Source: Variovorax sp. Root318D1 (lineage in GTDB: Bacteria > Pseudomonadota > Gammaproteobacteria > Burkholderiales > Burkholderiaceae_C). From it: a stretch of 64,000 nt of DNA. Shown here one piece after another: positions 1 to 64,000 of the stretch. The notes under the pieces were generated by a model. The model saw only the letters and a list, made by a program, of their open reading frames with translations, was not told the DNA's origin and ran no database searches. The stretch lies in the NCBI RefSeq assembly GCF_001424835.1, contig NZ_LMCQ01000019.1, forward strand, positions 355,011 through 419,010, written 5' to 3'. The first letter of the stretch is position 1, and the number at the start of each line of letters is the position of its first letter. The position numbers were made by a program, and so were the translations under genes.

Positions 1-1
1 C

Positions 2-1168
<1,167 letters not shown>

Positions 1169-1170
1169 TA

Positions 1171-1202
1171 GAGCCCCGGGGGCTTCAAAACCCCCGATTT
1201 TG
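1171..1202 (+). terminator. Probable intrinsic terminator of serS
   Basis: A GGGGG / CCCCC hairpin with an eight-base loop directly after the stop codon is followed by GATTTTG. The T-run is short, so termination may be partial. Confidence 0.45.
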
Positions 1203-1213
1203 TCTGCTAGAAT
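1184..1213 (+). promoter_or_regulatory. Possible promoter for tRNA-Ser
   Basis: TTCAAA and TAGAAT are separated by 18 bases and lie 18 bases upstream of the mature tRNA 5' end, a good position for a sigma-70 promoter. It overlaps the serS terminator hairpin. The -35 match is weak. Confidence 0.35.
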
Positions 1214-1231
1214 CGTAGGCTCGACAGCACC

Positions 1232-1321
1232 GGAGAGGTGGCAGAGTGGTCGAATGTACCTGACTCGAAATCAGGCGTACTAGCGATAGTACCGAGGGTT
1301 CGAATCCCTCCCTCTCCTCCA
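1232..1321 (+). tRNA. tRNA-Ser (anticodon CGA)
   Basis: The acceptor stem GGAGAGG / CCTCTCC is perfect and the anticodon arm CCTGA-CTCGAAA-TCAGG carries CGA, which reads UCG. The long variable arm built on GTACTAGCGATAGTAC is the class II signature of tRNA-Ser, the T arm is GAGGG-TTCGAAT-CCCTC, and CCA is encoded. The base before CCA (position 73) is T, whereas E. coli tRNA-Ser species have G73. Confidence 0.95.
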
Positions 1322-1325
1322 GAAA

Positions 1326-1351
1326 TGGCCCCGCAAAGGGGCTATTTTTTT
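1326..1351 (+). terminator. Intrinsic terminator after tRNA-Ser
   Basis: GCCCC-GCAAA-GGGGC hairpin followed by TA and seven T residues, a textbook rho-independent terminator five bases past the tRNA. Confidence 0.85.
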
Positions 1352-1566
1352 GCCTGTTTCCCGCCACTTCTCCCTAGATGGCCGCCCGCGATGGCGAAAC
1401 GGGACCTTTCGTTTTCGGCCCTCTCGCTTCATTCGTGTTGCCGCATCACGGCGCTGCGCCATCGTCCAAAGTGGCCGCAACCGCCCGTTAAGATCGCCAC
1501 CTCTTCATTCCCGCAACTTGCGGGCGGTTCCTGTAGTCGAAAACTAAAAAGAGGGCTCAGCGCCAC

Positions 1567-2982
1567 ATGGCCAATGCGTCGATCGCGAGCGTGACACCGG
1601 TCCCGGCTTCGGCCGATGAAGCCGAATCGTGGGTACGCGGCGAGCTTATCCGCAGCCTGATGCGGTCCGCGAAAGGCTCCTACATCGTCTCGGCGGCGCT
1701 CATGCCGTTGATGGTCGGCCTGAACTGGAGTTACATCCCGCACTGGGAACTGCTGACGTGGCTGGCGGCCGGCTTCATCGCCACCGCGTGCCGTGCCTGG
1801 GGCGCCAAGGTCTATGCAGTGCGCTATGCCGGCCGTAGCGCAGCCGCGCAGCAGCAGTTCACCGAGCGGTACGGTTTCATCTGGAGCGCCAGCGCGGTCG
1901 TATGGGGCGCGTCGGTCCTGTTGTTCTTCGAGCGCACGCCACAAGTCAACCAGTTCATGAGCTGGCTTATCGTGGCCGGCGTCGGCACTTTTCCGCTCAA
2001 CGGGCTGGCGCTGCATCCGCCGCTGCTCAAGCGCTACGTCAATACGCTGTTCATCACGATGCTCGGGGCGGTCCTGATCCGTCTTGTGAGCATCAACATC
2101 GCGGAGCCGCATTTCCAGTACGGCTTCCTGATGCCGATCCTGCCGATCCTCCATTGGTTCTTGCTGCTGCGGGCGGGGCGCAACATCCATGAGTCAGCGC
2201 GCAACAGCCTGGAACTGCTGTTCCACAACCACATCCTGATCAAGTCGCTCACGCAGCAGCGTCAAGCCGCGGTGGCGGCCGTGGCCATGAAGAACCGCTT
2301 CCTGGCCAGCGCCGCGCATGACATGCGCCAGCCGGTGCTGGCCCTGTCGCTGTACGCCGACTGGCTGCGCAACGAGCCCGAACTGGTGCTGGAACTCGCG
2401 CCCAAGATCGTTCGCGCGACGCACGCGGTGAACGCGCTGTTCGACTCCATGTTCGACTTGGCGCGCATCGACTCGGGCCAGGTGCGCCTGCACATCGAGC
2501 GCGTGGACGTGGCCGAGCTGCTGCATGACCTGGAGTTGCAATACCGCCCCGTGGCCGAAAGCCGCGGCCTGGATTTTCGCGTGCACGTGACCGAGGGCAG
2601 CTTCCTGACCGACCCGATCCGCGTGCGCCGCATGATCGGCAACCTGCTTGCCAATGCCATCAAGTACACCGCCGATGGCGGCGTGCTGCTGGCCTCCCGG
2701 CAAACGCGCGACGGCCTGCGCATCGAGGTGTGGGACACCGGCATCGGCATTGCGCCCGAAAACCTGCGCGACGTGTTCCTGGAGTTCTACAAGGTCGCAG
2801 ACCATGCCGGCACCTCCGACGGCTTCGGCCTCGGCCTAGCCATCGTCGCCCGCCTCTCGCACGTCCTCGGCCACCCCGTCAGCGTGCGCTCCCGCCTCGG
2901 CAGCGGCAGCGTCTTCCGCGTCGCACTGCACGACGCCGACGAAGCCGTCGCCCAAGCTCGCGTCAGCGCCTCCGGCGGCTGA
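1567..2982 (+). CDS. Membrane-bound sensor histidine kinase
   Basis: A 471-residue two-component sensor. The N-terminal half holds about six hydrophobic segments, so sensing is probably in or at the membrane; no periplasmic domain of any size is seen. The dimerisation helix contains the phospho-acceptor His in AAHDMRQPVLALSLYADWL. The ATP-binding domain follows with the N box (IGNLLANAIKY), DTGIGI and a GFGLGLAI G2 box. There is no fused receiver. The likely partner is the NarL-type response regulator encoded convergently just downstream, whose receiver matches no other kinase nearby. The signal is unknown. Confidence 0.88.
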   Translation: MANASIASVTPVPASADEAESWVRGELIRSLMRSAKGSYIVSAALMPLMVGLNWSYIPHWELLTWLAAGFIATACRAWGAKVYAVRYAGRSAAAQQQFTERYGFIWSASAVVWGASVLLFFERTPQVNQFMSWLIVAGVGTFPLNGLALHPPLLKRYVNTLFITMLGAVLIRLVSINIAEPHFQYGFLMPILPILHWFLLLRAGRNIHESARNSLELLFHNHILIKSLTQQRQAAVAAVAMKNRFLASAAHDMRQPVLALSLYADWLRNEPELVLELAPKIVRATHAVNALFDSMFDLARIDSGQVRLHIERVDVAELLHDLELQYRPVAESRGLDFRVHVTEGSFLTDPIRVRRMIGNLLANAIKYTADGGVLLASRQTRDGLRIEVWDTGIGIAPENLRDVFLEFYKVADHAGTSDGFGLGLAIVARLSHVLGHPVSVRSRLGSGSVFRVALHDADEAVAQARVSASGG

Positions 2983-3005
2983 GCCAAGCAAGAAGCCCCA
3001 ACAAA

Positions 3006-3029
3006 AAAACCGCGCCGGAGCGCGGTTTT
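3006..3029. terminator. Bidirectional intrinsic terminator
   Basis: AACCGCG-CCGGAG-CGCGGTT is preceded by an A-run and followed by TTTTC, so it can end the kinase transcript and also one reading through from the convergent response regulator. Confidence 0.7.
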
Positions 3030-3079
3030 CAGCGGCCTTAACGGGGCCGACCTGTCCCTTCCAGAAACACCGAGGAACC

Positions 3080-3160
3080 GGCTTTGCCGGGCCTCAGGTG
3101 TTGCCCCCGGTAGGGGGTTGGCGAAGCGACACGAAGTGCGCGAAGACTGGGGGCGAGCCT
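3080..3160. repeat. Interspersed repeat-like intergenic element
   Basis: A non-coding G+C-rich stretch contains CCCCCGGTAGGGGG, a short self-complementary core, followed by a tract ending in GACTGGGGGCGAG. The pattern resembles elements that I recall occurring repeatedly at gene ends in Variovorax and Acidovorax genomes. Only one copy is in this window, so repetition is not shown here. Confidence 0.4.
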
Positions 3161-3170
3161 AGTCTCGAGC

Positions 3171-3773
3171 CTAGTTACTCGAAATCAACCCATTCGTACG
3201 CGCATAGTGCAGCGCCTGCGTGCGGCTCTTCACGCCCAGCCGGCGGAACAGACGCCACAGGTGCACCTTCACCGTGTGCTCGCTGATCTCCAGGTCGGTG
3301 GCGATGTCGCGGTTGCTCATGCCCTTGTCGAGCATGGCAATCAGCTGCGTCTGGCGCTTGGAGAGCTTGCTGTTGCTGGCCAGCGCGGGCTCGTCCGCCT
3401 CTTCAGAGCCAGCCATCAGCAGGCCGCGCAGGGCCGCGGCAAGTTCGGCCGAGCTGGCCGACTTCTCGATGTAGGTGTCGGCGCCCGCTTCGATGCAGGC
3501 GTCTTCCATGTCCCCGGCCGGCGCCGCCGAATAAACGGCGATCGGCACGTTGGGATACACCTGCTTGACCGCGACCACGCCCGAAACGCCGTTGGTGTCG
3601 GGCAGCTTCAGGTCCAGGCAGAAAAGGGTGGGCGCACCGCGCTGCTGGACCGAACTCGCGAGCTTGTCGAGGCGCTCGAGCTCGACGATGTTCTCGGCCG
3701 GCCGGAGGCGCCGCAACACCATCACGATCGCGTCGCGCATCAGGGGGTGGTCGTCGATGACATAAATGCTCAT
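3171..3773 (-). CDS. NarL/LuxR-family response regulator
   Basis: A 200-residue transcription factor. The N-terminal receiver has the acidic pair DD (residues 7-8) and the phospho-acceptor Asp in CLDLKLPDTNG. A LuxR-type helix-turn-helix occupies the C-terminal 65 residues, with LSKRQTQLIAMLDKGMSNRD and SEHTVKVHLWRLFRRLG. It stands convergent to the sensor kinase at the left and 72 bases downstream of trpS on the same strand. Pairing with that kinase is inferred from position; the target promoters are not known. Confidence 0.9.
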   Translation of the reverse strand: MSIYVIDDHPLMRDAIVMVLRRLRPAENIVELERLDKLASSVQQRGAPTLFCLDLKLPDTNGVSGVVAVKQVYPNVPIAVYSAAPAGDMEDACIEAGADTYIEKSASSAELAAALRGLLMAGSEEADEPALASNSKLSKRQTQLIAMLDKGMSNRDIATDLEISEHTVKVHLWRLFRRLGVKSRTQALHYARTNGLISSN

Positions 3774-3845
3774 GTTTTCTTCCTTAGTGTTCGCACCGTC
3801 TTCTTTCGTCTTTCCTCGGCGGGTAAGCCGACGGATGTTGCCGGA

Positions 3846-5174
3846 TCAACTCCCGTTGGTGTGGGCCGTTGCTTCCGCCAGTGCCTCCAGCGCCTCGCTC
3901 GCGGCGCGCAATTCTTCCGGACCCGTGGGCTCCAGCTGGTCGGCCAGCGCGGCCAACGCCGCGCCGCGCTGCTGCTGCAGGGCGGCAATGGCACGGCCGG
4001 CTTCCTGCGGCGAGGCAAAGCCGCGGCTTTGCAGCAGGGTAGCGCCGCTCGCGTCGAGCAGCTTGAAATAGAACAGGCCATCGCGCTCGCGGTACTGCTT
4101 GAAGCTCGGCTTGGCCACCTTGGCCTTGCGGGCGCCTCCCTTGCCGGCTCCGGCTGCCAGGTTGCGCAGGCCCACGGCATGGCGCAGCTCGGTCATGAAG
4201 GGACGCGCCAGCTTGCGGGCCTTTTCGGCGCCGATGAGCAGGATGCGCTCGATCTCGGCCGGGTCGCTCATCAGCGCTTCGTAGCGCGCACGCAGCGGCG
4301 CCACTTCGAGATCGATCCGCTCGAACAGCATCTGCTTCGCGTCGCCCCAGCCGATGCCTTCCGAATACGCCTTGCGCAGCGCCTCGGTTTCTTCGGCCGT
4401 CGCAAAGGCCTGGTAGATCTGGAACAGCGCGGAGCCTTCGGTGTCCTTGGGCTCGCCCGGCGCGCGCGAGTCGGTCACGATGCTGGCAATCTGCTTTTGC
4501 AGCTGCGCGCGCGGCGCGAACATGGCAATGGTGTTGCCGTAGCTCTTGCTCATCTTGCGGCCGTCGAGCCCGGGCAGGGTGGCCACTGCATCGTCGATCT
4601 CGGCTTCGGGCAGCGTGAAGTGCTCGCCGTACTGGTGGTTGAAACGCTGCGCCATGTCGCGCGCCATTTCAATGTGCTGCACCTGGTCGCGCCCCACAGG
4701 CACCTTGTGCGCGTTGAACATCAGGATGTCCGCGCCCATCAGCACCGGGTACATGAAGAGGCCGGCCGTCACGTCGGCATCCGGGTCTTCGCCCTTGGCG
4801 ACGTTCTTGTCGAGCTGCGCCTTGTAGGCGTGAGCGCGGTTAAGCACGCCTTTGCCCGTTACGCAGGTGAGGAACCAGGTCAGCTCGGGGATCTCGACGA
4901 CGTCCGACTGGCGGTAGAAGGTGACGCGTTCCGGATCGAGCCCGCAGGCCAGCCAGCTGGCGGCAATCTCGAGCGTCGAGCGCTGGATGAGCGCCGGCTC
5001 CTGCACCTTGATGAGCGCGTGGTAGTCGGCCAGGAAGAAAAAGCTCTCCACGCCCGGCGCGACGCTCTGCCGCACCGAATGGCGGATCGAGCCGACGTAA
5101 TTGCCAAGGTGCGGCGTGCCGGACGGCGTGATGCCGGTCAGGACGCGCAGGGGAGCGGAAGGAGACGTAGCCAT
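3846..5174 (-). CDS. trpS: Tryptophanyl-tRNA synthetase with a YegP-like C-terminal domain
   Basis: Class I synthetase that charges tRNA-Trp. The HIGH-type motif is PHLGNYVG (residues 21-28) and KMSKS is at 207-211. I chose the internal ATG that gives MATSPSAPLRVLTG and 442 residues, because the longer frame adds a poorly conserved Cys-rich tail inside the upstream gene. TrpS proteins are usually about 330-340 residues. Here residues 357-401 (GLFYFKLLDASGATLLQSRG and following) look like one YegP/DUF1508 repeat, and an Ala-rich acidic tail follows. The upstream neighbour is a site-2 protease gene 10 bases away, so the genes are probably co-transcribed. Confidence 0.95.
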   Translation of the reverse strand: MATSPSAPLRVLTGITPSGTPHLGNYVGSIRHSVRQSVAPGVESFFFLADYHALIKVQEPALIQRSTLEIAASWLACGLDPERVTFYRQSDVVEIPELTWFLTCVTGKGVLNRAHAYKAQLDKNVAKGEDPDADVTAGLFMYPVLMGADILMFNAHKVPVGRDQVQHIEMARDMAQRFNHQYGEHFTLPEAEIDDAVATLPGLDGRKMSKSYGNTIAMFAPRAQLQKQIASIVTDSRAPGEPKDTEGSALFQIYQAFATAEETEALRKAYSEGIGWGDAKQMLFERIDLEVAPLRARYEALMSDPAEIERILLIGAEKARKLARPFMTELRHAVGLRNLAAGAGKGGARKAKVAKPSFKQYRERDGLFYFKLLDASGATLLQSRGFASPQEAGRAIAALQQQRGAALAALADQLEPTGPEELRAASEALEALAEATAHTNGS

Positions 5175-5184
5175 GAAGAGGAAC

Positions 5185-5856
5185 TTAACGCAGCAAAGCC
5201 GTGAGCGGTGAGATAAGCAGGTTGATGACGGTGTAGCCAAAGTCCATCAGCGGACGCAGCCAGAAGGTGCTGACGATGCCCGCAAGCACCAGGCCCATCA
5301 CGATGAAGAAGCCGAAGGGCTCGATGCGCGCGAGGAAATTCTGCGCCGCACCGTTGGGAAGCAGGCCCGCGAGCACGCGGCCGCCGTCCAGCGGAGGCAG
5401 CGGAAATAAGTTGAAAGCCCACATCACGAGGTTGACCAGCACGCCGCCCTGCGCCATCTTGATGAAAAAGGTTTCATTCACGCCGGCCGCGATGAGCCCG
5501 ACAAGCACCAGCGCCCAAAGAATCGCCTGCACGAAGTTCGACGCCGGCCCCGCCAGCGCCACCCAGATCATGTCGCGCTTCGGATGGCGCAGGCGCCCGA
5601 AGTTCACCGGCACCGGCTTGGCATAGCCGAAGAGAAAGGCTCCAGAAGTTGCAAAGTACAGCATCAGCGGCATCAGGATGGTCCCGATGGGGTCGATGTG
5701 CTTCATGGGATTGAGCGTGACGCGGCCCATCGCTTCGGCCGTGTTGTCGCCGAAATGGCGCGCCACATAGCCGTGCGCCGCCTCATGCACCGTGATCGCG
5801 AAGACCACGGGCAGTGCGTAAATAAGTACCGTCTGTATCAGGTTGGAAATATCCAC
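5185..5856 (-). CDS. Site-2 protease family (M50) intramembrane metallopeptidase
   Basis: A small multi-spanning zinc protease of 223 residues with HEAAH (residues 24-28) in the first hydrophobic segment and the third ligand region PPLDGGRVL near residue 150. It lacks the PDZ domain of RseP, so it belongs to the minimal M50 group whose substrates are generally unknown. The start is GTG. Its position between yciO and trpS is an arrangement I recall from other beta-proteobacteria. Function beyond membrane proteolysis cannot be read from the sequence. Confidence 0.88.
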   Translation of the reverse strand: MDISNLIQTVLIYALPVVFAITVHEAAHGYVARHFGDNTAEAMGRVTLNPMKHIDPIGTILMPLMLYFATSGAFLFGYAKPVPVNFGRLRHPKRDMIWVALAGPASNFVQAILWALVLVGLIAAGVNETFFIKMAQGGVLVNLVMWAFNLFPLPPLDGGRVLAGLLPNGAAQNFLARIEPFGFFIVMGLVLAGIVSTFWLRPLMDFGYTVINLLISPLTALLR

Positions 5857-5899
5857 TGTGCGATTGTGTCAGACAGAGTTAAAGCTTCAGTGCCGCTTG

Positions 5900-6535
5900 T
5901 CAGAGACCCAGCACCGCCAGAGCGCCGCGGCCTTGCCGCACCACCACCGGATCGTCGCCGGCGCCCATGGGCGTGAGGTCGACCACGGTGGTGGGTTGCG
6001 ACGGGCACGCGCCCGCATCGATGACGGCGCCGATCTGTTTTTCGAAGCGCTCGCGGATAGTCTGCGCGTCGTTCAGCGCCTCCGTTTCTCCCGGCGCAAT
6101 CAGCGTGGTTGCCAAAAGCGGCGCGCCGTGCAGCATCAGCAATTCGAGCAGCACCTTGTGGTCGGGCACGCGCAGGCCGATGGTCTTGCGCTGCGGATGG
6201 CTCACGCGCCGCGGCACCTCCTTGGTGGCCTCGAGCAGAAAGGTGTAGGGCCCGGGCGTGGCGGCCTTCAGCAGCCGGTATTGCTTGTTGTCGACACGCG
6301 CGTAGTTGGCCAGCTCGCTCAGGTCGCGGCAGATCAGCGTGAGGTGATGCTTCTCGTCGACCTGGCGGATGCGGCGCAACTGGTCGACCGCGTCCTTGTC
6401 GTCGAGATGGCAAGCCAGCGCATAGCTCGAATCGGTGGGCACGGCCACGATCTCTCCGCGCTGCAGCAGCGCCGCGGCCTGCTTCAGGAGGCGTTGCTGG
6501 GGATTGTCGGGATGGACTTCGAAGTACTGGGCCAT
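5900..6535 (-). CDS. yciO: YciO/YrdC/Sua5-family protein (threonylcarbamoyl-AMP synthase-like)
   Basis: A 211-residue single-domain YrdC fold. GEIVAVPTDSSYALAC and KHHLTLICRDLSE correspond to the nucleotide and substrate pocket of this family, and PGPYTFLLEAT matches its conserved core. The family makes threonylcarbamoyl-adenylate for the t6A modification of tRNA; the YciO branch is a paralogue whose in vivo role is less clear. A PHP-domain RNase AM homologue is encoded just upstream, as in the E. coli rnm-yciO pair, which supports the YciO rather than the TsaC assignment. Confidence 0.85.
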   Translation of the reverse strand: MAQYFEVHPDNPQQRLLKQAAALLQRGEIVAVPTDSSYALACHLDDKDAVDQLRRIRQVDEKHHLTLICRDLSELANYARVDNKQYRLLKAATPGPYTFLLEATKEVPRRVSHPQRKTIGLRVPDHKVLLELLMLHGAPLLATTLIAPGETEALNDAQTIRERFEKQIGAVIDAGACPSQPTTVVDLTPMGAGDDPVVVRQGRGALAVLGL

Positions 6536-6553
6536 GAAGAAAAAAGCTCCTGA

Positions 6554-7531
6554 TCAGGATTCCGCCGGTTCGATGGGCACGCGGCGCTCGCGCACGGTGA
6601 GCCAGGCTCCGGCCGCGCCGCAAACCGCGATCATCGCCATTCCGACGAGCGAGAAGCGATCGGGCACGTGCGAAAAGACGAGCCAGCCGCCCAGCATGGC
6701 AAAGGCGATCTGCGCATAGAGGTACGGCGTGAGCGTGGAGGCCGGCGCGCGCTGGTAGGCCAGGATGAGAATGAAATGCCCCACCGTGCCCATGAAACCC
6801 ATGAGGCACAGCAAGGCCCACCAGTGCCACGAGGGCAGTGCAGTCCACACGAAGGGCAGCGTGAGCGAGGCGATCAGCGCGCCGACCCAGCCGGTATAGA
6901 AATGCATGGTGAGCGGATTCTCGGTTTGCGCCAGCTTGCTCGTGAGCACCTGGAACCATGCATTGGTCAGCACCAGCCCCACCGGCAGCAGCACGGCCCA
7001 GCTGAATGCACTGCCGCCCGGCCGCAGGATGACCAGCGTGCCGATGAAGCCGCCGGCCACCAGCACCCAGCGCAGCGGCGAGACATACTCCTTGAGCGCG
7101 GTGGCTGCGAGCAGCGTAATGACGAGCGGCGCCACCAGCACGATTGACGTGAACTCGGCCAGCGGCATGTAGCGCAAGCTCAGGAAGGCCAGCGTGCTCG
7201 ACACCAGCAAGAGCGCGCCGCGCAGCAGTTGATAGCGCGGATGCTGCGTGCGCAGCAGCGCGGTGCCGTGCCGCGGCAGCAGCACCGCCGTGGTGGCCGC
7301 CGCCTGGAAGGCATAGCGGAACCACACGCCCATGAGAATGGGCACGGCGGCGGTGGACGTCTTGGTGGCGGTGTCGAGCGTGGCAAAGCAGGCTACGGCC
7401 ACCAGCACGAGGCCGATGCCCGCGAGGATGCGCTCGGATTCGGTTTCGCGCGCCCGGCGCGACGCGGCGCGGGCATTCGCCAGTGCCGCCGTTGCCGCGC
7501 TGTCGATGCCGGGCCCGGGGCTCTGGCTCAC
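6554..7531 (-). CDS. EamA/DMT-family transporter
   Basis: A ten-helix drug/metabolite-type permease of 325 residues made of two EamA repeats, beginning near LAGIGLVLVAVACFATLDTA. The longest frame starts far upstream inside the PHP gene, but the GTG that overlaps the PHP stop codon in the string GTGA is a much better start, because the region before it is only the shadow of the PHP gene. The overlap implies translational coupling. Such proteins export amino acids, metabolites or drugs; the substrate cannot be assigned. Confidence 0.85.
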   Translation of the reverse strand: MSQSPGPGIDSAATAALANARAASRRARETESERILAGIGLVLVAVACFATLDTATKTSTAAVPILMGVWFRYAFQAAATTAVLLPRHGTALLRTQHPRYQLLRGALLLVSSTLAFLSLRYMPLAEFTSIVLVAPLVITLLAATALKEYVSPLRWVLVAGGFIGTLVILRPGGSAFSWAVLLPVGLVLTNAWFQVLTSKLAQTENPLTMHFYTGWVGALIASLTLPFVWTALPSWHWWALLCLMGFMGTVGHFILILAYQRAPASTLTPYLYAQIAFAMLGGWLVFSHVPDRFSLVGMAMIAVCGAAGAWLTVRERRVPIEPAES

Positions 7532-8385
7532 TGCTGGATGCGGTCGCTGAGCAGTTCCCACACCGGCGTGAGTGCGCCGGGCAACGGTGGCAGCTTGCCG
7601 AGATCGCAATGGCTTTCGTCGGGACTGTGGAAATCGCTGCCGCGCGAAGCGGCGAAATCGAACTCGAGCGCCTTGTCGGCGTACTCGACGTATTCGGCCG
7701 TCGTATGGCTGCCGGTGACGACCTCGATCGCCTGCCCGCCATGCGCCTTGAATTCGAGGAACAGCGCGTATTCCTCGTTCGCCGTGAACTTGTAGCGCCC
7801 CGGGTGCGCGATGACGGCCATGCCCTTGGCTGCCGTGATCCACTGCACCGCATCCTTGAGCGAGGCCCAGCGGTGCGGTACGTAGCCCGGCTTGCCTTCG
7901 GTCAGGTATTTACGGAACACCTCGGACGTGTCGCGGCAATGACCCTGCTCGACCAGGAAGCGTGCAAAGTGGGTGCGCGAGATCAGCTCGGGGTTGCCGA
8001 CGAACTTGAGCGCGCCTTCGTAGGCGCCGTGGATGCCGACCTTGGCCAGCCCCTCGGACATTTCCTGCGCGCGCTTGCCGCGGCCGCCGCGCGTGTCGTA
8101 GAGGCCCTGCGTCATCGCGGCGTCTTCGGGGTCGAAGCCCAGGCCGACGATGTGCACCGTCTCGTTGGCGAAGGTCACCGAGATCTCGGTGCCGGTCAGA
8201 TAGCGGATGCCGTTGGCGCGCGCCGCGGCGGCTGCGCGGTGCTGTCCGCCGACCTCGTCGTGGTCGGTGAGCGCCCAGAGCTCGACCCCGTTGGCTGCTG
8301 CGCGCGCGGCCAGTTCTTCAGGCGTCAGGGTGCCGTCGGAGACCACGGAATGGCAGTGCAGATCGGCATTGAGAATGGTGGACAC
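7528..8385 (-). CDS. rnm: PHP-domain phosphoesterase, RNase AM (YciV/Rnm)-like
   Basis: A 285-residue PHP-fold metallo-enzyme. The HCH motif (residues 10-12) with the following SDGTLTPEE, the TDHDEVGG string and the late AVIAHPGRY form the trinuclear metal site. In E. coli the homologue trims 5' ends of rRNA and hydrolyses 3',5'-nucleoside bisphosphates. It starts with GTG. It heads a reverse-strand operon (exporter, YciO, M50 protease, TrpS) that partly mirrors the E. coli rnm-yciO order. The specific activity is inferred from family and synteny. Confidence 0.85.
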   Translation of the reverse strand: MSTILNADLHCHSVVSDGTLTPEELAARAAANGVELWALTDHDEVGGQHRAAAAARANGIRYLTGTEISVTFANETVHIVGLGFDPEDAAMTQGLYDTRGGRGKRAQEMSEGLAKVGIHGAYEGALKFVGNPELISRTHFARFLVEQGHCRDTSEVFRKYLTEGKPGYVPHRWASLKDAVQWITAAKGMAVIAHPGRYKFTANEEYALFLEFKAHGGQAIEVVTGSHTTAEYVEYADKALEFDFAASRGSDFHSPDESHCDLGKLPPLPGALTPVWELLSDRIQQ

Positions 8386-8427
8386 ATCGTCATTCTATTG
8401 GGTCTGGAAATCGATGCAGGCGCATGG

Positions 8428-8460
8428 ATGCTATTGTGGTTGCTATTAAATAAATAGCAT
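8428..8460. repeat. AT-rich GCTATT palindromic element
   Basis: GCTATT and AATAGC form a six-base stem around AAATA, and a second ATGCTATT lies just before it. The composition contrasts with the G+C-rich surroundings. Elements built on GCTATT/AATAGC are frequent between genes in Comamonadaceae as I recall; it could also work as a weak terminator for the zntB-like gene upstream on the reverse strand. Confidence 0.35.
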
Positions 8461-8481
8461 TACTGCAACTGCCGATGCGGT

Positions 8482-9516
8482 TCAGCGCTTCTTGCGGAAA
8501 GCCGTCCAGGCCGCCACCGCGGTAAAGCTCGCGACGATTGCCACGACGATCCAGAACCCGTGCTTGTGCTCGGCCAGCGGAATGCCGCCCACGTTCATTC
8601 CAAACAGGCCCGCGAGGATGTTGATCGGCAGCGCGAGCACGGTCACCACCGTCAGCACGAACAGGCTGCGGTTGTTGTCCTCGTTCACGTTGGCGGCAAT
8701 TTCTTCCTGCAGCAGCTTGATGCGCTCCTGCAGTGCCTGCATGTCGCGCAGCACCACCGAGAACTCCTCGGTCGATCCGCGCAGTTCCTGCACGTCGGGC
8801 TCCGCCATCCAGCCCGGCGGCCCTTGCAGCAGGCGGAAGAGGGCGGCGGGTTCGGGCGCCAGCAGGCGCTGCAGCCGCACCAGCAGCCGGCGCAGCACGC
8901 CGAGCCGCGCGCGCTTGTGGTCGAGCCGGCCGGCAAGCAGCTCGTCCTCGATGCGGTCGATGCGCGAAGTGACGCCGCGCACGATCTTCACCAGCACGTC
9001 GGCCTGCGCGCGCAACAGGTGCTCGAGCAGCTCGGTGCTGGAGCGCGGCGCGTCGCCGGCTTTGACGGCGGTGCGCAGCGCATCGACCGAGCGCAGCGGC
9101 TTGGCGCGCGCCGTGACGACCAGCCGCGGTCCCACGCTGATCCAGAGTGTGGAAATGTCGGACGGCTCGAAGCTGAATTCGAAGTGCACGTCGTTGATGA
9201 CCGCGATCAACGAATCGTCGGCGCGCTCGATGCGCGTGGAGGGCAGGCCCTCGTGCAGTGTTTCGTAGAAGGTGTCGGAGAGCTGCGCATGGCGCAACAG
9301 CCAGCGCTCGGCCTGGGCGTGGCTCAGGTTGAAGTGCAGCCAGAGGAATGCAGACCCCAGCGATGCGGACGCGCCGGTGTCCAGCCAGGCCGCAGCCTGC
9401 GCCGAATCGATGGCCCGCACAGGCTCCGGCGCATCGGCGTCGAACAGGTAGCCGCAGATCAGCCCGGCTTCGTCGCCGCCGTAAGAATTGGCGGCCAGGT
9501 CATGGAGTGCCGGCAA
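8482..9516 (-). CDS. CorA-family divalent cation transporter, ZntB-like
   Basis: A 344-residue inner-membrane transporter. A large soluble N-terminal domain with a long helix bundle (residues about 160-280) is followed by two C-terminal membrane segments. The diagnostic GMN loop appears as LFGMNVGGIP. A GMNVGG loop is typical of the zinc-transporting ZntB branch, whereas magnesium-type CorA has GMN followed by other residues. The predicted start is TTG and no internal Met replaces it, so the exact N-terminus is uncertain. Confidence 0.88.
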   Translation of the reverse strand: MPALHDLAANSYGGDEAGLICGYLFDADAPEPVRAIDSAQAAAWLDTGASASLGSAFLWLHFNLSHAQAERWLLRHAQLSDTFYETLHEGLPSTRIERADDSLIAVINDVHFEFSFEPSDISTLWISVGPRLVVTARAKPLRSVDALRTAVKAGDAPRSSTELLEHLLRAQADVLVKIVRGVTSRIDRIEDELLAGRLDHKRARLGVLRRLLVRLQRLLAPEPAALFRLLQGPPGWMAEPDVQELRGSTEEFSVVLRDMQALQERIKLLQEEIAANVNEDNNRSLFVLTVVTVLALPINILAGLFGMNVGGIPLAEHKHGFWIVVAIVASFTAVAAWTAFRKKR

Positions 9517-9668
9517 GGTGCGTGTGAATCAGGAAAGACAAAAGGGGTATGCCCCGGATGGTGTTCGCCATTTATGACAACTTCGTGTCGGTGGATTGCA
9601 GGCTGTCACGCGATGGTCATATGCGGCGGGCAGCATGCTTTGTTCTACCTCCACCTCTTCTCCTTGCC

Positions 9669-10592
9669 ATGATGCTGACGAGCGCACTTCCAGACCACGA
9701 AGACCTGATGCAACGCATCGCCCGCGATCTGATCGACAGCTACGACGAAGAGCTCGAGCTGGAGATCGAAGACCGCAACATCGACGGGCTCGACCCCGCG
9801 GCGCAGCACACGACCGACAAGGCTGCCCGCCAGGCCTACTTCAAGGAGCTGTTCCGCCTGCAGGGCGAACTCGTGAAGCTGCAGGACTGGGTGCAGCACA
9901 GCAAGCAGAAGGTGGTCATTCTTTTCGAAGGCCGCGATGCGGCGGGCAAGGGCGGGGTCATCAAGCGAATCACCCAGCGCCTGAACCCGCGCGTGGCCCG
10001 CGTGGCCGCGCTGCCCGCGCCCAACGACCGCGAGCGCACCCAGTGGTACTTCCAGCGCTATGCTGCCCACCTGCCGGCCGCCGGCGAGATGGTGCTGTTC
10101 GACCGCAGCTGGTACAACCGCGCCGGTGTCGAGCGCGTAATGGGCTTTTGCAGCGACGACGAATACGAAGAGTTCTTTCGCACCGTGCCGGAGTTCGAGA
10201 AGATGCTGGTGCGCTCGGGCATCAAGCTCATCAAATACTGGTTCTCCATCACGGACGACGAGCAGCACATGCGCTTCCTCGGCCGCATTCACGATCCGCT
10301 CAAGCAATGGAAGCTGAGCCCGATGGATCTCGAAAGCCGACGCCGCTGGGAGGAATACACCAAGGCCAAGGAGATCATGCTGGAGCGCACGCACATTCCC
10401 GAAGCGCCCTGGTGGGTGGTGCAGGCGGTCGACAAGAAAAAGGCGCGGCTGAACTGCATCAGCCACCTGCTGGACCAGCTGCCCTACCGGGAGGTGCCGC
10501 ATCCGCCGGTCGACCTGCCGGCGCGCGAGCGCCATGCGGACTACCTGCGCCAGCCCGTGCCGGCCCACATGATCGTGCCGGAAATCTACTGA
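9669..10592 (+). CDS. ppk2: Polyphosphate kinase 2
   Basis: A PPK2-family enzyme that transfers phosphate between polyphosphate and nucleotides. From the chosen ATG (MMLTSALPDHEDLM) it has 307 residues. The Walker A loop is GRDAAGKGG (about 88-96), Walker B is in VLFDRSWYNRAGVE, and the lid region contains RIHDPLKQWKLSPMDLESRR. The longer frame adds 40 residues with no family resemblance. It is a single-domain form, which in this family usually favours nucleoside diphosphate phosphorylation, but direction cannot be read from the sequence. Confidence 0.92.
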   Translation: MMLTSALPDHEDLMQRIARDLIDSYDEELELEIEDRNIDGLDPAAQHTTDKAARQAYFKELFRLQGELVKLQDWVQHSKQKVVILFEGRDAAGKGGVIKRITQRLNPRVARVAALPAPNDRERTQWYFQRYAAHLPAAGEMVLFDRSWYNRAGVERVMGFCSDDEYEEFFRTVPEFEKMLVRSGIKLIKYWFSITDDEQHMRFLGRIHDPLKQWKLSPMDLESRRRWEEYTKAKEIMLERTHIPEAPWWVVQAVDKKKARLNCISHLLDQLPYREVPHPPVDLPARERHADYLRQPVPAHMIVPEIY

Positions 10593-10642
10593 GGCTTGTC
10601 GGCCGTTTGGCCGGCCGGCGCTTTGCCCTCACACTGCGCCCC

Positions 10643-11686
10643 ATGGTCCGTCGTTCCACCGCATCCCTGTTCGCCCGCGCTTACGAGCGCAACCTGAAGG
10701 CACTCACCAAGCTCACCCTCAGCAACAGCAAGCGAGTGACCGGCCAGGTGCAGCGCGCCACTGCCAAGCGCCTCAAGCCGCCGCCGGGCAGGGGCGACTG
10801 GCTCAGCGGCATGGCGCTCGGCCCCGGCGGTGCGCGCGGCTATCACCTGTTCCGTCCCGCCGACCTGAAGCTGAAACCAGGCGAGAAGCTGCCGCTCATG
10901 GTCATGCTGCACGGCTGCGGCCAGACGGGGCGCGACTTCGCGGCCAGCACCCGCATGAACACACTGGCGGTGCGGCAGCGCTTCCTGGTGCTGTACCTGG
11001 AGCAAGACAGGCTCGCCCATCCGCAAGGCTGCTGGAACTGGTATGAGCGCCGATCGGGCAAGGCCGATGCCGAGGCCGCCACGCTGATGGCCGCCATCGA
11101 CCAGGCCTGCGTGCTGTATCCGGTCGACCGCGAGCGCATTGCACTGGCCGGCCTTTCGGCCGGTGCCAGCATGGCGGCACTGCTGGCCACGCGCTATCCG
11201 TTGCGCTTCAAGGCTGTGGTCATGCATTCGGGCGTGGCGCCGGGTGCGGCCAAGTCTTCGGCCACTGCCCTGGGTGCGATGCGCGGGCAGCACACGCCGC
11301 CCATGCCGTCCACCGCGGTCGGTAAGGCGATGGGCGCGGCCGCCGTTTTTGCCACGCTGCCGCCGATGCTGGTGCTGCATGGCACAGCCGATGCCGTGGT
11401 GGCGCCCAGCAATGCCGTCAACAGCGCGGCCGTGTGGGCCACGGCCCTCGGCGCCAAGCCGGGAAAGCCGCGCATGCTCCAGCGGGGCAAGCGGCATCCC
11501 GTGCAGGTGACCGAGTTCCGGCGCAAAGGCCGCGCGGTGGTCACGCTGTGCGAAATTGAGCGCCTCGGGCATGCGTGGAGCGGCGGCACTGCCCGGCTGC
11601 TTTTCAGCGACCCGGAAGGGCCCGATGCCACGCGCATGACCTGGGCCTTTGCGGCGGCTCAGTTCAAGCTTGTTGCCATGGCCTGA
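10643..11686 (+). CDS. PHB depolymerase-family esterase
   Basis: An alpha/beta hydrolase of 347 residues related to the LpqC/PHB-depolymerase esterase group. The oxyanion region is MLHGCGQTGRDFA, the nucleophile elbow GLSAGAS, the acid HGTADAVV and the catalytic histidine GHAWSGG. The first 45 residues are basic and lack a clear signal peptide, so it is probably intracellular or membrane-associated. Possible substrates are poly-hydroxybutyrate oligomers or feruloyl/acetyl esters. It lies 50 bases after ppk2 and may share its transcript. Confidence 0.85.
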   Translation: MVRRSTASLFARAYERNLKALTKLTLSNSKRVTGQVQRATAKRLKPPPGRGDWLSGMALGPGGARGYHLFRPADLKLKPGEKLPLMVMLHGCGQTGRDFAASTRMNTLAVRQRFLVLYLEQDRLAHPQGCWNWYERRSGKADAEAATLMAAIDQACVLYPVDRERIALAGLSAGASMAALLATRYPLRFKAVVMHSGVAPGAAKSSATALGAMRGQHTPPMPSTAVGKAMGAAAVFATLPPMLVLHGTADAVVAPSNAVNSAAVWATALGAKPGKPRMLQRGKRHPVQVTEFRRKGRAVVTLCEIERLGHAWSGGTARLLFSDPEGPDATRMTWAFAAAQFKLVAMA

Positions 11687-11832
11687 GCCGGGCAGGCCCG
11701 CCCCACCCGCCTTGAATACCTCCGTGTACGCCACCCGGCGTATTTCTGGCGAGCGGGCGAATCCGCAGACTCCCCTCCATCGTCCGGCCAGCCGGCGACA
11801 AAGGTTTCAACCACCCTGGAGCAGGAGTCCAC

Positions 11833-13101
11833 ATGCAACGTCGTTTCACACTCAAGGCGCTCACCGCCGCCGTCGCCCTGGCCAGCATCTCCGCTGCGCC
11901 GGCCTTTGCCGCCGACACCATCAAGGTCGGTGTGCTGCACTCGCTGTCGGGCACGATGGCCATCTCGGAAACCGTGTTGAAAGACACGGTGCTGATGGCC
12001 ATCGAGGACATCAACAAGAAGGGCGGCGTGTTGGGCAAGCAGCTCGAGCCCGTGGTGGTCGACCCGGCCTCCAACTGGCCGCTGTTCGCCGAAAAGACGA
12101 AGCAGCTGCTCGGCCAGGACAAGGTCTCGGTGATCTTCGGCTGCTGGACCTCGGTGTCGCGCAAGTCGGTGCTGCCGGTGGTCGAGGAAATGAACGGCCT
12201 GCTGTTCTACCCCGTGCAATACGAAGGTGAAGAACTCTCGAAGAACGTGTTCTACACGGGCGCCGCGCCCAACCAGCAAGCCATTCCGGCCGTCGACTAC
12301 CTGATGAGCAAGGAAGGCGGCGGCGCCAAGCGCTGGGTGCTGCTGGGCACCGACTACGTGTACCCCCGCACCACCAACAAGATCCTGCGCGCCTACCTCA
12401 AGAGCAAGGGCGTGAAGGACACCGACATCGACGAGAAGTACACGCCATTCGGCCACAGCGACTACCAGACCATCGTCGCCGACATCAAGAAGTTCTCGGC
12501 CGGCGGCAAGACGGCCGTGGTGTCGACCATCAACGGCGACTCGAACGTGCCGTTCTACAAGGAACTCGGCAACGCTGGCCTCAAGGCCAAGGACGTGCCC
12601 GTGGTTGCCTTCTCGGTGGGCGAAGAAGAACTGCGCGGCGTGGACACCAAGCCGCTGGTTGGCCACCTCGCTGCATGGAACTACTTCATGAGCATCAAGA
12701 ACCCGACCAACACGGCGTTCATCAAGCAGTGGGGCGACTACGCCAAGGCCAAGAACATCGCCGGCCACAAGGACAAGCCGCTCACCAACGACCCGATGGA
12801 AGCCACCTGGATCGGCATCCACATGTGGAAGCAGGCCGTCGAGAAGGCCAAGTCGACCGACACCGACAAGGTGATCGCGGCGATGGCCGGCCAGACCTTC
12901 ACGGCTCCTTCGGGCATCGTTTCGAAGATGGACGAGAAGAACCATCACCTGCACAAGAGCGTGTTCATCGGCGAAATCAAGGCCGATGGCCAGTTCAGCG
13001 TGGTGTGGAAGACGCCGGGCCCGGTCAAGGCCAAGCCGTGGAGCCCGTATATCGAGGGCAACGACAAGAAGCCTGACCAGCCGGCTGGCAAGTCGCTGTA
13101 A
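11833..13101 (+). CDS. urtA: Urea ABC transporter, periplasmic urea-binding protein
   Basis: The substrate receptor of the Urt urea importer, 422 residues. A signal peptide ends at PAFAADTIKVG (cleavage after Ala-26 or -27). The mature part is of the branched-chain amino-acid receptor type, with the UrtA-typical FGCWTSVSRKSVLP and FYPVQYEGEE. An AGGAG ribosome site sits six bases before the ATG. It is first in a five-gene urt operon. Such operons are commonly induced by nitrogen limitation; no regulator site was identified. Confidence 0.96.
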   Translation: MQRRFTLKALTAAVALASISAAPAFAADTIKVGVLHSLSGTMAISETVLKDTVLMAIEDINKKGGVLGKQLEPVVVDPASNWPLFAEKTKQLLGQDKVSVIFGCWTSVSRKSVLPVVEEMNGLLFYPVQYEGEELSKNVFYTGAAPNQQAIPAVDYLMSKEGGGAKRWVLLGTDYVYPRTTNKILRAYLKSKGVKDTDIDEKYTPFGHSDYQTIVADIKKFSAGGKTAVVSTINGDSNVPFYKELGNAGLKAKDVPVVAFSVGEEELRGVDTKPLVGHLAAWNYFMSIKNPTNTAFIKQWGDYAKAKNIAGHKDKPLTNDPMEATWIGIHMWKQAVEKAKSTDTDKVIAAMAGQTFTAPSGIVSKMDEKNHHLHKSVFIGEIKADGQFSVVWKTPGPVKAKPWSPYIEGNDKKPDQPAGKSL

Positions 13102-13128
13102 CTCACCATCGACAAGCCCCTTGCCTTG

Positions 13129-13246
13129 CTCCCTCTCCCCTCGGGGAGAGGGCGGGGGTGAGGGCAACGGCGGTCGATCTGGCCGCCGTGTCTGTTGAAA
13201 GGCCGACGGCCCTCACCCCAACCCTCTCCCCAAGGGGAGAGGGGGC
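13129..13246. repeat. Paired inverted REP-like element between urtA and urtB
   Basis: Two arms of about 36 bases face each other. Each arm carries its own hairpin CCCTCTCCCC / GGGGAGAGGG plus a GGGGTGAGGGC or GCCCTCACCCC box, and they are separated by about 43 bases. It can fold either as two small hairpins or one long stem, and lies inside the urt operon, where it could reduce read-through to urtBCDE and leave extra UrtA. A related element follows the aldo/keto reductase gene. Confidence 0.75.
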
Positions 13247-13261
13247 AACACGAATTTCACG

Positions 13262-14845
13262 ATGCTTCGACGATCCCTTCACTGCGCACTCGCCGCCATG
13301 CTCCTCATGGCATCGGCCGTCCACGCGCTGACCGCCGACGAAGCCAAGGCCATCGCCTCTGGCGAGTCCGAATCGCGTATCACCGCGCTTAACAAGGCCG
13401 TGCTGACGGCCGACGAAAAAACCGCCGCCTTCATCCAGGCCATGTCGGAAGACGCGGTCAAGTACACCGAAGACAAGGTCTTCGTGATGAAGGACGACAA
13501 AGGCTACGACCCCGTGACCGGCGCCGAACTGACGGTGCCCGACACGGCCGAGGACGTGGTCAACAACAACCTGATGCGCGGCGCGCTCGATGCCGCGCAA
13601 GCCGCGCTCAAGCTCACGAGCAAGGACGACGCGGTGCGCGCCGAAGCGGCCCAGGCGCTTTTCAAGGAGCCCGACGAATCGCGCATTCCGATGGTCGAGA
13701 AGGCGCTGGCCGCCGAGACCAACCCCGGCATCAAGGCGCAGCTGGAACTGGTGCGCGCCGCCAGCATGCTCACCAGCACGGACAAGGCCAAGCGCCTTGC
13801 CGCAGCCAAGGAGTTGGGCGCCAACAGCAGCCCCGATACCAAGCTGCTGCTCAACCAGCGCCTGGCCGATGAGACAGAGGCCGACGTCAAGGCCGCCATC
13901 GTCGCTTCCATTGCCAGCATCGACGGCTCGCTGGTGTGGGGCGACCGCATCAACGCGGTGTTCAGCGGCATCAGCCTGGGCTCGGTGCTGCTGCTTGCCG
14001 CGCTGGGGCTGGCCATCACCTACGGCCTGATGGGCGTCATCAACATGGCGCACGGAGAGCTGATGATGATCGGCGCCTATGCCACCTACGTGATGCAGGG
14101 CATTTTCCAGCGCTACATGCCCGAGGCGGCTTTCGGCTGGTACCTGGTGGCTGCCATTCCGGTGGCGTTCCTTGCATCGGCGCTCGTGGGCGCGGTGCTC
14201 GAGCGCGGCGTGATCCGTTTTCTCTACGGCCGCCCGCTCGAAACGCTGCTGGCCACCTGGGGCATCAGCCTGATGTTGCAGCAGCTCGTGCGCTCGCTGT
14301 TCGGCGCGCAGAACGTCGGTGTCGAGAATCCCGGCTGGATGAGCGGCGGCTTCACCATGCTGAGCAACGTCACGCTGCCTTGGAACCGCATCTGCATCAT
14401 CATCTTCGCCGTCCTGGTGCTGCTTGCGATGGGCTGGCTCATCGGCCGCACGCGGCTCGGCCTCTTCGTGCGCGGCGTGACGCAGAACCGACCCATCGCC
14501 TCGTGCATGGGCGTGAACACCGCACGCATCGACACCTATGCTTTCGCGCTCGGCTCCGGCATTGCCGGCCTCGCGGGCTGCGCGCTGAGCCAGATCGGCA
14601 ATGTCGGCCCCGACCTCGGCCAGAGCTACATCGTCGACAGCTTCATGGTGGTCGTGATGGGCGGCGTGGGCCAGCTCGCGGGCACGGTGTATGCGGCCAT
14701 GGGCCTGGGCATTCTCAACAAGTTCATCGAAGGCTGGGCGGGCGCGGTGCTCGCGAAGATTGCGGTGCTCGTTTTCATCATCATCTTCATCCAGAAGCGG
14801 CCCCAAGGCATCTTCGCCATGAAGGGCCGGAGCGCCGAAGCATGA
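13262..14845 (+). CDS. urtB: Urea ABC transporter permease UrtB
   Basis: A 527-residue permease of the LivH type. A signal-like segment and an Ala-rich helical periplasmic domain (about residues 20-215) precede the membrane part; this N-terminal extension is normal for UrtB. The permease core begins at ISLGSVLLLAALGLAITYG and includes GVINMAHGELMMIGAYATY. The ATG of urtC lies within its last codons in the string ATGA, indicating translational coupling. Confidence 0.95.
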   Translation: MLRRSLHCALAAMLLMASAVHALTADEAKAIASGESESRITALNKAVLTADEKTAAFIQAMSEDAVKYTEDKVFVMKDDKGYDPVTGAELTVPDTAEDVVNNNLMRGALDAAQAALKLTSKDDAVRAEAAQALFKEPDESRIPMVEKALAAETNPGIKAQLELVRAASMLTSTDKAKRLAAAKELGANSSPDTKLLLNQRLADETEADVKAAIVASIASIDGSLVWGDRINAVFSGISLGSVLLLAALGLAITYGLMGVINMAHGELMMIGAYATYVMQGIFQRYMPEAAFGWYLVAAIPVAFLASALVGAVLERGVIRFLYGRPLETLLATWGISLMLQQLVRSLFGAQNVGVENPGWMSGGFTMLSNVTLPWNRICIIIFAVLVLLAMGWLIGRTRLGLFVRGVTQNRPIASCMGVNTARIDTYAFALGSGIAGLAGCALSQIGNVGPDLGQSYIVDSFMVVVMGGVGQLAGTVYAAMGLGILNKFIEGWAGAVLAKIAVLVFIIIFIQKRPQGIFAMKGRSAEA

Positions 14846-16065
14846 GCAACACCAAAGTCGTACTTCCAACCAAAGGGCCGCTCTTGAGTGGCAAGGGCTG
14901 GACAGCCTTCTTCGTCGCGCTGATCGTGGTGTGCGCAGTGGCGCCGGTTCTCAACATGGTGGTGCCGGCCGGCAGCCCGCTGCACATGAGCGACTACGCG
15001 GTGGCCCTGGTCGGCAAGATCATGTGCTATGCCATCTGCGCGCTGGCCATGGACCTGATCTGGGGCTACACCGGCATCCTCTCGCTGGGCCACGGCCTCT
15101 TCTTTGCGCTCGGCGGCTACATGATGGGCATGTACCTCATGCGCCAGATTGGGCGCGACGGCAACTACAAGAGCGACCTGCCGGACTTCATGGTGTTTCT
15201 CGACTGGAAGACACTGCCCTGGCACTGGACCTTCAGCGACAGCTTCATTGCCACGCTCGTCCTCATCGTCGCGGTGCCGGGCCTCATTGCCTTCGTGTTC
15301 GGCTTCTTCGCGTTCCGCTCGCGCATCAAGGGCGTGTATTTCTCGATCATCACGCAGGCCATGACCTTTGCGGCGATGCTGCTGTTCTTTCGCAACGAGA
15401 CGGGCTTTGGGGGCAACAACGGCTTTACCGACTTCAAGCGCATCCTCGGCATTCCGATTGCCACGCAAGAGATGCGCATGACGCTCTTCGCGCTTACGGG
15501 CCTTACGCTGCTCGGCTTCTTCCTGTTCGCCAGGTGGCTCATCGGCAGCAAGTTCGGCCGCGTGCTGCAGGCCATTCGCGATGCCGAAACGCGCGTGATG
15601 TTCTCGGGCTACAACCCGCTGCCCTACAAGCTCACGATCTGGGTCATCTCCGCCATCATGTGCGGTGTGGCCGGCGCGCTGTATGTGCCGCAGGTCGGCA
15701 TCATCAACCCCGGCGAAATGAGCGCGGCCAACTCCATCGAGATCGCGATCTGGGCCGCGGTGGGCGGGCGCGCAACACTCATCGGCCCGATCATCGGCGC
15801 CTTCATCGTCAACGGCGCGAAGAGCTGGCTCACTGTGGCGTATCCCGAGTACTGGCTGTACTTCCTGGGTGCCTTGTTCATTGCTGTCACGCTGTTCTTG
15901 CCGAACGGCATCGTGGGCCTGGTGAAAAAGTGGTTGTCGCGCGAGAAGGCTGCGCCGAGCGCCGGCCGAGAAGAAGCGCAACGCGCCATGGCCGCCGCGC
16001 AAGGCGTTGAGCCGGAGGCGCTGCACGCACCGCTGGTGCCCGAAGTGAAGGGAGCGCGCGCATGA
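14842..16065 (+). CDS. urtC: Urea ABC transporter permease UrtC
   Basis: The second membrane subunit, 407 residues, LivM type, with about ten hydrophobic segments and the signature region ALAMDLIWGYTGILSLGHGL. It starts inside the urtB stop and ends inside the urtD start, both through ATGA overlaps. The last 40 residues are a charged cytoplasmic tail. Confidence 0.95.
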   Translation: MSNTKVVLPTKGPLLSGKGWTAFFVALIVVCAVAPVLNMVVPAGSPLHMSDYAVALVGKIMCYAICALAMDLIWGYTGILSLGHGLFFALGGYMMGMYLMRQIGRDGNYKSDLPDFMVFLDWKTLPWHWTFSDSFIATLVLIVAVPGLIAFVFGFFAFRSRIKGVYFSIITQAMTFAAMLLFFRNETGFGGNNGFTDFKRILGIPIATQEMRMTLFALTGLTLLGFFLFARWLIGSKFGRVLQAIRDAETRVMFSGYNPLPYKLTIWVISAIMCGVAGALYVPQVGIINPGEMSAANSIEIAIWAAVGGRATLIGPIIGAFIVNGAKSWLTVAYPEYWLYFLGALFIAVTLFLPNGIVGLVKKWLSREKAAPSAGREEAQRAMAAAQGVEPEALHAPLVPEVKGARA

Positions 16066-16940
16066 CGCCCGACCTGATGGAAGCCGGCGCCGAGCGCGCC
16101 GCACGCGCCAAAGGCATTCCCTATGTGAGCAGCAGCACCGAATCGGGCGGCCGTTCCGCGGATTTCGGTCGCATCGCAACGCCGGGCGAAGTCGACGTGA
16201 CGCACGGCCGCATCCTCTATCTCGAAGACGTGAGCGTGAGCTTCGACGGCTTCAAGGCCATCAACAAGCTGTCGCTCGACATTGCGCCGGGCGAACTGCG
16301 CTGCATCATCGGCCCCAACGGTGCGGGCAAGACCACGATGATGGACATCATCACCGGCAAGACGCGGCCCGACTCGGGCACGGTGTTCTTCGGCAGCACC
16401 ATCGACCTGCTGCGCCATCGCGAAGCCGACATTGCGCAGTTGGGCATCGGCCGCAAGTTCCAGAAGCCGACGGTGTTCGAGCATCTCACCGTGTTCGAGA
16501 ACCTCGAGCTGGCGCTCAAGACCGACAAGGGCGTTCGCGCGTCGATGCTGTTCAAGCTCGATTCAACGCAGAGCGACAGGCTCGCCGAAGTGCTGCAGAC
16601 CATTCACCTGGCCGACAGCGTCTCGCGCCTGGCCGGCAACCTGAGCCATGGCCAGAAGCAGTGGCTCGAGATCGGCATGCTGCTGATGCAGGACCCGAAG
16701 CTGCTGCTGCTCGACGAGCCCGTGGCCGGCATGACCGACGAGGAAACCGCCCGCACGGCTGAGCTGTTTCTCACGCTCAAGGGCAAGCATTCGCTGATGG
16801 TGGTGGAGCACGACATGAGCTTCATCCGAACCATTTCCGAGATCGTGACCGTGCTGTGCGACGGCTCCGTGCTGGCGCAAGGCACGCTCGATGAAGTGCA
16901 GGCTGATGAGCGCGTGATCGAGGTTTACCTTGGCCGCTGA
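16062..16940 (+). CDS. urtD: Urea ABC transporter ATP-binding protein UrtD
   Basis: ABC ATPase of 292 residues. Walker A is GPNGAGKTT, the signature is NLSHGQKQWLEIG and Walker B is LLLLDEPVAGMTDEE. About 45 residues precede the usual ATPase start, which is typical for UrtD. It is coupled to urtC by a four-base overlap and powers urea import with UrtE. Confidence 0.95.
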   Translation: MTPDLMEAGAERAARAKGIPYVSSSTESGGRSADFGRIATPGEVDVTHGRILYLEDVSVSFDGFKAINKLSLDIAPGELRCIIGPNGAGKTTMMDIITGKTRPDSGTVFFGSTIDLLRHREADIAQLGIGRKFQKPTVFEHLTVFENLELALKTDKGVRASMLFKLDSTQSDRLAEVLQTIHLADSVSRLAGNLSHGQKQWLEIGMLLMQDPKLLLLDEPVAGMTDEETARTAELFLTLKGKHSLMVVEHDMSFIRTISEIVTVLCDGSVLAQGTLDEVQADERVIEVYLGR

Positions 16941-16952
16941 GGAATCGAATTC

Positions 16953-17645
16953 ATGCTGACAGTCAAGAACATCCACCAGTACTACGGCGGCTCACACATC
17001 CTTCGCGACGTGAGCTTCGAGGCGACGCTCGGCAAGGTCACGGTATTGCTCGGCCGCAACGGCGTGGGCAAGACGACGCTGCTCAAATCGCTGATGGGCC
17101 TCGTTCCCATCAAGAGCGGCAGCATCGAGCTCCAAGGCAAACCGATCCACAAGGCCACGCCGTATGAAAGAGCAAGAGCGGGCATCGGCTTTGTCCCCCA
17201 AGGCCGAGAGATCTTTGCCCGCCTCACGGTCGAGGAAAACCTGCGCATGGGCCTGGCCTACAAGAGCGGCAGCACGCCCATTCCGGCGGAACTGTTCGAG
17301 CTGTTCCCCGTGCTCAAGCAGATGATCAACCGCCGCGGCGGCGATCTTTCGGGCGGGCAGCAGCAGCAGCTGGCCATCGCGCGCGCGCTGGCCCCCAAGC
17401 CCAAGCTGCTGATCCTGGACGAGCCGACCGAAGGCATCCAGCCCAGCATCATCAAGGACATCGGCCGCGTGATCCGCATGCTGGCCGACCGCGGCGACAT
17501 GGCCATCGTGCTGTGCGAGCAGTACTACGACTTTGCCCAGGAGCTGGCCGACGACTACCTCGTGATGGAACGCGGCGAAGTGATTGCGCGCGGGCTCGGC
17601 AAGGACATGGAAGCGCAGGGCGTGCGCCAGCTGGTCGCGATCTAA
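16953..17645 (+). CDS. urtE: Urea ABC transporter ATP-binding protein UrtE
   Basis: The second ABC ATPase, 230 residues, LivF type. Walker A is GRNGVGKTT, the signature is DLSGGQQQQLAIARAL and Walker B LLILDEPTEGIQPS. A GAGGAAT ribosome site precedes the ATG. It closes the urt operon. Urease structural genes, which often follow urt in related genomes, are not here; an MFS gene follows instead. Confidence 0.95.
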   Translation: MLTVKNIHQYYGGSHILRDVSFEATLGKVTVLLGRNGVGKTTLLKSLMGLVPIKSGSIELQGKPIHKATPYERARAGIGFVPQGREIFARLTVEENLRMGLAYKSGSTPIPAELFELFPVLKQMINRRGGDLSGGQQQQLAIARALAPKPKLLILDEPTEGIQPSIIKDIGRVIRMLADRGDMAIVLCEQYYDFAQELADDYLVMERGEVIARGLGKDMEAQGVRQLVAI

Positions 17646-17703
17646 GCAGCCGGGGCGGCACGGCAGTACCAGCCGGCCGGCATCGCCGTACCAGCAGAAA
17701 TTC

Positions 17704-17720
17704 AGGGTTTACCCTAAAAT
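17704..17720 (+). promoter_or_regulatory. Short palindrome abutting a -10-like box before the MFS gene
   Basis: AGGGT-TT-ACCCT is a perfect short inverted repeat whose last T begins TAAAAT, a good -10 hexamer. No clear -35 was found. A repressor site at the MFS gene promoter would fit, but this is a guess from position. Confidence 0.3.
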
Positions 17721-17766
17721 TGGGCCTCTGCCCGCCACCGCCGGGCACCCTCCCAGGAGCCTGGCC

Positions 17767-19023
17767 TTGAACGCCTCCCCACCCGCGCTGGACAGCGCGG
17801 ATACCGACCTTTCCGCTTCCTCTTCCGCATCGCGCGTCGACTTCCTGCGGGCCGTGCTGGCCCTCGGCGTGGGCGGCTTTGCCATCGGCACCGGCGAATT
17901 CGTGATCATGGGCCTGCTGCCCGAAGTGGCGAGCGACATCGCGGTCACCATCCCGCAGGCCGGCCACGTCATCAGCGCCTACGCCCTCGGCGTGGTGATC
18001 GGCGCGCCAGTGCTCGCGGTGCTCGCCGCCGGCTGGGGCCGCCGCGCGCTGCTGATTGCGCTCATGGCCGTGTTTGCCGCCGGCAACTTCGCCAGCGCCA
18101 TGGCGCCGGGCTACATGTCGCTCAACCTGCTTCGCTTTGCGACCGGGCTGCCGCACGGCACCTACTTCGGCGTTGCCGCGCTCGTGGCGGCCACGCTCGC
18201 ACCACCGGGGCGCCGCGCGCGGGCCGTGGGCCTCGTGATGCTGGGGCTCACCGGCGCCACGCTGGTCGGCGTGCCCATTGCCGCGTGGCTCGGCCAGCTG
18301 TTCGGATGGCGCGCGGCCTTCGTGTTCGTGGGTGTCATCGCGCTCATCGCCGTGGTGCTGCTGCGCCGGGACATTCCCGACCTTGCGGCGCCCGCAGGTG
18401 CCAGCCCCTGGCGCGAACTGGGCGCGCTCAAGCGCAAGCAGGTGTGGTTCACGCTCGGCATCGGCGCCATCGGCTTTGGCGGCATGTTCTCGGTGTTCAG
18501 CTACATCAAGCCCACGCTGATCGAGGTGGCGGGCCTGCCGCTTGGCGGTGTGCCCTTCGTGCTTGCGCTGTTCGGCCTGGGCATGGTCGCCGGCAACATC
18601 GTCGGTTCGCGCCTGGCCGACAAGTCGCTCATGCGAACCATCGGCGGCCTGCTCGTCTATGCGGCGCTGGTGCTCGCGGTGTTCACGTTCGCGGCGCACA
18701 ACGTTTTTACCGCGGCGTTCAACGTGTTCCTCATCGGCACCACTGTCGCCATCGGCCCGGCCCTGCAGATCCGCCTGATGGACGTGGCCGGCGACGCGCA
18801 GACGCTCGCTGCCGCGCTCAACCACTCGGCCTTCAACATGGCCAATGCGCTCGGCGCATGGCTCGGCGGCGTGGCCATTGCCGCGGGTCTGGGTTGGACA
18901 TCGACCGGCTGGGTCGGCGCTTTGCTGGCGCTGGCCGGCATGGGGGTGTTCTGGTGGGCGGTGACGAGTGCACGCGCGAGCGAGCGGCCCGACGCGACGC
19001 AGCGCGCGCCGAACGCTTCGTAG
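17767..19023 (+). CDS. MFS transporter, AraJ/YdhP-type efflux family
   Basis: A twelve-helix major facilitator of 418 residues. GVGGFAIGTGEFVIMGLLPE in the first helix is typical of the DHA1 sugar/drug efflux branch (AraJ, YdhP, chloramphenicol exporters). I place the start at TTG because AGGAG lies seven bases before it and the frame upstream has no transporter-like sequence. It probably exports a small molecule across the inner membrane; the substrate is unknown. Its 3' end is followed by phoD after about 160 bases. Confidence 0.87.
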   Translation: MNASPPALDSADTDLSASSSASRVDFLRAVLALGVGGFAIGTGEFVIMGLLPEVASDIAVTIPQAGHVISAYALGVVIGAPVLAVLAAGWGRRALLIALMAVFAAGNFASAMAPGYMSLNLLRFATGLPHGTYFGVAALVAATLAPPGRRARAVGLVMLGLTGATLVGVPIAAWLGQLFGWRAAFVFVGVIALIAVVLLRRDIPDLAAPAGASPWRELGALKRKQVWFTLGIGAIGFGGMFSVFSYIKPTLIEVAGLPLGGVPFVLALFGLGMVAGNIVGSRLADKSLMRTIGGLLVYAALVLAVFTFAAHNVFTAAFNVFLIGTTVAIGPALQIRLMDVAGDAQTLAAALNHSAFNMANALGAWLGGVAIAAGLGWTSTGWVGALLALAGMGVFWWAVTSARASERPDATQRAPNAS

Positions 19024-19181
19024 ATCGAACTCGCAAGCTCGCTGGCGCACGGTGTGGCCGCACCCGGCGGGGAGCGCCTGGGTCATCGGCCGCGCGAAGA
19101 AATTGCACAATGGCTCACCATGCCCGTGCGCCAGATCACCATCGACCGATCCGACTTCGCCCCGGCGGCGCGCGCAAAGAC

Positions 19182-20738
19182 ATGAGCGCGGCCCGGCCTG
19201 TCTTGCAGCGCCGCCGCCTGCTGCTCAGCGGCATGGCCGCTGCATCGCTGGGCCATCCGTTCCTGCGGCTGAACGCGCAACAACAAAGCTCGCGTGAACT
19301 CTTCACACTCGGCGTGGCGTCGGGCAGCCCCAGGCCTGACGGCGTGGTGCTATGGACCCGCCTCGCGCCCGACCCGCTGCAGGGCGGCGGCATGGGCGAT
19401 GCATCGGTCGACGTGCGATGGGAAGTGGCACACGATGAAAACTTTGCGCGCATTGCCGCGGATGGCAAGGCCACGGCCGTCGCAGCGCTTGCGCATTCGG
19501 TGCACGCCGAAGTGCGCGGCCTCGCGCCCGGTCGGCCTTACTGGTACCGCTTCACGGCCGAAGGCGTGCGAAGCCCCGTGGGCTGCACCCGCACCGCGCC
19601 GGCCGAGTCCGATGCCGCGCCGCAACCGCTGCGCTTTGCCTTCGCCTCGTGCCAGCAGTACGAGCAGGGCTACTACGCCGCCTACCGCGACATGGCCGCG
19701 CAGCCTTTCGACTTCGTCGTGCACCTGGGTGACTACATCTACGAAAGCTCATGGGGCTCGCGCCACGTGCGCCGCCATCAGGGCGGCATTCCCACGCAGC
19801 TGGGCGAGTTTCGCGACCGCTATGCGCTCTACAAGACCGACCCGCACCTGCAGGCCGCGCATGCCGCGTTCCCCTGGCTCGTGACCTGGGACGACCACGA
19901 GGTGGCCAACGACTACACCGACGACGTGTCGCCGCGCACCATCGACCCCGCGCAGTTTCTTGCCATCCGCGCCGCGGCTTACCAGGCGTGGTACGAGCAC
20001 ATGCCCGTGCCCGCCAGCATGCGGCCGACCGGTGCCGCGGCCACCATCTACGGCCGCCATCGCTTCGGCCGCATGCTCGATGTGTTCCTGCTCGATGGGC
20101 GGCGGTACCGCTCGCACCACGCCTGCCTGGCGGGCCGCAGTGCATCGCCATTGGCCGACTGCGCAGACCGGCTTTCGCCGGAGCGCAGCTTCCTGGGCAA
20201 GAAGCAGGAAGCGTGGCTCGCGAACGAACTGGCCGCGCCGCCCGCGCGCTGGACGGTCATTGCACAGCCCACCTTGATGGCCGAGGCCGACCGCAAGCGC
20301 GGTCCTGAGCACGGCTACTGGATGGACGGCTGGGACGGCTATGCCGCGTCCCGCGCGCGCCTGCTCGACAGCCTGGCCGCCAACAAGGCGCGCGGCGGCG
20401 ATGCGCTGGTCATCAGCGGCGACGTGCACGCCTTCTGGGCCGCCGACCTGCGCCGCGAGCCGCAAGGCCCGGCGGTGGCGACCGAATTCGTCGGGGGCGC
20501 CATCACCTCCGAAGGGCCCAGCGCCGCCAACGTGGCCAACCTGCTCGCGAAGAATGAGCACCTGCGCTACGGCCGGGGCGACAAGCGCGGCTATGCGCAC
20601 ATGGCGCTCGATGCGCGCGGCTGCACGGTCGAGTTCCGCGCCGTGGACGACGAAAAATCCGCAGACAGCGCCGTCGCCACGATGGCCCGCTTTGCGGTGG
20701 AGCGCGGCGCGCCCGGCGTGCACCTCGAAGCCACCTGA
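19182..20738 (+). CDS. phoD: Tat-exported PhoD-like alkaline phosphatase
   Basis: A 518-residue phosphodiesterase/phosphatase of the PhoD family. The N-terminus has a twin-arginine signal, RRRLLLSGMAAASLG, so it is exported folded. The PhoD N-terminal domain (GVASGSPRPDGVVLWTRL) precedes the metallophosphatase core with FASCQQYEQGYY, HLGDYIYE, TWDDHEVANDY and ISGDVHAFWAAD, which carry the metal ligands. It would release phosphate from phosphoesters in the periplasm. A 21-codon open frame ends on its start codon. Confidence 0.92.
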   Translation: MSAARPVLQRRRLLLSGMAAASLGHPFLRLNAQQQSSRELFTLGVASGSPRPDGVVLWTRLAPDPLQGGGMGDASVDVRWEVAHDENFARIAADGKATAVAALAHSVHAEVRGLAPGRPYWYRFTAEGVRSPVGCTRTAPAESDAAPQPLRFAFASCQQYEQGYYAAYRDMAAQPFDFVVHLGDYIYESSWGSRHVRRHQGGIPTQLGEFRDRYALYKTDPHLQAAHAAFPWLVTWDDHEVANDYTDDVSPRTIDPAQFLAIRAAAYQAWYEHMPVPASMRPTGAAATIYGRHRFGRMLDVFLLDGRRYRSHHACLAGRSASPLADCADRLSPERSFLGKKQEAWLANELAAPPARWTVIAQPTLMAEADRKRGPEHGYWMDGWDGYAASRARLLDSLAANKARGGDALVISGDVHAFWAADLRREPQGPAVATEFVGGAITSEGPSAANVANLLAKNEHLRYGRGDKRGYAHMALDARGCTVEFRAVDDEKSADSAVATMARFAVERGAPGVHLEAT

Positions 20739-20823
20739 AATATCGGGTGCCAGCAGGATTGCGCGGCCGTGTCTATGATGGCCGCCGCCTTCCTCTCTGT
20801 CATCTCTCCCGATCGAGACCACC

Positions 20824-21834
20824 ATGAGCATTCCCACCACTCGCCTCGGCCGCACGGGTCTTACCGTGTCGCGGCTTGCGCTCGGCACCATGACCTTCGG
20901 GCTACAGACCGACGAGGCGGCGTCGCACCGGATTCTGGACAAGGCCGCCGAAGGCGGCATCAACTTTCTCGACACGGCCGACGTGTACCCGCTTGGCGGC
21001 ACCGTCGAAACCACTGGCCGCACTGAAGAAATCATCGGCCGCTGGCTGCAGAAGCAGGGGCCGACGGGCCGCCGCCGCTTCGTGGTGGCGACCAAGGCGG
21101 TCGGCAAGGTCGGGCCCAACAGCTGGGACCAGGGCGCCTCGCGCAAGCACCTGCTCGATGCCATCGATGCCTCGCTCAAGCGGCTGCAAACCGACCACGT
21201 CGACCTGTACCAGCTGCACAGCGACGACCGCGAGACGCCGCTCGAAGAGAGCCTGGAGGCGCTCGACGTCATCGTCAAGTCTGGCCGCGCGCGCTATATC
21301 GGCGTGTCCAACTTCCTGGCCTACCGGCTGGCCCGCGCGCTTGGCAAGGCCGAGCTGCACAAGCTCACGCGCTACGTGTCGGTGCAGCCGCGCTACAGCC
21401 TGCTGTTCCGCGAGATCGAGCGCGAGCTGCTGCCGCTGGCGGGCGAAGAGGGCCTGGGCGTGATTCCCTACAACCCGCTGGCCGGCGGCTTGCTCACCGG
21501 CAAGTACAAGCCGGGTGCCAAGCCCGAGGAAAACACCCGCTTCACCCTCGGCACCGCCGGCGGCATGTACCAGGACCGCTACTGGAACGAGCGCAGCTTC
21601 AACACTGTAACGCAGCTGCACAAGCTGGCCGACGAAGCCGGCGTGCCTCTCGCCACGCTGGCGGTGGCCTGGGTCATGGCCAACCCGCTCATCACCGCGC
21701 CGCTGCTCGGTGCGAGCCGTCCCGAACAGCTTGACGCCACACTGGCCGCGGCCGCATACAAGCTGGACCCCGCCCTGAAGCAGAAGCTGGACGAGTTGAC
21801 CGCCGAGTACCGCAAGGGCGACGCGCCACGCTGA
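20824..21834 (+). CDS. Aldo/keto reductase
   Basis: An NADPH-dependent TIM-barrel oxidoreductase of 336 residues. The active-site region NFLDTADVYPLGGTVETTGR supplies Asp and Tyr, FVVATKAVGK the Lys, and VDLYQLHSDD the His position. GVSNF and the C-terminal LGASRPEQL bind the cofactor. It resembles the YajO/general stress protein 69 branch, whose physiological substrates are poorly defined. It is transcribed after phoD with an 85-base gap. Confidence 0.9.
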   Translation: MSIPTTRLGRTGLTVSRLALGTMTFGLQTDEAASHRILDKAAEGGINFLDTADVYPLGGTVETTGRTEEIIGRWLQKQGPTGRRRFVVATKAVGKVGPNSWDQGASRKHLLDAIDASLKRLQTDHVDLYQLHSDDRETPLEESLEALDVIVKSGRARYIGVSNFLAYRLARALGKAELHKLTRYVSVQPRYSLLFREIERELLPLAGEEGLGVIPYNPLAGGLLTGKYKPGAKPEENTRFTLGTAGGMYQDRYWNERSFNTVTQLHKLADEAGVPLATLAVAWVMANPLITAPLLGASRPEQLDATLAAAAYKLDPALKQKLDELTAEYRKGDAPR

Positions 21835-21845
21835 TCCTTGTCTTG

Positions 21846-21948
21846 CTCCTTCCCCCTCTGGGGGAAGGCTGGGATGGGGGCGGGCAGAGTGCCCAAGGCG
21901 AGCGCCGTCGTGCCCCCACCCCCACCCTCCCTCAGCGGGGGAGGGAGT
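21846..21948. repeat. Second paired inverted REP-like element
   Basis: CTTCCCCCTCTGGGGGAAGG with a GGGATGGGGGCGGGCA box is followed, about 20 bases on, by the inverse TGCCCCCACCCCCACCCTCC and a GGGGGAGGGAG end. The architecture is the same as in the urtA-urtB gap, with diverged bases. It lies after the aldo/keto reductase and may end its transcript. Confidence 0.7.
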
Positions 21949-21956
21949 GAAGCCGA

Positions 21957-21984
21957 AACTGTCAGAACTGTCAGTTAGTCGACA
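21957..21984 (+). promoter_or_regulatory. Tandem AACTGTCAG repeats upstream of the RND operon
   Basis: AACTGTCAG occurs twice in immediate succession, followed by TTAGTCGACAG, which adds an inverted GACAG half. Tandem direct repeats are the usual form of OmpR-family response-regulator sites, and such a regulator is encoded at the end of this operon. They sit about 50 bases before the first gene. Confidence 0.45.
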
Positions 21985-22022
21985 GCGAGGGGTTTGAACC
22001 GGGTTCTTAGAGTGAACCCACC

Positions 22023-23498
22023 ATGGTTCTCTTCGCTGCCACTCCTCCCTCTCGCAAGGCGACAGCCGTTGCACTCGCCGCACTGCTGCTCGCAGGCTGC
22101 GCCGTTGGCCCCGACTACGTGCGGCCCTCCATGGACCTGCCGGCAGCCTACAAGGAAACCGGCCCCTGGAAGACCGCCACCCCGCAGGTCATCGACGCCA
22201 GCCAATCCTGGTGGGAGGCCTACGGCGACAGCACGCTGAGCGCGCTGGTGGTGCAGGCCAACGCGGCCAACCAGAACATCCGCGTTGCAGAGGCCCAGTA
22301 CCGCGAAGCACAGGCCATTGCAGCCGCGGCGCATGCGGGCTTCTTCCCGACGGTGGGCGTCGATGCAGGTGCCGCCCGCGCCCAGACCAACAGCACTGGC
22401 GTTGTCAAGCGAGCCACCACCGACACCCTCGGCTTGGCCGCGAGCTGGGAGCCCGACCTGTGGGGCGCGGTTCGCCGCTCGGTCGAGGCCGGCAATGCCG
22501 ACGCGCAGGCCAGCGCAGACGACCTTGCCGCTGCCCGGCTCAGCATCCAGACCACGCTCGCGCAGGACTACCTGCAGATCCGCGTCATCGACCTGCAGCG
22601 CGATCTGTACGCCAGCACCATCGCGGCCTACGCCAAGGCGCTCGATCTCACGCAGCACCAGTACGCGGCAGGCACCGTGCTGCGCTCCGACGTGGCGCTC
22701 GCACAAAGCCAGTTCAAGACCGCCGACGCGCAGGCGGTGGACCTCGAAGCGCAGCGCAGCCAGCTCGAGCACGCCGTCGCGGTGCTGACGGGCCAGGCGC
22801 CTGCGTCCTTCTCGCTGCCGCCGCTCGCATCGTCCGCGCAGACAACGGCCGCATCGCTCTCGTCCACTCATGCGCTGCATGTGCAACTGCCGGTCACCCC
22901 CGCGGGCCTGCCGTCCGAACTGCTTGAACGCCGCCCCGACATTGCCGCCGCCGAGCGCCGTGTGCAGGCCGCCAATGCCAACATCGGCGTCGCCAAGGCC
23001 GCGTACTACCCGCAGATCGTGCTCAGCGCGAGCGGTGGTTTCAACGCCGGCAACCTCGCGTCGCTTTTCAACACGCCCAGTCGCGTGTGGTCGCTCGGCG
23101 CGGCGCTCGCGCAGACCGTGTTCGACGGCGGCCTGCGCAAAGCCCGCACCGACCAGGCCGTGGCCACATACGACGCCTCGGTGGCCCAATACAAGCAGAC
23201 CGTGCTCGGCGGCTTCCAGCAGGTCGAGGACAACCTCGCGACGCTGCGCGTGCTCGACCGCGAATCCGCATTGCAGGCAGAGGCCGTGCAGGCCGCCCAA
23301 CTTGCCGAGCGCCTGGCCCTGAGCCAATACCGCGCGGGCACGGCCACCTACCTCAGCGTGGTGACGGCGCAGCAGCTTTCGCTCACCAACCAACGCACGG
23401 CCGCACAGGTGCTCGGCCGCCAGCTCGCGGCCAGCGTGTCCCTGATCGCGGCCACGGGCGGCGGCTGGACCGCTGTCCAAGCGACTTCCGGAAATTGA
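22023..23498 (+). CDS. RND efflux outer-membrane channel lipoprotein (NodT/OprM family)
   Basis: The outer-membrane exit duct of a tripartite pump, 491 residues. A lipoprotein signal with lipobox LLLAGC gives a Cys at about residue 27. Two repeats of the OEP family follow, with DYLQIRVIDLQRDLY and the matching second half around NLATLRVLDRESALQ, which form the trimeric channel helices. It is first in an operon with the adaptor and pump genes; only four bases separate it from the adaptor. Confidence 0.92.
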   Translation: MVLFAATPPSRKATAVALAALLLAGCAVGPDYVRPSMDLPAAYKETGPWKTATPQVIDASQSWWEAYGDSTLSALVVQANAANQNIRVAEAQYREAQAIAAAAHAGFFPTVGVDAGAARAQTNSTGVVKRATTDTLGLAASWEPDLWGAVRRSVEAGNADAQASADDLAAARLSIQTTLAQDYLQIRVIDLQRDLYASTIAAYAKALDLTQHQYAAGTVLRSDVALAQSQFKTADAQAVDLEAQRSQLEHAVAVLTGQAPASFSLPPLASSAQTTAASLSSTHALHVQLPVTPAGLPSELLERRPDIAAAERRVQAANANIGVAKAAYYPQIVLSASGGFNAGNLASLFNTPSRVWSLGAALAQTVFDGGLRKARTDQAVATYDASVAQYKQTVLGGFQQVEDNLATLRVLDRESALQAEAVQAAQLAERLALSQYRAGTATYLSVVTAQQLSLTNQRTAAQVLGRQLAASVSLIAATGGGWTAVQATSGN

Positions 23499-23502
23499 TG
23501 CC

Positions 23503-24711
23503 ATGACGACGACAACCCCACCTCTTCTCCAGCGCCGCGCGACCTGGGTCCCGGCTGCAGCGTTAGCGATCGTTCTGGGCGGCAGCGCCTTAGCGCTCGA
23601 TCACAACAAGGCCTTCGGCGCCAAACCCGAGGCGCCCAAGACGCCGCCGGTGCAGGCGACCATCGCGCGCGTCATGCCGCAGACCGTGCAGGTCTACCGC
23701 TCGGGCATCGGCACCGTCGCCTCGATGGCCACGGTCACGGTCAAGGCGCGCATCGACGGGCAACTCGACAAGGTCGGCTTCGTCGAAGGGCAGGACGTGA
23801 AAGCCGGCCAATTGCTCGCCCAGCTCGACCCGCGCACGCTGCAGGCGCAACTCGCGCAGGCGCAGGCCACCCGGGCCAAGGACGCGGCGCAGCTCGCCAA
23901 CGCCCGCGCCGACCTGAAGCGATACACCACACTTATTGCGCAGGACGCCGCCACCCAGCAGCAGGTCGACACGCAGAAGGCGCTGGTCGACCAGCTCGAA
24001 GCCACCGTGCAGACGGACGCCGCGCAGGTGCAGTACGCCGAGGTGCAGCTCAGCTTCACGCGCATCGCCTCCCCGATGAACGGCCGTGTCGGCGCACGGT
24101 TGGTCGATCCCGGCAACATCGTTCACGCGGCCGACACCAGCGGCCTGGTCGTCATCAACCAGATCGACCCCATCGCCGTGCAGTTCACGCTGCCCGAAGA
24201 TGCGGTGCAGGACATCAACCGCGTGCAGCAGCAAAGCAACCAGCCGCTCTCGGTGGTCGCCTACGACCGCAGCGGCAACGAGATGCTCGGCACCGGCAAG
24301 CTGATTCTGCTGAACAACCAGATCGACACTGCCAACGGCACCGTGCAGCTCAAGGGCAGCTTCGCCAACCCGCAGCACACGCTGTGGCCTGGCCAGTACG
24401 TGAACGTGCGGCTGCAGCTCGATCGCAAGCAGGATGCACTCACCGTGCCCGCCGCCGCCGTGCAGCGCGGACAAGACGGCACCTACGCCTGGGTGGTCGA
24501 TGCAGAGGACAAGGCCAGCAATGTGCCCGTGCACGTGCTGCAAATCGCCGACGACGTGGCCGTGATCGACAAGGGCTTGGCAGCTGGCCAGCGCGTGGTG
24601 GTCGACGGCCAGTACAAGCTGCGCGCCGGCGCCACCGTGGTCGAGCCGCCGCCTGTCGCCGCGAGCAAGATCAGCAACGCAGCCCGGGTCGCGAGCGGGA
24701 GCGGCAATTGA
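23503..24711 (+). CDS. RND efflux periplasmic adaptor (MdtA-like)
   Basis: A membrane-fusion protein of 402 residues. One N-terminal hydrophobic segment (about 15-32) anchors it. The lipoyl/barrel-sandwich halves GQLDKVGFVEGQDVKAGQLL and RIASPMNGRVG flank a coiled-coil hairpin rich in Ala/Gln, and a beta-barrel domain follows. It links pump to outer-membrane channel. The stop codon overlaps the start of the pump gene (TTGA). Confidence 0.92.
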   Translation: MTTTTPPLLQRRATWVPAAALAIVLGGSALALDHNKAFGAKPEAPKTPPVQATIARVMPQTVQVYRSGIGTVASMATVTVKARIDGQLDKVGFVEGQDVKAGQLLAQLDPRTLQAQLAQAQATRAKDAAQLANARADLKRYTTLIAQDAATQQQVDTQKALVDQLEATVQTDAAQVQYAEVQLSFTRIASPMNGRVGARLVDPGNIVHAADTSGLVVINQIDPIAVQFTLPEDAVQDINRVQQQSNQPLSVVAYDRSGNEMLGTGKLILLNNQIDTANGTVQLKGSFANPQHTLWPGQYVNVRLQLDRKQDALTVPAAAVQRGQDGTYAWVVDAEDKASNVPVHVLQIADDVAVIDKGLAAGQRVVVDGQYKLRAGATVVEPPPVAASKISNAARVASGSGN

Positions 24712-27700
24712 GCATTTCCGCCGCCTTCATCAAACGCCCCATCGGCACCACGCTGCTCGCCCTGGCCATCCTGCTGGTCGGTGCGGCGGTGTTTCCGCTG
24801 CTGCCGGTGGCGCCGCTGCCGCAGGTCGACTTTCCGACGATCCAGGTGTCGGCCAACCTGCCGGGCGCAAGCCCGGAGACCATGGCGTCCAACGTGGCGC
24901 AGCCACTGGAACGGCAGTTCTCGCTGATCGCGGGCCTTTCGCAGATGACCTCGACCAGCGGCCTCGGCTCCACGCAGATCACGCTGCAGTTCGACCTCGA
25001 CCGCAACATCGACGCCGCCGCGCTCGACGTGCAGGCCGCCATCAACGCCTCCACCGGCCAGCTGCCCGCCAACCTGCCGAGCCCGCCAACCTTCCGCAAG
25101 GTCAACCCTGCGGATTCGCCCATTCTGATTCTCTCGGTGCAGTCGAAGACGCTGCCGCTCACCGAGGTGAACGACTACGCCGACAACATCCTCGCGCAGC
25201 AGATCTCGCAGATCGCGGGTGTGGGCCTGGTCAACATCGGCGGTGCACAGAAGCCCGCAGTGCGCGTGCAGCTCGACCCGGCCAAGCTCGCCGCGCTGGG
25301 CCTGAGCCTGGAAGACGTGCGCACCGTGCTCTCGTCGGCCACGGTGAATGCACCCAAGGGCACCATCGACGGCCCGAACCAGAGCTTCACCGTGTACACG
25401 AACGACCAGCTGTTGAAGGCAGAGCCGTGGAACGACGTGATCCTCGCCTACCGCAACGGTGCCCCGATCCGCGTGCGCGACCTGGGCGTGGCGGTCGATG
25501 GCCCGGAGAACGCCAAGATCGCCGGCTGGGCCTATGCGGGCGCAGCGGCACCCGAGGGCAACACCATCCAGAACGGCCGCTCCATCGTGCTCGCCATCAC
25601 CAAGCAGCCGGGTGCGAATGTGATCGAGACGGTGGACCGCATCAACGCGGCGCTGCCGCGCCTGAAGGCATCCATTCCGCCGACGGTGGAAGTCAACGCG
25701 CTGGTTGACCGCACGCAGACCATCCGCGCCTCGGTGCTCGATGTGGAGTTCACGCTGCTCTTGACCATCGCGCTCGTGGTGGCCGTGATCTTCGTTTTCT
25801 TGCGCAACGTGCCGGCCACGCTCATCCCGAGCGTCACGGTGCCGCTCGCGCTGCTGGGCACCGTCGCGGTGATGTACCTGCTGGGCTACAGCCTGGACAA
25901 CCTCTCGCTCATGGCGCTCACCATTGCGGTCGGCTTCGTGGTGGACGACGCCATCGTGATGCTGGAGAACATCTACCGCTACCTGGAGGAGGGCATGTCG
26001 CCCATCGAGGCCGCGTACAAGGGCGCGGGCGAAATCGGCTTCACCATCATCTCGATCTCGGTGTCGCTCATTGCGGTTTTCATTCCGCTGCTGCTCATGG
26101 GCGGCATCGTGGGGCGGCTGTTCCGCGAGTTTGCGGTGACGGTCACGCTGACCATCGTGGTGTCGGTCGTCATCTCGCTCACCCTCACGCCAATGCTGTG
26201 CTCGCGGTTCCTGAAGAACGAGCATGCGCGCAAGCACGGCCGGCTCTACCTGCTGTTCGAGCGTGGCTTCGACGCGATGCTGAGCGGCTACAAGCGCGGG
26301 CTGCATGTGGTGCTCGACCACCAGTTCATCACGTTGTGCGTGTTCATCGCCACCGTGGCCGCCACCGGCGTGCTGTTCGCGGTCATTCCCAAGGGTTTCT
26401 TCCCGCAGCAGGACACGGGCTTTATCGCGGGCTTTGCCGAGTCGGCGCAAGACGCATCCTTTGCCTCGATGAACTCGCGCATGCTGGAGCTGGCCGACGT
26501 GGTGCGCAAGGACCCCGACGTGTCGGCCTTCGGCATGAGCGGCAGCTCGTCGACTTTCAACACCGGCAACTTCTACATCAACCTCAAGCCCAAGGACGAA
26601 GGCCGCATCGCCAGCGCCGACGAGATCATTGCGCGGTTGCGTCCACAGCTTGCCAAGGTGCAGGGCGTCAACCTGTTCCTGCAGGCAGCGCAGGACATCC
26701 GCGTGGGCGGCCGGGCTTCGCGCACGCAATACCAGTACACGGTGACCGACGCCAACCTCGACGAGCTCAACACCTGGGCGCCGAAGCTGCTGGCGCGCTT
26801 CAGGCAAATTCCCGAGATAACGGACCTGGCCTCCGACCAGCAGAACGCCGCCGCCTCGGCCGTGCTCACCATCGACCGCGACCGCGCATCGAGCTTCGGA
26901 ATCTCGGCCGCAACCATCGACGCCACGCTCTACGACGCCATCGGACAGCGCCAGGTGGCGCAGTACTTCACCCAACTCAACAGCTATCACGTGGTGCTCG
27001 AGGTGACGCCCGCGCTGCAGCAAGATCCGGCGCTCTTCAGCAAGCTGTATCTGACGTCGCCGCTCACCGGCCAGCAGGTGCCACTCTCCACCTTCGTGAA
27101 GGTCGACACCAGCAAGACGGCGTATCTGTCGATCAGCCACCAGGGCCAGTTTCCGGCGGTGACCCTCTCGTTCAACCTTGCGCCGGGCCATGCGCTGGGC
27201 GAGGCGGTCAACGCCATCGACAAGGCGCAGGCCGACATGGGCCTGCCGCAATCGCTGAGCGGTTCGTTCCAGGGCACGGCGCAGGCCTTCCAGGATTCAC
27301 TGGCCTCGCAACCCTACCTGATCGCTGCGGCGCTGGTGGCGGTGTACATCGTGCTGGGCCTGCTGTACGAGAGCTACATCCATCCGCTCACGATTCTCTC
27401 GACGCTGCCTTCGGCTGGCGTGGGGGCGCTGCTGATATTGATGGCGGGTGGCTACGACCTCAGCGTGATCGCGTTGATCGGCATCATTCTTCTCATCGGC
27501 ATCGTGAAGAAGAACGGCATCATGATGATCGACTTCGCGCTCAAGGCCGAGCGCGAGCAGGGCATGGCGCCGCAGGAGGCGATCTACCAGGCGTGTCTCT
27601 TGCGCTTCCGCCCGATCATGATGACCACCATGTGCGCGCTGCTCTCCGGCCTGCCGCTGATGCTGGGCCATGGCTCGGGCTCCGAGTTGCGCCGGCCGCT

Positions 27701-27863
27701 GGGCTACGCGATGGTCGGCGGGCTGATACTCTCGCAGGCGCTCACGCTGTTCACCACGCCGGTGGTCTATCTCTATCTCGACCGCGCCCACTTCTGGTAC
27801 CTGCGCCGAAAGGAAGCCCGCAAGGCCGGCAAGGCGCCGGTGGTGGCCGAAGCCCACGGATGA
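24708..27863 (+). CDS. RND inner-membrane multidrug pump (MdtB/MdtC-like)
   Basis: A proton-driven transporter of 1051 residues with the usual twelve helices and two large periplasmic loops. The start is the TTG embedded in the adaptor stop codon, giving the family N-terminus SISAAFIKRPIGTTLLALAI. Helix 4 carries the proton-relay pair in VGFVVDDAIVMLENIYR. The MdtB/MdtC type usually exports bile salts, novobiocin and similar compounds, but here there is one pump subunit rather than two. Substrates cannot be deduced. Confidence 0.93.
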   Translation: MSISAAFIKRPIGTTLLALAILLVGAAVFPLLPVAPLPQVDFPTIQVSANLPGASPETMASNVAQPLERQFSLIAGLSQMTSTSGLGSTQITLQFDLDRNIDAAALDVQAAINASTGQLPANLPSPPTFRKVNPADSPILILSVQSKTLPLTEVNDYADNILAQQISQIAGVGLVNIGGAQKPAVRVQLDPAKLAALGLSLEDVRTVLSSATVNAPKGTIDGPNQSFTVYTNDQLLKAEPWNDVILAYRNGAPIRVRDLGVAVDGPENAKIAGWAYAGAAAPEGNTIQNGRSIVLAITKQPGANVIETVDRINAALPRLKASIPPTVEVNALVDRTQTIRASVLDVEFTLLLTIALVVAVIFVFLRNVPATLIPSVTVPLALLGTVAVMYLLGYSLDNLSLMALTIAVGFVVDDAIVMLENIYRYLEEGMSPIEAAYKGAGEIGFTIISISVSLIAVFIPLLLMGGIVGRLFREFAVTVTLTIVVSVVISLTLTPMLCSRFLKNEHARKHGRLYLLFERGFDAMLSGYKRGLHVVLDHQFITLCVFIATVAATGVLFAVIPKGFFPQQDTGFIAGFAESAQDASFASMNSRMLELADVVRKDPDVSAFGMSGSSSTFNTGNFYINLKPKDEGRIASADEIIARLRPQLAKVQGVNLFLQAAQDIRVGGRASRTQYQYTVTDANLDELNTWAPKLLARFRQIPEITDLASDQQNAAASAVLTIDRDRASSFGISAATIDATLYDAIGQRQVAQYFTQLNSYHVVLEVTPALQQDPALFSKLYLTSPLTGQQVPLSTFVKVDTSKTAYLSISHQGQFPAVTLSFNLAPGHALGEAVNAIDKAQADMGLPQSLSGSFQGTAQAFQDSLASQPYLIAAALVAVYIVLGLLYESYIHPLTILSTLPSAGVGALLILMAGGYDLSVIALIGIILLIGIVKKNGIMMIDFALKAEREQGMAPQEAIYQACLLRFRPIMMTTMCALLSGLPLMLGHGSGSELRRPLGYAMVGGLILSQALTLFTTPVVYLYLDRAHFWYLRRKEARKAGKAPVVAEAHG

Positions 27864-27899
27864 GCACTGGTTGAACGCAGCGACGGAATCGCAACGCCC

Positions 27900-28613
27900 A
27901 TGAAGATCCTGATTGTCGAAGACGAACCGAGAACCGCGGACTATCTCTCCAAGGGGTTGACCGAGCAGGGCTGCGCGGTCGACATGGCGAACAACGGCAT
28001 CGACGGCCAGCACCTCGCGCTCACCCACGAGTACGACGTGATCGTGCTCGACGTCATGTTGCCGGGGCAAGATGGCTTTGCTGTGCTGCGCGCACTGCGC
28101 GCCGTGAAGCAGACGCCCGTGATCATGCTCACCGCGCGCGACCGCGTCGAAGACCGCATCAAGGGCCTGCACGAAGGCGCGGACGATTACCTGGTCAAGC
28201 CCTTCTCGTTTCTCGAACTGCTGGCCCGCCTGCAGGCGCTCAACCGCCGCGGCCGCAAGCAAGAGCCGGTGCAACTGCGCATCGCCAACCTGCAGATCGA
28301 CCTGCTCGCGCGCAAGGCCTCCCGCGGCGGCACGCGCATCGACCTCACGGCCAAGGAGTTTGCGCTGCTTGCGGTGCTGGGGCGGCGGCAGGGCGAGATC
28401 CTCTCGAAGACCGCCATCGCCGAGCTGGTGTGGGACATGAACTTCGACAGCAACACCAACGTCGTCGAGGTGGCCATCAAGCGGCTGCGCGACAAGATCG
28501 ATGCGCCCTTCAGCCCGAAGCTGCTGCACACCATTCGCGGCATGGGCTACGTGATGGAGTTGCGCGACACCGGGAGCGAGAGCGAAGCCCAGGGGGAGGG
28601 CGGCGCCCTGTGA
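27900..28613 (+). CDS. OmpR-family response regulator
   Basis: A 237-residue regulator. The receiver has EDEPR near residue 8 and the phospho-acceptor Asp in [14 protein letters not shown]; the winged helix-turn-helix includes [16 protein letters not shown] and [14 protein letters not shown]. It resembles CusR/IrlR/CopR heavy-metal and efflux regulators. It lies 37 bases after the pump gene and is coupled to the kinase by a GTGA overlap, so the pump and its regulator are probably one operon. Confidence 0.93.
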
Positions 28614-29989
28614 AGCGCTCCATCACCGTGAGGCTGGTGGCAATGTTCGCGGTGGCGGCGCTCGCCACCTTCGCGCTCATTGGCGCTGCGCTGCACGGCG
28701 TGCTCGCCCGCGAACTGGAGCGCCACCAGTACGACGAGCTCCGGATCGGGCTCAAGAACATGCAGTACTCCATCGAGCACGTCGGCACCGTCGACCGCTG
28801 GGCGCGCGTGCGGGCCAAGATGGACACCCTCACACCCGAGGACGGCAGCGTGCGCTTCTGGGTGCTGAGCGACGACCCGCGCTTCCAGTACGGCAAGGGG
28901 CTGGCCGAGATCGAGCGCATGACTCACGACCCCGACGGCCGCGGCAGCATCATCCTGCCGGGCCGCGCGCAGCCGCTGCGCACTTTGTCGGTCCACATCG
29001 GGCCGCTGGAAGACCGGCCGGACGTGCGGCTGATCGTCGGGAGCGACTCGGCCCCCTACATGCACACCCGCCAGGCCTTTCTGACCGCGCTGGTGGCGCT
29101 CGGCCTCGGCGCCGTTCTGGTGGTGGCGCTCGCGGGCTACTGGATCGCACGGCTCGGGCTCCAGCCTCTTGAGCGGTTGTCGAAGGAGGCGCAGGCACTG
29201 CGGCCCAAGACCCTGTCTCAGCGTTTGCAGACGACGCCATTGCCGGTCGAACTCTCGGCGCTCGCCGAGGCTTTCAACGGCGCGCTCAGCCGGCTCGAAG
29301 AGGCGTACAGGCAGCTCGAATCCTTCAACGCCGACGTTGCCCACGAGTTGCGCACGCCGCTGGCCAACCTCATCGGGAGCACGCAAGTCGCCTTGTCGCG
29401 CCAGCGCAGCGCGGGTGATTTCGAAGAGGTTCTGCAGGCCAACCTCGAAGACCTGGAGCGGCTGCGCTCCATCGTCAACGACATGCTCTTTCTCGCGCGG
29501 GCCGACCGCGGCGAAGTGGCGACCGGGCTGGTGCTGGCGCCCGTGGCGCAGGAAGTGCGCAAGACCATCGATTTCTTCGAGTTCGTGCTCGACGAGAGCC
29601 GCGCGCAGGTTGGCATTGCAGGCGATGTGCAGGCCGAGGCGCGTCTGGAGAGCGCGCTGTTCCGCCGCGCCATGTCGAACCTGCTGCAGAACGCCATCGA
29701 ACATTCGCCGCCCGGGGCGCAGATCACCGTCAGCCTGCGGGAAGAGCCGGCCGCCACCTGGATCGCCGTGTCCAACCCCGGCGCCCCCATCGGCGGGCAG
29801 CACCTGCAGCACCTGTTTGACCGCTTCTACCGCGTCGACGCGGCCCGCAACGATGGCGGCGAGCACCGTGGCCACGGCCTGGGCCTGGCCATCGTGAAGG
29901 CGGTGGCGAGCATGCATGGCGGGCAGGTCAGCGCATCGAGCGAGGGTGGGGTGAATACCTTCGGTTTCAGCGTCTCGCGGGTGGGCTGA
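28610..29989 (+). CDS. Sensor histidine kinase paired with the OmpR regulator
   Basis: A 459-residue kinase starting at the GTG that overlaps the regulator stop. Membrane helices near residues 10-30 and 155-180 enclose a periplasmic domain of about 120 residues. A HAMP region follows, then the His box [19 protein letters not shown] and the ATP-binding N box [10 protein letters not shown] and HGLGLAIV. The layout matches heavy-metal-type (CusS/IrlS) sensors. It likely senses an envelope stress or pump substrate. Confidence 0.92.
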
Positions 29990-30107
29990 AACAGGCGTTT
30001 TCAATGGCCTGCGCCCAGTACGTTCTTGAGCCGTGCCGGACAATCAAGGTTCGCATGAACCCCGCTCCCGTCCCTCCATTGTTCCGCGCATCGATCGAAC
30101 GGCGGCC

Positions 30108-31046
30108 ATGGCACAGCTGATGTCGCTGCTGGTGCAGAACGCGATCGCGATCGTCTTCGCGGCGAGCTTTGCCGCGCGCCTCGGATTGCCGGTGCCCGCG
30201 GCCGCCGTGCTGGTGGTGTCGGGCGCGCTGCTGGCGGCTGGCAACGTCTCGGTGGCGGGCGTGGTGCTGGCGGCCGTGCTGGCCAACCTGCTGGGCGACG
30301 GCGCCTGGTTCTATGCCGGCCGCCGCTTCGGCTACCGCTTCATGCGCCTTCTGTGCCGCATCTCGCTGTCGCCCGACTCCTGCGTGCGGCGCGGCGAATC
30401 GCTCATCGGCCGCTGGGGCGGGCTCTCGCTGGTGGCGGCCAAGTTTGTGCCGGGCGTGTCGGTGGTGGCACCGCCCATGGCCGGCGCGCTGGGCATGCCG
30501 GTGTGGCGCTTCATCGTCTTCGACATTGGCGCGGCGCTGCTCTGGACCGGCATTTTCCTGGGTCTGGGCTGGGTGTTTCGCAACCAGATCCAGGACGTGC
30601 TGGCCATGCTGGCGCAGGCCGGCGGCATTGCCACCGCGGCGCTGGTGGTGGTGCTGGCCGTGACGCTGGCAGTGCGCTACTGGCGCCGCCGCGCGTTCAT
30701 GCGGCTCACCGGCATGCCGCGCATCACCGTGGAAGAACTGCATGAACTGCTCGCCAGTGAGACGCCCCCGCTGGTGATCGACGTGCGCGGCGAGGCGGGC
30801 GTGCAGGTCGACCCGCGCCGCATTCCCGGTGCGCTGCCGTACACGCTCAAGGCGCTGCAGCAGCGGCACCCCGAGCTGCCGCTCGTCGGCGGGCGCGACG
30901 TGGTCATTTATTGCAACTGCCCCAACGAAGTATCGGCCGCCCAGGCTGCGCGCGTGCTGCTGGCCCGTGGTGCGCGACGGGCCCTGCCGCTGACCGGCGG
31001 CCTAGACGCCTGGGTGGCTTCGGGCCGGCCCACCAGCGTGCATTGA
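30108..31046 (+). CDS. DedA/SNARE-associated membrane protein fused to a rhodanese domain
   Basis: A two-domain protein of about 312 residues. The N-terminal membrane half is DedA-like, with GDGAWFYAGRRFGYRFMR and KFVPGVSVVAPPMAGALGM, a family implicated in lipid carrier flipping. After a basic linker (RYWRRRAF) the last 105 residues form a rhodanese module with LVIDVRGEAG and the candidate catalytic Cys in VIYCNCPNEVSA. I use the ATG before AQLMSLL; an upstream GTG would add 25 polar residues. The combination may place a sulfur or phosphate chemistry site at the membrane. Confidence 0.87.
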   Translation: MAQLMSLLVQNAIAIVFAASFAARLGLPVPAAAVLVVSGALLAAGNVSVAGVVLAAVLANLLGDGAWFYAGRRFGYRFMRLLCRISLSPDSCVRRGESLIGRWGGLSLVAAKFVPGVSVVAPPMAGALGMPVWRFIVFDIGAALLWTGIFLGLGWVFRNQIQDVLAMLAQAGGIATAALVVVLAVTLAVRYWRRRAFMRLTGMPRITVEELHELLASETPPLVIDVRGEAGVQVDPRRIPGALPYTLKALQQRHPELPLVGGRDVVIYCNCPNEVSAAQAARVLLARGARRALPLTGGLDAWVASGRPTSVH

Positions 31047-31103
31047 GTGAGGGCCGTCTGGCGACGGGCTCATGGTCGCGCCCGGTGGTAGTCTTGCCCC
31101 CCG

Positions 31104-32468
31104 ATGAACCTCCGCACCAAGATCGTCGCGTTGGCTGTGGCACCGCTGCTGGTTGCGCTGGTGCTGGTGGCCCTGGCGGTGCGCCACCAGGAGCATGACC
31201 TGGCCCGGCGCGAGCGTGCGCTCATCGAAAAAAGCTACATGGACCAGCGGCGCAGCGAACTGCGCAGCTATGTCGACCTGGCCGTGAGCACCGTGCGGCC
31301 GCTGTACGACGCGGGCCTGGACGACGACGAAACCCGCACCGAAGCCCTGCGCCGCCTGGCCGCGCTCGACTACGGCGATGACGGCTACTTCTTCGTGTAC
31401 GACATGCAGGGCCGCTCGCTCATGCATTCGCGCCAGCCCGACCTGGTGGGCAAGAACCTCTGGGACCTGCGCGACGCCCACGGACGCTTCACGATCCAGG
31501 ACCTGATTGCCGGCGCGCGCGCAGGCGGCGGCTACGTCGAGTACGAATGGCGCAAGCCCTCCAGCGAGCAGATGGCGCCCAAGCTCGGCTACGTCACGGC
31601 GCTGCCGCGCTGGAACTGGATGGTCGGCACCGGCCTTTACCTGGACGACATCGAAACGACCATGCAGGCGCTCGACCGACAGATGAGCAGCAACGTCACC
31701 ACCACGCTGCTATGGATTGCCGGCATTGCGGCGCTGTGCCTGGGCGTGGTGAGCGCCACCGGCCTGCTGCTCAACCTCAGCGAGCACCGCGTGGCCGAAG
31801 CCAAGCTGCGGCTGCTTGCGCGCCGCGTGGTGCAGTCGCAAGAAGAAGAGCGCGGCCACCTTGCGCGCGAGCTGCACGACGGCACCAGCCAAACGCTGGT
31901 GTCGGCCAAGCTGCTCATCGAATCCGCTGTGGAAGCGCTGGACCGCGAAAGCCAGGCCGCACCGCCCGCACTGGCCAAGGCGCTGCAACGGCTCAACGAT
32001 TCGCTGCTGGAGGTGCGCCGCATCTCGCACCGCCTGCGGCCGGCCCTGCTCGACACCCTCGGCCTGCCCGCCGCGCTCCAGCGCCTGGGCGACGAGTTTG
32101 CCGAAGAAGGCACCATCGACGCGTCGATCATGATCGAGGGCGAAGCGTACGAACTTTCGCAAGAAGCCAAGACAGCGCTCTTCCGCGTCACGCAAGAGGC
32201 ACTCACCAACGTGCGCAAGCATGCAAAGGCGCACCGCGTGCACATCGACCTGGGCTTTTTCGACGACGAAGGCGTGCGGCTGGAGATTGGCGACGACGGC
32301 ATCGGCTTTGACGTGGACGCCATGCAGCTCGACCCGCGCCGCGGCATTGGCCTGCGCAACATGCGCGAGCGCATGGAGGCCATCGGCGGGCGCCTCCGCG
32401 TGACATCCGGCGAAGGCGGAACCACCATCGTCGCCGAAGTGCCGACCCGCAGCGCAAAGCCTGAGTAG
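31104..32468 (+). CDS. Cache-domain sensor histidine kinase (NarX/DegS type)
   Basis: A 454-residue kinase. Two membrane helices (about 9-29 and 195-218) flank a periplasmic single Cache domain with YGDDGYFFVYDMQGRSLMH and WNWMVGTGLYLDDI, a typical small-ligand sensor. The HisKA_3 motif is LARELHDGTSQTL, and the ATPase region has GDDGIGFDVDA and GIGLRNMRERMEAIGG. Partner is the NarL-type regulator four bases downstream. Ligands of this Cache type are often carboxylates; none can be assigned here. Confidence 0.92.
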   Translation: MNLRTKIVALAVAPLLVALVLVALAVRHQEHDLARRERALIEKSYMDQRRSELRSYVDLAVSTVRPLYDAGLDDDETRTEALRRLAALDYGDDGYFFVYDMQGRSLMHSRQPDLVGKNLWDLRDAHGRFTIQDLIAGARAGGGYVEYEWRKPSSEQMAPKLGYVTALPRWNWMVGTGLYLDDIETTMQALDRQMSSNVTTTLLWIAGIAALCLGVVSATGLLLNLSEHRVAEAKLRLLARRVVQSQEEERGHLARELHDGTSQTLVSAKLLIESAVEALDRESQAAPPALAKALQRLNDSLLEVRRISHRLRPALLDTLGLPAALQRLGDEFAEEGTIDASIMIEGEAYELSQEAKTALFRVTQEALTNVRKHAKAHRVHIDLGFFDDEGVRLEIGDDGIGFDVDAMQLDPRRGIGLRNMRERMEAIGGRLRVTSGEGGTTIVAEVPTRSAKPE

Positions 32469-32472
32469 CCAG

Positions 32473-33117
32473 ATGACGAATAAAGACGCCGCCCCCATCC
32501 GCCTCTTTCTGGTCGACGACCATCCGCTGGTGCGCGATGGCCTGCGCGCGCGGCTCGGCGCCATGCCCAACCTCGAGATCGTCGGCGAAGCGGGCAGCGC
32601 AGCCGAGGCGCTGACCTTGATCGAATCGCTCAAGCCCGACTTGCTGCTGATGGACGTCGGCATGAAAGAAATGAACGGCATCGACCTTGCCGCGCTGGTG
32701 CTGCAACGCCAGCCCGCGCCGCACGTGGTGATGCTCAGCATGTACGACAACCCCGAGTACGTGCAGAAGGCCCTGCAGGTGGGCGCGCGCGGGTACGTGC
32801 TGAAAGATGCGCCAGCGGCCGAGATCGTCGCCGCGATCGAAGCCGTGTCAGGTGGCGGCACATTCCTGAGCCCGGCTGTGTCGAAGAAACTGTTTCGCAA
32901 CCAGGCGCCAAGGCCGCTGCTCACGCCGCGGGAGAGCGAAATACTCACTGCGTTAGGCAGGGGCGAATCGAGCAAGCAGATTGCGCGGGACCTGGGCTTG
33001 AGCGTGCGCACGGTGGAGGCGCATCGGCAGAGTATCAAGCGGCGGTTGGGGATTGAGGGGCAGGCGGAACTCATCAAGTATGCGGTGGAGCATGCGCGGG
33101 AGTTTGGGGGGAGGTGA
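32473..33117 (+). CDS. NarL/LuxR-family response regulator
   Basis: A 214-residue regulator with a receiver (LVDDHPLVRDGL, phospho-acceptor in LLLMDVGMKEMNG) and a LuxR helix-turn-helix (LTPRESEILTALGRGESSKQ, SVRTVEAHRQSIKRRLG). It is co-transcribed with the Cache kinase. No target gene is obvious; the neighbour downstream is transcribed towards it. Confidence 0.93.
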   Translation: MTNKDAAPIRLFLVDDHPLVRDGLRARLGAMPNLEIVGEAGSAAEALTLIESLKPDLLLMDVGMKEMNGIDLAALVLQRQPAPHVVMLSMYDNPEYVQKALQVGARGYVLKDAPAAEIVAAIEAVSGGGTFLSPAVSKKLFRNQAPRPLLTPRESEILTALGRGESSKQIARDLGLSVRTVEAHRQSIKRRLGIEGQAELIKYAVEHAREFGGR

Positions 33118-33128
33118 GCTGCTGCTGC

Positions 33129-33153
33129 CAAAACGCCGGGAAGGCGTTTCTTC
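33129..33153 (+). terminator. Intrinsic terminator after the NarL regulator
   Basis: AAACGCC-GGGAA-GGCGTTT followed by CTTC, with A residues before the stem, so it may also act on the opposite strand for the ATPase gene. Confidence 0.65.
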
Positions 33154-33330
33154 AGAGACTGCTTGAGACTGGTTGCCGGCATTGGACGCGTCTGGGCGGA
33201 CGGGCACCACTATCAGCGCCAACAGCGGTCATCTGGCGCACCGCCCAGGCGGTCGTTCAGTGCGGCATGGAAGTTAACGACGCCGCGAAGTGACGGTGAC
33301 AGGTTCAAGGTTTGGTCAGATCCAATTGGC

Positions 33331-35646
33331 TCAAGCCGCCTTGAAGTCCCGGGCTTGGATGAATCCGAGCGCGCTTCTCGCATATCCAAGCAGCTCGGCT
33401 TCAGTTACTTCAACCTGAGGGAAACCTCCTGAAGTGTCGTGGTGGAACACAGCCGCGTAGTCGTTGAAGTGCACGAGTTCGCCATGGAGGGACTGGAGTC
33501 GTAGTAACGGATTTGGAGCCAGCGCAGACTTGATCGAATCAAGCATTACCCCAAGCGTCACGCCTTCGCTGAACTTGCCCGGAAAGCAGCGATGAAGGTG
33601 CCCTTCAACCAGAAGGCGCAATCCCTTCGCGACCTCCAGCAGATTGGCCCCCGGCACGGCGTTGATGAAATTCTCGACGATCAAATAGTGCTTGTAGTAA
33701 TCGGATGCGCAGTATTCATCCAAGTCAAATTTGCCAAGGTAGCTGTAGTCTTGGGCGTCACGCAACAGCGTCAGTTCGACGGGAACGGCAAGCTGCTTCC
33801 TGACCGCCCAACGCTTAAGGTGGCGAAGGAAATGCGCGTCATGCGCCAGCGGGATGACCTGGGCACATTCGTGCAGCATCTTGAGAACCGCGTCGATCGT
33901 TTTGGCTCTACGGTGCTTGTCCAGACTGGTGAAGACGTCATCGAGCACCACAACGGCACTGCTTCTGTTCGGGTCGGCGAACAGTTTGGCAAGGAAAAAG
34001 GCAAAAGCCAATGTCCGCTTGTCGCCCTCGCTCAATGCCGTGTGAAAGGACAGTTCTCCCGGGGCGCCCGGTCCAATGTTCACGGTGGCGCCGCGAACCT
34101 TTAGAACGTACTCCGACCGAAGTCCACCTCCCCTGTACGTTGGCGCGAGTTGATCTACTTGGAATGGCGCTGAAAACTTGGTTAGCCATTCGTTAATGGC
34201 CTGCTGAAACTCGATCAAAGTCTTGGTCATGAGTTGATCCAGAGTCCCACGAGCCTTGTCCTTGGCGGCCTCTGCATTTTTGAAACTCAATCGCGCTGCT
34301 TCGACCGCAGCAACCAGTTCTACGGTCTTGGCGTCGTAGCGAGTCTTACGAAGCATCAAGCGTGTACGCTCCCTGGTCAAGGCATCGACATCCGGCTTTG
34401 CGTGCTTTTGCTTGTGGGCATAGATCTGTTCGTTGAGCCCTGTGATCGCTGTGTTGTAGTCGGTCGCCATGGCTATAACGGCACCAAGCTCGGCGAGAAC
34501 CTCGGCGAAAAGCCCAGTGTCCAAAGCGGTCAACGGACTGGCCACTTTCGCCACCATGAGGGAATCGAGCTTTGCTCTGGCTACGATCAATATCGCCTCG
34601 GCCTTCTCTAAATCAAGATGGGGAACATCCTTGATTCCCAGGCTTTCAGCCCAGACATCAAGCAGCCCCTTGTTGAACTCAGGGCCGGTTCTCCATCTAA
34701 GAATTTCCCCTACCAAAAGGCGCTCCTCTACCTGTGAGCGCAGGCGTGAAACCTGTTGCATGTGATGCGAGTACGCATTGTCGAAGTACTCCATATATGC
34801 CTTGAGCAAAGGCAGCTCTTTGGTGTCTTGTCCGCAGAAGGGGCATTCCTCCTCAGGTTTGTGGCGAAGGCCGTTGGCAACCCATTGCTCGGTCTGCTGA
34901 CCGTCATGCTTCGCGAAGTGGGCCTTTGCCATTTCTGCTGCTACGGCCGAAGTACTCTCGAACGAACTGGCGATCACTTCAGTAAGGTCTTCAAACGCGA
35001 ACTGCGGCACGTTTACCGTCTTGAACTCCTGGCGTTTTGCGATCTGGTCTGCGGTCCTGGCTTCGCTGATCCGCCTGTCAACGTCCTCAAGCTGTTGGTC
35101 GATGTCTGCGATGGGCTGCATACCCATGTAGATGTTGATTGGATAGTTCCCACGAAGCCCAGTGAGAGCTGTCTCTGCAGCTGTCACTTTGATTGCGCAG
35201 TCCGTTTGCTGACTTGCAAGCTGCTCGTACTTGACACGCTCAGTGACGGCGGCATCGCCCAATGCCAGGGTCAACAGTGCTTCTCGCTGGTCCGGAAGTA
35301 CGCCTGCGCTGGCAAATACGTTGCGTTCGACAAAAGCCTGGTTGAAGACATACAGGTTCGGCTTCGATCCTTTCCAGCTTGCCCCATCGAACTCCGAGTT
35401 GAAGGCGGCCACGCCTAGCGGACTGAAGCGGAGGATGACCTTTTGAGGCATGGTCGCACCGACAGTTTTGCGATCGATAACATCTTTCGCGGTGCCGTTT
35501 GCACATGCCAGGAGCAAGGAGGACAGGGTAGATTTCCCACGCGCATTGTCGGCATAGACAAGCGAAAGCTTGGTCAGGTCTACCGCTTGAGGTACCCCTT
35601 TTTTAAGAACACCGACGTTGTCGATGCAGATGAATTTTTCCAGCAT
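33331..35646 (-). CDS. RloC/PrrC-like ABC ATPase, candidate anticodon nuclease
   Basis: A 771-residue stand-alone ATPase of the AAA_13 family. Walker A is YADNARGKST (31-40), the signature LSEGDKRTLAFAFF (538-551), Walker B VVVLDDVFTSLD (565-576) and the switch His is H602. The ATPase halves flank a long helical insert with a zinc-hook-like CPFCGQ (C268, C271), as in RloC. The C-terminal domain has R677-x3-E681 and later histidines (H721, H726, H735, H736), comparable with the Arg-x3-Glu...His site of PrrC/RloC nucleases. The ATG is chosen for its strong GAGGAAGAGGAAC ribosome site. No restriction-modification genes adjoin. Base composition is less G+C-rich than neighbours, suggesting transfer. 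Family membership is firm; nuclease activity is inference. Confidence 0.8.
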   Translation of the reverse strand: MLEKFICIDNVGVLKKGVPQAVDLTKLSLVYADNARGKSTLSSLLLACANGTAKDVIDRKTVGATMPQKVILRFSPLGVAAFNSEFDGASWKGSKPNLYVFNQAFVERNVFASAGVLPDQREALLTLALGDAAVTERVKYEQLASQQTDCAIKVTAAETALTGLRGNYPINIYMGMQPIADIDQQLEDVDRRISEARTADQIAKRQEFKTVNVPQFAFEDLTEVIASSFESTSAVAAEMAKAHFAKHDGQQTEQWVANGLRHKPEEECPFCGQDTKELPLLKAYMEYFDNAYSHHMQQVSRLRSQVEERLLVGEILRWRTGPEFNKGLLDVWAESLGIKDVPHLDLEKAEAILIVARAKLDSLMVAKVASPLTALDTGLFAEVLAELGAVIAMATDYNTAITGLNEQIYAHKQKHAKPDVDALTRERTRLMLRKTRYDAKTVELVAAVEAARLSFKNAEAAKDKARGTLDQLMTKTLIEFQQAINEWLTKFSAPFQVDQLAPTYRGGGLRSEYVLKVRGATVNIGPGAPGELSFHTALSEGDKRTLAFAFFLAKLFADPNRSSAVVVLDDVFTSLDKHRRAKTIDAVLKMLHECAQVIPLAHDAHFLRHLKRWAVRKQLAVPVELTLLRDAQDYSYLGKFDLDEYCASDYYKHYLIVENFINAVPGANLLEVAKGLRLLVEGHLHRCFPGKFSEGVTLGVMLDSIKSALAPNPLLRLQSLHGELVHFNDYAAVFHHDTSGGFPQVEVTEAELLGYARSALGFIQARDFKAA

Positions 35647-36251
35647 GTTCCTCTTCCTCTTTTGCACTGAAGTATCGATGTTGCTGAACGTGCTGGCTAG
35701 GCGACACAATGACTCAGCGCGCTTTCAATAGTCCTCGTGCCAGCAGCGCACTGAGCGCCGGACCGGGGGCGGGAGGGGCGGCTCCCTCCGCGATCTTGAC
35801 CCGGAAATCACCCAAAGGGGCTGGTGCCTCGCGTCGCCGTTGGCGACGAAGCGACTGTTGCAGAGGCGTCCCCGTAAAGCGCGCCGCCCATGGCCGCCCG
35901 ACAACGCCCCTCTCGCTTGTTGCCAGATGGCGCGCAGCGTTTACGCGCTTCGGAGCGCTACGACCGAACGGCCGGTTCTGGCCCGACGGCCAAAGTCTAG
36001 GCTGCATCCGGCAAACGTCAGCAACCGCTGCATAGCCGCCATCAGCAGACCAGCGTCGAACGCTCGCAACGGGTCGACTGTGTAATTCACAGACTAACGC
36101 AGCAGACATTTGGTCAGCGTTGACCAGGCGCCAAGCAAATTAGGGTAGATAAAACTTCCATCCACAGTTAGCTGAAATCGCGCAGCGACGGAGGCTCTAG
36201 TTGCTATCGAGCGGCAGTGGCCAGAGTGGCTGAACTCCTGTCTGTCTTGGG
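35647..36251. other. Non-coding stretch beside the RloC-like gene
   Basis: About 600 bases without a credible gene. The G+C-rich left part (to about 36,090) carries frames open on both strands, but their translations are Arg/Pro/Ala-rich and have no domain. The right part is AT-richer with no ribosome site. It may be a degraded insertion or recombination scar at the edge of the islet. No terminal repeats or target duplication were seen. Confidence 0.5.
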
Positions 36252-36761
36252 TTAGTAGGCACCCATGTAGTCGCGCTTGCCGATCTCAATACCGTTGTGG
36301 CGCAAGATGGCATAGGTGGTGGTCACATGGAAGAAAAACTGTGGCAGTCCATAGTGCAGAAGATATGCGCCTGCGGTCAGCTTTTTTTCCTTGGGGGTGC
36401 CGGGGCGCAATACGATCTCGCGGCTCTCGCTTGAATCAAATTGCTCAGACTTGAAGGAGCCGATATGGGCCAAAGCTTTGGCGATCAACGCTTGCAGGTC
36501 GGCGAAGCTGACCTCAGTGTCGGGCCAGGACGGCACCTCGGCACCAGCCAGGCGGGAGGCAATGCCCTTGGAGAAGTCTGCGGCGATCTGTACCTGACGT
36601 ACCAGCGGAAACATGTCAGGGAACAGCCGCGCCTGCAGCAGCGCATTTGGATCGATATTTTTTTGCGTCGCGTGGTCTTCGGCCTTCTTGAGCACGTCGG
36701 ACAGGGCGCGCAGCATCTGCTGCATGACGGGAACGGAGGCGTTGTACAGCGGGCTGGTCAT
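36252..36761 (-). CDS. DUF1993 family protein
   Basis: A 169-residue protein of the DUF1993 family, a DinB-like four-helix fold of unknown function. Conserved features are the N-terminal YNASVPVMQQMLRALSDVL, the Pro-rich LFPDMFPLVRQVQIAADF and the C-terminal YLLHYGLPQFFFHVTTTYAI. It is cytoplasmic, with no signal peptide. The ATG giving MTSPLYN is used, as family members begin this way. Composition is closer to the islet than to the core genome. Confidence 0.85.
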   Translation of the reverse strand: MTSPLYNASVPVMQQMLRALSDVLKKAEDHATQKNIDPNALLQARLFPDMFPLVRQVQIAADFSKGIASRLAGAEVPSWPDTEVSFADLQALIAKALAHIGSFKSEQFDSSESREIVLRPGTPKEKKLTAGAYLLHYGLPQFFFHVTTTYAILRHNGIEIGKRDYMGAY

Positions 36762-37060
36762 AGTGAGTTCACTTCTAAAATTGGGCACGATGGCCGGAGT
36801 TGGCGTGGCAGAGGCCCTGCCGACCATGTAAGGCTAACAGCACATGGCGAACTGAATCGCCCCGGCTTTTGTCACCAGCTTTTCTTCCCGCTGGTAGTCG
36901 GAGCAGCCGCGTTGAAGGGCAGTTCACTAGCAAGAAGCGAACGTCAATTGCAGACGCACGACAGACCGCGATCGCTGCAATGCAGACATCGTCGCGATCG
37001 ACAAGCGCCTCGCCGCCCGGCCCCTGATACCCTCCAAACTGACCATCCAAGTCCATCCCG
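36762..37060. other. Divergent intergenic region
   Basis: About 300 bases between the DUF1993 gene and the DUF938 gene, transcribed away from each other. It must contain both promoters, but I see no clear hexamer pair, palindrome or conserved RNA element. Confidence 0.4.
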
Positions 37061-37684
37061 ATGCCCAACCTTCCGCAAAGTCCCGCCGCCGACCGCAACA
37101 AGCAGCCCATCCTCGATGCATTGACCCGCATCCTCGGCGAGCGCGGCACCGCACTGGAGATCGCATCAGGCACGGGCCAGCACGCCGCTTGGTTCGCAGC
37201 AGCATTGCCCCAATGGATATGGCAGCCCACCGATGCAGATACGCGCATGCTCCCCGCGCTTGCAAGTCGAGTCGCAGAAGCCGCGCTGCCCAATCTCCGC
37301 GCACCGCTTTTGCTCGACGTGATGGCTCCTCAATGGCCGTCGCAGGGTGCCGCGTTTGCCGAAGAAGGAAAGAAGTTCGACGCGATCTACTGCGCCAACA
37401 TGCTGCACATCGCGCCTTGGGCCACATGCGCCGCGCTGATGCAAGGGGCCGCGCAGCATCTGCTTCCTGGCGGGTTGCTGATCACGTACGGGCCTTACTT
37501 CGAAGAGGAAGTCCCACCGGCGCCGAGCAACCTGGCGTTCGATGAAGACTTGCGTGCCCGCAATTCCTCTTGGGGCATCCGCCGGCTGGAGGACGTGGCG
37601 GCAGAGGCGCGCCGAGAAGGTCTCTCATTGCGCGAGCGGCACGCGATGCCAGCGAACAACTTGCTGTTGGTCTTTGGCTTCTAA
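37061..37684 (+). CDS. DUF938 family SAM-dependent methyltransferase-like protein
   Basis: A 207-residue protein of the DUF938 family. It opens with the family N-terminus SPAADRNKQPILDAL, and the SAM loop is LEIASGTGQHAAWFA. DAIYCANMLHIAPW and GGLLITYGPY complete the Rossmann fold. No substrate is known for this family. It is monocistronic, followed after about 110 bases by a short-chain dehydrogenase. Confidence 0.88.
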   Translation: MPNLPQSPAADRNKQPILDALTRILGERGTALEIASGTGQHAAWFAAALPQWIWQPTDADTRMLPALASRVAEAALPNLRAPLLLDVMAPQWPSQGAAFAEEGKKFDAIYCANMLHIAPWATCAALMQGAAQHLLPGGLLITYGPYFEEEVPPAPSNLAFDEDLRARNSSWGIRRLEDVAAEARREGLSLRERHAMPANNLLLVFGF

Positions 37685-37794
37685 GGTCCGTTGGTGGGCG
37701 GGCAGTAGTTCCGTGTGTGTCATTTTCGTGGGCAGTCTGGAAGAATGACTCCATCGCTCGCATCTGACTTCGTCCATTGCCGAAACTCCCATCC

Positions 37795-38589
37795 ATGACC
37801 GATCTCTCCACCTCCTCCCGCGTCGCCGTCGTCACCGGTGGCGCGCGCGGCATCGGCCTGGCCATCGGCCGCTGGTTCCTCGCGCACGGCTACAGCATCG
37901 CGCTGCTCGACATCGATGCTCCCACACTCGATCAGGCGGTGGCCGATCTGGCTGAGCCGGAGCGGGTGCTTGGCGTGCACTGCGACGTGTCGAATCCCTC
38001 GCAGGTAAGCAGTGCCGTGGCGGCCGTGGTCGCGCGCTTCGGGCATATCGATGCGCTGGTCAACAACGCTGGCGTGGCGGTGTTCAAGCCGGTACTGCAG
38101 ACCTCGTTCGAAGAATGGCGCACCGTGCTGGGTACGAACCTCGACGGCGCGTTTCTGTGCACGCAGGCGTTCGGCACACTGATGGCGGAGCGCGGGCGGG
38201 GCGCGGTGGTCAACGTTGCTTCCATCTCGGGCTTGCGCGCGAGCACGCTGCGCGTCGCTTACGGAACCAGCAAGGCGGCGCTCATCCATTTGACCAAGCA
38301 GTACGCGGTCGAGTTGGGCAACACCGGGGTGCGCGTCAACGTGATCGCACCGGGGCCGGTAGAAACCGAGATGGCCAAGCTCGTCCACACGGTGGCGATC
38401 CGCTCCGACTACTACGACACCATTCCGCAAGGCCGCTACGGCACGCCGGAAGAGATGGCCAACGCGGTGGGCTTTCTGTGCAGCGACGAAGCCAGCTTCA
38501 TCAACGGCCAGGTGCTCGCTGTGGACGGTGGCTTCGATGCCGCAGGCGTGGGCTTGCCGACCTTGCGCAAGGGCCCGCCCGCGTCCTGA
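37795..38589 (+). CDS. Short-chain dehydrogenase/reductase
   Basis: An NAD(P)-dependent SDR of 264 residues. The cofactor loop is TGGARGIG, NNAG and the catalytic Ser in VASISG, with the YxxxK pair as YGTSK. It ends with the usual GQVLAVDGGFD. The ATG giving MTDLSTSS is preferred over an upstream TTG that adds six residues. Its substrate cannot be deduced; close types are annotated as 3-oxoacyl-ACP reductase or polyol dehydrogenase. The Asp after the second strand (LLDIDA) suggests preference for NAD. Confidence 0.9.
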   Translation: MTDLSTSSRVAVVTGGARGIGLAIGRWFLAHGYSIALLDIDAPTLDQAVADLAEPERVLGVHCDVSNPSQVSSAVAAVVARFGHIDALVNNAGVAVFKPVLQTSFEEWRTVLGTNLDGAFLCTQAFGTLMAERGRGAVVNVASISGLRASTLRVAYGTSKAALIHLTKQYAVELGNTGVRVNVIAPGPVETEMAKLVHTVAIRSDYYDTIPQGRYGTPEEMANAVGFLCSDEASFINGQVLAVDGGFDAAGVGLPTLRKGPPAS

Positions 38590-38611
38590 TACCTGCCTGT
38601 CTGCCTGTCTG

Positions 38612-40177
38612 TCAGCGCACGCGGGGCACCGCGGCCGTCAGCAGCGCAAGCGCCTGGTTCAGCGTCCAAGTCGCGAAGCGCTCGCCCTTGGAATGCCCAA
38701 TGCGCACCACGATGAGATCGTGCGACGGGATCACCAGCACAAACTGGCCTCCCGCGCCGAGCATGTAGTAGGCCGATGTCGGCATGGCCAGCGAGCCCAT
38801 CCCGTTGATCCAGAAGAAGCCGCCGTAGATCGGGCGCTTGTCCGCTGCCCAGGCCGGTGCAACGCTGCTCACAAAATTGACGAAGCCTTCGGGAAGAAGG
38901 CGCTCGCCGTTCCACACGCCGTCTTGCAGATAGAGGTTGCCCAGGCGAGCCCAATCGCGCGCCGACATGAAGTCGTAGCCCTGCGTGAGAAAGTTGCCGT
39001 AGGGGTCGGTCTCGATCACCATCGAGCGGATGCCGATCTTGTCGAAGAGCGCGCGCTGCGGAAACGACAGGTACTCTTCTCCACGCTTTTCTACCGCGAG
39101 GCGAACCAGGTAGTTTGCAAGTACCGGATCGGTATTGCGGTAGCGGCCCACTGCGCCCGCAGGCCATTGCTGCGGGCGAGTGGCGGCGTAGTTGAACGCA
39201 TTGATGCGGCCCGTGTAGTAGTAGATGTGATCGGGGTAGGTGCCGTTGGGATCGAAGTCTGGATCGTCCGGCGCCTTGATCCGCAGTCCGCTCGACATCT
39301 GCAAGATGTCCGAGATCTTGATCTTCTGCCGCTCATCGCCAGCGGCTTGCCACTCGGGAATCGGCGCCGGCTGGTCGAGCTTGTACACGCCTTGCTTGAT
39401 GAGCACTCCCATCATCGTGGCGACGACGCTTTTGCCCATGGACCACGATTCGAGCGGCGTCGTTGCACCGATGCCGTTCATGTAGCGCTCGGCCACGATG
39501 CGTCCCCTGTGCGTGACCACGAAGGCCGATGTGTAGGCCTCCGAAATGCCGAACGCGGCGTCTACGGCCTCGTTCACCTTGGCCATGTTGACTTCGGCCG
39601 GTGGCGGGTCGACCGGCAGCACGTCGCCCATCGGCCAGGGTTGAGTGGCGGGGTCGGGCAGCGTGCTCTTGACCACGACGGGCGTGAAGAAAACATCGTC
39701 CCTGCCGGCCGGCAGCGTGACGCAGCCTTGCGAGCCGAAATGCCGCGCCACCAGCGTCGGACCATTGGGAATCGAGATGCGAACTTCTTTCTTCACGCGG
39801 TCGACCACGGGCTTGCCCACGTTCTTGCGCTGCTCGTATGGTCCTACGAAGTAGCCGAGGCTTTCAGCGGCTACGTCGGGGTCGATGCCGGTGATGAACA
39901 CGGCGGAGCACATCGTCTTGGCATAGCCGGAGGTGTTGTGCTCCAGCACGTTGCCGGGGGGCGGCACATAGGGCGTGTTGATTTCGAGCGCTCGTGCGCG
40001 GGCAATGAGCGCATCGCGTTCCGGCAACTGTGCGGTGGTGTTCGGCGCGTTCGTCAATGGAACGCCGAAGCCGACTCCCCCGCCACCACCTCCGCCGCCA
40101 CCGCAAGAGGTCAGGGCGGCCGCGATGCTCAGGGCCGCGGCGGTCGTGGAAACTGAACGGCTGATCGAGAACTTCAT
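38612..40177 (-). CDS. Serine hydrolase, class C beta-lactamase-like lipoprotein
   Basis: A 521-residue protein. The signal peptide ends in a lipobox LTSC, followed by nine Gly residues that act as a flexible tether. The serine-hydrolase core has SxxK as SMGKS, the Tyr motif region (GRYRNTDPVLANYL) and a C-terminal GAGGQFVLV, near the usual HTG/KTG position. The N-terminal 170 residues form an extra domain found in 6-aminohexanoate-dimer-hydrolase-like proteins. It is likely anchored in the envelope. Substrate unknown; an esterase or peptidase role is as likely as resistance. Confidence 0.85.
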   Translation of the reverse strand: MKFSISRSVSTTAAALSIAAALTSCGGGGGGGGGVGFGVPLTNAPNTTAQLPERDALIARARALEINTPYVPPPGNVLEHNTSGYAKTMCSAVFITGIDPDVAAESLGYFVGPYEQRKNVGKPVVDRVKKEVRISIPNGPTLVARHFGSQGCVTLPAGRDDVFFTPVVVKSTLPDPATQPWPMGDVLPVDPPPAEVNMAKVNEAVDAAFGISEAYTSAFVVTHRGRIVAERYMNGIGATTPLESWSMGKSVVATMMGVLIKQGVYKLDQPAPIPEWQAAGDERQKIKISDILQMSSGLRIKAPDDPDFDPNGTYPDHIYYYTGRINAFNYAATRPQQWPAGAVGRYRNTDPVLANYLVRLAVEKRGEEYLSFPQRALFDKIGIRSMVIETDPYGNFLTQGYDFMSARDWARLGNLYLQDGVWNGERLLPEGFVNFVSSVAPAWAADKRPIYGGFFWINGMGSLAMPTSAYYMLGAGGQFVLVIPSHDLIVVRIGHSKGERFATWTLNQALALLTAAVPRVR

Positions 40178-40312
40178 TGAGGTCCTTGCTGGCATGCGTC
40201 AACACCGGCGGCATTCTGAGTGAATACCTCACGGCCGCCTAGCTCTTTCAACGGCAGCGCACGCGGTGTAGCTCCAAGGTTCTCCTTTGGGGGCAAGGAA
40301 AGCAGAACATCG

Positions 40313-41092
40313 TTAGAGGCACATGTCGTACCCGCCGGTCTCCAGGTGAAAGTGGTCCTTGTGCGCGGCGTTGTAGTTGGGGCCCAGCACGCCATTGAAG
40401 AAGCGGCACGCGCCACGGTGCGCATCGAGCAGGAGCATTGCGGCCGGGTCGTCCACGCTCGTGGCTGCGTCGCGCGGCCACGATTGCAGCACCGTGATGC
40501 GGCGGCCGCTGGCCAGCGTCAGGCCGGCCACGTCCAGTGCATCGGCGGTCGCGTGCCGGCTGCGCGAAGCGCCGGGCACTGCCCCTTCACCGCGGTTTAC
40601 GTTGCGGCAGGCATAGCTGCCGACGTGATCGATGGCCACCACCGGCTGGCCGAAGCGCTGCATGGCGGCGGGCTGCAGCGCGTGGCGCTCCCACATGAAG
40701 AAGGACAGCGCCATCGGGCAGCTGAGCGAAGGCGTGCTGCCCAGGCGCACGCCGGCGGAGCGCAGCCTGACGGCGTTCCGAAAGCCGCAGCCCGGGCCGG
40801 TGACGCGATCGGTCAGCAGGTCGTATTGCATGCCGGTTTGCGCCAGTGCGGAAAGGCAGCGCACCGGGTCGCGTCGGGTCCGCGAAAGCTTGAAGCCCGT
40901 CAGCCAGTCTGGCTCGGCCGCCACGTCGAGCGGCGCCCATGGATTGAAGCGTTCCGGAATCTCGACTCTCCCGGTGGCGACGGCCCACACGCTTGCGGCA
41001 AGCGCGGCACAACACGCGGCAGCAGCCACGGCGAACCAGCGCTTGCGGCGCGAAGGTATCGGCTTGACCGAATCATCATCATGAGGCGCCAT
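40313..41092 (-). CDS. Extensin-like family protein
   Basis: A 259-residue protein with one N-terminal membrane anchor (about residues 18-40) after a charged segment. The rest is the bacterial extensin-like C-terminal domain, with paired Cys residues (GPGCGFRN, SLSCPMAL, YACRN), SRHATADALDVAGL and HKDHFHLETGGYDMCL. The His/Asp pattern recalls D-Ala-D-Ala peptidase-type metal sites, suggesting periplasmic cell-wall function, though none is proven for the family. It follows the PrsW gene on the same strand. Confidence 0.85.
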   Translation of the reverse strand: MAPHDDDSVKPIPSRRKRWFAVAAAACCAALAASVWAVATGRVEIPERFNPWAPLDVAAEPDWLTGFKLSRTRRDPVRCLSALAQTGMQYDLLTDRVTGPGCGFRNAVRLRSAGVRLGSTPSLSCPMALSFFMWERHALQPAAMQRFGQPVVAIDHVGSYACRNVNRGEGAVPGASRSRHATADALDVAGLTLASGRRITVLQSWPRDAATSVDDPAAMLLLDAHRGACRFFNGVLGPNYNAAHKDHFHLETGGYDMCL

Positions 41093-41134
41093 GCAGCAGA
41101 CCTCGCGTGTTGTGCCTTTTGGCGGCTCGTTGCG

Positions 41135-42328
41135 TCAGAGCTGCACCGCAACCAGCGGATCCAGCTCGGCCCGTATGCGCCGTATCGCCACTTCGTGCCG
41201 CAGCGTCTGCGCGCCGCGTCCGTAAGTCATCGCCTTGCGGATCAGGCGCAGCTGCTCGCGCTGCAATTGCGTCTTCAGCCGCCTGGCGCGCAGGCCGAAG
41301 GTCCAGCCGATGTGCCGGCGAACGTTGTAACGCAGCAGAGGCGAACCCAGCCGCAGCCATTCATCGTCGCGGATCAGCTCGCGCTCCGGCACAAAGTAGG
41401 CTGCAAGCGCATGAAGGTATGCGCCGTTCTCGCGGGCGGCTTCGCGCCAGAAGAGCCAGGCCGCCGCCATCGCGGGAATGCCCTTGATGAAGAGCAAGAT
41501 TGCCATGTCGCCATACCCGCCATCGAACAGGTCTTCGAGCCACGGTGAGTTCCAGATGAAGTGCATGGCCCACGCGAGCGCAAAGCACAACAGGGCGCAG
41601 GCGATCCTCAGCACCATCGACCGCTCGGGGTGCAGCACAAACCACGCAACGCCAAAGGAGGCGATCGTCGTGTAGGCAGCGTGGCTCCACAGGCCGCTCA
41701 GCAGCCCCCGCGTCAGCAGGTTGATGAGCACCGGATACACCTGGTTCTCGAGCGGAAAGCGCATCGATGCATTGACGGTGTACGTGAGGTTCTCGACCAC
41801 CTGAAATCCCAGTCCCGTCATGGCACCGACGATCAGCACTGAAAGATAAGTCTGGAACTGGTTGCGCGCCACCAGCACCAGCAGCACGACGCCGGCAAGC
41901 TTCAAGAACTCCTCGGTAATGGGCCCCGCGATGGCCGGTCCCCAGGCCGCGACGAAATCCGGCGACACCAGCTTGGCGCACAGGCTTTGAATGGCGATGT
42001 TCGCGGGCGCGGCAAAGTACACGGCGCCCAGTCCACCCCATGCAAAGGCCAGCGCAAACGCCTCCGGCGGGTGCTGTTCGAGCAAGTCCAAGGCGCGAAA
42101 AACGAGAAGAAAAACCAGCGTGTAGATGGCCCACACCAGGATGCCGAGCAAGGCGGTGATGGGGACCACGCGGAATCCCATCGAGAACATGTTGACCGTG
42201 TAGAACAGGCCGTTGACGATCAACGCTGCCAGCACCCAGAAGGCTGCGCGATGCGGCTGAAAGAACGAGTCGGTGCCAATCGGCCAATCGCCCTTGTCCT
42301 GCTGCTTGGCGACGTGGAGAAGGTTCAC
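41135..42328 (-). CDS. PrsW-family intramembrane protease
   Basis: A polytopic protein of 397 residues. The family's Glu-Glu motif is in GPITEEFLKLAGVV and the later membrane helices carry His residues (SHAAYTTIASFG, AMHFIWNSPW) that complete the putative metal site. I use the GTG that overlaps the upstream stop (GTGA); the longer frame is shadow coding. PrsW in Bacillus cleaves anti-sigma factor RsiW; here no such target is nearby. About 100 C-terminal residues are cytoplasmic and basic. Confidence 0.85.
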   Translation of the reverse strand: MNLLHVAKQQDKGDWPIGTDSFFQPHRAAFWVLAALIVNGLFYTVNMFSMGFRVVPITALLGILVWAIYTLVFLLVFRALDLLEQHPPEAFALAFAWGGLGAVYFAAPANIAIQSLCAKLVSPDFVAAWGPAIAGPITEEFLKLAGVVLLVLVARNQFQTYLSVLIVGAMTGLGFQVVENLTYTVNASMRFPLENQVYPVLINLLTRGLLSGLWSHAAYTTIASFGVAWFVLHPERSMVLRIACALLCFALAWAMHFIWNSPWLEDLFDGGYGDMAILLFIKGIPAMAAAWLFWREAARENGAYLHALAAYFVPERELIRDDEWLRLGSPLLRYNVRRHIGWTFGLRARRLKTQLQREQLRLIRKAMTYGRGAQTLRHEVAIRRIRAELDPLVAVQL

Positions 42329-42885
42329 AGCGGCGCCTCCAGGTCCATCGATTCGAGCATGCTCCGCGCATCGGCCATTGCTTCGTTCAGTCCGTCGGTG
42401 GCGCCGTAGAAGTCGATCTGCACCAGCGACCGGCGTTGAAGGTCGACCACCTGCCAAAACCGACCCGCCAGCTTAGATCCATAGTAGGCAAAGGTCTTAC
42501 CCCGCAAGCCCCAGGTCGTGACGAAGTCCGATGGGTCGCCGTCGATGCGCAATCGCTGGCCGCGCTCCATGAGCCGTTGCTGCCGCACCAGCGGTCCATC
42601 GGCACCACCCGCCCATGGGCCTGTGGTCACCAGAAACTTGTGGCCGCCCTTGAACAGCATCAGCGACCGGCCCGCCTTCGAGCGGGACACGTCCATCTCC
42701 CACCCGCTGGCGGGAACGAATCGCGCATGGCCGATCTCGATCATTTCGCCCGCGGGCAGCGGCCGGTTGGCGGGCGTGTGCCTGTCCCAGAACACGAGGC
42801 CGCCCACGTAGCTTGCAATGGCCAGCAGAACAGCGAGCGCACCTGGCCAGGTGCGGTACGGGATTCGGCGTGAGGGCTCGGGCAT
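42325..42885 (-). CDS. Hypothetical single-pass membrane protein
   Basis: A 186-residue protein that I do not recognise. One membrane helix (about residues 13-32) is followed by an extracytoplasmic domain with FVPASGWEMDVSRSKAGRSL and RFWQVVDLQRRSLVQIDFYG, which looks like a beta-rich fold. It is translationally coupled to the PrsW-like gene, so it may be a partner or a substrate of that protease. The start ATG follows a divergent promoter region shared with the NlpC/P60 gene. Confidence 0.7.
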   Translation of the reverse strand: MPEPSRRIPYRTWPGALAVLLAIASYVGGLVFWDRHTPANRPLPAGEMIEIGHARFVPASGWEMDVSRSKAGRSLMLFKGGHKFLVTTGPWAGGADGPLVRQQRLMERGQRLRIDGDPSDFVTTWGLRGKTFAYYGSKLAGRFWQVVDLQRRSLVQIDFYGATDGLNEAMADARSMLESMDLEAPL

Positions 42886-42986
42886 GTTTTGATCGTGCCA
42901 TATCCATCTGTTGCGCGGGCTCCATGCCTTGGCCGGACAGGCTGCTCGCGTTAGAGTCCGGCCACGTCCACAAGACCGCCAACCAC

Positions 42987-43505
42987 ATGCCCGACGCACT
43001 CGCAGTACCCACGCCACGTCCTCGCATGCCACTGCTGCTCCGTCTGCTTTCCATCGGCGCCTGTCTCCTCGCGCTGGGTTGCGCGAGCCCGCGGGCGCCG
43101 CCGCCATCGGCCGGCTACAGCAGTTCGCCGCTCACGTCCGAAGAATCGAACAGCGTTGCGATCCATGCCCTCGGCCTGGTGGGCACGCCATATCGCTATG
43201 GCGGCAACACGCCCGAGGGCGGCTTCGATTGCAGCGGGCTCATCGGCTACGTGTACAAGAACAGCGCGGGCCAGGCCACGCCGCGCACCGTGGCGCGCAT
43301 GGCGGCGTTCGGCCGGCCGGTGTCCGCGTCGGACATCCGTTCGGGCGATTTGGTGCTCTTTGGCGCGTCCACGCCCACGCACGCGGGCATCTACGTGGGG
43401 GCAGGGCAGTTCGTGCACGCGCCATCGACCGGCGGGGAGGTGCGGCTCGACCGGCTGGACGGCGTCTACTGGTCGCGCCAACCCATGCAGGCGCGGCGGC
43501 TGTAG
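42987..43505 (+). CDS. NlpC/P60-family lipoprotein endopeptidase
   Basis: A cell-wall cysteine peptidase. The lipobox is LLALGC, so it is anchored in the envelope. The NlpC/P60 triad is visible as Cys in FDCSGLIGYVY, His in THAGIYVG and a third polar residue in FVHAPSTGG. The domain occupies the last 125 residues. From the chosen ATG it is 172 residues; a second ATG 39 bases on would give a more compact signal peptide. It probably trims peptidoglycan cross-links like E. coli Spr/MepS. Confidence 0.87.
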   Translation: MPDALAVPTPRPRMPLLLRLLSIGACLLALGCASPRAPPPSAGYSSSPLTSEESNSVAIHALGLVGTPYRYGGNTPEGGFDCSGLIGYVYKNSAGQATPRTVARMAAFGRPVSASDIRSGDLVLFGASTPTHAGIYVGAGQFVHAPSTGGEVRLDRLDGVYWSRQPMQARRL

Positions 43506-43636
43506 GCCCCGGAAAACGCCAGTCAATCCAACTTAACGGATCGGCGTAGTCATTGGTCTACAGGGATGCCTGCCTTGGGGCCGCCTGACCGGTGTGGCAT
43601 GCTGTGCCGATGTCACCGAACCTCGGAGAGGTCCCC

Positions 43637-44044
43637 ATGAAAAAACTCATCGTACTGGCCATCTTGGGCCTTGCCACCGCGCTCCCGGCCTTTGCACAGC
43701 GCGATCCCGACACCTACGAGCACGACCGCCGCTACTGCGCCAGCGGCCGTTCCGGCGTCGACTTCAACACCTGCATGTGGCGCGTCCAGCGCGACCGCGA
43801 GGAGCGCTATGAACGCCGCGAGCAGCGCGCCTATGAAAGGGAGCAGCGCCGCGATTACGAGCGCCGCGAACGCTGGGCCGAACAGCCTCCGCCGCCCCCG
43901 GCCTACCGCCAGTGGGACGGCCCGCAGGGCGGCGAGCAGCCGAGGCTGAGCGACATGCAGCAGCGCGCGCTGGACAACTGCAATCTGCTGGCCCCGCGCG
44001 ACCAGCCCCGCTGCCGCGCGACGGTGATGTCGACCGTCCGTTGA
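43637..44044 (+). CDS. Small secreted Arg/Glu/Tyr-rich protein
   Basis: A 135-residue protein of unknown function. A signal peptide (KKLIVLAILGLATALPAFAQ) is followed by a compact Cys-containing start (YCASGRSGVDFNTCMWRVQR), a charged helix with repeated YERRE-type units (residues about 55-80) and a Pro-rich linker. Two more Cys near the end may pair with the first two. A GGAGAGG ribosome site stands before the ATG. It is likely periplasmic. Confidence 0.75.
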   Translation: MKKLIVLAILGLATALPAFAQRDPDTYEHDRRYCASGRSGVDFNTCMWRVQRDREERYERREQRAYEREQRRDYERRERWAEQPPPPPAYRQWDGPQGGEQPRLSDMQQRALDNCNLLAPRDQPRCRATVMSTVR

Positions 44045-44198
44045 CGCCGCTGCCTGCATGAGGAGCGCCGCGGGCGCATGGCCGGCGCTAGGGTTTTCCA
44101 TTAAGAATTGCCACGCATAGCGCCCGCGCGGTCCGACGGATGCGGCTTCGAGGCTGGCAGGGAACACTCCCGGTTCCAATACCGAGGAGACATTCCCA

Positions 44199-46265
44199 AT
44201 GCACAGCATCCGCCGCCACCTGGTGTGGCTTGTCGTGGCCGTGGTCGGCGCATTCGCGCTGGGCACCGTCGCGCTCACGCGTGGTGAAAGCGTCAACGCC
44301 CTCTGGGTGGTGACCGCCGCGATCTGCACCTACCTGATCGCCTACCGCTACTACAGCCTTTTCATTGCCGAGAAGGTGCTGGGGCTGGACGGCAACCGCA
44401 AGACGCCGGCGCACCGCCACAACGATGGGCTCGACTACGTGCCCACCGACAAGAACGTGCTGTTCGGCCACCACTTCGCGGCCATTGCAGGTGCGGGCCC
44501 GCTGGTGGGCCCGGTGCTGGCTGCGCAGATGGGCTACCTGCCCGGACTCTTGTGGGTGCTGGCGGGCGTTGTGTTCGCGGGCGCGGTGCAAGACTTCATC
44601 ATCCTTTTCATCTCCACGCGGCGCGACGGCCGCTCGCTCGGCGACCTCGTCAAGCAGGAGATGGGCACGGTGCCCGGCATGATCGCGCTGTTCGGCACCT
44701 TCATGATCATGATCATCATCCTTGCGGTGCTGGCGTTGATCGTGGTGAAGGCGCTGGCCGAATCGCCGTGGGGCACCTTCACGGTGGCGGCCACCATTCC
44801 GGTGGCGCTGTTCATGGGCGTGTACCTGCGCTTCATTCGCCCGGGGCGCATCGGCGAGGTGTCGCTGATCGGCTTCGTGCTGCTCATGCTCGCCATCTTC
44901 GGCGGCCAGGCCGTGAGCCAGAACCCCGTGTGGGCGCCGCTCTTCACCTTCGACGGCAAGGCGCTCACGTGGATGCTGGTGGGCTACGGCTTCATCGCCG
45001 CCAGCTTGCCTGTGTGGCTGCTGCTGGCGCCGCGCGACTACCTGTCGACCTTCCTGAAGATCGGCACCATCATCGCGCTGGCCCTGGGCATCGTGTTCGT
45101 CATGCCCACGCTGCAAATGCCTGCGCTCACGCAGTTTGCGCAAGGCGGCGGGCCGGTGTGGGCGGGCAGCATGTTCCCGTTCCTGTTCATCACCATTGCC
45201 TGCGGCGCGGTGTCGGGCTTTCATGCGCTGATCTCCTCGGGCACCACGCCCAAGATGCTCGACAACGAGCGCCATGCGCGCTTCATCGGCTACGGCGGCA
45301 TGCTGGCCGAGTCGTTCGTGGCGGTCATGGCGCTGGTGGCGGCCTCGTGCATCGAGCCCGGCATCTACTTTGCAATGAACAGCCCCGCCGCACTGGTGGG
45401 CAGCACCGCGCAGCAGGCCGCGCAAACCATCTCGAGCTGGGGCTTCGTGGTCACGCCCGAGATGCTGGTGCAAACCGCCAAGGACGTGGGTGAAAGCACC
45501 ATCCTCGGGCGCGCGGGCGGTGCGCCCACGCTCGCGGTGGGCATGGCCCACATCCTTCACCAGGTGATCGGCGGACAGGCCATGATGGCCTTCTGGTACC
45601 ACTTCGCGATTCTGTTCGAGGCGCTCTTCATTCTCACTGCCGTGGACGCCGGCACCCGTGCGGGCCGCTTCATGCTGCAAGACCTGCTGGGCAGCTTCGT
45701 GCCCGCGCTCAAGCGCACCGATTCGCTGCCGGCCAACCTGACTGCCACGGCGCTCTGCGTGGCGGCCTGGGGCTACTTTCTCTATCAGGGCGTGGTCGAT
45801 CCGCTGGGTGGCATCAACACGTTGTGGCCGCTCTTCGGCATCTCCAACCAGATGCTGGCCGCGGTGGCGCTGCTGCTCGGCGTGGTGGTGCTGTTCCGCA
45901 TGAAGCGCGAGCGCTACGCCTGGGTGGCCATTGCGCCCGCAGCATGGCTTTTGGCCTGTACGCTCACGGCGGGCTGGCAGAAAATCTTCTCGCCCGACCC
46001 GAAGATCGGCTTCCTCTCGCATGCAGCAAAGTACACCGAAGGCCTTGCCAACGGCGTGCTGGTGGCGCCGGCCAAGACGACCGAAGCCATGTCGCGCATC
46101 GTCTTCAACGACCGGCTCGACGCGGCACTCTGCGCGCTCTTCATGTTCGTGGTGCTGAGCGTGCTGGTGTATGCCGTGAAGGCGTGCCTTGCGGCGCGCG
46201 CGGCCAACCGCCCGACCGCGCAAGAGACGCCGTTCGAACCGCTCGCCATATCGGCGGCGCGCTGA
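44199..46265 (+). CDS. cstA: CstA-family carbon-starvation/pyruvate transporter
   Basis: A polytopic permease of 688 residues with about 16-18 hydrophobic segments. Conserved blocks include [40 protein letters not shown] and [19 protein letters not shown]. In E. coli CstA and BtsT import pyruvate (and peptides) during carbon limitation. A GAGGAGA ribosome site precedes the ATG. The next gene is the small YbdD partner that accompanies cstA in enterobacteria too. Confidence 0.93.
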
Positions 46266-46273
46266 ACGAAGCC

Positions 46274-46480
46274 ATGGGTCTCGCAATGCCGGAAGCCGGG
46301 CGCTACTTCGCCCGCTCGCTCAAGCAGTCGCTGCGGCTCATGGTCGGCATGCCCGACTACGACGCCTACCTGACCCACATGTCGGCCACCCACCCGGACC
46401 AGCCGCCGATGAGCTACGAGGCGTTTTTTCGGGAGCGGCTCGAGGCGCGCTACGGCGCCGGCAAGGGCCGGTGCTGCTAG
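46274..46480 (+). CDS. ybdD: YbdD/YjiX-family (DUF466) small protein
   Basis: A 68-residue protein with the family core [20 protein letters not shown] and [11 protein letters not shown], ending in GRCC. YbdD is encoded directly after cstA in E. coli and is needed for full pyruvate uptake by that transporter; the eight-base spacing here suggests the same partnership. The start could also be an ATG four codons later. Confidence 0.88.
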
Positions 46481-46512
46481 GGCGCAGGGCCCGTTTGTTG
46501 CTTGTTCTCTTG

Positions 46513-46570
46513 ACCCGCGCGGAACGCGGGTGATAGCCTGCGATCGCCCGCGAGAAGCGGGCTTTCTTTC
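46513..46570 (+). terminator. Tandem hairpin terminator after ybdD
   Basis: ACCCGCG-CGGAA-CGCGGGT is followed by GCCCGC-GAGAA-GCGGGC and then TTTCTTTC. The second hairpin with its T-rich tail has the form of an intrinsic terminator. Confidence 0.6.
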
Positions 46571-46605
46571 GCCCAAGCTCGAAGAACGAACAACAGAACG
46601 GACCT

Positions 46606-47871
46606 ATGACCTTTCACAAGCGCCACCCCTTCTTCATGAAACCCGCGCCGCTGCGCATTGCCTGTCACGGCATGGTGTTGGCCTGCGCACTCTTGGCCGG
46701 CAACGCCATGGCCCAAAAGCCGCACCAGGCGGCGCTGGATGCGGCCACGCAGCAGAAGGACGAGGCGCTCAAACTGCTGGAACGCATGGTCAACATCGAC
46801 TCCGGCTCTGCCAGCACCGAAGGCCTGGACAAGGTGCGCGGGATTGCCGTTGAAGAGCTGCGCAAGCTCGGTGCGCGCATCGAGACCTTTCCCGCGGAGC
46901 CGCATCCCGGCACCAACGTGGTCGCCACGCTCACCGGCCAGGGCAAGAAGAAAATTCTGATCCTCGCCCACATCGACACCGTGTTCAAGGACGGCACCGC
47001 CGCGGCCAAGCCGTTCTACATCAAGGACGGGCGTGCCTACGGCCCCGGCGTGATGGACAACAAGGGCGGCGTGGTTGCCGGGCTGCAGGCACTGAAGATC
47101 CTGCAGAAGATCGGCTTCAAGGACTATGGACAGATCACCTTCCTCATCGACACCAACGAAGAGGTGGGCTCGGTCGGTACCAGCGCGCTCATCGAGCGCG
47201 TGGCCAGGCAGCACGACGTCGCGCTGAACCTGGAGCCGGGCCGCCCCGCCGACGGCCTCGTGGTGGAGCGCAAGGGTTCGGCCACGGCGCTCATCGAAGT
47301 GAAGGGCCTGGCCTCGCACGCGGGCGTTGCGCCCGACGCGGGCCGCAATGCCGCCATGGAAGTGGCGCACCAGGTGCTGCAGCTTTCAAAGACGGGGGAT
47401 GCCGCAAAGAAGACCACTGTGAACTTCACGGTGCTCGCCGCCAACGGCCCCACCAACGTGATTCCCGCGAGCGCCAGCGCCAAGGGCGACGTGCGCGCCG
47501 CCACGCCCGAAGAGCTCGATCGCGTCGAAAAGGACCTGCTCCGCATCTCGCAGAACAAGCTGATTCCCGACACCGAAGTGCGCGTGCGCCTCATCCGCGG
47601 CCTGCCGCCGATGCCGCGCTCGCCTGCGTCGGACAAGCTGGTCGCCATGGCCGAGGGCATCTACGGCGAGATCGGCAAGAAGCTCACCATCGAAAGCAGC
47701 GGCGGCGCGGCCGACGCCAGCCTGGTGGCGGGCGTGGGCGTGCCGGTGCTCGACGGCTTCGGCATCGTGGGTGGCGGCATCCACACGCCAGATGAATACG
47801 CCGAGGTCGAGAGCGTCGTGCCGCGACTCTATCTACTGTCGCGCATGCTGATGGACTTGAGCGCGAACTGA
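46606..47871 (+). CDS. M20-family peptidase, carboxypeptidase G2-like
   Basis: A zinc exopeptidase of up to 421 residues. An N-terminal signal ends around NAMAQKPHQAA, so it is exported. Zinc ligands are in LAHIDTVF, the bridging Asp region GPGVMDNKGGVV, and the catalytic Glu pair in DTNEEVGSVG. The dimerisation domain lies between, and the last ligand is GGGIHTPDEYAEV. Family members remove C-terminal glutamate from folates or small peptides. An ATG ten codons in is an alternative start. Confidence 0.9.
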   Translation: MTFHKRHPFFMKPAPLRIACHGMVLACALLAGNAMAQKPHQAALDAATQQKDEALKLLERMVNIDSGSASTEGLDKVRGIAVEELRKLGARIETFPAEPHPGTNVVATLTGQGKKKILILAHIDTVFKDGTAAAKPFYIKDGRAYGPGVMDNKGGVVAGLQALKILQKIGFKDYGQITFLIDTNEEVGSVGTSALIERVARQHDVALNLEPGRPADGLVVERKGSATALIEVKGLASHAGVAPDAGRNAAMEVAHQVLQLSKTGDAAKKTTVNFTVLAANGPTNVIPASASAKGDVRAATPEELDRVEKDLLRISQNKLIPDTEVRVRLIRGLPPMPRSPASDKLVAMAEGIYGEIGKKLTIESSGGAADASLVAGVGVPVLDGFGIVGGGIHTPDEYAEVESVVPRLYLLSRMLMDLSAN

Positions 47872-48001
47872 CGCTTCGGCAGGCGCAGGCTCACTCGCAG
47901 GCTCAGGTGCCGCCTGAGCCTGGCTGTGCGAATTCCAGTTTCTTTTTGCAAGCGCTTGCTGCCACGATGCCCTCCACACAACTCAATGGTGGAGAACATC
48001 G

Positions 48002-48421
48002 ATGGCATCCGAACTGAACCAGATCACGAGCTGGTCGCTGCGCTGGCGCATCTTTCTTGCGGGCGCGCTGTGCTTCGCGGCGGCGCTCTCCGCGGCGCAG
48101 CCGCTCGACGCGAACGTCGTGCTGCATGCCGAGCAGCGCTTTCAACTGGCATTGGAAGCGCAGGCGGCGCGCGACTACCGCGCCATGCTCGAAGAGCTCC
48201 GGCAGGCGGCTCTGGAGGACAACGCCGAGGCGCAGGAGATGCTGGGCATGGTGCTGCTGGCCGGCCCCACCCTGTATGGCACCGCGGTCAAGGCCGACCG
48301 CTGTGAGGCCCGCCGGTGGATGGTGCGGTCCGCGTCGCACGGCAGCGATACGGCCAAGGTCCAGCTCACTTTCCTGAACAGGCTGCGCCATTCCCCGGCC
48401 GGGAGAAACGCCTGCGAGTAA
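48002..48421 (+). CDS. Secreted Sel1-like repeat protein
   Basis: A 139-residue protein with a signal-type helix (about residues 14-34) and two Sel1-like helical repeats (AALEDNAEAQEMLGMVLLAG and ARRWMVRSASHGSDTAKVQL). Sel1 repeats mediate protein contacts; no enzymatic domain is seen. Function unknown. Confidence 0.7.
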   Translation: MASELNQITSWSLRWRIFLAGALCFAAALSAAQPLDANVVLHAEQRFQLALEAQAARDYRAMLEELRQAALEDNAEAQEMLGMVLLAGPTLYGTAVKADRCEARRWMVRSASHGSDTAKVQLTFLNRLRHSPAGRNACE

Positions 48422-48539
48422 GCCCGCTAATCGAGCTGCGGTCACGTGCGGTTACCAGGGTGTGCGCGAGGACGTCTCATCAGTGATTGCGGGGCTAGAC
48501 TGTTGGTCTACGCAATCTTCGGCATGAGCCGACTCATCA

Positions 48540-48884
48540 ATGAAACTCTGGTCGATTTCCATGGCGCTCGCTTTTGCCGGCGCCGCCCACGGCGCTGAAA
48601 ACTGCGAAGCCCTGCGCAGCCAGATCGAATCGAAGATCGCGGCGTCGGGCGTGACGCGTTTCAGCGTCACCACCATCGATGCCAATGCACAGGCCAATGG
48701 CCAGGTGGTGGGCAGCTGCGATCTCGGCAGCAAGAAGATCGTTTATCAGCGCGAAGGCGCTTCCCCGGCGGACGGCGCCGCGGTGCGCCCCGCACCGGCA
48801 CCGGCGCCGGCGCCGGCGGGTGAACGTATCCTGACGGAATGCAAGGACGGCACGGTGACCGTCGGCGGCAGCTGCAAGCAATAA
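48540..48884 (+). CDS. DUF1161 family periplasmic protein
   Basis: A 114-residue protein with a short signal peptide ending AGAAHGAENC. The DUF1161 core includes CEALRSQIESKIAASGV and VVGSCDLGSKKIVYQR, with two Cys likely to form a disulphide. A Pro-Ala linker (PAPAPAPAPAG) joins it to a short Cys-containing tail (LTECKDGTVTVGGSCKQ). Function unknown. Confidence 0.85.
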   Translation: MKLWSISMALAFAGAAHGAENCEALRSQIESKIAASGVTRFSVTTIDANAQANGQVVGSCDLGSKKIVYQREGASPADGAAVRPAPAPAPAPAGERILTECKDGTVTVGGSCKQ

Positions 48885-48925
48885 GCCGCCGTCCTGGCGT
48901 CGCACCTTTTTTTCCGGAGCTCATC

Positions 48926-49780
48926 TTGTCCCGCAAAGTCTTTCGCATTGCACTCTCGGCCTCGGCCGCCGCCGTTGGCGGCATCGCGGCGTACTGGACC
49001 ATCCTGGCTGCGCGCCAGGGTCACATCCTTTTCAACGTCAGAAAGCTTCCGGTCGTTCATCTGTCCGATGACTTTTCGACCTACTCGCACACAGTGCCCG
49101 GCGGCATGGTCCGCGGCTACGTGTATCACCCGCAGGGCGAAGACGCGCTGCAAGACCTGTTCATCTATTTCGCCGGCCGCGGCGAGGACGTGCGCGCCAC
49201 TGCGCAGGCGTTGCACTGGCTGCCCGAAGGCTTCGGCTTTGCGGCGGTCAACTATCGGGGCATGGCCGATTCTCAGGGCCATCCTTCCGAGATTGCCTCG
49301 GTTGCGGACGCGATCCAGTTTGCGAGCCACCTGCGCAAGGCCTTTCCAAAGGCGCGCCTGCACGTCGTCGGGCGCAGCCTGGGAACGGGCGTGGCCATCC
49401 AGCTGGTGGCGCAGCAGCATTTCTCGAGCCTGCAACTGGTCACGCCCTATGACTCGATGCTCGAAGTGGCGAAGCGGCGCTTTCCGCTGGTTCCGCTGTC
49501 GCTGCTGCTGCGGCATCGTTTCGACTCGCTCACGCACTGCAAGGAAGTGGCCGCCAAGACCCAGGTGCTGCTGGCCGAGAAGGACAACGTGGTGCTGCCC
49601 GAGCGCTCGCAAAAGCTCATTGCGGCGTGGCCGACGCCGGTCAACGTGCAGACCATTCCTGCCTCCGACCACCACAGCATCATGGGCCTGGAAGCGACCT
49701 GGCTCCACCTGGTCGACTTTGCGCTGACCGCAATTCTTCCGGAACCCGAGCCTGAACCGGCGGAGCCTGTGGCCGCCTGA
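48926..49780 (+). CDS. Membrane-anchored alpha/beta hydrolase
   Basis: A 284-residue hydrolase with one N-terminal membrane anchor. The start is TTG, supported by GGAG six bases before it; the longer frame overlaps DUF1161. The fold shows YFAGRGEDV (oxyanion area), the nucleophile GRSLGTG, LLAEKDNVV (acid) and SDHHSIMG (His). It resembles the YfhR/BEM46 group of depalmitoylase-like esterases. The C-terminal tail is a short Pro-Glu repeat. Confidence 0.82.
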   Translation: MSRKVFRIALSASAAAVGGIAAYWTILAARQGHILFNVRKLPVVHLSDDFSTYSHTVPGGMVRGYVYHPQGEDALQDLFIYFAGRGEDVRATAQALHWLPEGFGFAAVNYRGMADSQGHPSEIASVADAIQFASHLRKAFPKARLHVVGRSLGTGVAIQLVAQQHFSSLQLVTPYDSMLEVAKRRFPLVPLSLLLRHRFDSLTHCKEVAAKTQVLLAEKDNVVLPERSQKLIAAWPTPVNVQTIPASDHHSIMGLEATWLHLVDFALTAILPEPEPEPAEPVAA

Positions 49781-49799
49781 GCCTGCAAGGAAAACCTGC

Positions 49800-51005
49800 T
49801 CAGCCCTCGTTCAAGGCGGCAAACCCGCGCTCCAAATCGGCCAGCAGGTCCGAAGGCGCTTCGAGTCCCACGTGCAGCCGCACCACGGCGCCGCGCGCGC
49901 TCCAGTCGGTCACGCTGCGGGCTGCGCGCATGTTGGCCCAGGCCACTAGGCTTTCGTAGCCGCCCCACGATGAGCCCCGGCCGAACAGCGAGAGTGCGTC
50001 GACCATTCGTTCGACCGCCGCGTTTCCGATGCCGGGTTGCAGCTCGAACGAGACCAGTCCGTTGGTGCCGCGGCAATCGCGCTTCCATAGTTCATGGCCC
50101 GGATGCTGCGGCAGCGCAGGGCAGAACACGGCCGCCACTTCAGGCCGCGCCTCGAGCCAGCCTGCCACTGCCAGCGCATGCCGTTCGTGCATCTGCAGCC
50201 GGGCCGACAGCGTGCGGATGCCGCGCAGCACCAGCCATGCGTCGTCGGGGCTCACCGTCATGCCGAAGGCGTCGCAGCGCTCGTTGAGCGGCTGCCAGGC
50301 TTCGCGCGTGGTGGCGACCGTGCCCATCATCACGTCGGAATGGCCCGAGAGGTATTTGGTGGCGGCCATCAGCGAGATGTCGGCGCCCAGCGCCAGCGGC
50401 CGGTACTGAACGCCCGAGCCCCAGGTGTTGTCCGCGGCCAGCAGGGCGCCGCGTGCATGCGCCAACTCGGCCAGGCGGGGCAGGTCGCACATCTCGTACA
50501 CCAGCGAGCCCGGGCACTCGGCATACACGAGCCGCGTGTTGGGCTCGAAGCGTTCTTCCACGCCGCTGCCGTCCGCCGCAAAGAAGGTGCAGCGGATACC
50601 GTAGGGGTCGAGAAAGGAATGCACGAGATTGCGCGCGGGCTCGTACACGCTGTCGGACATCAGCACGTGGTCGCCCGGCTTCAGGTAGGACAGCAGCACC
50701 ATGCCGATGGCTGCCAGGCCAGTGGGAAAAAGGCGTGTTCGAAAGCCTCCTTCGAGTTCGCTCACCGCATCTTCGAGCGCGAAAGTGGTGGGCGTGCCGC
50801 GAGCGCCGTAGCTGAAAACGCGCTCGTCATCGCGCCGAGCGCGGGCATCGCGCATGGCGGCCACGCTGTCGAACACCACGGTGCTCGCGCGCACCAGCGG
50901 CGGGTTGACAGGCTTGCCGCCGGCATGGAGCGACGACTTGCCGGTGTGGGCCAGGCGCGTTTGCAGTGCCTGCGCGGCGGCATCGGTATGCGAAGAGTCG
51001 GGCAT
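49800..51005 (-). CDS. metC: Cystathionine beta-lyase-like PLP enzyme
   Basis: A Cys/Met-metabolism PLP enzyme of 401 residues, fold type I. The cofactor lysine is in LMAATKYLSGHSDVMMG; SYGARGTPTTFALEDAV and the phosphate-binding LFPTGLAAIGMVLL are family motifs. It cleaves C-S bonds of cystathionine or cysteine conjugates to pyruvate, ammonia and a thiol. It is last in a reverse-strand cluster with a thiol dioxygenase and a rhodanese, so its in vivo substrate may be an organosulfur compound rather than cystathionine. Confidence 0.88.
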   Translation of the reverse strand: MPDSSHTDAAAQALQTRLAHTGKSSLHAGGKPVNPPLVRASTVVFDSVAAMRDARARRDDERVFSYGARGTPTTFALEDAVSELEGGFRTRLFPTGLAAIGMVLLSYLKPGDHVLMSDSVYEPARNLVHSFLDPYGIRCTFFAADGSGVEERFEPNTRLVYAECPGSLVYEMCDLPRLAELAHARGALLAADNTWGSGVQYRPLALGADISLMAATKYLSGHSDVMMGTVATTREAWQPLNERCDAFGMTVSPDDAWLVLRGIRTLSARLQMHERHALAVAGWLEARPEVAAVFCPALPQHPGHELWKRDCRGTNGLVSFELQPGIGNAAVERMVDALSLFGRGSSWGGYESLVAWANMRAARSVTDWSARGAVVRLHVGLEAPSDLLADLERGFAALNEG

Positions 51006-51049
51006 GGTGGTGAACGAAGGGGCGGAGTTCGCAAGGCCTCTATGGTGCG

Positions 51050-52060
51050 TCAGTCGGCCTTGGCGCCGGAGAGCTTGACCACGCGCGACCAGCGGTCGAT
51101 GTCCAGGCGCAACTGCGCGGCAAAGGCTTCGGGCGTGTTGGCCACCACTTCGCTGCCGCCGTCGGTCACGAGCTTGCTCACCTCAGGCAGGCGCAGTGTG
51201 CGCACGATGGCTTCGTTCAAATAAGCCACGCGCTCGGGCGGCGTGCCGGCCGGCGCGAAGAAGCCGTACCAGTCTTCGAAGCGGGCATTGGCATAGCCGA
51301 GCTCCTCGAGCGTGGGCACCTTGGCGAACACGCCGATGCGGCGCGGGCTGGTGACGGCCAGCACGCGCAGCTTGCCGCTCTGCACCATGCCCGCGACAGA
51401 CGCGGTGGAGGTCACGAGCACGTCGACCTGGCCGCCGAGCAGGTCGGTGAGCGCGGGGCCGGCGCCCTTGTAGGGCACGTGGGTCATGTCCACGCCGCTG
51501 TCCTTTTGCAGCACCACGCCGACCAGGTGCGAGAGCGTGCCGTTGCCCGGCGTGGCATAGGTGACCTTGCCGGGGCTCGCCTTGGCGCGCGTGGCGAGAT
51601 CGGCAAAGGTCTTGTAGGGCGAACTGGCTTCGACCACCAGTGCAAGCGGTGCCGCGTTGACCTGCGTGATGGGCATGAAGTTCTTGAGTGGATCGAAGCC
51701 CGGCGCCGAGTAGAGCGAGGGGTTCACCGCCATGATCGACACCTGCGAGGTGAGCACCGTGTAGCCGTCGGGCTTGGCCTCGGCCACCGACTTGGCGCCG
51801 ATGTTCCCGCCCGCGCCGCCGCGGTTGTCGACCACCGCGGCCTGGCCCATGATTTCCGGCAGCCGCGTGGTCACCAGCCGGGCCGTGGCGTCGTTGCCGC
51901 CGCCCGGTGGAAAGGGCGAGACGAACTTCACCGTCTGCGAGGGAAAGCCGTTGCGCGCCGGCAGCGGCTCAGCCGCGGCAGGCTGCAGGGCCATGGCCGC
52001 CAGCCATGCGGCGGCGACGGAAAAACGGGCAAGGCTCGAAGCGCGATGGGCAGACGGCAT
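51050..52060 (-). CDS. Bug/TctC-family periplasmic solute receptor
   Basis: A 336-residue receptor of the Bordetella-uptake-gene family, expanded in Burkholderiales. The signal peptide ends in MALQPAAAEP. Motifs are FVSPFPPGGGNDATARLV, VVDNRGGAGGNIGAKSVA and VTYATPGNGTLSHL. AGGAG eight bases before the ATG supports the start. Ligands are usually carboxylates or small organic acids. Given its neighbours, a sulfur-containing carboxylate (for instance a mercapto acid) is a possible ligand, but this is inference. Confidence 0.92.
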   Translation of the reverse strand: MPSAHRASSLARFSVAAAWLAAMALQPAAAEPLPARNGFPSQTVKFVSPFPPGGGNDATARLVTTRLPEIMGQAAVVDNRGGAGGNIGAKSVAEAKPDGYTVLTSQVSIMAVNPSLYSAPGFDPLKNFMPITQVNAAPLALVVEASSPYKTFADLATRAKASPGKVTYATPGNGTLSHLVGVVLQKDSGVDMTHVPYKGAGPALTDLLGGQVDVLVTSTASVAGMVQSGKLRVLAVTSPRRIGVFAKVPTLEELGYANARFEDWYGFFAPAGTPPERVAYLNEAIVRTLRLPEVSKLVTDGGSEVVANTPEAFAAQLRLDIDRWSRVVKLSGAKAD

Positions 52061-52108
52061 GGCGGAACTCCTGAATGGAACGGACAACGGCGAACGAATG
52101 GAAGGGGC

Positions 52109-53698
52109 TCAGGCGTGTAGCGCGGCGGAAGCGGCGGGCAGCTTGAAAGCCGCGCGCTCCGCCGCATCGAGCTGCGCGACCAGCCCGGTTTCCCAAGCCA
52201 GGTAGCGGCGAGCCGCTTCCTTGTTGCCGTCGTGGCGGTCGTGCACGAAGAAGAGGTAGTCGATGCAGTCCGCATCGGCGGGCCGCTCCGGCGTTGCTTC
52301 GACCGGCAGCCCGGCGCCGCGCCATGCGGCCATGCCGCCTTCGAGCAGCAGCGGTGCGGGCGAACGGCCGGCCAGTTCGGAGCTTGTGGCCCAGGCTGCG
52401 AGCGCGGCGTCGTCGGCCAGCAGCACCAGTGGCCGCGTTTCGCTTTTCACGTCGTTGGCGAGCCGCGGGCGTATGGACCAGCGTGCCTGCGGAATATGGC
52501 CGGCGCGAAACTGCATGCTTGGACGCAGGTCGATCAGCGCCACGTCGCCTCTGTCCAGGCGAGTGGACAGTGCTTGCGCATCGATGGTCTGAAGGGCAGG
52601 AGCCTGGGGAACAGCCGCAGGCGCAAGCGCAAACCCGCTCGAAAGCCCGCCTTCAAGCACGCACGCGTCGTGCCCCATTTGCCGCAGCCAGCTCGCAATC
52701 GTCGGTGCGCGTACGCCGTCGTTGTCGAACAGCACGAGGCGCGCGCCGCGCACGCCGACATACTGGTCTCCGGCTTGCATCAGCTGGCCACCGGGCGTGT
52801 GCTGTGCGCCCGGCAGGCTGCCGGCCGCGAATTCTTCAGGCGTGCGCACGTCGCAGAGAAACAGGGTGCGGCCCGTATGGCCGGCCCATTGCTGCACGGT
52901 TTGCGCGGTGACCGTGGGCACGCCGAATCGTTGGGCCAAGGCTTGCGCGGCGGGCCGAAGATCGGTGTTGCCGCTTTCCGCCGGATAGCGCCGCGTGCCG
53001 CCGTGCTCCAGCGTGTGGTCGTTCAGGTACCAGCCTTGCGTGCCGTTCTCCAGTGCATAGACGGGGTTGGGCAGGCCGAGGTTGATGAGCGTCTGCGCGC
53101 CGATGATGCTGCGCGTGCGGCCGGCGCAATTGACGACGATGGGCGTGGTGGTGTCGGGCACCAGACGTCGCACGCGGTAGGCGAGTTCGCCGTTGGGGCA
53201 GCAGGTGGCCGTGGGGATGTTCATCTTGTGGAACTCGCTCACGGGCCGGCCGTCGAGCACCACCACTTTTTCGTTGCGCGCAAGCATGGCAGCCAATTGG
53301 TCGGCGCTGACGCGGGGCGTGTGATAGACCTCTTCGGCCAACTCGCCGAAGGTCTTGGAGGGCAGGTTGACGCCCGCAAAGAGCGCATGGCCCGCGGCCT
53401 TCCACGCGCGGGTGCCGCCTTGCAGCACATGCACGTCGGTGTAGCCCAGCACCGCGAGCCGCCGGGCGGCGCGTTCGGCCACGTCCGAATCGCCATCGTC
53501 ATACGCGACCACTCGCACGCTGCGGCGCGGCACCAGGCGCGGCGCATCGAGTTCGAGCCGGCTGAAGGGCAGGGGGGTGCCGTAGAACAGATGCGCCTCG
53601 CCGTACTGGCCGTGCTCGCGCACGTCGAGCAGCGCGATCTCGCCGCCGTCGTGCAGCCAGAATTTGAGGGTCTTCGGATCGATGAAGGAGGTCGTCAT
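52109..53698 (-). CDS. Four-module rhodanese-family sulfurtransferase
   Basis: A 529-residue protein of four rhodanese-like modules (about 1-110, 120-235, 260-365, 370-470) and a helical tail. Only module 2 has the catalytic cysteine loop, CAGRTRS, with C191. At the matching place modules 1, 3 and 4 have YDDGD, FDNDG and LADDA, so three modules are probably structural or regulatory. The start ATG gives MTTSFIDPKTLKF; a much longer frame upstream is shadow. It sits between the dioxygenase and the Bug receptor genes, likely one operon. Confidence 0.87.
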   Translation of the reverse strand: MTTSFIDPKTLKFWLHDGGEIALLDVREHGQYGEAHLFYGTPLPFSRLELDAPRLVPRRSVRVVAYDDGDSDVAERAARRLAVLGYTDVHVLQGGTRAWKAAGHALFAGVNLPSKTFGELAEEVYHTPRVSADQLAAMLARNEKVVVLDGRPVSEFHKMNIPTATCCPNGELAYRVRRLVPDTTTPIVVNCAGRTRSIIGAQTLINLGLPNPVYALENGTQGWYLNDHTLEHGGTRRYPAESGNTDLRPAAQALAQRFGVPTVTAQTVQQWAGHTGRTLFLCDVRTPEEFAAGSLPGAQHTPGGQLMQAGDQYVGVRGARLVLFDNDGVRAPTIASWLRQMGHDACVLEGGLSSGFALAPAAVPQAPALQTIDAQALSTRLDRGDVALIDLRPSMQFRAGHIPQARWSIRPRLANDVKSETRPLVLLADDAALAAWATSSELAGRSPAPLLLEGGMAAWRGAGLPVEATPERPADADCIDYLFFVHDRHDGNKEAARRYLAWETGLVAQLDAAERAAFKLPAASAALHA

Positions 53699-53796
53699 GG
53701 GCCAGGAGAGAAATCGATAGAGCGACAGTGGCAGGGCGAGCGACTCCGTGCGACGCCGCACCGCGGCTCGCATCGGAAAATTGGAAAAGGGAATGC

Positions 53797-54426
<630 letters not shown>

Positions 54427-54474
54427 TCACTTTAGTGACGCGGGCGTGACCCGACAATCCAGCCGGCGCACGAA

Positions 54475-54497
54475 ATACATCAATAAAATTAATGTAT
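54475..54497 (+). promoter_or_regulatory. LysR-type T-N11-A operator overlapping the LysR start codon
   Basis: ATACAT and ATGTAT flank eleven AT-rich bases (CAATAAAATTA), a perfect outer inverted repeat of the LysR-box form. It overlaps the ATG of the regulator gene, as expected for a negative autoregulation site, and lies about 90 bases from the dioxygenase start on the other strand. Confidence 0.6.
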
Positions 54498-55368
54498 GCC
54501 CACGCTCGATCTCGAACTGCTGCGCTCCTTCGTGGCGGTTGTCAGCCACCGCAGCTTTGCGGCCGCGGCCGTGCACCTGGGGCGCACGCAGTCCGCCATC
54601 ACGCAGCAGATGCAGCGTCTCGAAGAGCAGGCAGGCCACCCCCTGTTCGCCAGGCAGGGCCGGCAAAAGCGGCTCACTGAACATGGCGAGCGGCTCCTGA
54701 CCTATGCGCACCATCTGCTCGCGCTCAACGACGAGGCGCTGCGCAGCCTCCGGCAAGGCGAGCTCGAAGGCAACCTGCGCATCGGTGCGCCGCACGACGT
54801 GGCCGAGACCATGCTGCCGCTGCTGCTGTCCGAGATAGCGCGCACATCGCCGCTGCTGCAGCTCGACATCCACATCGGCCGCAGCCCCTACCTCATGACC
54901 TCATTGAAGAGCGGCGAGGTCGACATGATCATCTCGAACCGCGCCGATCCGCAGTTCGACGGCGTGGTGCTGCGCAATTCGCCGACCGTGTGGCTCTGCG
55001 CGGCCAGCTATGTGCACGACCCGGTCAAGCCGGTGCCGCTGATCATGGCCGACGGTCCCAGCATCTTTCGCCGCATCGGCCATGAGGCGCTCGATGCCGC
55101 GGGAGTGGCGTGGACGCCGCGCTACACGTCGTCGAGCCTGATCGGCATCAAGGCCGCGTTGCGCGCCGGCCTGGGTGTGACGGCGCGCGGGGTTGAGCAA
55201 CTGGATGCCGGGCTGCGCGTGCTCGGTGCGGGCGACGGCATGCCGCGCCTGCCCGACCTGGCGTACTACCTGTACGTGCGCAGCCACGTGGTGAACCCGG
55301 TCACGCGGCAGGTGTTCGAAACCTTGAAGAAGCACCTTCGGCTGCCGCGCACCGACATGCCGGCCTGA
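54496..55368 (+). CDS. LysR-family transcriptional regulator
   Basis: A 290-residue regulator. The winged helix-turn-helix is DLELLRSFVAVVSHRSFAAA with GRTQSAITQQMQRLEEQ, and the effector domain follows (residues about 90-285). It is divergent from the sulfur cluster, the usual location for a LysR activator of that operon. The inducer is probably a pathway thiol or sulfinate; that is inference from context. Confidence 0.92.
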   Translation: MPTLDLELLRSFVAVVSHRSFAAAAVHLGRTQSAITQQMQRLEEQAGHPLFARQGRQKRLTEHGERLLTYAHHLLALNDEALRSLRQGELEGNLRIGAPHDVAETMLPLLLSEIARTSPLLQLDIHIGRSPYLMTSLKSGEVDMIISNRADPQFDGVVLRNSPTVWLCAASYVHDPVKPVPLIMADGPSIFRRIGHEALDAAGVAWTPRYTSSSLIGIKAALRAGLGVTARGVEQLDAGLRVLGAGDGMPRLPDLAYYLYVRSHVVNPVTRQVFETLKKHLRLPRTDMPA

Positions 55369-55389
55369 GCACTTGAGGCCGTGGCGGGA

Positions 55390-56220
55390 TTAGGTCGCCC
55401 AGATGCGCGGAGAACTCGCGGGCAATTGCCACAGCTCGGCGCGCCATGCCTGCCACACCTGCCGCAGCAGCTGCATAGCGGGCTCGACCACTGGCGCGAG
55501 CACGCGCAGCACAACGATCTCGGCATGCGGGCTCGTCGCACCCGCGCTCTCCTGCAGGCCGTGCGCATCGATGGCCGTGCGCGCGAGCGCAAGCAGCGCC
55601 TCGCGCCGCGCCTTCGTGGCCGGCGTACCCGTCACGAAGAACAGCGATGCAATGCAGCGGTGCCCGCCGAAGCCCAGCGGACTTTGCAGCAGCCGATGGT
55701 CCGCCGCATCGATGCGTCCGCGTTCGAGCCACACACCGGGCACTTCGATGTGCTGCAGATAGGTGCCGCGCTCGAATGGCTGGTTGGCATTCGGCAGGCC
55801 GAGAGCGGTCACGTCCCAGCCGATCATCTCTGCGCCAGCTTCGGCCTCGATGGTGAGTCGGTTCTCCGCCCGGCAGCCGCTGTAGCAGATCGCCTCCAGC
55901 GGCAGCCACTCGAGCCGCGCGCCCTTGGCAAGCCGGATGCGCGTGCGCTGCAGCGCCAGCTCGCCTTCAGAGCGGTAGAAGCGCGATGCACCGGGTGTGG
56001 TGATCAGCCCATGGCTGCCGTCCGCCGCCTCGATGTCGATGTCCAGCGTGTCGCCGCCCACCAGCCCGCCTGGCGGGTGCACCAGCACGTTGTGGCAGAT
56101 CGCATCTCCCTCCGGATAGAGGCTCTGAAGAATTCGAAGCGGCCCGTCATGGCGAAAGCGCGCGACGCTGCGAGCGGATTCGTGCCGGTAATCGAGATGG
56201 AGACGTGCGTGCCAGGACAT
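55390..56220 (-). CDS. ureD: Urease accessory protein UreD
   Basis: A 276-residue urease-activation protein. The diagnostic block is HPPGGLVGGDTLDIDI, with TTPGASRFYRS and EAICYSGC. UreD joins UreF and UreG on apo-urease to load nickel. No urease subunit or other accessory gene is adjacent: the gene downstream is a convergent LysR and the one upstream, 39 bases away on the same strand, is a purine-type deaminase. It may therefore be transcribed from the riboswitch-controlled promoter upstream. Confidence 0.92.
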   Translation of the reverse strand: MSWHARLHLDYRHESARSVARFRHDGPLRILQSLYPEGDAICHNVLVHPPGGLVGGDTLDIDIEAADGSHGLITTPGASRFYRSEGELALQRTRIRLAKGARLEWLPLEAICYSGCRAENRLTIEAEAGAEMIGWDVTALGLPNANQPFERGTYLQHIEVPGVWLERGRIDAADHRLLQSPLGFGGHRCIASLFFVTGTPATKARREALLALARTAIDAHGLQESAGATSPHAEIVVLRVLAPVVEPAMQLLRQVWQAWRAELWQLPASSPRIWAT

Positions 56221-56259
56221 CCAACGAGTCTATTCGCCCCGCAGCGTTCTCTTGTGGAC

Positions 56260-56796
56260 CTAGCTGGCCCACGCTCCATCGTGGGCGGCGCTGGCTTCAT
56301 GAAGCAGTGCAGGCCCGATGCATTCGATCGGATGCGGAGAGGCGCGGAACACGTCTCGGCACGACAGCTCCGCGTCGCGCTGATCCTGCCGCTCGCCGCG
56401 GAACACGCGCAGCCGCTCGGCGTCGATGCCGTACACCACGCGGCCGATGTTCGACCAGAAGATGGCGCCCGCGCACATCACGCAGGGCTCGCCCGATGCA
56501 TAAAGGGTGGCGCTGGCAAGCTCCTCGCGCGTGAGGCCGCGCCCCGCGAGTGCGCGCAGGGCGTTCACCTCCGCGTGCGCCGTGCAGTCGCCGGTCTCGG
56601 CATTGCTGTTTCCCGCTTCGGCCAGCACTTCGCCGTCGGCCGAGACGATGAGCGAGCCAAAGGGCCGGTTGCCTCGGCGCCGAGCCGCATGCGACCAGAC
56701 GATGGCCTTGCGAAGGTAGCGTTCGTCGCGCTCGTCGAGCGTGGTTTCTTCAGGGAATGCGATGTGGCTGCCAGCGGAATTCATGTCTTCGATCAT
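56260..56796 (-). CDS. Zinc nucleoside/guanine deaminase
   Basis: A 178-residue cytidine-deaminase-fold enzyme with HAE (74-76) and PCVMC (C105, C108) providing zinc and catalytic residues. The extended C-terminus (CRDVF...IECIGPALLHE) resembles bacterial guanine deaminases of this fold. Its ATG overlaps the receptor gene stop (ATGA), so they are translationally coupled. In a transcript led by a xanthine-type riboswitch, conversion of guanine to xanthine is the natural reading, but substrate is not proven. Confidence 0.87.
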   Translation of the reverse strand: MIEDMNSAGSHIAFPEETTLDERDERYLRKAIVWSHAARRRGNRPFGSLIVSADGEVLAEAGNSNAETGDCTAHAEVNALRALAGRGLTREELASATLYASGEPCVMCAGAIFWSNIGRVVYGIDAERLRVFRGERQDQRDAELSCRDVFRASPHPIECIGPALLHEASAAHDGAWAS

Positions 56797-57827
56797 GTCT
56801 TGAGTGGGGTTCGTTCGCTGCGCAATGGCAGCATCGAAGTATTGAAGATCGCGTCAGACGCGGGCTTGACCTTGAGGCCGAATACTTCGACGACCTCGTC
56901 GACCTGCAGCTCTAGCGTGAGCTTGTTGATGTCGCCCAGGCCGTGGCTTCGCGTATCGGCGGCGCCCACATATTGCGCCGTGACGCCCCAGCGTTCAAGC
57001 TCCATCCTTTCGTCGAGGATGGGTTCGCGCTGGCGCAGGGCCGCAATGCTGGGCGCGGGGTTGGCAAAGGTTTCGACGATGGCTCGGTTGGTGGCGCGCA
57101 GAAAGGCCGCAACCAGCTTCGGATTTTGAGCGATCAGGTTGCTGCTCGCGAGAATGGCGTTACCGTACAGGTTGACGCCCGCATCCGCATATTTGAGCAC
57201 CGACAGCTCCTCGGGCTTCATGCGCGCAAAGAGCGAAATGGCCGAGTCATGAAAGTAAGTGGCGGCATCCACGTCGCCGCGCACCATCACGTTGTCGCGC
57301 GCGCTGAAGTCGGTGGTCTGCCACTGGAAGGCATCGCTGCGCATGCCCTGCTTGCGCGCCACCATCGGCCACGCACGGCGTGTCGATTCGACCGCCGCGG
57401 CCGCCACCTTCTTGCCGGCCAGGCTCTTGAAGTCGGTCGTCACTCCACGGTCCTTGCGGCCGATGATCACGAAGGGCGCGCGGTTGTAGTACTGGTACAC
57501 GGCCTGGACCATCGGTGTGCCGGGGTTCTGCGCATTGAACTCCACCAGCGAGCTGATGTCGCCCAGGCCCATCTGGTAGACGCCGCTTGCAATGCGCGTG
57601 ATCGACGCGACCGATCCGGCGCCGGTGTCGATGGTCACGTCCAGCCCTTCGTCCCTGTAGTAGCCCTTGCTGTGCGCAAGAAAGAACGGGGCGGTCTGAC
57701 CGTTGATGCGGAAGTCGAGCGTGAACTTGAGTGGAGTCAGCTTGCCGCCGCTCTGGGCGAACACGGCGGGCGCGGCGAGAGGGAGCAGGGCGGCGGCGCT
57801 GGCGCCAAGAAAAAGTCGACGTTGCAT
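56793..57827 (-). CDS. NMT1/THI5-like ABC transporter substrate-binding protein
   Basis: A periplasmic receptor of 344 residues with a signal peptide (RRLFLGASAAALLPLAAPAV, cleavage near VFAQ). The NMT1-like fold shows LDFRINGQTAPFFLAHSKGY and GSVASITRIASGVYQMGLGD. This family binds pyrimidine or purine-like compounds and sulfonates. No permease or ATPase is next to it; a matching permease begins 5.5 kb to the right on the same strand. A xanthine-type riboswitch lies in its leader, so a purine ligand is likely. Confidence 0.9.
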   Translation of the reverse strand: MQRRLFLGASAAALLPLAAPAVFAQSGGKLTPLKFTLDFRINGQTAPFFLAHSKGYYRDEGLDVTIDTGAGSVASITRIASGVYQMGLGDISSLVEFNAQNPGTPMVQAVYQYYNRAPFVIIGRKDRGVTTDFKSLAGKKVAAAAVESTRRAWPMVARKQGMRSDAFQWQTTDFSARDNVMVRGDVDAATYFHDSAISLFARMKPEELSVLKYADAGVNLYGNAILASSNLIAQNPKLVAAFLRATNRAIVETFANPAPSIAALRQREPILDERMELERWGVTAQYVGAADTRSHGLGDINKLTLELQVDEVVEVFGLKVKPASDAIFNTSMLPLRSERTPLKT

Positions 57828-57882
57828 GTGGGGCCTCGGAATCTATTGAGTCTTGAATCCCCTGCACAAGACAGAGGCACTT

Positions 57883-57946
57883 CAAGAGCAATTTCCGGGC
57901 GGGCGCACAACGGTGGTGCGTGCGCTGCTGAACGCTTCTACTCTTG
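57883..57946 (-). promoter_or_regulatory. Candidate xanthine riboswitch (NMT1 motif), leader of the receptor-deaminase unit
   Basis: Read on the reverse strand: CAAGAG, then TAGAAGCGTTCAGC, a stem GCGCAC / GTGCGC with an 11-base loop, then GGAAATTG and CTCTTG, which pairs with the first hexamer as a six-base P1. The two conserved strings are the core of the xanthine-I/NMT1 riboswitch as I recall it. It ends 56 bases before the receptor ATG. The same strings occur in the opposite leader. No alignment to the covariance model was run. Confidence 0.82.
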
Positions 57947-58017
57947 CGGGCGCTGATGCACGAGCCATGCCAAGCCGCATGCCACGGTCTTTTGCTCGGG
58001 CATTGCACACGGGTGCT

Positions 58018-58045
58018 TTGAAGAGGCGCGGCCCCGAGCCACAAT
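58018..58045 (+). promoter_or_regulatory. Possible promoter for the Rieske gene
   Basis: TTGAAG and CACAAT are 16 bases apart and would start transcription about 25 bases before the riboswitch. The -10 match is poor. A promoter for the opposite transcript must lie in the same 130-base centre but was not resolved. Confidence 0.3.
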
Positions 58046-58076
58046 GCGGGCGCGCAATTTGCAAGTCGGATGGCGC

Positions 58077-58118
58077 AGAGTAGAAGCGTTCAGCCCCCGC
58101 GGCAGGAAATTGCTCTTT
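58077..58118 (+). promoter_or_regulatory. Candidate xanthine riboswitch (NMT1 motif), leader of the Rieske gene
   Basis: AGAG-TAGAAGCGTTCAGC, a short GCC / GGC stem, and GGAAATTG-CTCT. It shares an exact 18-base and a 13-base string with the element on the other strand; the central stem is shorter. P1 is only four pairs here, so this copy may be weaker. It lies 42 bases before the ATG, with AAGGAG at 58147-58152 available for sequestration. Confidence 0.8.
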
Positions 58119-58159
58119 CAAGTTCGTACGTACCCACGCGCAACAGAAGGAGTCCACGC

Positions 58160-59242
58160 ATGCTCGTCACCCAACAACCCGTCTTCCGCAAGTTCTGGCA
58201 TGCCGTCATGCCGCTCACCGACCTGGCCAAGGGCCCGAAGCCTTTCAGGCTGCTGGGCGAAGACATCGTTCTCTTCATCGACGCCGACGGCCAGCCGGCC
58301 GCCCTGCGCGACCGCTGCTGCCATCGCACCGCCAAGCTGTCGAGAGGCTGGTGCGTCGATGCCGAAGGCCAGGCCTGCGGGCAGGGCGCCATTCAGTGCG
58401 GCTACCACGGCTGGACCTACGACCGCAGCGGACAGGTGATCCGCATCCCGCAGTACGAGGCCGACCGCAAGATTTCGCCGGAGTACAAGACAACGGCCTA
58501 TCGCTGCACTGCGCGCTACGGCTACGCATGGGTGGCGCTCGAAGAACCCATTGCCGACATTCCCGCCATTCCGGAGTTCGACGATCCGGGCTACCGCACC
58601 ATCTTCCAGTTTTATGAAGAGTGGCAGACCAGCCCGATGCGTGCGCTCGAGAATTCTTTCGACAACTCGCATTTCAGCTTTGTGCACCGCGCCACCTTCG
58701 GCGTGGCCGCGAGCCCGAAGCCGAGCAAGTACGAACTGGTGGAAAACGAGAACGGCTTCTATGCCGAGACGGTGATCGAGGCGGTGAACCCCGTCAAGTT
58801 TCACGCCATCAGCGGCGTGACCGATCCGATCACCACGCGCCACATGCGCAACGCCTACTTCCTGCCGTTCTCGCGCCGGCTCGACATCGAGTATCCGAGC
58901 GGCGTGCGCCACATCATCATCAACTGCTTCACGCCCATCGACGACGGCCGCATGCAGCTGTGCCAATGGCTGTTCCGCAACGACACCGAGGCCGACTGCA
59001 CCGCGCAGATGCTGATCGACTTCGACGAGGCGGTGACGCGCGAGGACAAGGACATCCTCGAATCGACCGACCCCGATGCGCTGGTCGACACGCGGCGGCG
59101 GGGTGTCGAGTATTCGATGGAATCGGACCGGCCCGGCATGCTGATCCGCAAGCACCTGATGCAGCTGCTGGCGAAGCACGGCGAGGCGGAGATCTACCGC
59201 GGCATGACGAGCGCGACCATTCCGATTGCAAAAGCCGCTTGA
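58160..59242 (+). CDS. Rieske non-haem iron oxygenase, candidate xanthine/purine hydroxylase
   Basis: A 360-residue single-subunit oxygenase. The Rieske cluster is bound by C53-x-H55 and C80-x2-H83, with a longer spacer than usual. The mononuclear iron site is D168-x2-H171-x4-H176 in ENSFDNSHFSFVH. The ATG giving MLVTQQPVF is chosen for AAGGAG seven bases upstream. Context of a xanthine-type riboswitch suggests an HpxD-like purine hydroxylase or an N-demethylase of methylxanthines; family alone would also allow vanillate-type demethylases. No reductase partner gene is adjacent. Confidence 0.88.
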   Translation: MLVTQQPVFRKFWHAVMPLTDLAKGPKPFRLLGEDIVLFIDADGQPAALRDRCCHRTAKLSRGWCVDAEGQACGQGAIQCGYHGWTYDRSGQVIRIPQYEADRKISPEYKTTAYRCTARYGYAWVALEEPIADIPAIPEFDDPGYRTIFQFYEEWQTSPMRALENSFDNSHFSFVHRATFGVAASPKPSKYELVENENGFYAETVIEAVNPVKFHAISGVTDPITTRHMRNAYFLPFSRRLDIEYPSGVRHIIINCFTPIDDGRMQLCQWLFRNDTEADCTAQMLIDFDEAVTREDKDILESTDPDALVDTRRRGVEYSMESDRPGMLIRKHLMQLLAKHGEAEIYRGMTSATIPIAKAA

Positions 59243-59254
59243 GCGGCCGCTGCA

Positions 59255-60556
59255 TCAAGCGTGTGCCGTTGCCGGATTCGGGCGTGTTGCGCGCGGCGAG
59301 CCCTGCGCGTAGCGGTCCATCGCCAATCCGTCGGTGCGGATTTCCGGGCGCTGGCCGGTCACGAGGTCGGAGATGAGCTTGCCCGAGCCGCAGGCCATGG
59401 TCCAGCCCAGCGTGCCGTGGCCGGTGTTGAGGAACAGGTTCGCATAGCGCGTGGCGCCGACGATCGGTGTGCTGTCGGGTGTCATCGGCCGCAGGCCGGT
59501 CCAGAAGGTGGCGCGCGGCAGGTCGCCGCCGGGGAACAGGTCGCTCACCACCTTCTCGAGCGTGGCGCGGCGGTGCGGGTTCAGCCGCAGGTCGAAGCCG
59601 CCAAGCTCGGCCATGCCGCCCACGCGAATTCGGTTGTCGAAGCGCGTGACGGCCACCTTGTAGGTCTCGTCGAGCACGGTCGATTGCGGTGCCAGCGATT
59701 CGTCGAGCAGGGGCACGGTGAGCGAGTAGCCCTTGACGGGGTACACCGGAATGTCGAGACCGAGCGATGCGATGGCGGCGCGCGAGTAGCTGCCGAAGGC
59801 CATCACATAGCGGTCGGCCGTGAGGATCTTGCCGGCGCTGGTGCGCACGCCCGTGATGCGGTCGCCTGCCATCTCCAGGCCTTCGATCGCCTGGCCGAAG
59901 CGGAAGTCCACGCCCATGCCGCGTGCAATGTCGGCCAGGCCTCGGGTGAACAGGTGGCAGTCGCCGGTCTCGTCGTTGGGCAGGCGCAGGCCTCCCGTGA
60001 GGCGATCGCGTGCGCCGGCCAGCGCGGGTTCGACACGCGCCAGCGCATCGCGGTCGAGCAGCTCGTAGGGCACGCCGCATTCCTCCAGCACCGCAATGTC
60101 GCGCTGCACCGCGTCGAGCTGCGCCTGGGTGCGGAACAACTGCAGCGTGCCGCCGGTGCGGTGCTCGTAGTTGAGGCCGGTTTCCGCGCGCAGCTGCTGC
60201 AGGCAGCCGCGGCTGTATTCGGCCACGCGCATCATGCGTTCCTTGTTGACGGCGTAGCGCTCGGGCGAGCAGTTGCGCAGCATCGCCGCCATCCAGCGCA
60301 ACTGGAACAGCGTGCCGTCAGGCCGGATGGAGAGTGGGGCGTGCTTCTGGAACATCCACTTGATGGCCTTGAGCGGAATGCCGGGCGCGGCCCATGGCGT
60401 CGAGTAGCCCGGCGACACCTGTCCGGCGTTGCCGAAGCTGGTTTCTTCCGCGGGGCCGGACTGCCGGTCGAGCAGCGTCACGTCGGCGCCGGAGCGCGCA
60501 AGGTAGTAGGCCGTCGTGGTGCCGATCACGCCGCCGCCGAGAACGATGACTTTCAT
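59255..60556 (-). CDS. dadA: D-amino-acid dehydrogenase
   Basis: A FAD-dependent dehydrogenase of 433 residues. The N-terminal FAD loop is [15 protein letters not shown], and [19 protein letters not shown] is the DadA signature. The C-terminal [14 protein letters not shown] and [16 protein letters not shown] complete the family pattern. It oxidises D-amino acids to keto acids, passing electrons to the membrane. The internal ATG giving MKVIVLGGG is used. It is divergent from an Lrp-family regulator and convergent with the Rieske gene. Confidence 0.95.
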
Positions 60557-60685
60557 GGGTATTTCCGCGAATGAAGGTGAATAGATGGACTCTAAAGTGC
60601 ACAATGCAGTGAATTTCATTGTTCTTATTGGTTTTGCAGTGGAATCCGCTGCGAGAAATCGCATTCATGCCACCTGCGAAGTGAA
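60557..60685. promoter_or_regulatory. Divergent dadA-lrp control region
   Basis: An AT-rich 129-base gap between divergent dadA and its Lrp-type regulator. It contains near-repeats such as GTGCACAATGCAGTGAAT and TTTTGCAGTGGAAT, plausible Lrp-family sites. No exact operator was defined. Confidence 0.5.
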
Positions 60686-61153
60686 ATGCCCGAACTCGAC
60701 CGCATCGACCGCAAAATCCTCGACCTGCTGCAGCGCCAGGGTCGCATTTCCATGACCGAACTGGCAGAGCGCATAGGCCTCTCGGCATCGCCTTGCGCCG
60801 AGCGCGTGAAGCGCATGGAGCGCGAAGGCGTCATCAGCGGCTACCACGCACATGTGTCGCCCGAGGCGCTGGGCAAGACGCTGCTGGTGTTCGTGGAAAT
60901 CAAGCTGTCGGCCAAGTCCGGCGACGTGTTCGACAAGGTGCGCAAGGAGCTGCTGCACATGCCCGAGGTGCTCGAGTGCCACCTGGTGTCGGGCAGCTTC
61001 GACTACCTGGTGAAGGCGCGGCTCAGCGGCATGAGCGAGTACCGGCACCTCTTGGGCGACATCCTCAAGAAACTGCCCGTGGCGGCCGAATCCCACAGCT
61101 ACGTGGTGATGGAGGAGATCAAGGAAACGCTCATGCTCGCGGTGGACCGCTGA
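60686..61153 (+). CDS. Lrp/AsnC-family regulator, likely of dadA
   Basis: A 155-residue regulator with the N-terminal helix-turn-helix (LDRIDRKILDLLQRQGRISM, GLSASPCAERVKRMEREG) and a RAM effector domain with VSGSFDYLVKARL. It is divergent from dadA, as in many proteobacteria where Lrp-like proteins control D-/L-alanine or amino-acid catabolism. Length and composition are normal for the family. Confidence 0.92.
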   Translation: MPELDRIDRKILDLLQRQGRISMTELAERIGLSASPCAERVKRMEREGVISGYHAHVSPEALGKTLLVFVEIKLSAKSGDVFDKVRKELLHMPEVLECHLVSGSFDYLVKARLSGMSEYRHLLGDILKKLPVAAESHSYVVMEEIKETLMLAVDR

Positions 61154-61231
61154 CAGGCCGCTCACAAGCAACTGAAAAGGGCTTTGCGGGCTACGATGGC
61201 GCCGCATTCACACCTCCACAAGGACATCGGC

Positions 61232-61630
61232 ATGAGCATCACGGTCCGGCGCGACGGCACCACGGGTACGCGTCACATCCTCAAGATCCGCAACCATGAA
61301 ATTGCCATCGATGCCTCGCCGGCCGGCGGCGGCAGCGACGCTGGCCCGGAGCCCCATGACCTGTACGACGCGTCGTTGGCCGCCTGCAAGGCGCTCACCG
61401 TGCTGATCTATGCGCGGCGCAAGGGCATGCCGGTGGAGGACATCGAGGTGGTCGTCGATCGCGACGACAGCGAGGAGCGCAAAGGCGTCTACCGGCTCAG
61501 GTCGAGCCTGCGTGTGACCGGCGAACTCACCGAAGCCCAGCGCGACGAACTGCTGCGCGTAGCGGGCAAGTGCCCGGTGCACCGGCTCATGACCGAGGTG
61601 ACTACCGAGATCGAGACCGGTTGGGCCTGA
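61232..61630 (+). CDS. OsmC-family peroxiredoxin-like protein
   Basis: A 132-residue OsmC/Ohr-like protein. The two thiols are in AACKALTVL and GKCPVHRLM, the standard positions for the reactive and resolving cysteines, and DLYDASLAACK marks the helix that carries the first. AAGGAC before the ATG fits a ribosome site. It reduces organic hydroperoxides or similar substrates in the cytoplasm; which subtype is not clear. Confidence 0.9.
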   Translation: MSITVRRDGTTGTRHILKIRNHEIAIDASPAGGGSDAGPEPHDLYDASLAACKALTVLIYARRKGMPVEDIEVVVDRDDSEERKGVYRLRSSLRVTGELTEAQRDELLRVAGKCPVHRLMTEVTTEIETGWA

Positions 61631-61711
61631 AACCCGTGGTCAGGTCCGATTTAGGGGGACGATTTACACTACTTGGCTCCCCCCGGCGCCGTCTACAGGA
61701 CACTTTCAACA

Positions 61712-62608
61712 ATGAAGTGGGTCATTCTTGCGATCTTCGCGCTTAGCGCGCTCTACGTTCATTTCCGCGGCCAGGTCCGGCATCGCTTCTTCAGGCAGCT
61801 GTCTGATCACTCGACCTTCCTGGCGCCGCTGAACGCCTTCATGTACATCTTCTCGAAGGTGCCGAGCACGCCGTACCTGTCGCCCGCGCAGTTTCCCGAA
61901 ATGCGCGTGCTCGAGGACAACTGGCAGGTTATCCGCGAAGAGGCGCTTGCAATGCGCCACGGCGGCAGCATCAAGGCTTCGAGCCAGTTCAACGACGTGG
62001 GCTTCAATTCCTTCTTCAAGAGCGGCTGGAAGCGCTTCTACCTCAAGTGGTACGACGAAGCGCATCCCTCGGCGGCCGTGCTCTGCCCCCGCACCACTGA
62101 GCTGCTCAAGGGCATCGGCACCATCAAGGCGGCCATGTTCGCCGAGCTGCCGCCGGGCAGCCGCCTTGTGCGCCATCGCGATCCGTTCGCTGGTTCGCTG
62201 CGCTACCACCTCGGGCTGTGGACGCCTGGCGTGGAGGGCTGCTACATCGACGTGGATGGCCAGCGCTACCACTGGCGCGACGGCGAGGCCGTGGTGTTCG
62301 ACGAGACGTACATCCACTACGCCGAGAACACGACCGACCACGACCGCGTGATCTTGTTCTGCGACATCGAGCGGCCGCTGAAGTACCGCTGGGCCAGCGC
62401 CGTGAACCGCTGGTTCGCCAAGAACCTGCTCGCCGCCGCCAGTTCGCCCAACGAGGCCGGCGACAAGACGGGCGGCATCAACCGCGCGTTCAAGTACATC
62501 TACCAGATCCGCGTCATCGGCAAGCGCCTCAAGGCCTGGGACAAGCGGGCCTACTACCTTGTGAAGTGGTCGATCTTCGGCGGCCTTGCCCTCTGGATCT
62601 TTTGGTAA
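61712..62608 (+). CDS. Aspartyl/asparaginyl beta-hydroxylase family, LpxO-like
   Basis: A 298-residue Fe(II)/2-oxoglutarate oxygenase anchored by an N-terminal helix (WVILAIFALSALYVHF) and a hydrophobic C-terminus (SIFGGLALWIFW). Iron ligands are in LVRHRDPF and FDETYIHYAENTTDHDRV. In Salmonella LpxO adds a 2-hydroxyl to a lipid A acyl chain at the inner membrane; length and topology here fit that group. The substrate is inferred. TACACT about 30 bases upstream could be its -10 box. Confidence 0.88.
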   Translation: MKWVILAIFALSALYVHFRGQVRHRFFRQLSDHSTFLAPLNAFMYIFSKVPSTPYLSPAQFPEMRVLEDNWQVIREEALAMRHGGSIKASSQFNDVGFNSFFKSGWKRFYLKWYDEAHPSAAVLCPRTTELLKGIGTIKAAMFAELPPGSRLVRHRDPFAGSLRYHLGLWTPGVEGCYIDVDGQRYHWRDGEAVVFDETYIHYAENTTDHDRVILFCDIERPLKYRWASAVNRWFAKNLLAAASSPNEAGDKTGGINRAFKYIYQIRVIGKRLKAWDKRAYYLVKWSIFGGLALWIFW

Positions 62609-62654
62609 GGCGCAAGCCTGCCGCGCGGTGCCAGCCGGCCACCGCTGCCCGCCC

Positions 62655-62879
62655 ATGCCCCTCGCAGACAGAGACCTGCCCCAGCCGATTGACCTTGCCA
62701 GCGCCCAGGCGCTGATCGAGGCCGTTCAGTCCGAAGCCGTGGCGCAGCAGCTCGCCTTGCGCACGCCGCCGCCCGAGCCCACCACCTGCTGCGGTCGCGG
62801 CTGCAACGGCTGCGTGTGGGAAGGCTGGCTCGCGGCCATCGCGTACTGGCGCGACGAGGCGTCGCTGCTGCTGGCTTAG
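62655..62879 (+). CDS. Small oxidoreductase-like domain protein
   Basis: A 74-residue protein with CCGRGCNGCVWEGW, the Cys-rich signature of the PF09791 oxidoreductase-like domain. The Cys cluster probably binds metal or a cluster. It overlaps the end of the convergent deaminase gene by four bases. Function is unknown. Confidence 0.8.
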   Translation: MPLADRDLPQPIDLASAQALIEAVQSEAVAQQLALRTPPPEPTTCCGRGCNGCVWEGWLAAIAYWRDEASLLLA

Positions 62880-63352
62880 CGGGATTCCCAGAAGCCGCGG
62901 TGCGTGGCGATCATTTCTTCCGCCACTTCGGGCACAGGGCCGATCACCTCGATTTTCTTCTGTCCGCGCGCGAACACTTCGCGGCAGGGCAGGCTGAGCG
63001 TAGGGTTCTCGGGGTGGTCGCCCGTGAGCGCGAGCAGGGCGCTTTCTTCTGCACCGTAGACGATGCGGCCGATGTGGGCCCAGTAGCTGGTTCCCGCGCA
63101 CATGGCGCAAGGCTCGAAGGTCGTCACCAGCGTGCATTGCCACAGGTAGTCGGCCGGCCAGTTCTGCGCGGCATGGCGCGCCAGCGTGGCCTCGGCGTGG
63201 TTCACCGTGTCGATGTTCCCTTGCTCGGCCAGGATGGTTTCGCCGTCCGGCGCAACGAGCACGGCGCCGAAGGGATGCCGGCCCATCGCCATGGCGCGCC
63301 GGGCCACCTCGTCGGCATGGCGCAGTGCGCGGATGATCTGGTCGCGAGTCAT
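62876..63352 (-). CDS. Second zinc nucleoside/guanine deaminase
   Basis: A 158-residue cytidine-deaminase-fold enzyme with HAE (52-54) and PCAMC (C82, C85). The C-terminal LSLPCREVFARGQKKIEVIG resembles the corresponding block of the first deaminase, so they are distant paralogues. It is co-directional with, and 10 bases after, the ABC permease gene, which suggests uptake and deamination of the same base. Substrate unproven. Confidence 0.87.
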   Translation of the reverse strand: MTRDQIIRALRHADEVARRAMAMGRHPFGAVLVAPDGETILAEQGNIDTVNHAEATLARHAAQNWPADYLWQCTLVTTFEPCAMCAGTSYWAHIGRIVYGAEESALLALTGDHPENPTLSLPCREVFARGQKKIEVIGPVPEVAEEMIATHRGFWESR

Positions 63353-63362
63353 GCGCCGCGCC

Positions 63363-64000
63363 TCATTGGTTTTGTGATCCGCGGTGCGCCCAGCCGGTCG
63401 TGTGCTTCTCGATCACGCTGAAGAGTTCGTACATCAGCATGGCCATCGCACCGACCACCATCAGGCCCGCGAAGGCCAGGCCCATCTGCATGGCCGAGCC
63501 GGCCGAAATCAGCAGGTAGCCGATGCCTTCGTTGGCAGCGGTCATCTCGCTCACCGTGGTGCCGACGAAAGCCAGTGTGATCGCGACCTTCAGCGAGCCG
63601 AAGAAGTAGGGCATGGAGCGCGGCAGGCCGATCTTCACGAGCACGTCCCAGCGCTTGGCGCCGAGCACGCGCAGCACGTCTTCCAGCTCGGGCTCCAGCG
63701 TGGCAAGGCCGGTGGCGATGTTGACCATGATCGGGAAGAAGCTGATCAGGAAGGCCGTGAGAATCGCCGGGCCCACACCGATGCCGAACCACACCACGAG
63801 GATGGGCACGAAGGCCGCCTTGGGCAATGCGTTGAACGCCGTCATGAGCGGATAGATCGCTGCATAGGCGATGCGCGAACTGCCGATCACGAAGCCCAGC
63901 AGCACCCCCACCACAATGGCAAGGCCGAAGCCCGCCATCGTGACCCAGAAGGTGCGCCACGCATGGCCCGCGATGATTTCCTTGAACTCCCAGAACTGGT
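63363..64000 (-). CDS. ABC transporter permease, SsuC/ThiX type, cut off by the window edge
   Basis: The frame stays open beyond an internal Met to the right edge and translates as FWEFKEIIAGHAWRTFWVTM before it, so the N-terminus is outside the window. The permease signature is the EAA-like loop DVLRVLGAKRWDVLVKIGLP. It is the NMT1-associated permease type for pyrimidines, purines or sulfonates. It likely forms one transporter with an ATPase off the window and possibly with the distant receptor near 57 kb. Confidence 0.9.
   Translation of the reverse strand, partial: QFWEFKEIIAGHAWRTFWVTMAGFGLAIVVGVLLGFVIGSSRIAYAAIYPLMTAFNALPKAAFVPILVVWFGIGVGPAILTAFLISFFPIMVNIATGLATLEPELEDVLRVLGAKRWDVLVKIGLPRSMPYFFGSLKVAITLAFVGTTVSEMTAANEGIGYLLISAGSAMQMGLAFAGLMVVGAMAMLMYELFSVIEKHTTGWAHRGSQNQ

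Follow-up and report, generated by a model that had tools for sequence, protein, structure and literature searches.

Divergent xanthine riboswitch aptamers at sigma-54-type promoters in Variovorax: a candidate nitrogen and xanthine AND gate with a predicted ON sign

Introduction

The interval between two divergent genes of Variovorax sp. Root318D1 contains an inverted repeat, which raises the question of whether its two halves are RNA switches and, if so, what they govern, when they are transcribed and in which direction xanthine acts on them. A preliminary description of the sequence had read the repeat as two xanthine-type (NMT1) riboswitches placed back to back, one for each transcript. The DNA analysed, referred to here as the window, is a 64 kb stretch of this genome (NZ_LMCQ01000019.1, 355,011-419,010), and all coordinates below are window positions.

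Results

Two aptamers of the xanthine riboswitch family

The Rfam covariance model, run on both strands, gave significant matches to RF03054 on opposite strands, which bears out the NMT1/xanthine identity previously proposed. Both aptamers exceed the family's gathering score of 36 bits. The aptamers and the genes around them are as follows.

57828-58159, intergenic interval between the two divergent genes
57881..57948, minus strand, xanthine (NMT1) riboswitch aptamer of the transporter arm (RF03054, 54.2 bits, E 2.8e-9)
58073..58120, plus strand, xanthine (NMT1) riboswitch aptamer of the oxygenase arm (RF03054, 48.2 bits, E 1.3e-7)
56793..57827, minus strand, NMT1/THI5-like ABC substrate-binding protein (PF09084, E 2.1e-36)
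56260..56796, minus strand, zinc deaminase, TadA-like (PF00383, E 8.6e-22)
55390..56220, minus strand, UreD urease accessory protein (PF01774), the sole UreD match in the genome
58160..59242, plus strand, Rieske non-haem iron oxygenase (PF00355 and PF19112)

A search of the entire 64 kb with Rfam at gathering scores returned three matches, namely a tRNA (1232-1318) and the two xanthine aptamers, and a search of the whole genome with RF03054 found these two aptamers only. Each copy is oriented outward to its own gene, as first described, with the NMT1/THI5-like protein at 57827 (minus) and the Rieske oxygenase at 58160 (plus). The leaders in which the aptamers sit belong to gene kinds listed for the class (NMT1/THI5-like protein and deaminase on one side, Rieske oxygenase on the other). 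Judged by sequence, both elements are near certain to be members of the xanthine riboswitch family, and ligand binding is predicted.

The geometry of the repeat was largely as first reported. The exact 18-base arms (57927-57944 and 58077-58094) are 100% complementary and separated by 132 nt, close to the estimate of about 130, and the exact 13-base arm is contained in a second pair of arms (57884-57901 and 58100-58117; 18 nt, 89%). Both arm strings occur once per strand across the window. The central stems are indeed unequal, a longer stem facing one of 3 pairs, as is directly visible in the sequence; whether through this or through P1, the two arms might differ in sensitivity, as the preliminary description suggested. 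For P1, counts of six and four pairs had been given; the difference of two stands, but the absolute counts do not, because two inner pairs had been omitted. P1 in the Rfam model has six pairs in both copies, and the difference arises from two extra outer pairs, seen by eye in the minus-strand copy (CAAGAGUA/UGCUCUUG).

The minus-strand aptamer heads a row of genes for the NMT1/THI5-like protein, the TadA-like deaminase and UreD, and the plus-strand aptamer heads one gene, that of the Rieske oxygenase. The PDB sequence relatives of the Rieske protein include SxtT/SxtDIOX and the methylxanthine demethylases NdmA and NdmB. The genome has a single urease alpha match, on the same contig but about 198 kb from UreD. 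Because the sole UreD stands behind the transporter-side aptamer, remote from urease alpha, the transporter-side riboswitch may control urease maturation as well.

The inverted repeat and the divergence of its halves

Arms that are exact over 18 and 13 bases would also be expected if the repeat were a DNA element, either an operator palindrome or a recent inverted duplication, and not two RNA switches. Against this, the covariance model is passed by both copies, and the two copies resemble each other much less than orthologues do. Among 68 own-genus pairs, the two mates of a pair differ by 21.8 edits on average, compared with 5.7 between transporter-side orthologues and 15.3 between Rieske-side orthologues, and on neither side does the mate come as close as the nearest orthologue in any of the 68 genomes (0/68). 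The arms also carry specific tails that fit their own leaders, CUCUUGAA or CUCUUGAG in 65/68 transporter arms and CUCUUUCA in 65/68 Rieske arms. Conservation as a palindrome alone, which the preliminary description had named as fatal to its reading, is thus not what is seen, as the mates diverge and the covariance model is matched twice. We consider a DNA element extremely improbable; on the sequence, the presence of two conserved aptamer cores accounts for the repeat. The same distances speak against an origin of the pair by gene conversion or by a recent inverted duplication, and both were rejected. In the same 68 genomes, the transporter-arm tails read CTCTTGAA (54) or CTCTTGAG (11), and the Rieske-arm tails CTCTTTCA (65) or CTCTTTGA (3).

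Conservation of the divergent pair

RF03054 was found in 75 of 399 genomes of the strain's own family, with 128 matches. A divergent aptamer pair is present in 44 of these 75 aptamer-bearing genomes, at a spacing of 59-305 nt (median 146), and in 43 of the 44 the pair stands between genes for a transporter-side protein and an oxygenase, with one of the oxygenase assignments uncertain. By first gene, 33 pairs are transporter/2OG-Fe(II) dioxygenase and 9 are transporter/Rieske; of the remaining 2, one sets a transporter against a misread frame (probably a dioxygenase) and one a dioxygenase against a deaminase. The identity of the dioxygenase was checked on two members (PF03171, PF14226), and that of the second transporter type on one (PF09084). 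Since the two kinds of locus share the sensor pair, the pair appears to have been kept while the oxygenase was exchanged. Such an exchange is seen within the own genus, where a dioxygenase replaces the Rieske gene in G347 and G438.

Within the own genus, the aptamer family occurs in 92/101 genomes, and a regular expression found the transporter/Rieske divergent pair in 68 of 81 distinct genomes (55-621 nt apart, median 112), a lower bound, since the expression misses variant cores such as the dioxygenase arm of G347. The 81 genomes come from 94 own-genus loci, 13 of which are repeat copies or second loci. Genomes positive for RF03054 numbered 17/398 in a sample of the phylum, 4/369 in the class and 17/399 in the order, samples in which the own family is included. 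The divergent xanthine-aptamer pair is a conserved design in the own family. Adjacent aptamers in opposing orientations have been depicted for H. intermedia S1 (legend to Fig. 5 of Yu and Breaker 2020, PMC7373994), so the back-to-back placement was already published for one species, and its frequency across the own family is the addition made here.

Several variants of the arrangement were observed. In one genome (L243, G435) the Rieske-side aptamer is tandemly duplicated, with starts at 1242 and 1309 (plus) and 19 nt between the copies, within one leader. Three genomes (G452, G415 and G442; L200, L207 and L225) have 590-621 nt between the aptamers and a UUUG tail in the Rieske leader; a fourth own-genus case of the UUUG tail is G418 (L277). 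Relatives of the dioxygenase with 70-73% identity occur in distant bacteria (L161; L183, Rhodococcus; L185, Alkanindiges), where no aptamer was found by the regular expression, which misses variant cores. In these three loci the dioxygenase may have spread without the switch.

Sigma-54-type promoters beside the aptamers

Sigma-54 promoters have the consensus GG-N10-GC at -24/-12 plus flanking bases. An alignment of 64 distinct own-genus gap sequences revealed two conserved blocks, one beside each aptamer, which we take to be this -24/-12 pattern. The corresponding sites in the window are GGGCGCGCAATTTGCA and TGGCATGGCTCGTGCA, both of which carry the GG-N10-GC of the consensus. Neither these sites nor the expression platforms described below figured in the preliminary description.

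57957..57972, minus strand, sigma-54-type promoter TGGCATG-N4-GTGCA of the transporter arm (PWM 13.3, shuffled p 0.005)
58048..58063, plus strand, sigma-54-type promoter GGGCGCG-N4-TTGCA of the oxygenase arm (PWM 13.9, shuffled p 0.005)

The C of the -12 GC precedes the aptamer hit by 9 nt in the transporter arm and by 10 nt in the oxygenase arm. With this C taken as -12, the predicted +1 positions fall near 57946 (minus) and 58074 (plus), 2-3 nt ahead of P1. The genome contains two RpoN matches (PF04552) and one NtrC match over the cut-off. A simple scan of 57800-58200 found no sigma-70 promoter, and no intrinsic terminator was found in the same interval.

A weight matrix built from this general consensus was scored over the 60 nt upstream of each of the 128 family aptamers. 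A site with shuffled p <= 0.05 was obtained for 119/128, and in 116 of those the GC is placed with its C 7-12 nt upstream of the Rfam hit. A score of at least 9.8 at 7-12 nt was reached by 115/128 aptamers, compared with 0.2% of 20,000 positions drawn at random from the same loci, and was missing in 13; the bare GG-N10-GC rule also held for 115/128, compared with 8.3% of random places. By arm, the shuffled test was passed by 56/56 transporter, 35/39 dioxygenase and 22/27 Rieske aptamers. Four dioxygenase arms of one genus (g72; L060, L071, L040, L050) have no site at the usual distance, and their transporter arms have one.

A second set comprised named contigs and further loci, 112 in all, two of which are RpoN loci. 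Of these, 42 yielded aptamers to the regular expression, and 54/58 distinct aptamers pass, at 6-13 nt, in genomes that partly overlap with the others. A sigma-54-type site was present for 5/5 aptamers found in Pseudomonas dryadis, two Azoarcus, Cupriavidus necator and Ralstonia sp. ASV6. Outside the own family, 11 of 24 aptamer hits pass the site test, and all 11 belong to the 18 hits that exceed the gathering score. The 7 of these 18 that fail belong to G603 (2), G804 (1), G654 (1) and G721 (3); G603 and G804 are from other classes of the phylum, and two of the G721 aptamers are preceded by a good sigma-54-type site that lies farther off, at 22-26 nt.

Two further loci (L313, L315) have sub-threshold aptamer-like hits with a good sigma-54-type site at 17-18 nt, a variant core GUGAUUGCUCUCC and a complementary UUGGGAG downstream, and are possibly a diverged sub-class. 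In 8 of the 68 own-genus genomes (L196, L213, L217, L218, L221, L222, L223, L234), the aptamers are only 55-58 nt apart. Gaps of this length are filled by the two promoters, which would place any activator site outside the gap.

The position and frequency of these sites make it very likely that sigma-54 drives both transcripts. With a site 7-12 nt ahead of the aptamer, each transcript should begin with the aptamer.

Proposed expression platform of the oxygenase arm

The oxygenase and transporter leaders contain the following candidate switching elements.

58112..58119, plus strand, GCUCUUUC, P1 3' strand and extension, proposed anti-Shine-Dalgarno strand without ligand (8 pairs with 58146-58153)
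58146..58153, plus strand, GAAGGAGU, Shine-Dalgarno region of the oxygenase gene, hidden in the proposed ligand-free fold
57881..57887, minus strand, UCUUGAA, P1 3' strand/extension, 5' arm of the anti-P1 hairpin
57851..57857, minus strand, UUCAAGA, partner of UCUUGAA in the transporter leader (anti-P1 hairpin, 3' arm)
57833..57841, minus strand, UUCCGAGGC, ribosome-binding region of the transporter gene (predicted fold)

The Rieske alignment contained 51 of 52 leaders, since L243 has an overlapping pair of which only the shorter was kept; identical leaders were entered once. In these 51 distinct own-genus leaders, 99.8% of the 408 cells of the GCUCUUUC/GAAGGAGU helix are paired. The outer pair is C-G in 47, G-C in 3 and unpaired in 1; the other 7/8 pairs are invariant and therefore uninformative on covariation. 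Among 500 shuffles, the observed doubly changed cells were reached by 0 and the doubly changed pairs by 98. Sliding the partner by 2 or 3 columns gave covariation of 0.039 and 0.037, compared with 0.028 in register, with only 69-71% of cells pairing.

Taken alone, the window's own oxygenase helix was marginal against shuffles (p 0.075). Across 20 genera, pairing of the Rieske aptamer tail is stronger with its own leader than with one from another genus (genus-level Wilcoxon p 0.002), and the own leader beats the ribosome sites of 227 control genes (p 0.001). The dioxygenase leaders gave p 0.13 in the swap test and p 0.53 in the control-gene test (0.12 for leaders up to 100 nt); 14 dioxygenase starts had been reassigned before the leader tests (earlier start inside KEARMGG).

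Proposed expression platform of the transporter arm

When P1 is open, the predicted fold has the core strand GCCCGGAA (57893-57900) paired with UUCCGAGGC, so that the ribosome site is covered. The alignment contained 65 of 66 leaders (L255 dropped, identical leaders entered once), and 96.7% of the 455 cells of the UCUUGAA/UUCAAGA helix are paired in these own-genus leaders. Its outer pair changes from A-U to G-C in 4 leaders and to G-U in 3, and is unpaired in 5. The doubly changed cells were reached by 3 of 500 shuffles and the covariation score by 67. The own GCCCGGAA/UUCCGAGGC duplex ranks at percentile 0.47 among control ribosome sites, that is, no better than average. The transporter leaders gave p 0.11 in the swap test and p 0.12 in the control-gene test (0.017 for leaders up to 100 nt). 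The G215 transporter ORF, which is broken near its start, was left out of both tests and of the full transporter folding.

An OFF mechanism for the transporter arm through GCCUC/GAGGC pairing was considered and dropped: own-genus leaders with CCGGAGA-type sites are without this pairing, and the predicted fold is ON.

Predicted sign of switching

The cost of opening the ribosome site was computed with P1 forced and with P1 penalised, and compared with linker-shuffled leaders; a difference of more than 1 kcal was called ON or OFF. The P1 3' strand (CUCUU) resembles an anti-Shine-Dalgarno sequence in any case, which is why the shuffled-linker controls matter. The folding model ignores tertiary structure and cotranscriptional folding. 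In total, 121/128 aptamers were folded, six with other or unclear genes being left out. The first round covered all 18 Rieske and 12 dioxygenase leaders of up to 60 nt and 8 chosen transporter leaders, and the second all 55 transporter leaders.

For leaders up to 60 nt, 15/18 Rieske leaders were predicted ON and 0 OFF (genus-level p 0.0001), and 12/12 dioxygenase leaders ON (p 0.008). Longer Rieske leaders were ON in 6/9 and OFF in 1 (p 0.04). Dioxygenase leaders of 61-100 nt were ON in 2/4 and OFF in 1, and those above 100 nt were ON in 6/23 and OFF in 0, with small effects (p 0.0002). Transporter leaders up to 100 nt were ON in 24/38 and OFF in 3 (p 0.002); of the 17 above 100 nt, 4 were ON and 4 OFF (p 0.68).

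Both arms of the window were predicted ON, with -4.34 kcal for the oxygenase arm (-0.27 in shuffles) and -2.29 kcal for the transporter arm (+0.85 in shuffles, +0.41 in a second run). Other own-genus transporter leaders were predicted ON (G285, G122) or OFF (G347, +1.16). On these folding predictions the oxygenase arm is probably an ON switch; the transporter arm is suggested to be one too, with less assurance than the oxygenase arm.

Discussion

Weighing the sign

The same aptamers and promoters would also serve if both arms were OFF switches, through which xanthine would repress translation of the genes for its uptake and oxidation in a feedback loop. This reading is favoured by the fact that riboswitches usually repress transporter genes in this manner. 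It is also the published sign: Yu and Breaker (2020, RNA 26:960; PMC7373994) report OFF for the class, a ligand-dead point mutant of one Hydrogenophaga intermedia leader exceeding the wild type in an E. coli reporter assay, and a crystal-structure paper repeats the assignment on their authority (PMC8266621). That assay, however, compares the wild type with one mutant, and in the parts of the article available the text mentions no added ligand (PMC7373994). The predicted folds, moreover, are mostly ON, in 21/27 Rieske, 20/39 dioxygenase and 28/55 transporter leaders, with OFF predicted for 1, 1 and 7, respectively. The GCCUC/GAGGC pairing, which could mask the ribosome site with P1 closed, is visible by eye in some own-genus transporter leaders and is absent from the rest. 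We regard OFF switching of both arms as rather unlikely.

The arms might instead have opposite signs, xanthine switching the oxygenase ON but the transporter operon OFF, in which case uptake would cease once oxidation begins. Their platforms do differ, with direct anti-Shine-Dalgarno pairing in the oxygenase leader and an upstream anti-P1 hairpin in the transporter leader, and the transporter leaders predicted OFF include one of the own genus (G347). The window's own transporter leader is nevertheless predicted ON, as are those of G285 and G122, and we give opposite signs a small probability. ON switching of both arms is the reading we adopt below.

A combined model

In the model we favour, each divergent transcript would carry one xanthine riboswitch and would start at a sigma-54 (RpoN) promoter, the RNA beginning with the aptamer; both the use of the promoters and the start are deduced from the sites. 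Sigma-54 with NtrC usually serves the response to nitrogen shortage. Transcription from a sigma-54 promoter should need an activator such as NtrC, and hence, presumably, nitrogen shortage. As long as no ligand is bound, the aptamer's 3' half would pair downstream and mask the Shine-Dalgarno region. In the oxygenase leader, GCUCUUUC would pair directly with GAAGGAGU; in the transporter leader, the UCUUGAA/UUCAAGA hairpin would form and GCCCGGAA would lie on the UUCCGAGGC ribosome site, an arrangement that is predicted and has limited covariation support. Binding of xanthine or urate would keep P1 closed and free the ribosome site, so that both arms would be translated when xanthine is present. 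The locus would then act as an AND gate, in which nitrogen shortage together with xanthine induces purine uptake, deamination and ring oxidation.

The whole model, that is, two riboswitches on sigma-54 promoters with ON sign and a nitrogen/xanthine AND gate, seems to us reasonably probable. Its extension to the own family and to some beta- and gamma-proteobacteria, with a sigma-54-built arrangement, the aptamer transcribed first, an ON sign and most members departing from the published OFF sign, we put at even chances.

Comparison with known systems

The add adenine riboswitch of Vibrio vulnificus is a translational ON switch, in which the ligand-closed P1 frees the Shine-Dalgarno sequence from the P1 3' strand. 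The release proposed here is alike, whereas the aptamer class, promoter and genes differ. With the published xanthine (NMT1) class, RF03054, the elements share aptamer sequence and structure, and also gene neighbours (NMT1/THI5-like, tauA-like, dioxygenases, tadA-like; PMC7373994). The proposed translational platform agrees with that account as well, but the sign differs, being predicted ON here and published as OFF for the leader of another genus. H. intermedia was absent among the best 80 of 587 matches, in which Hydrogenophaga MAGs were present. A further difference is that here sigma-54-type promoters abut the aptamers and the divergent pair is common in the own family. In the main text of PMC7373994, rpoN, ntrC and the transcription start do not appear, and nitrogen appears only in a reference title. 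In the literature searched, most of it short of full texts, we found no sigma-54 association of xanthine aptamers, no account of ligand-free xanthine aptamers covering the ribosome site until xanthine releases it, and no riboswitch class coupled to a single alternative sigma factor at an almost constant distance. The Klebsiella hpx genes (Riva et al. 2008, as described in PMC7373994) are alike in oxygenase-based use of hypoxanthine and xanthine as nitrogen sources, a likeness drawn from that description.

Biological meaning

Yu and Breaker linked no oxidised-purine breakdown genes to the class and suggested that xanthine is perhaps watched for metabolic uses that are not readily apparent (PMC7373994). 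If the model is true, it would supply such a use, and the sign of the xanthine riboswitch class becomes directly testable. Purines would then be an emergency nitrogen source for these bacteria, their use being induced only with nitrogen short and xanthine at hand.
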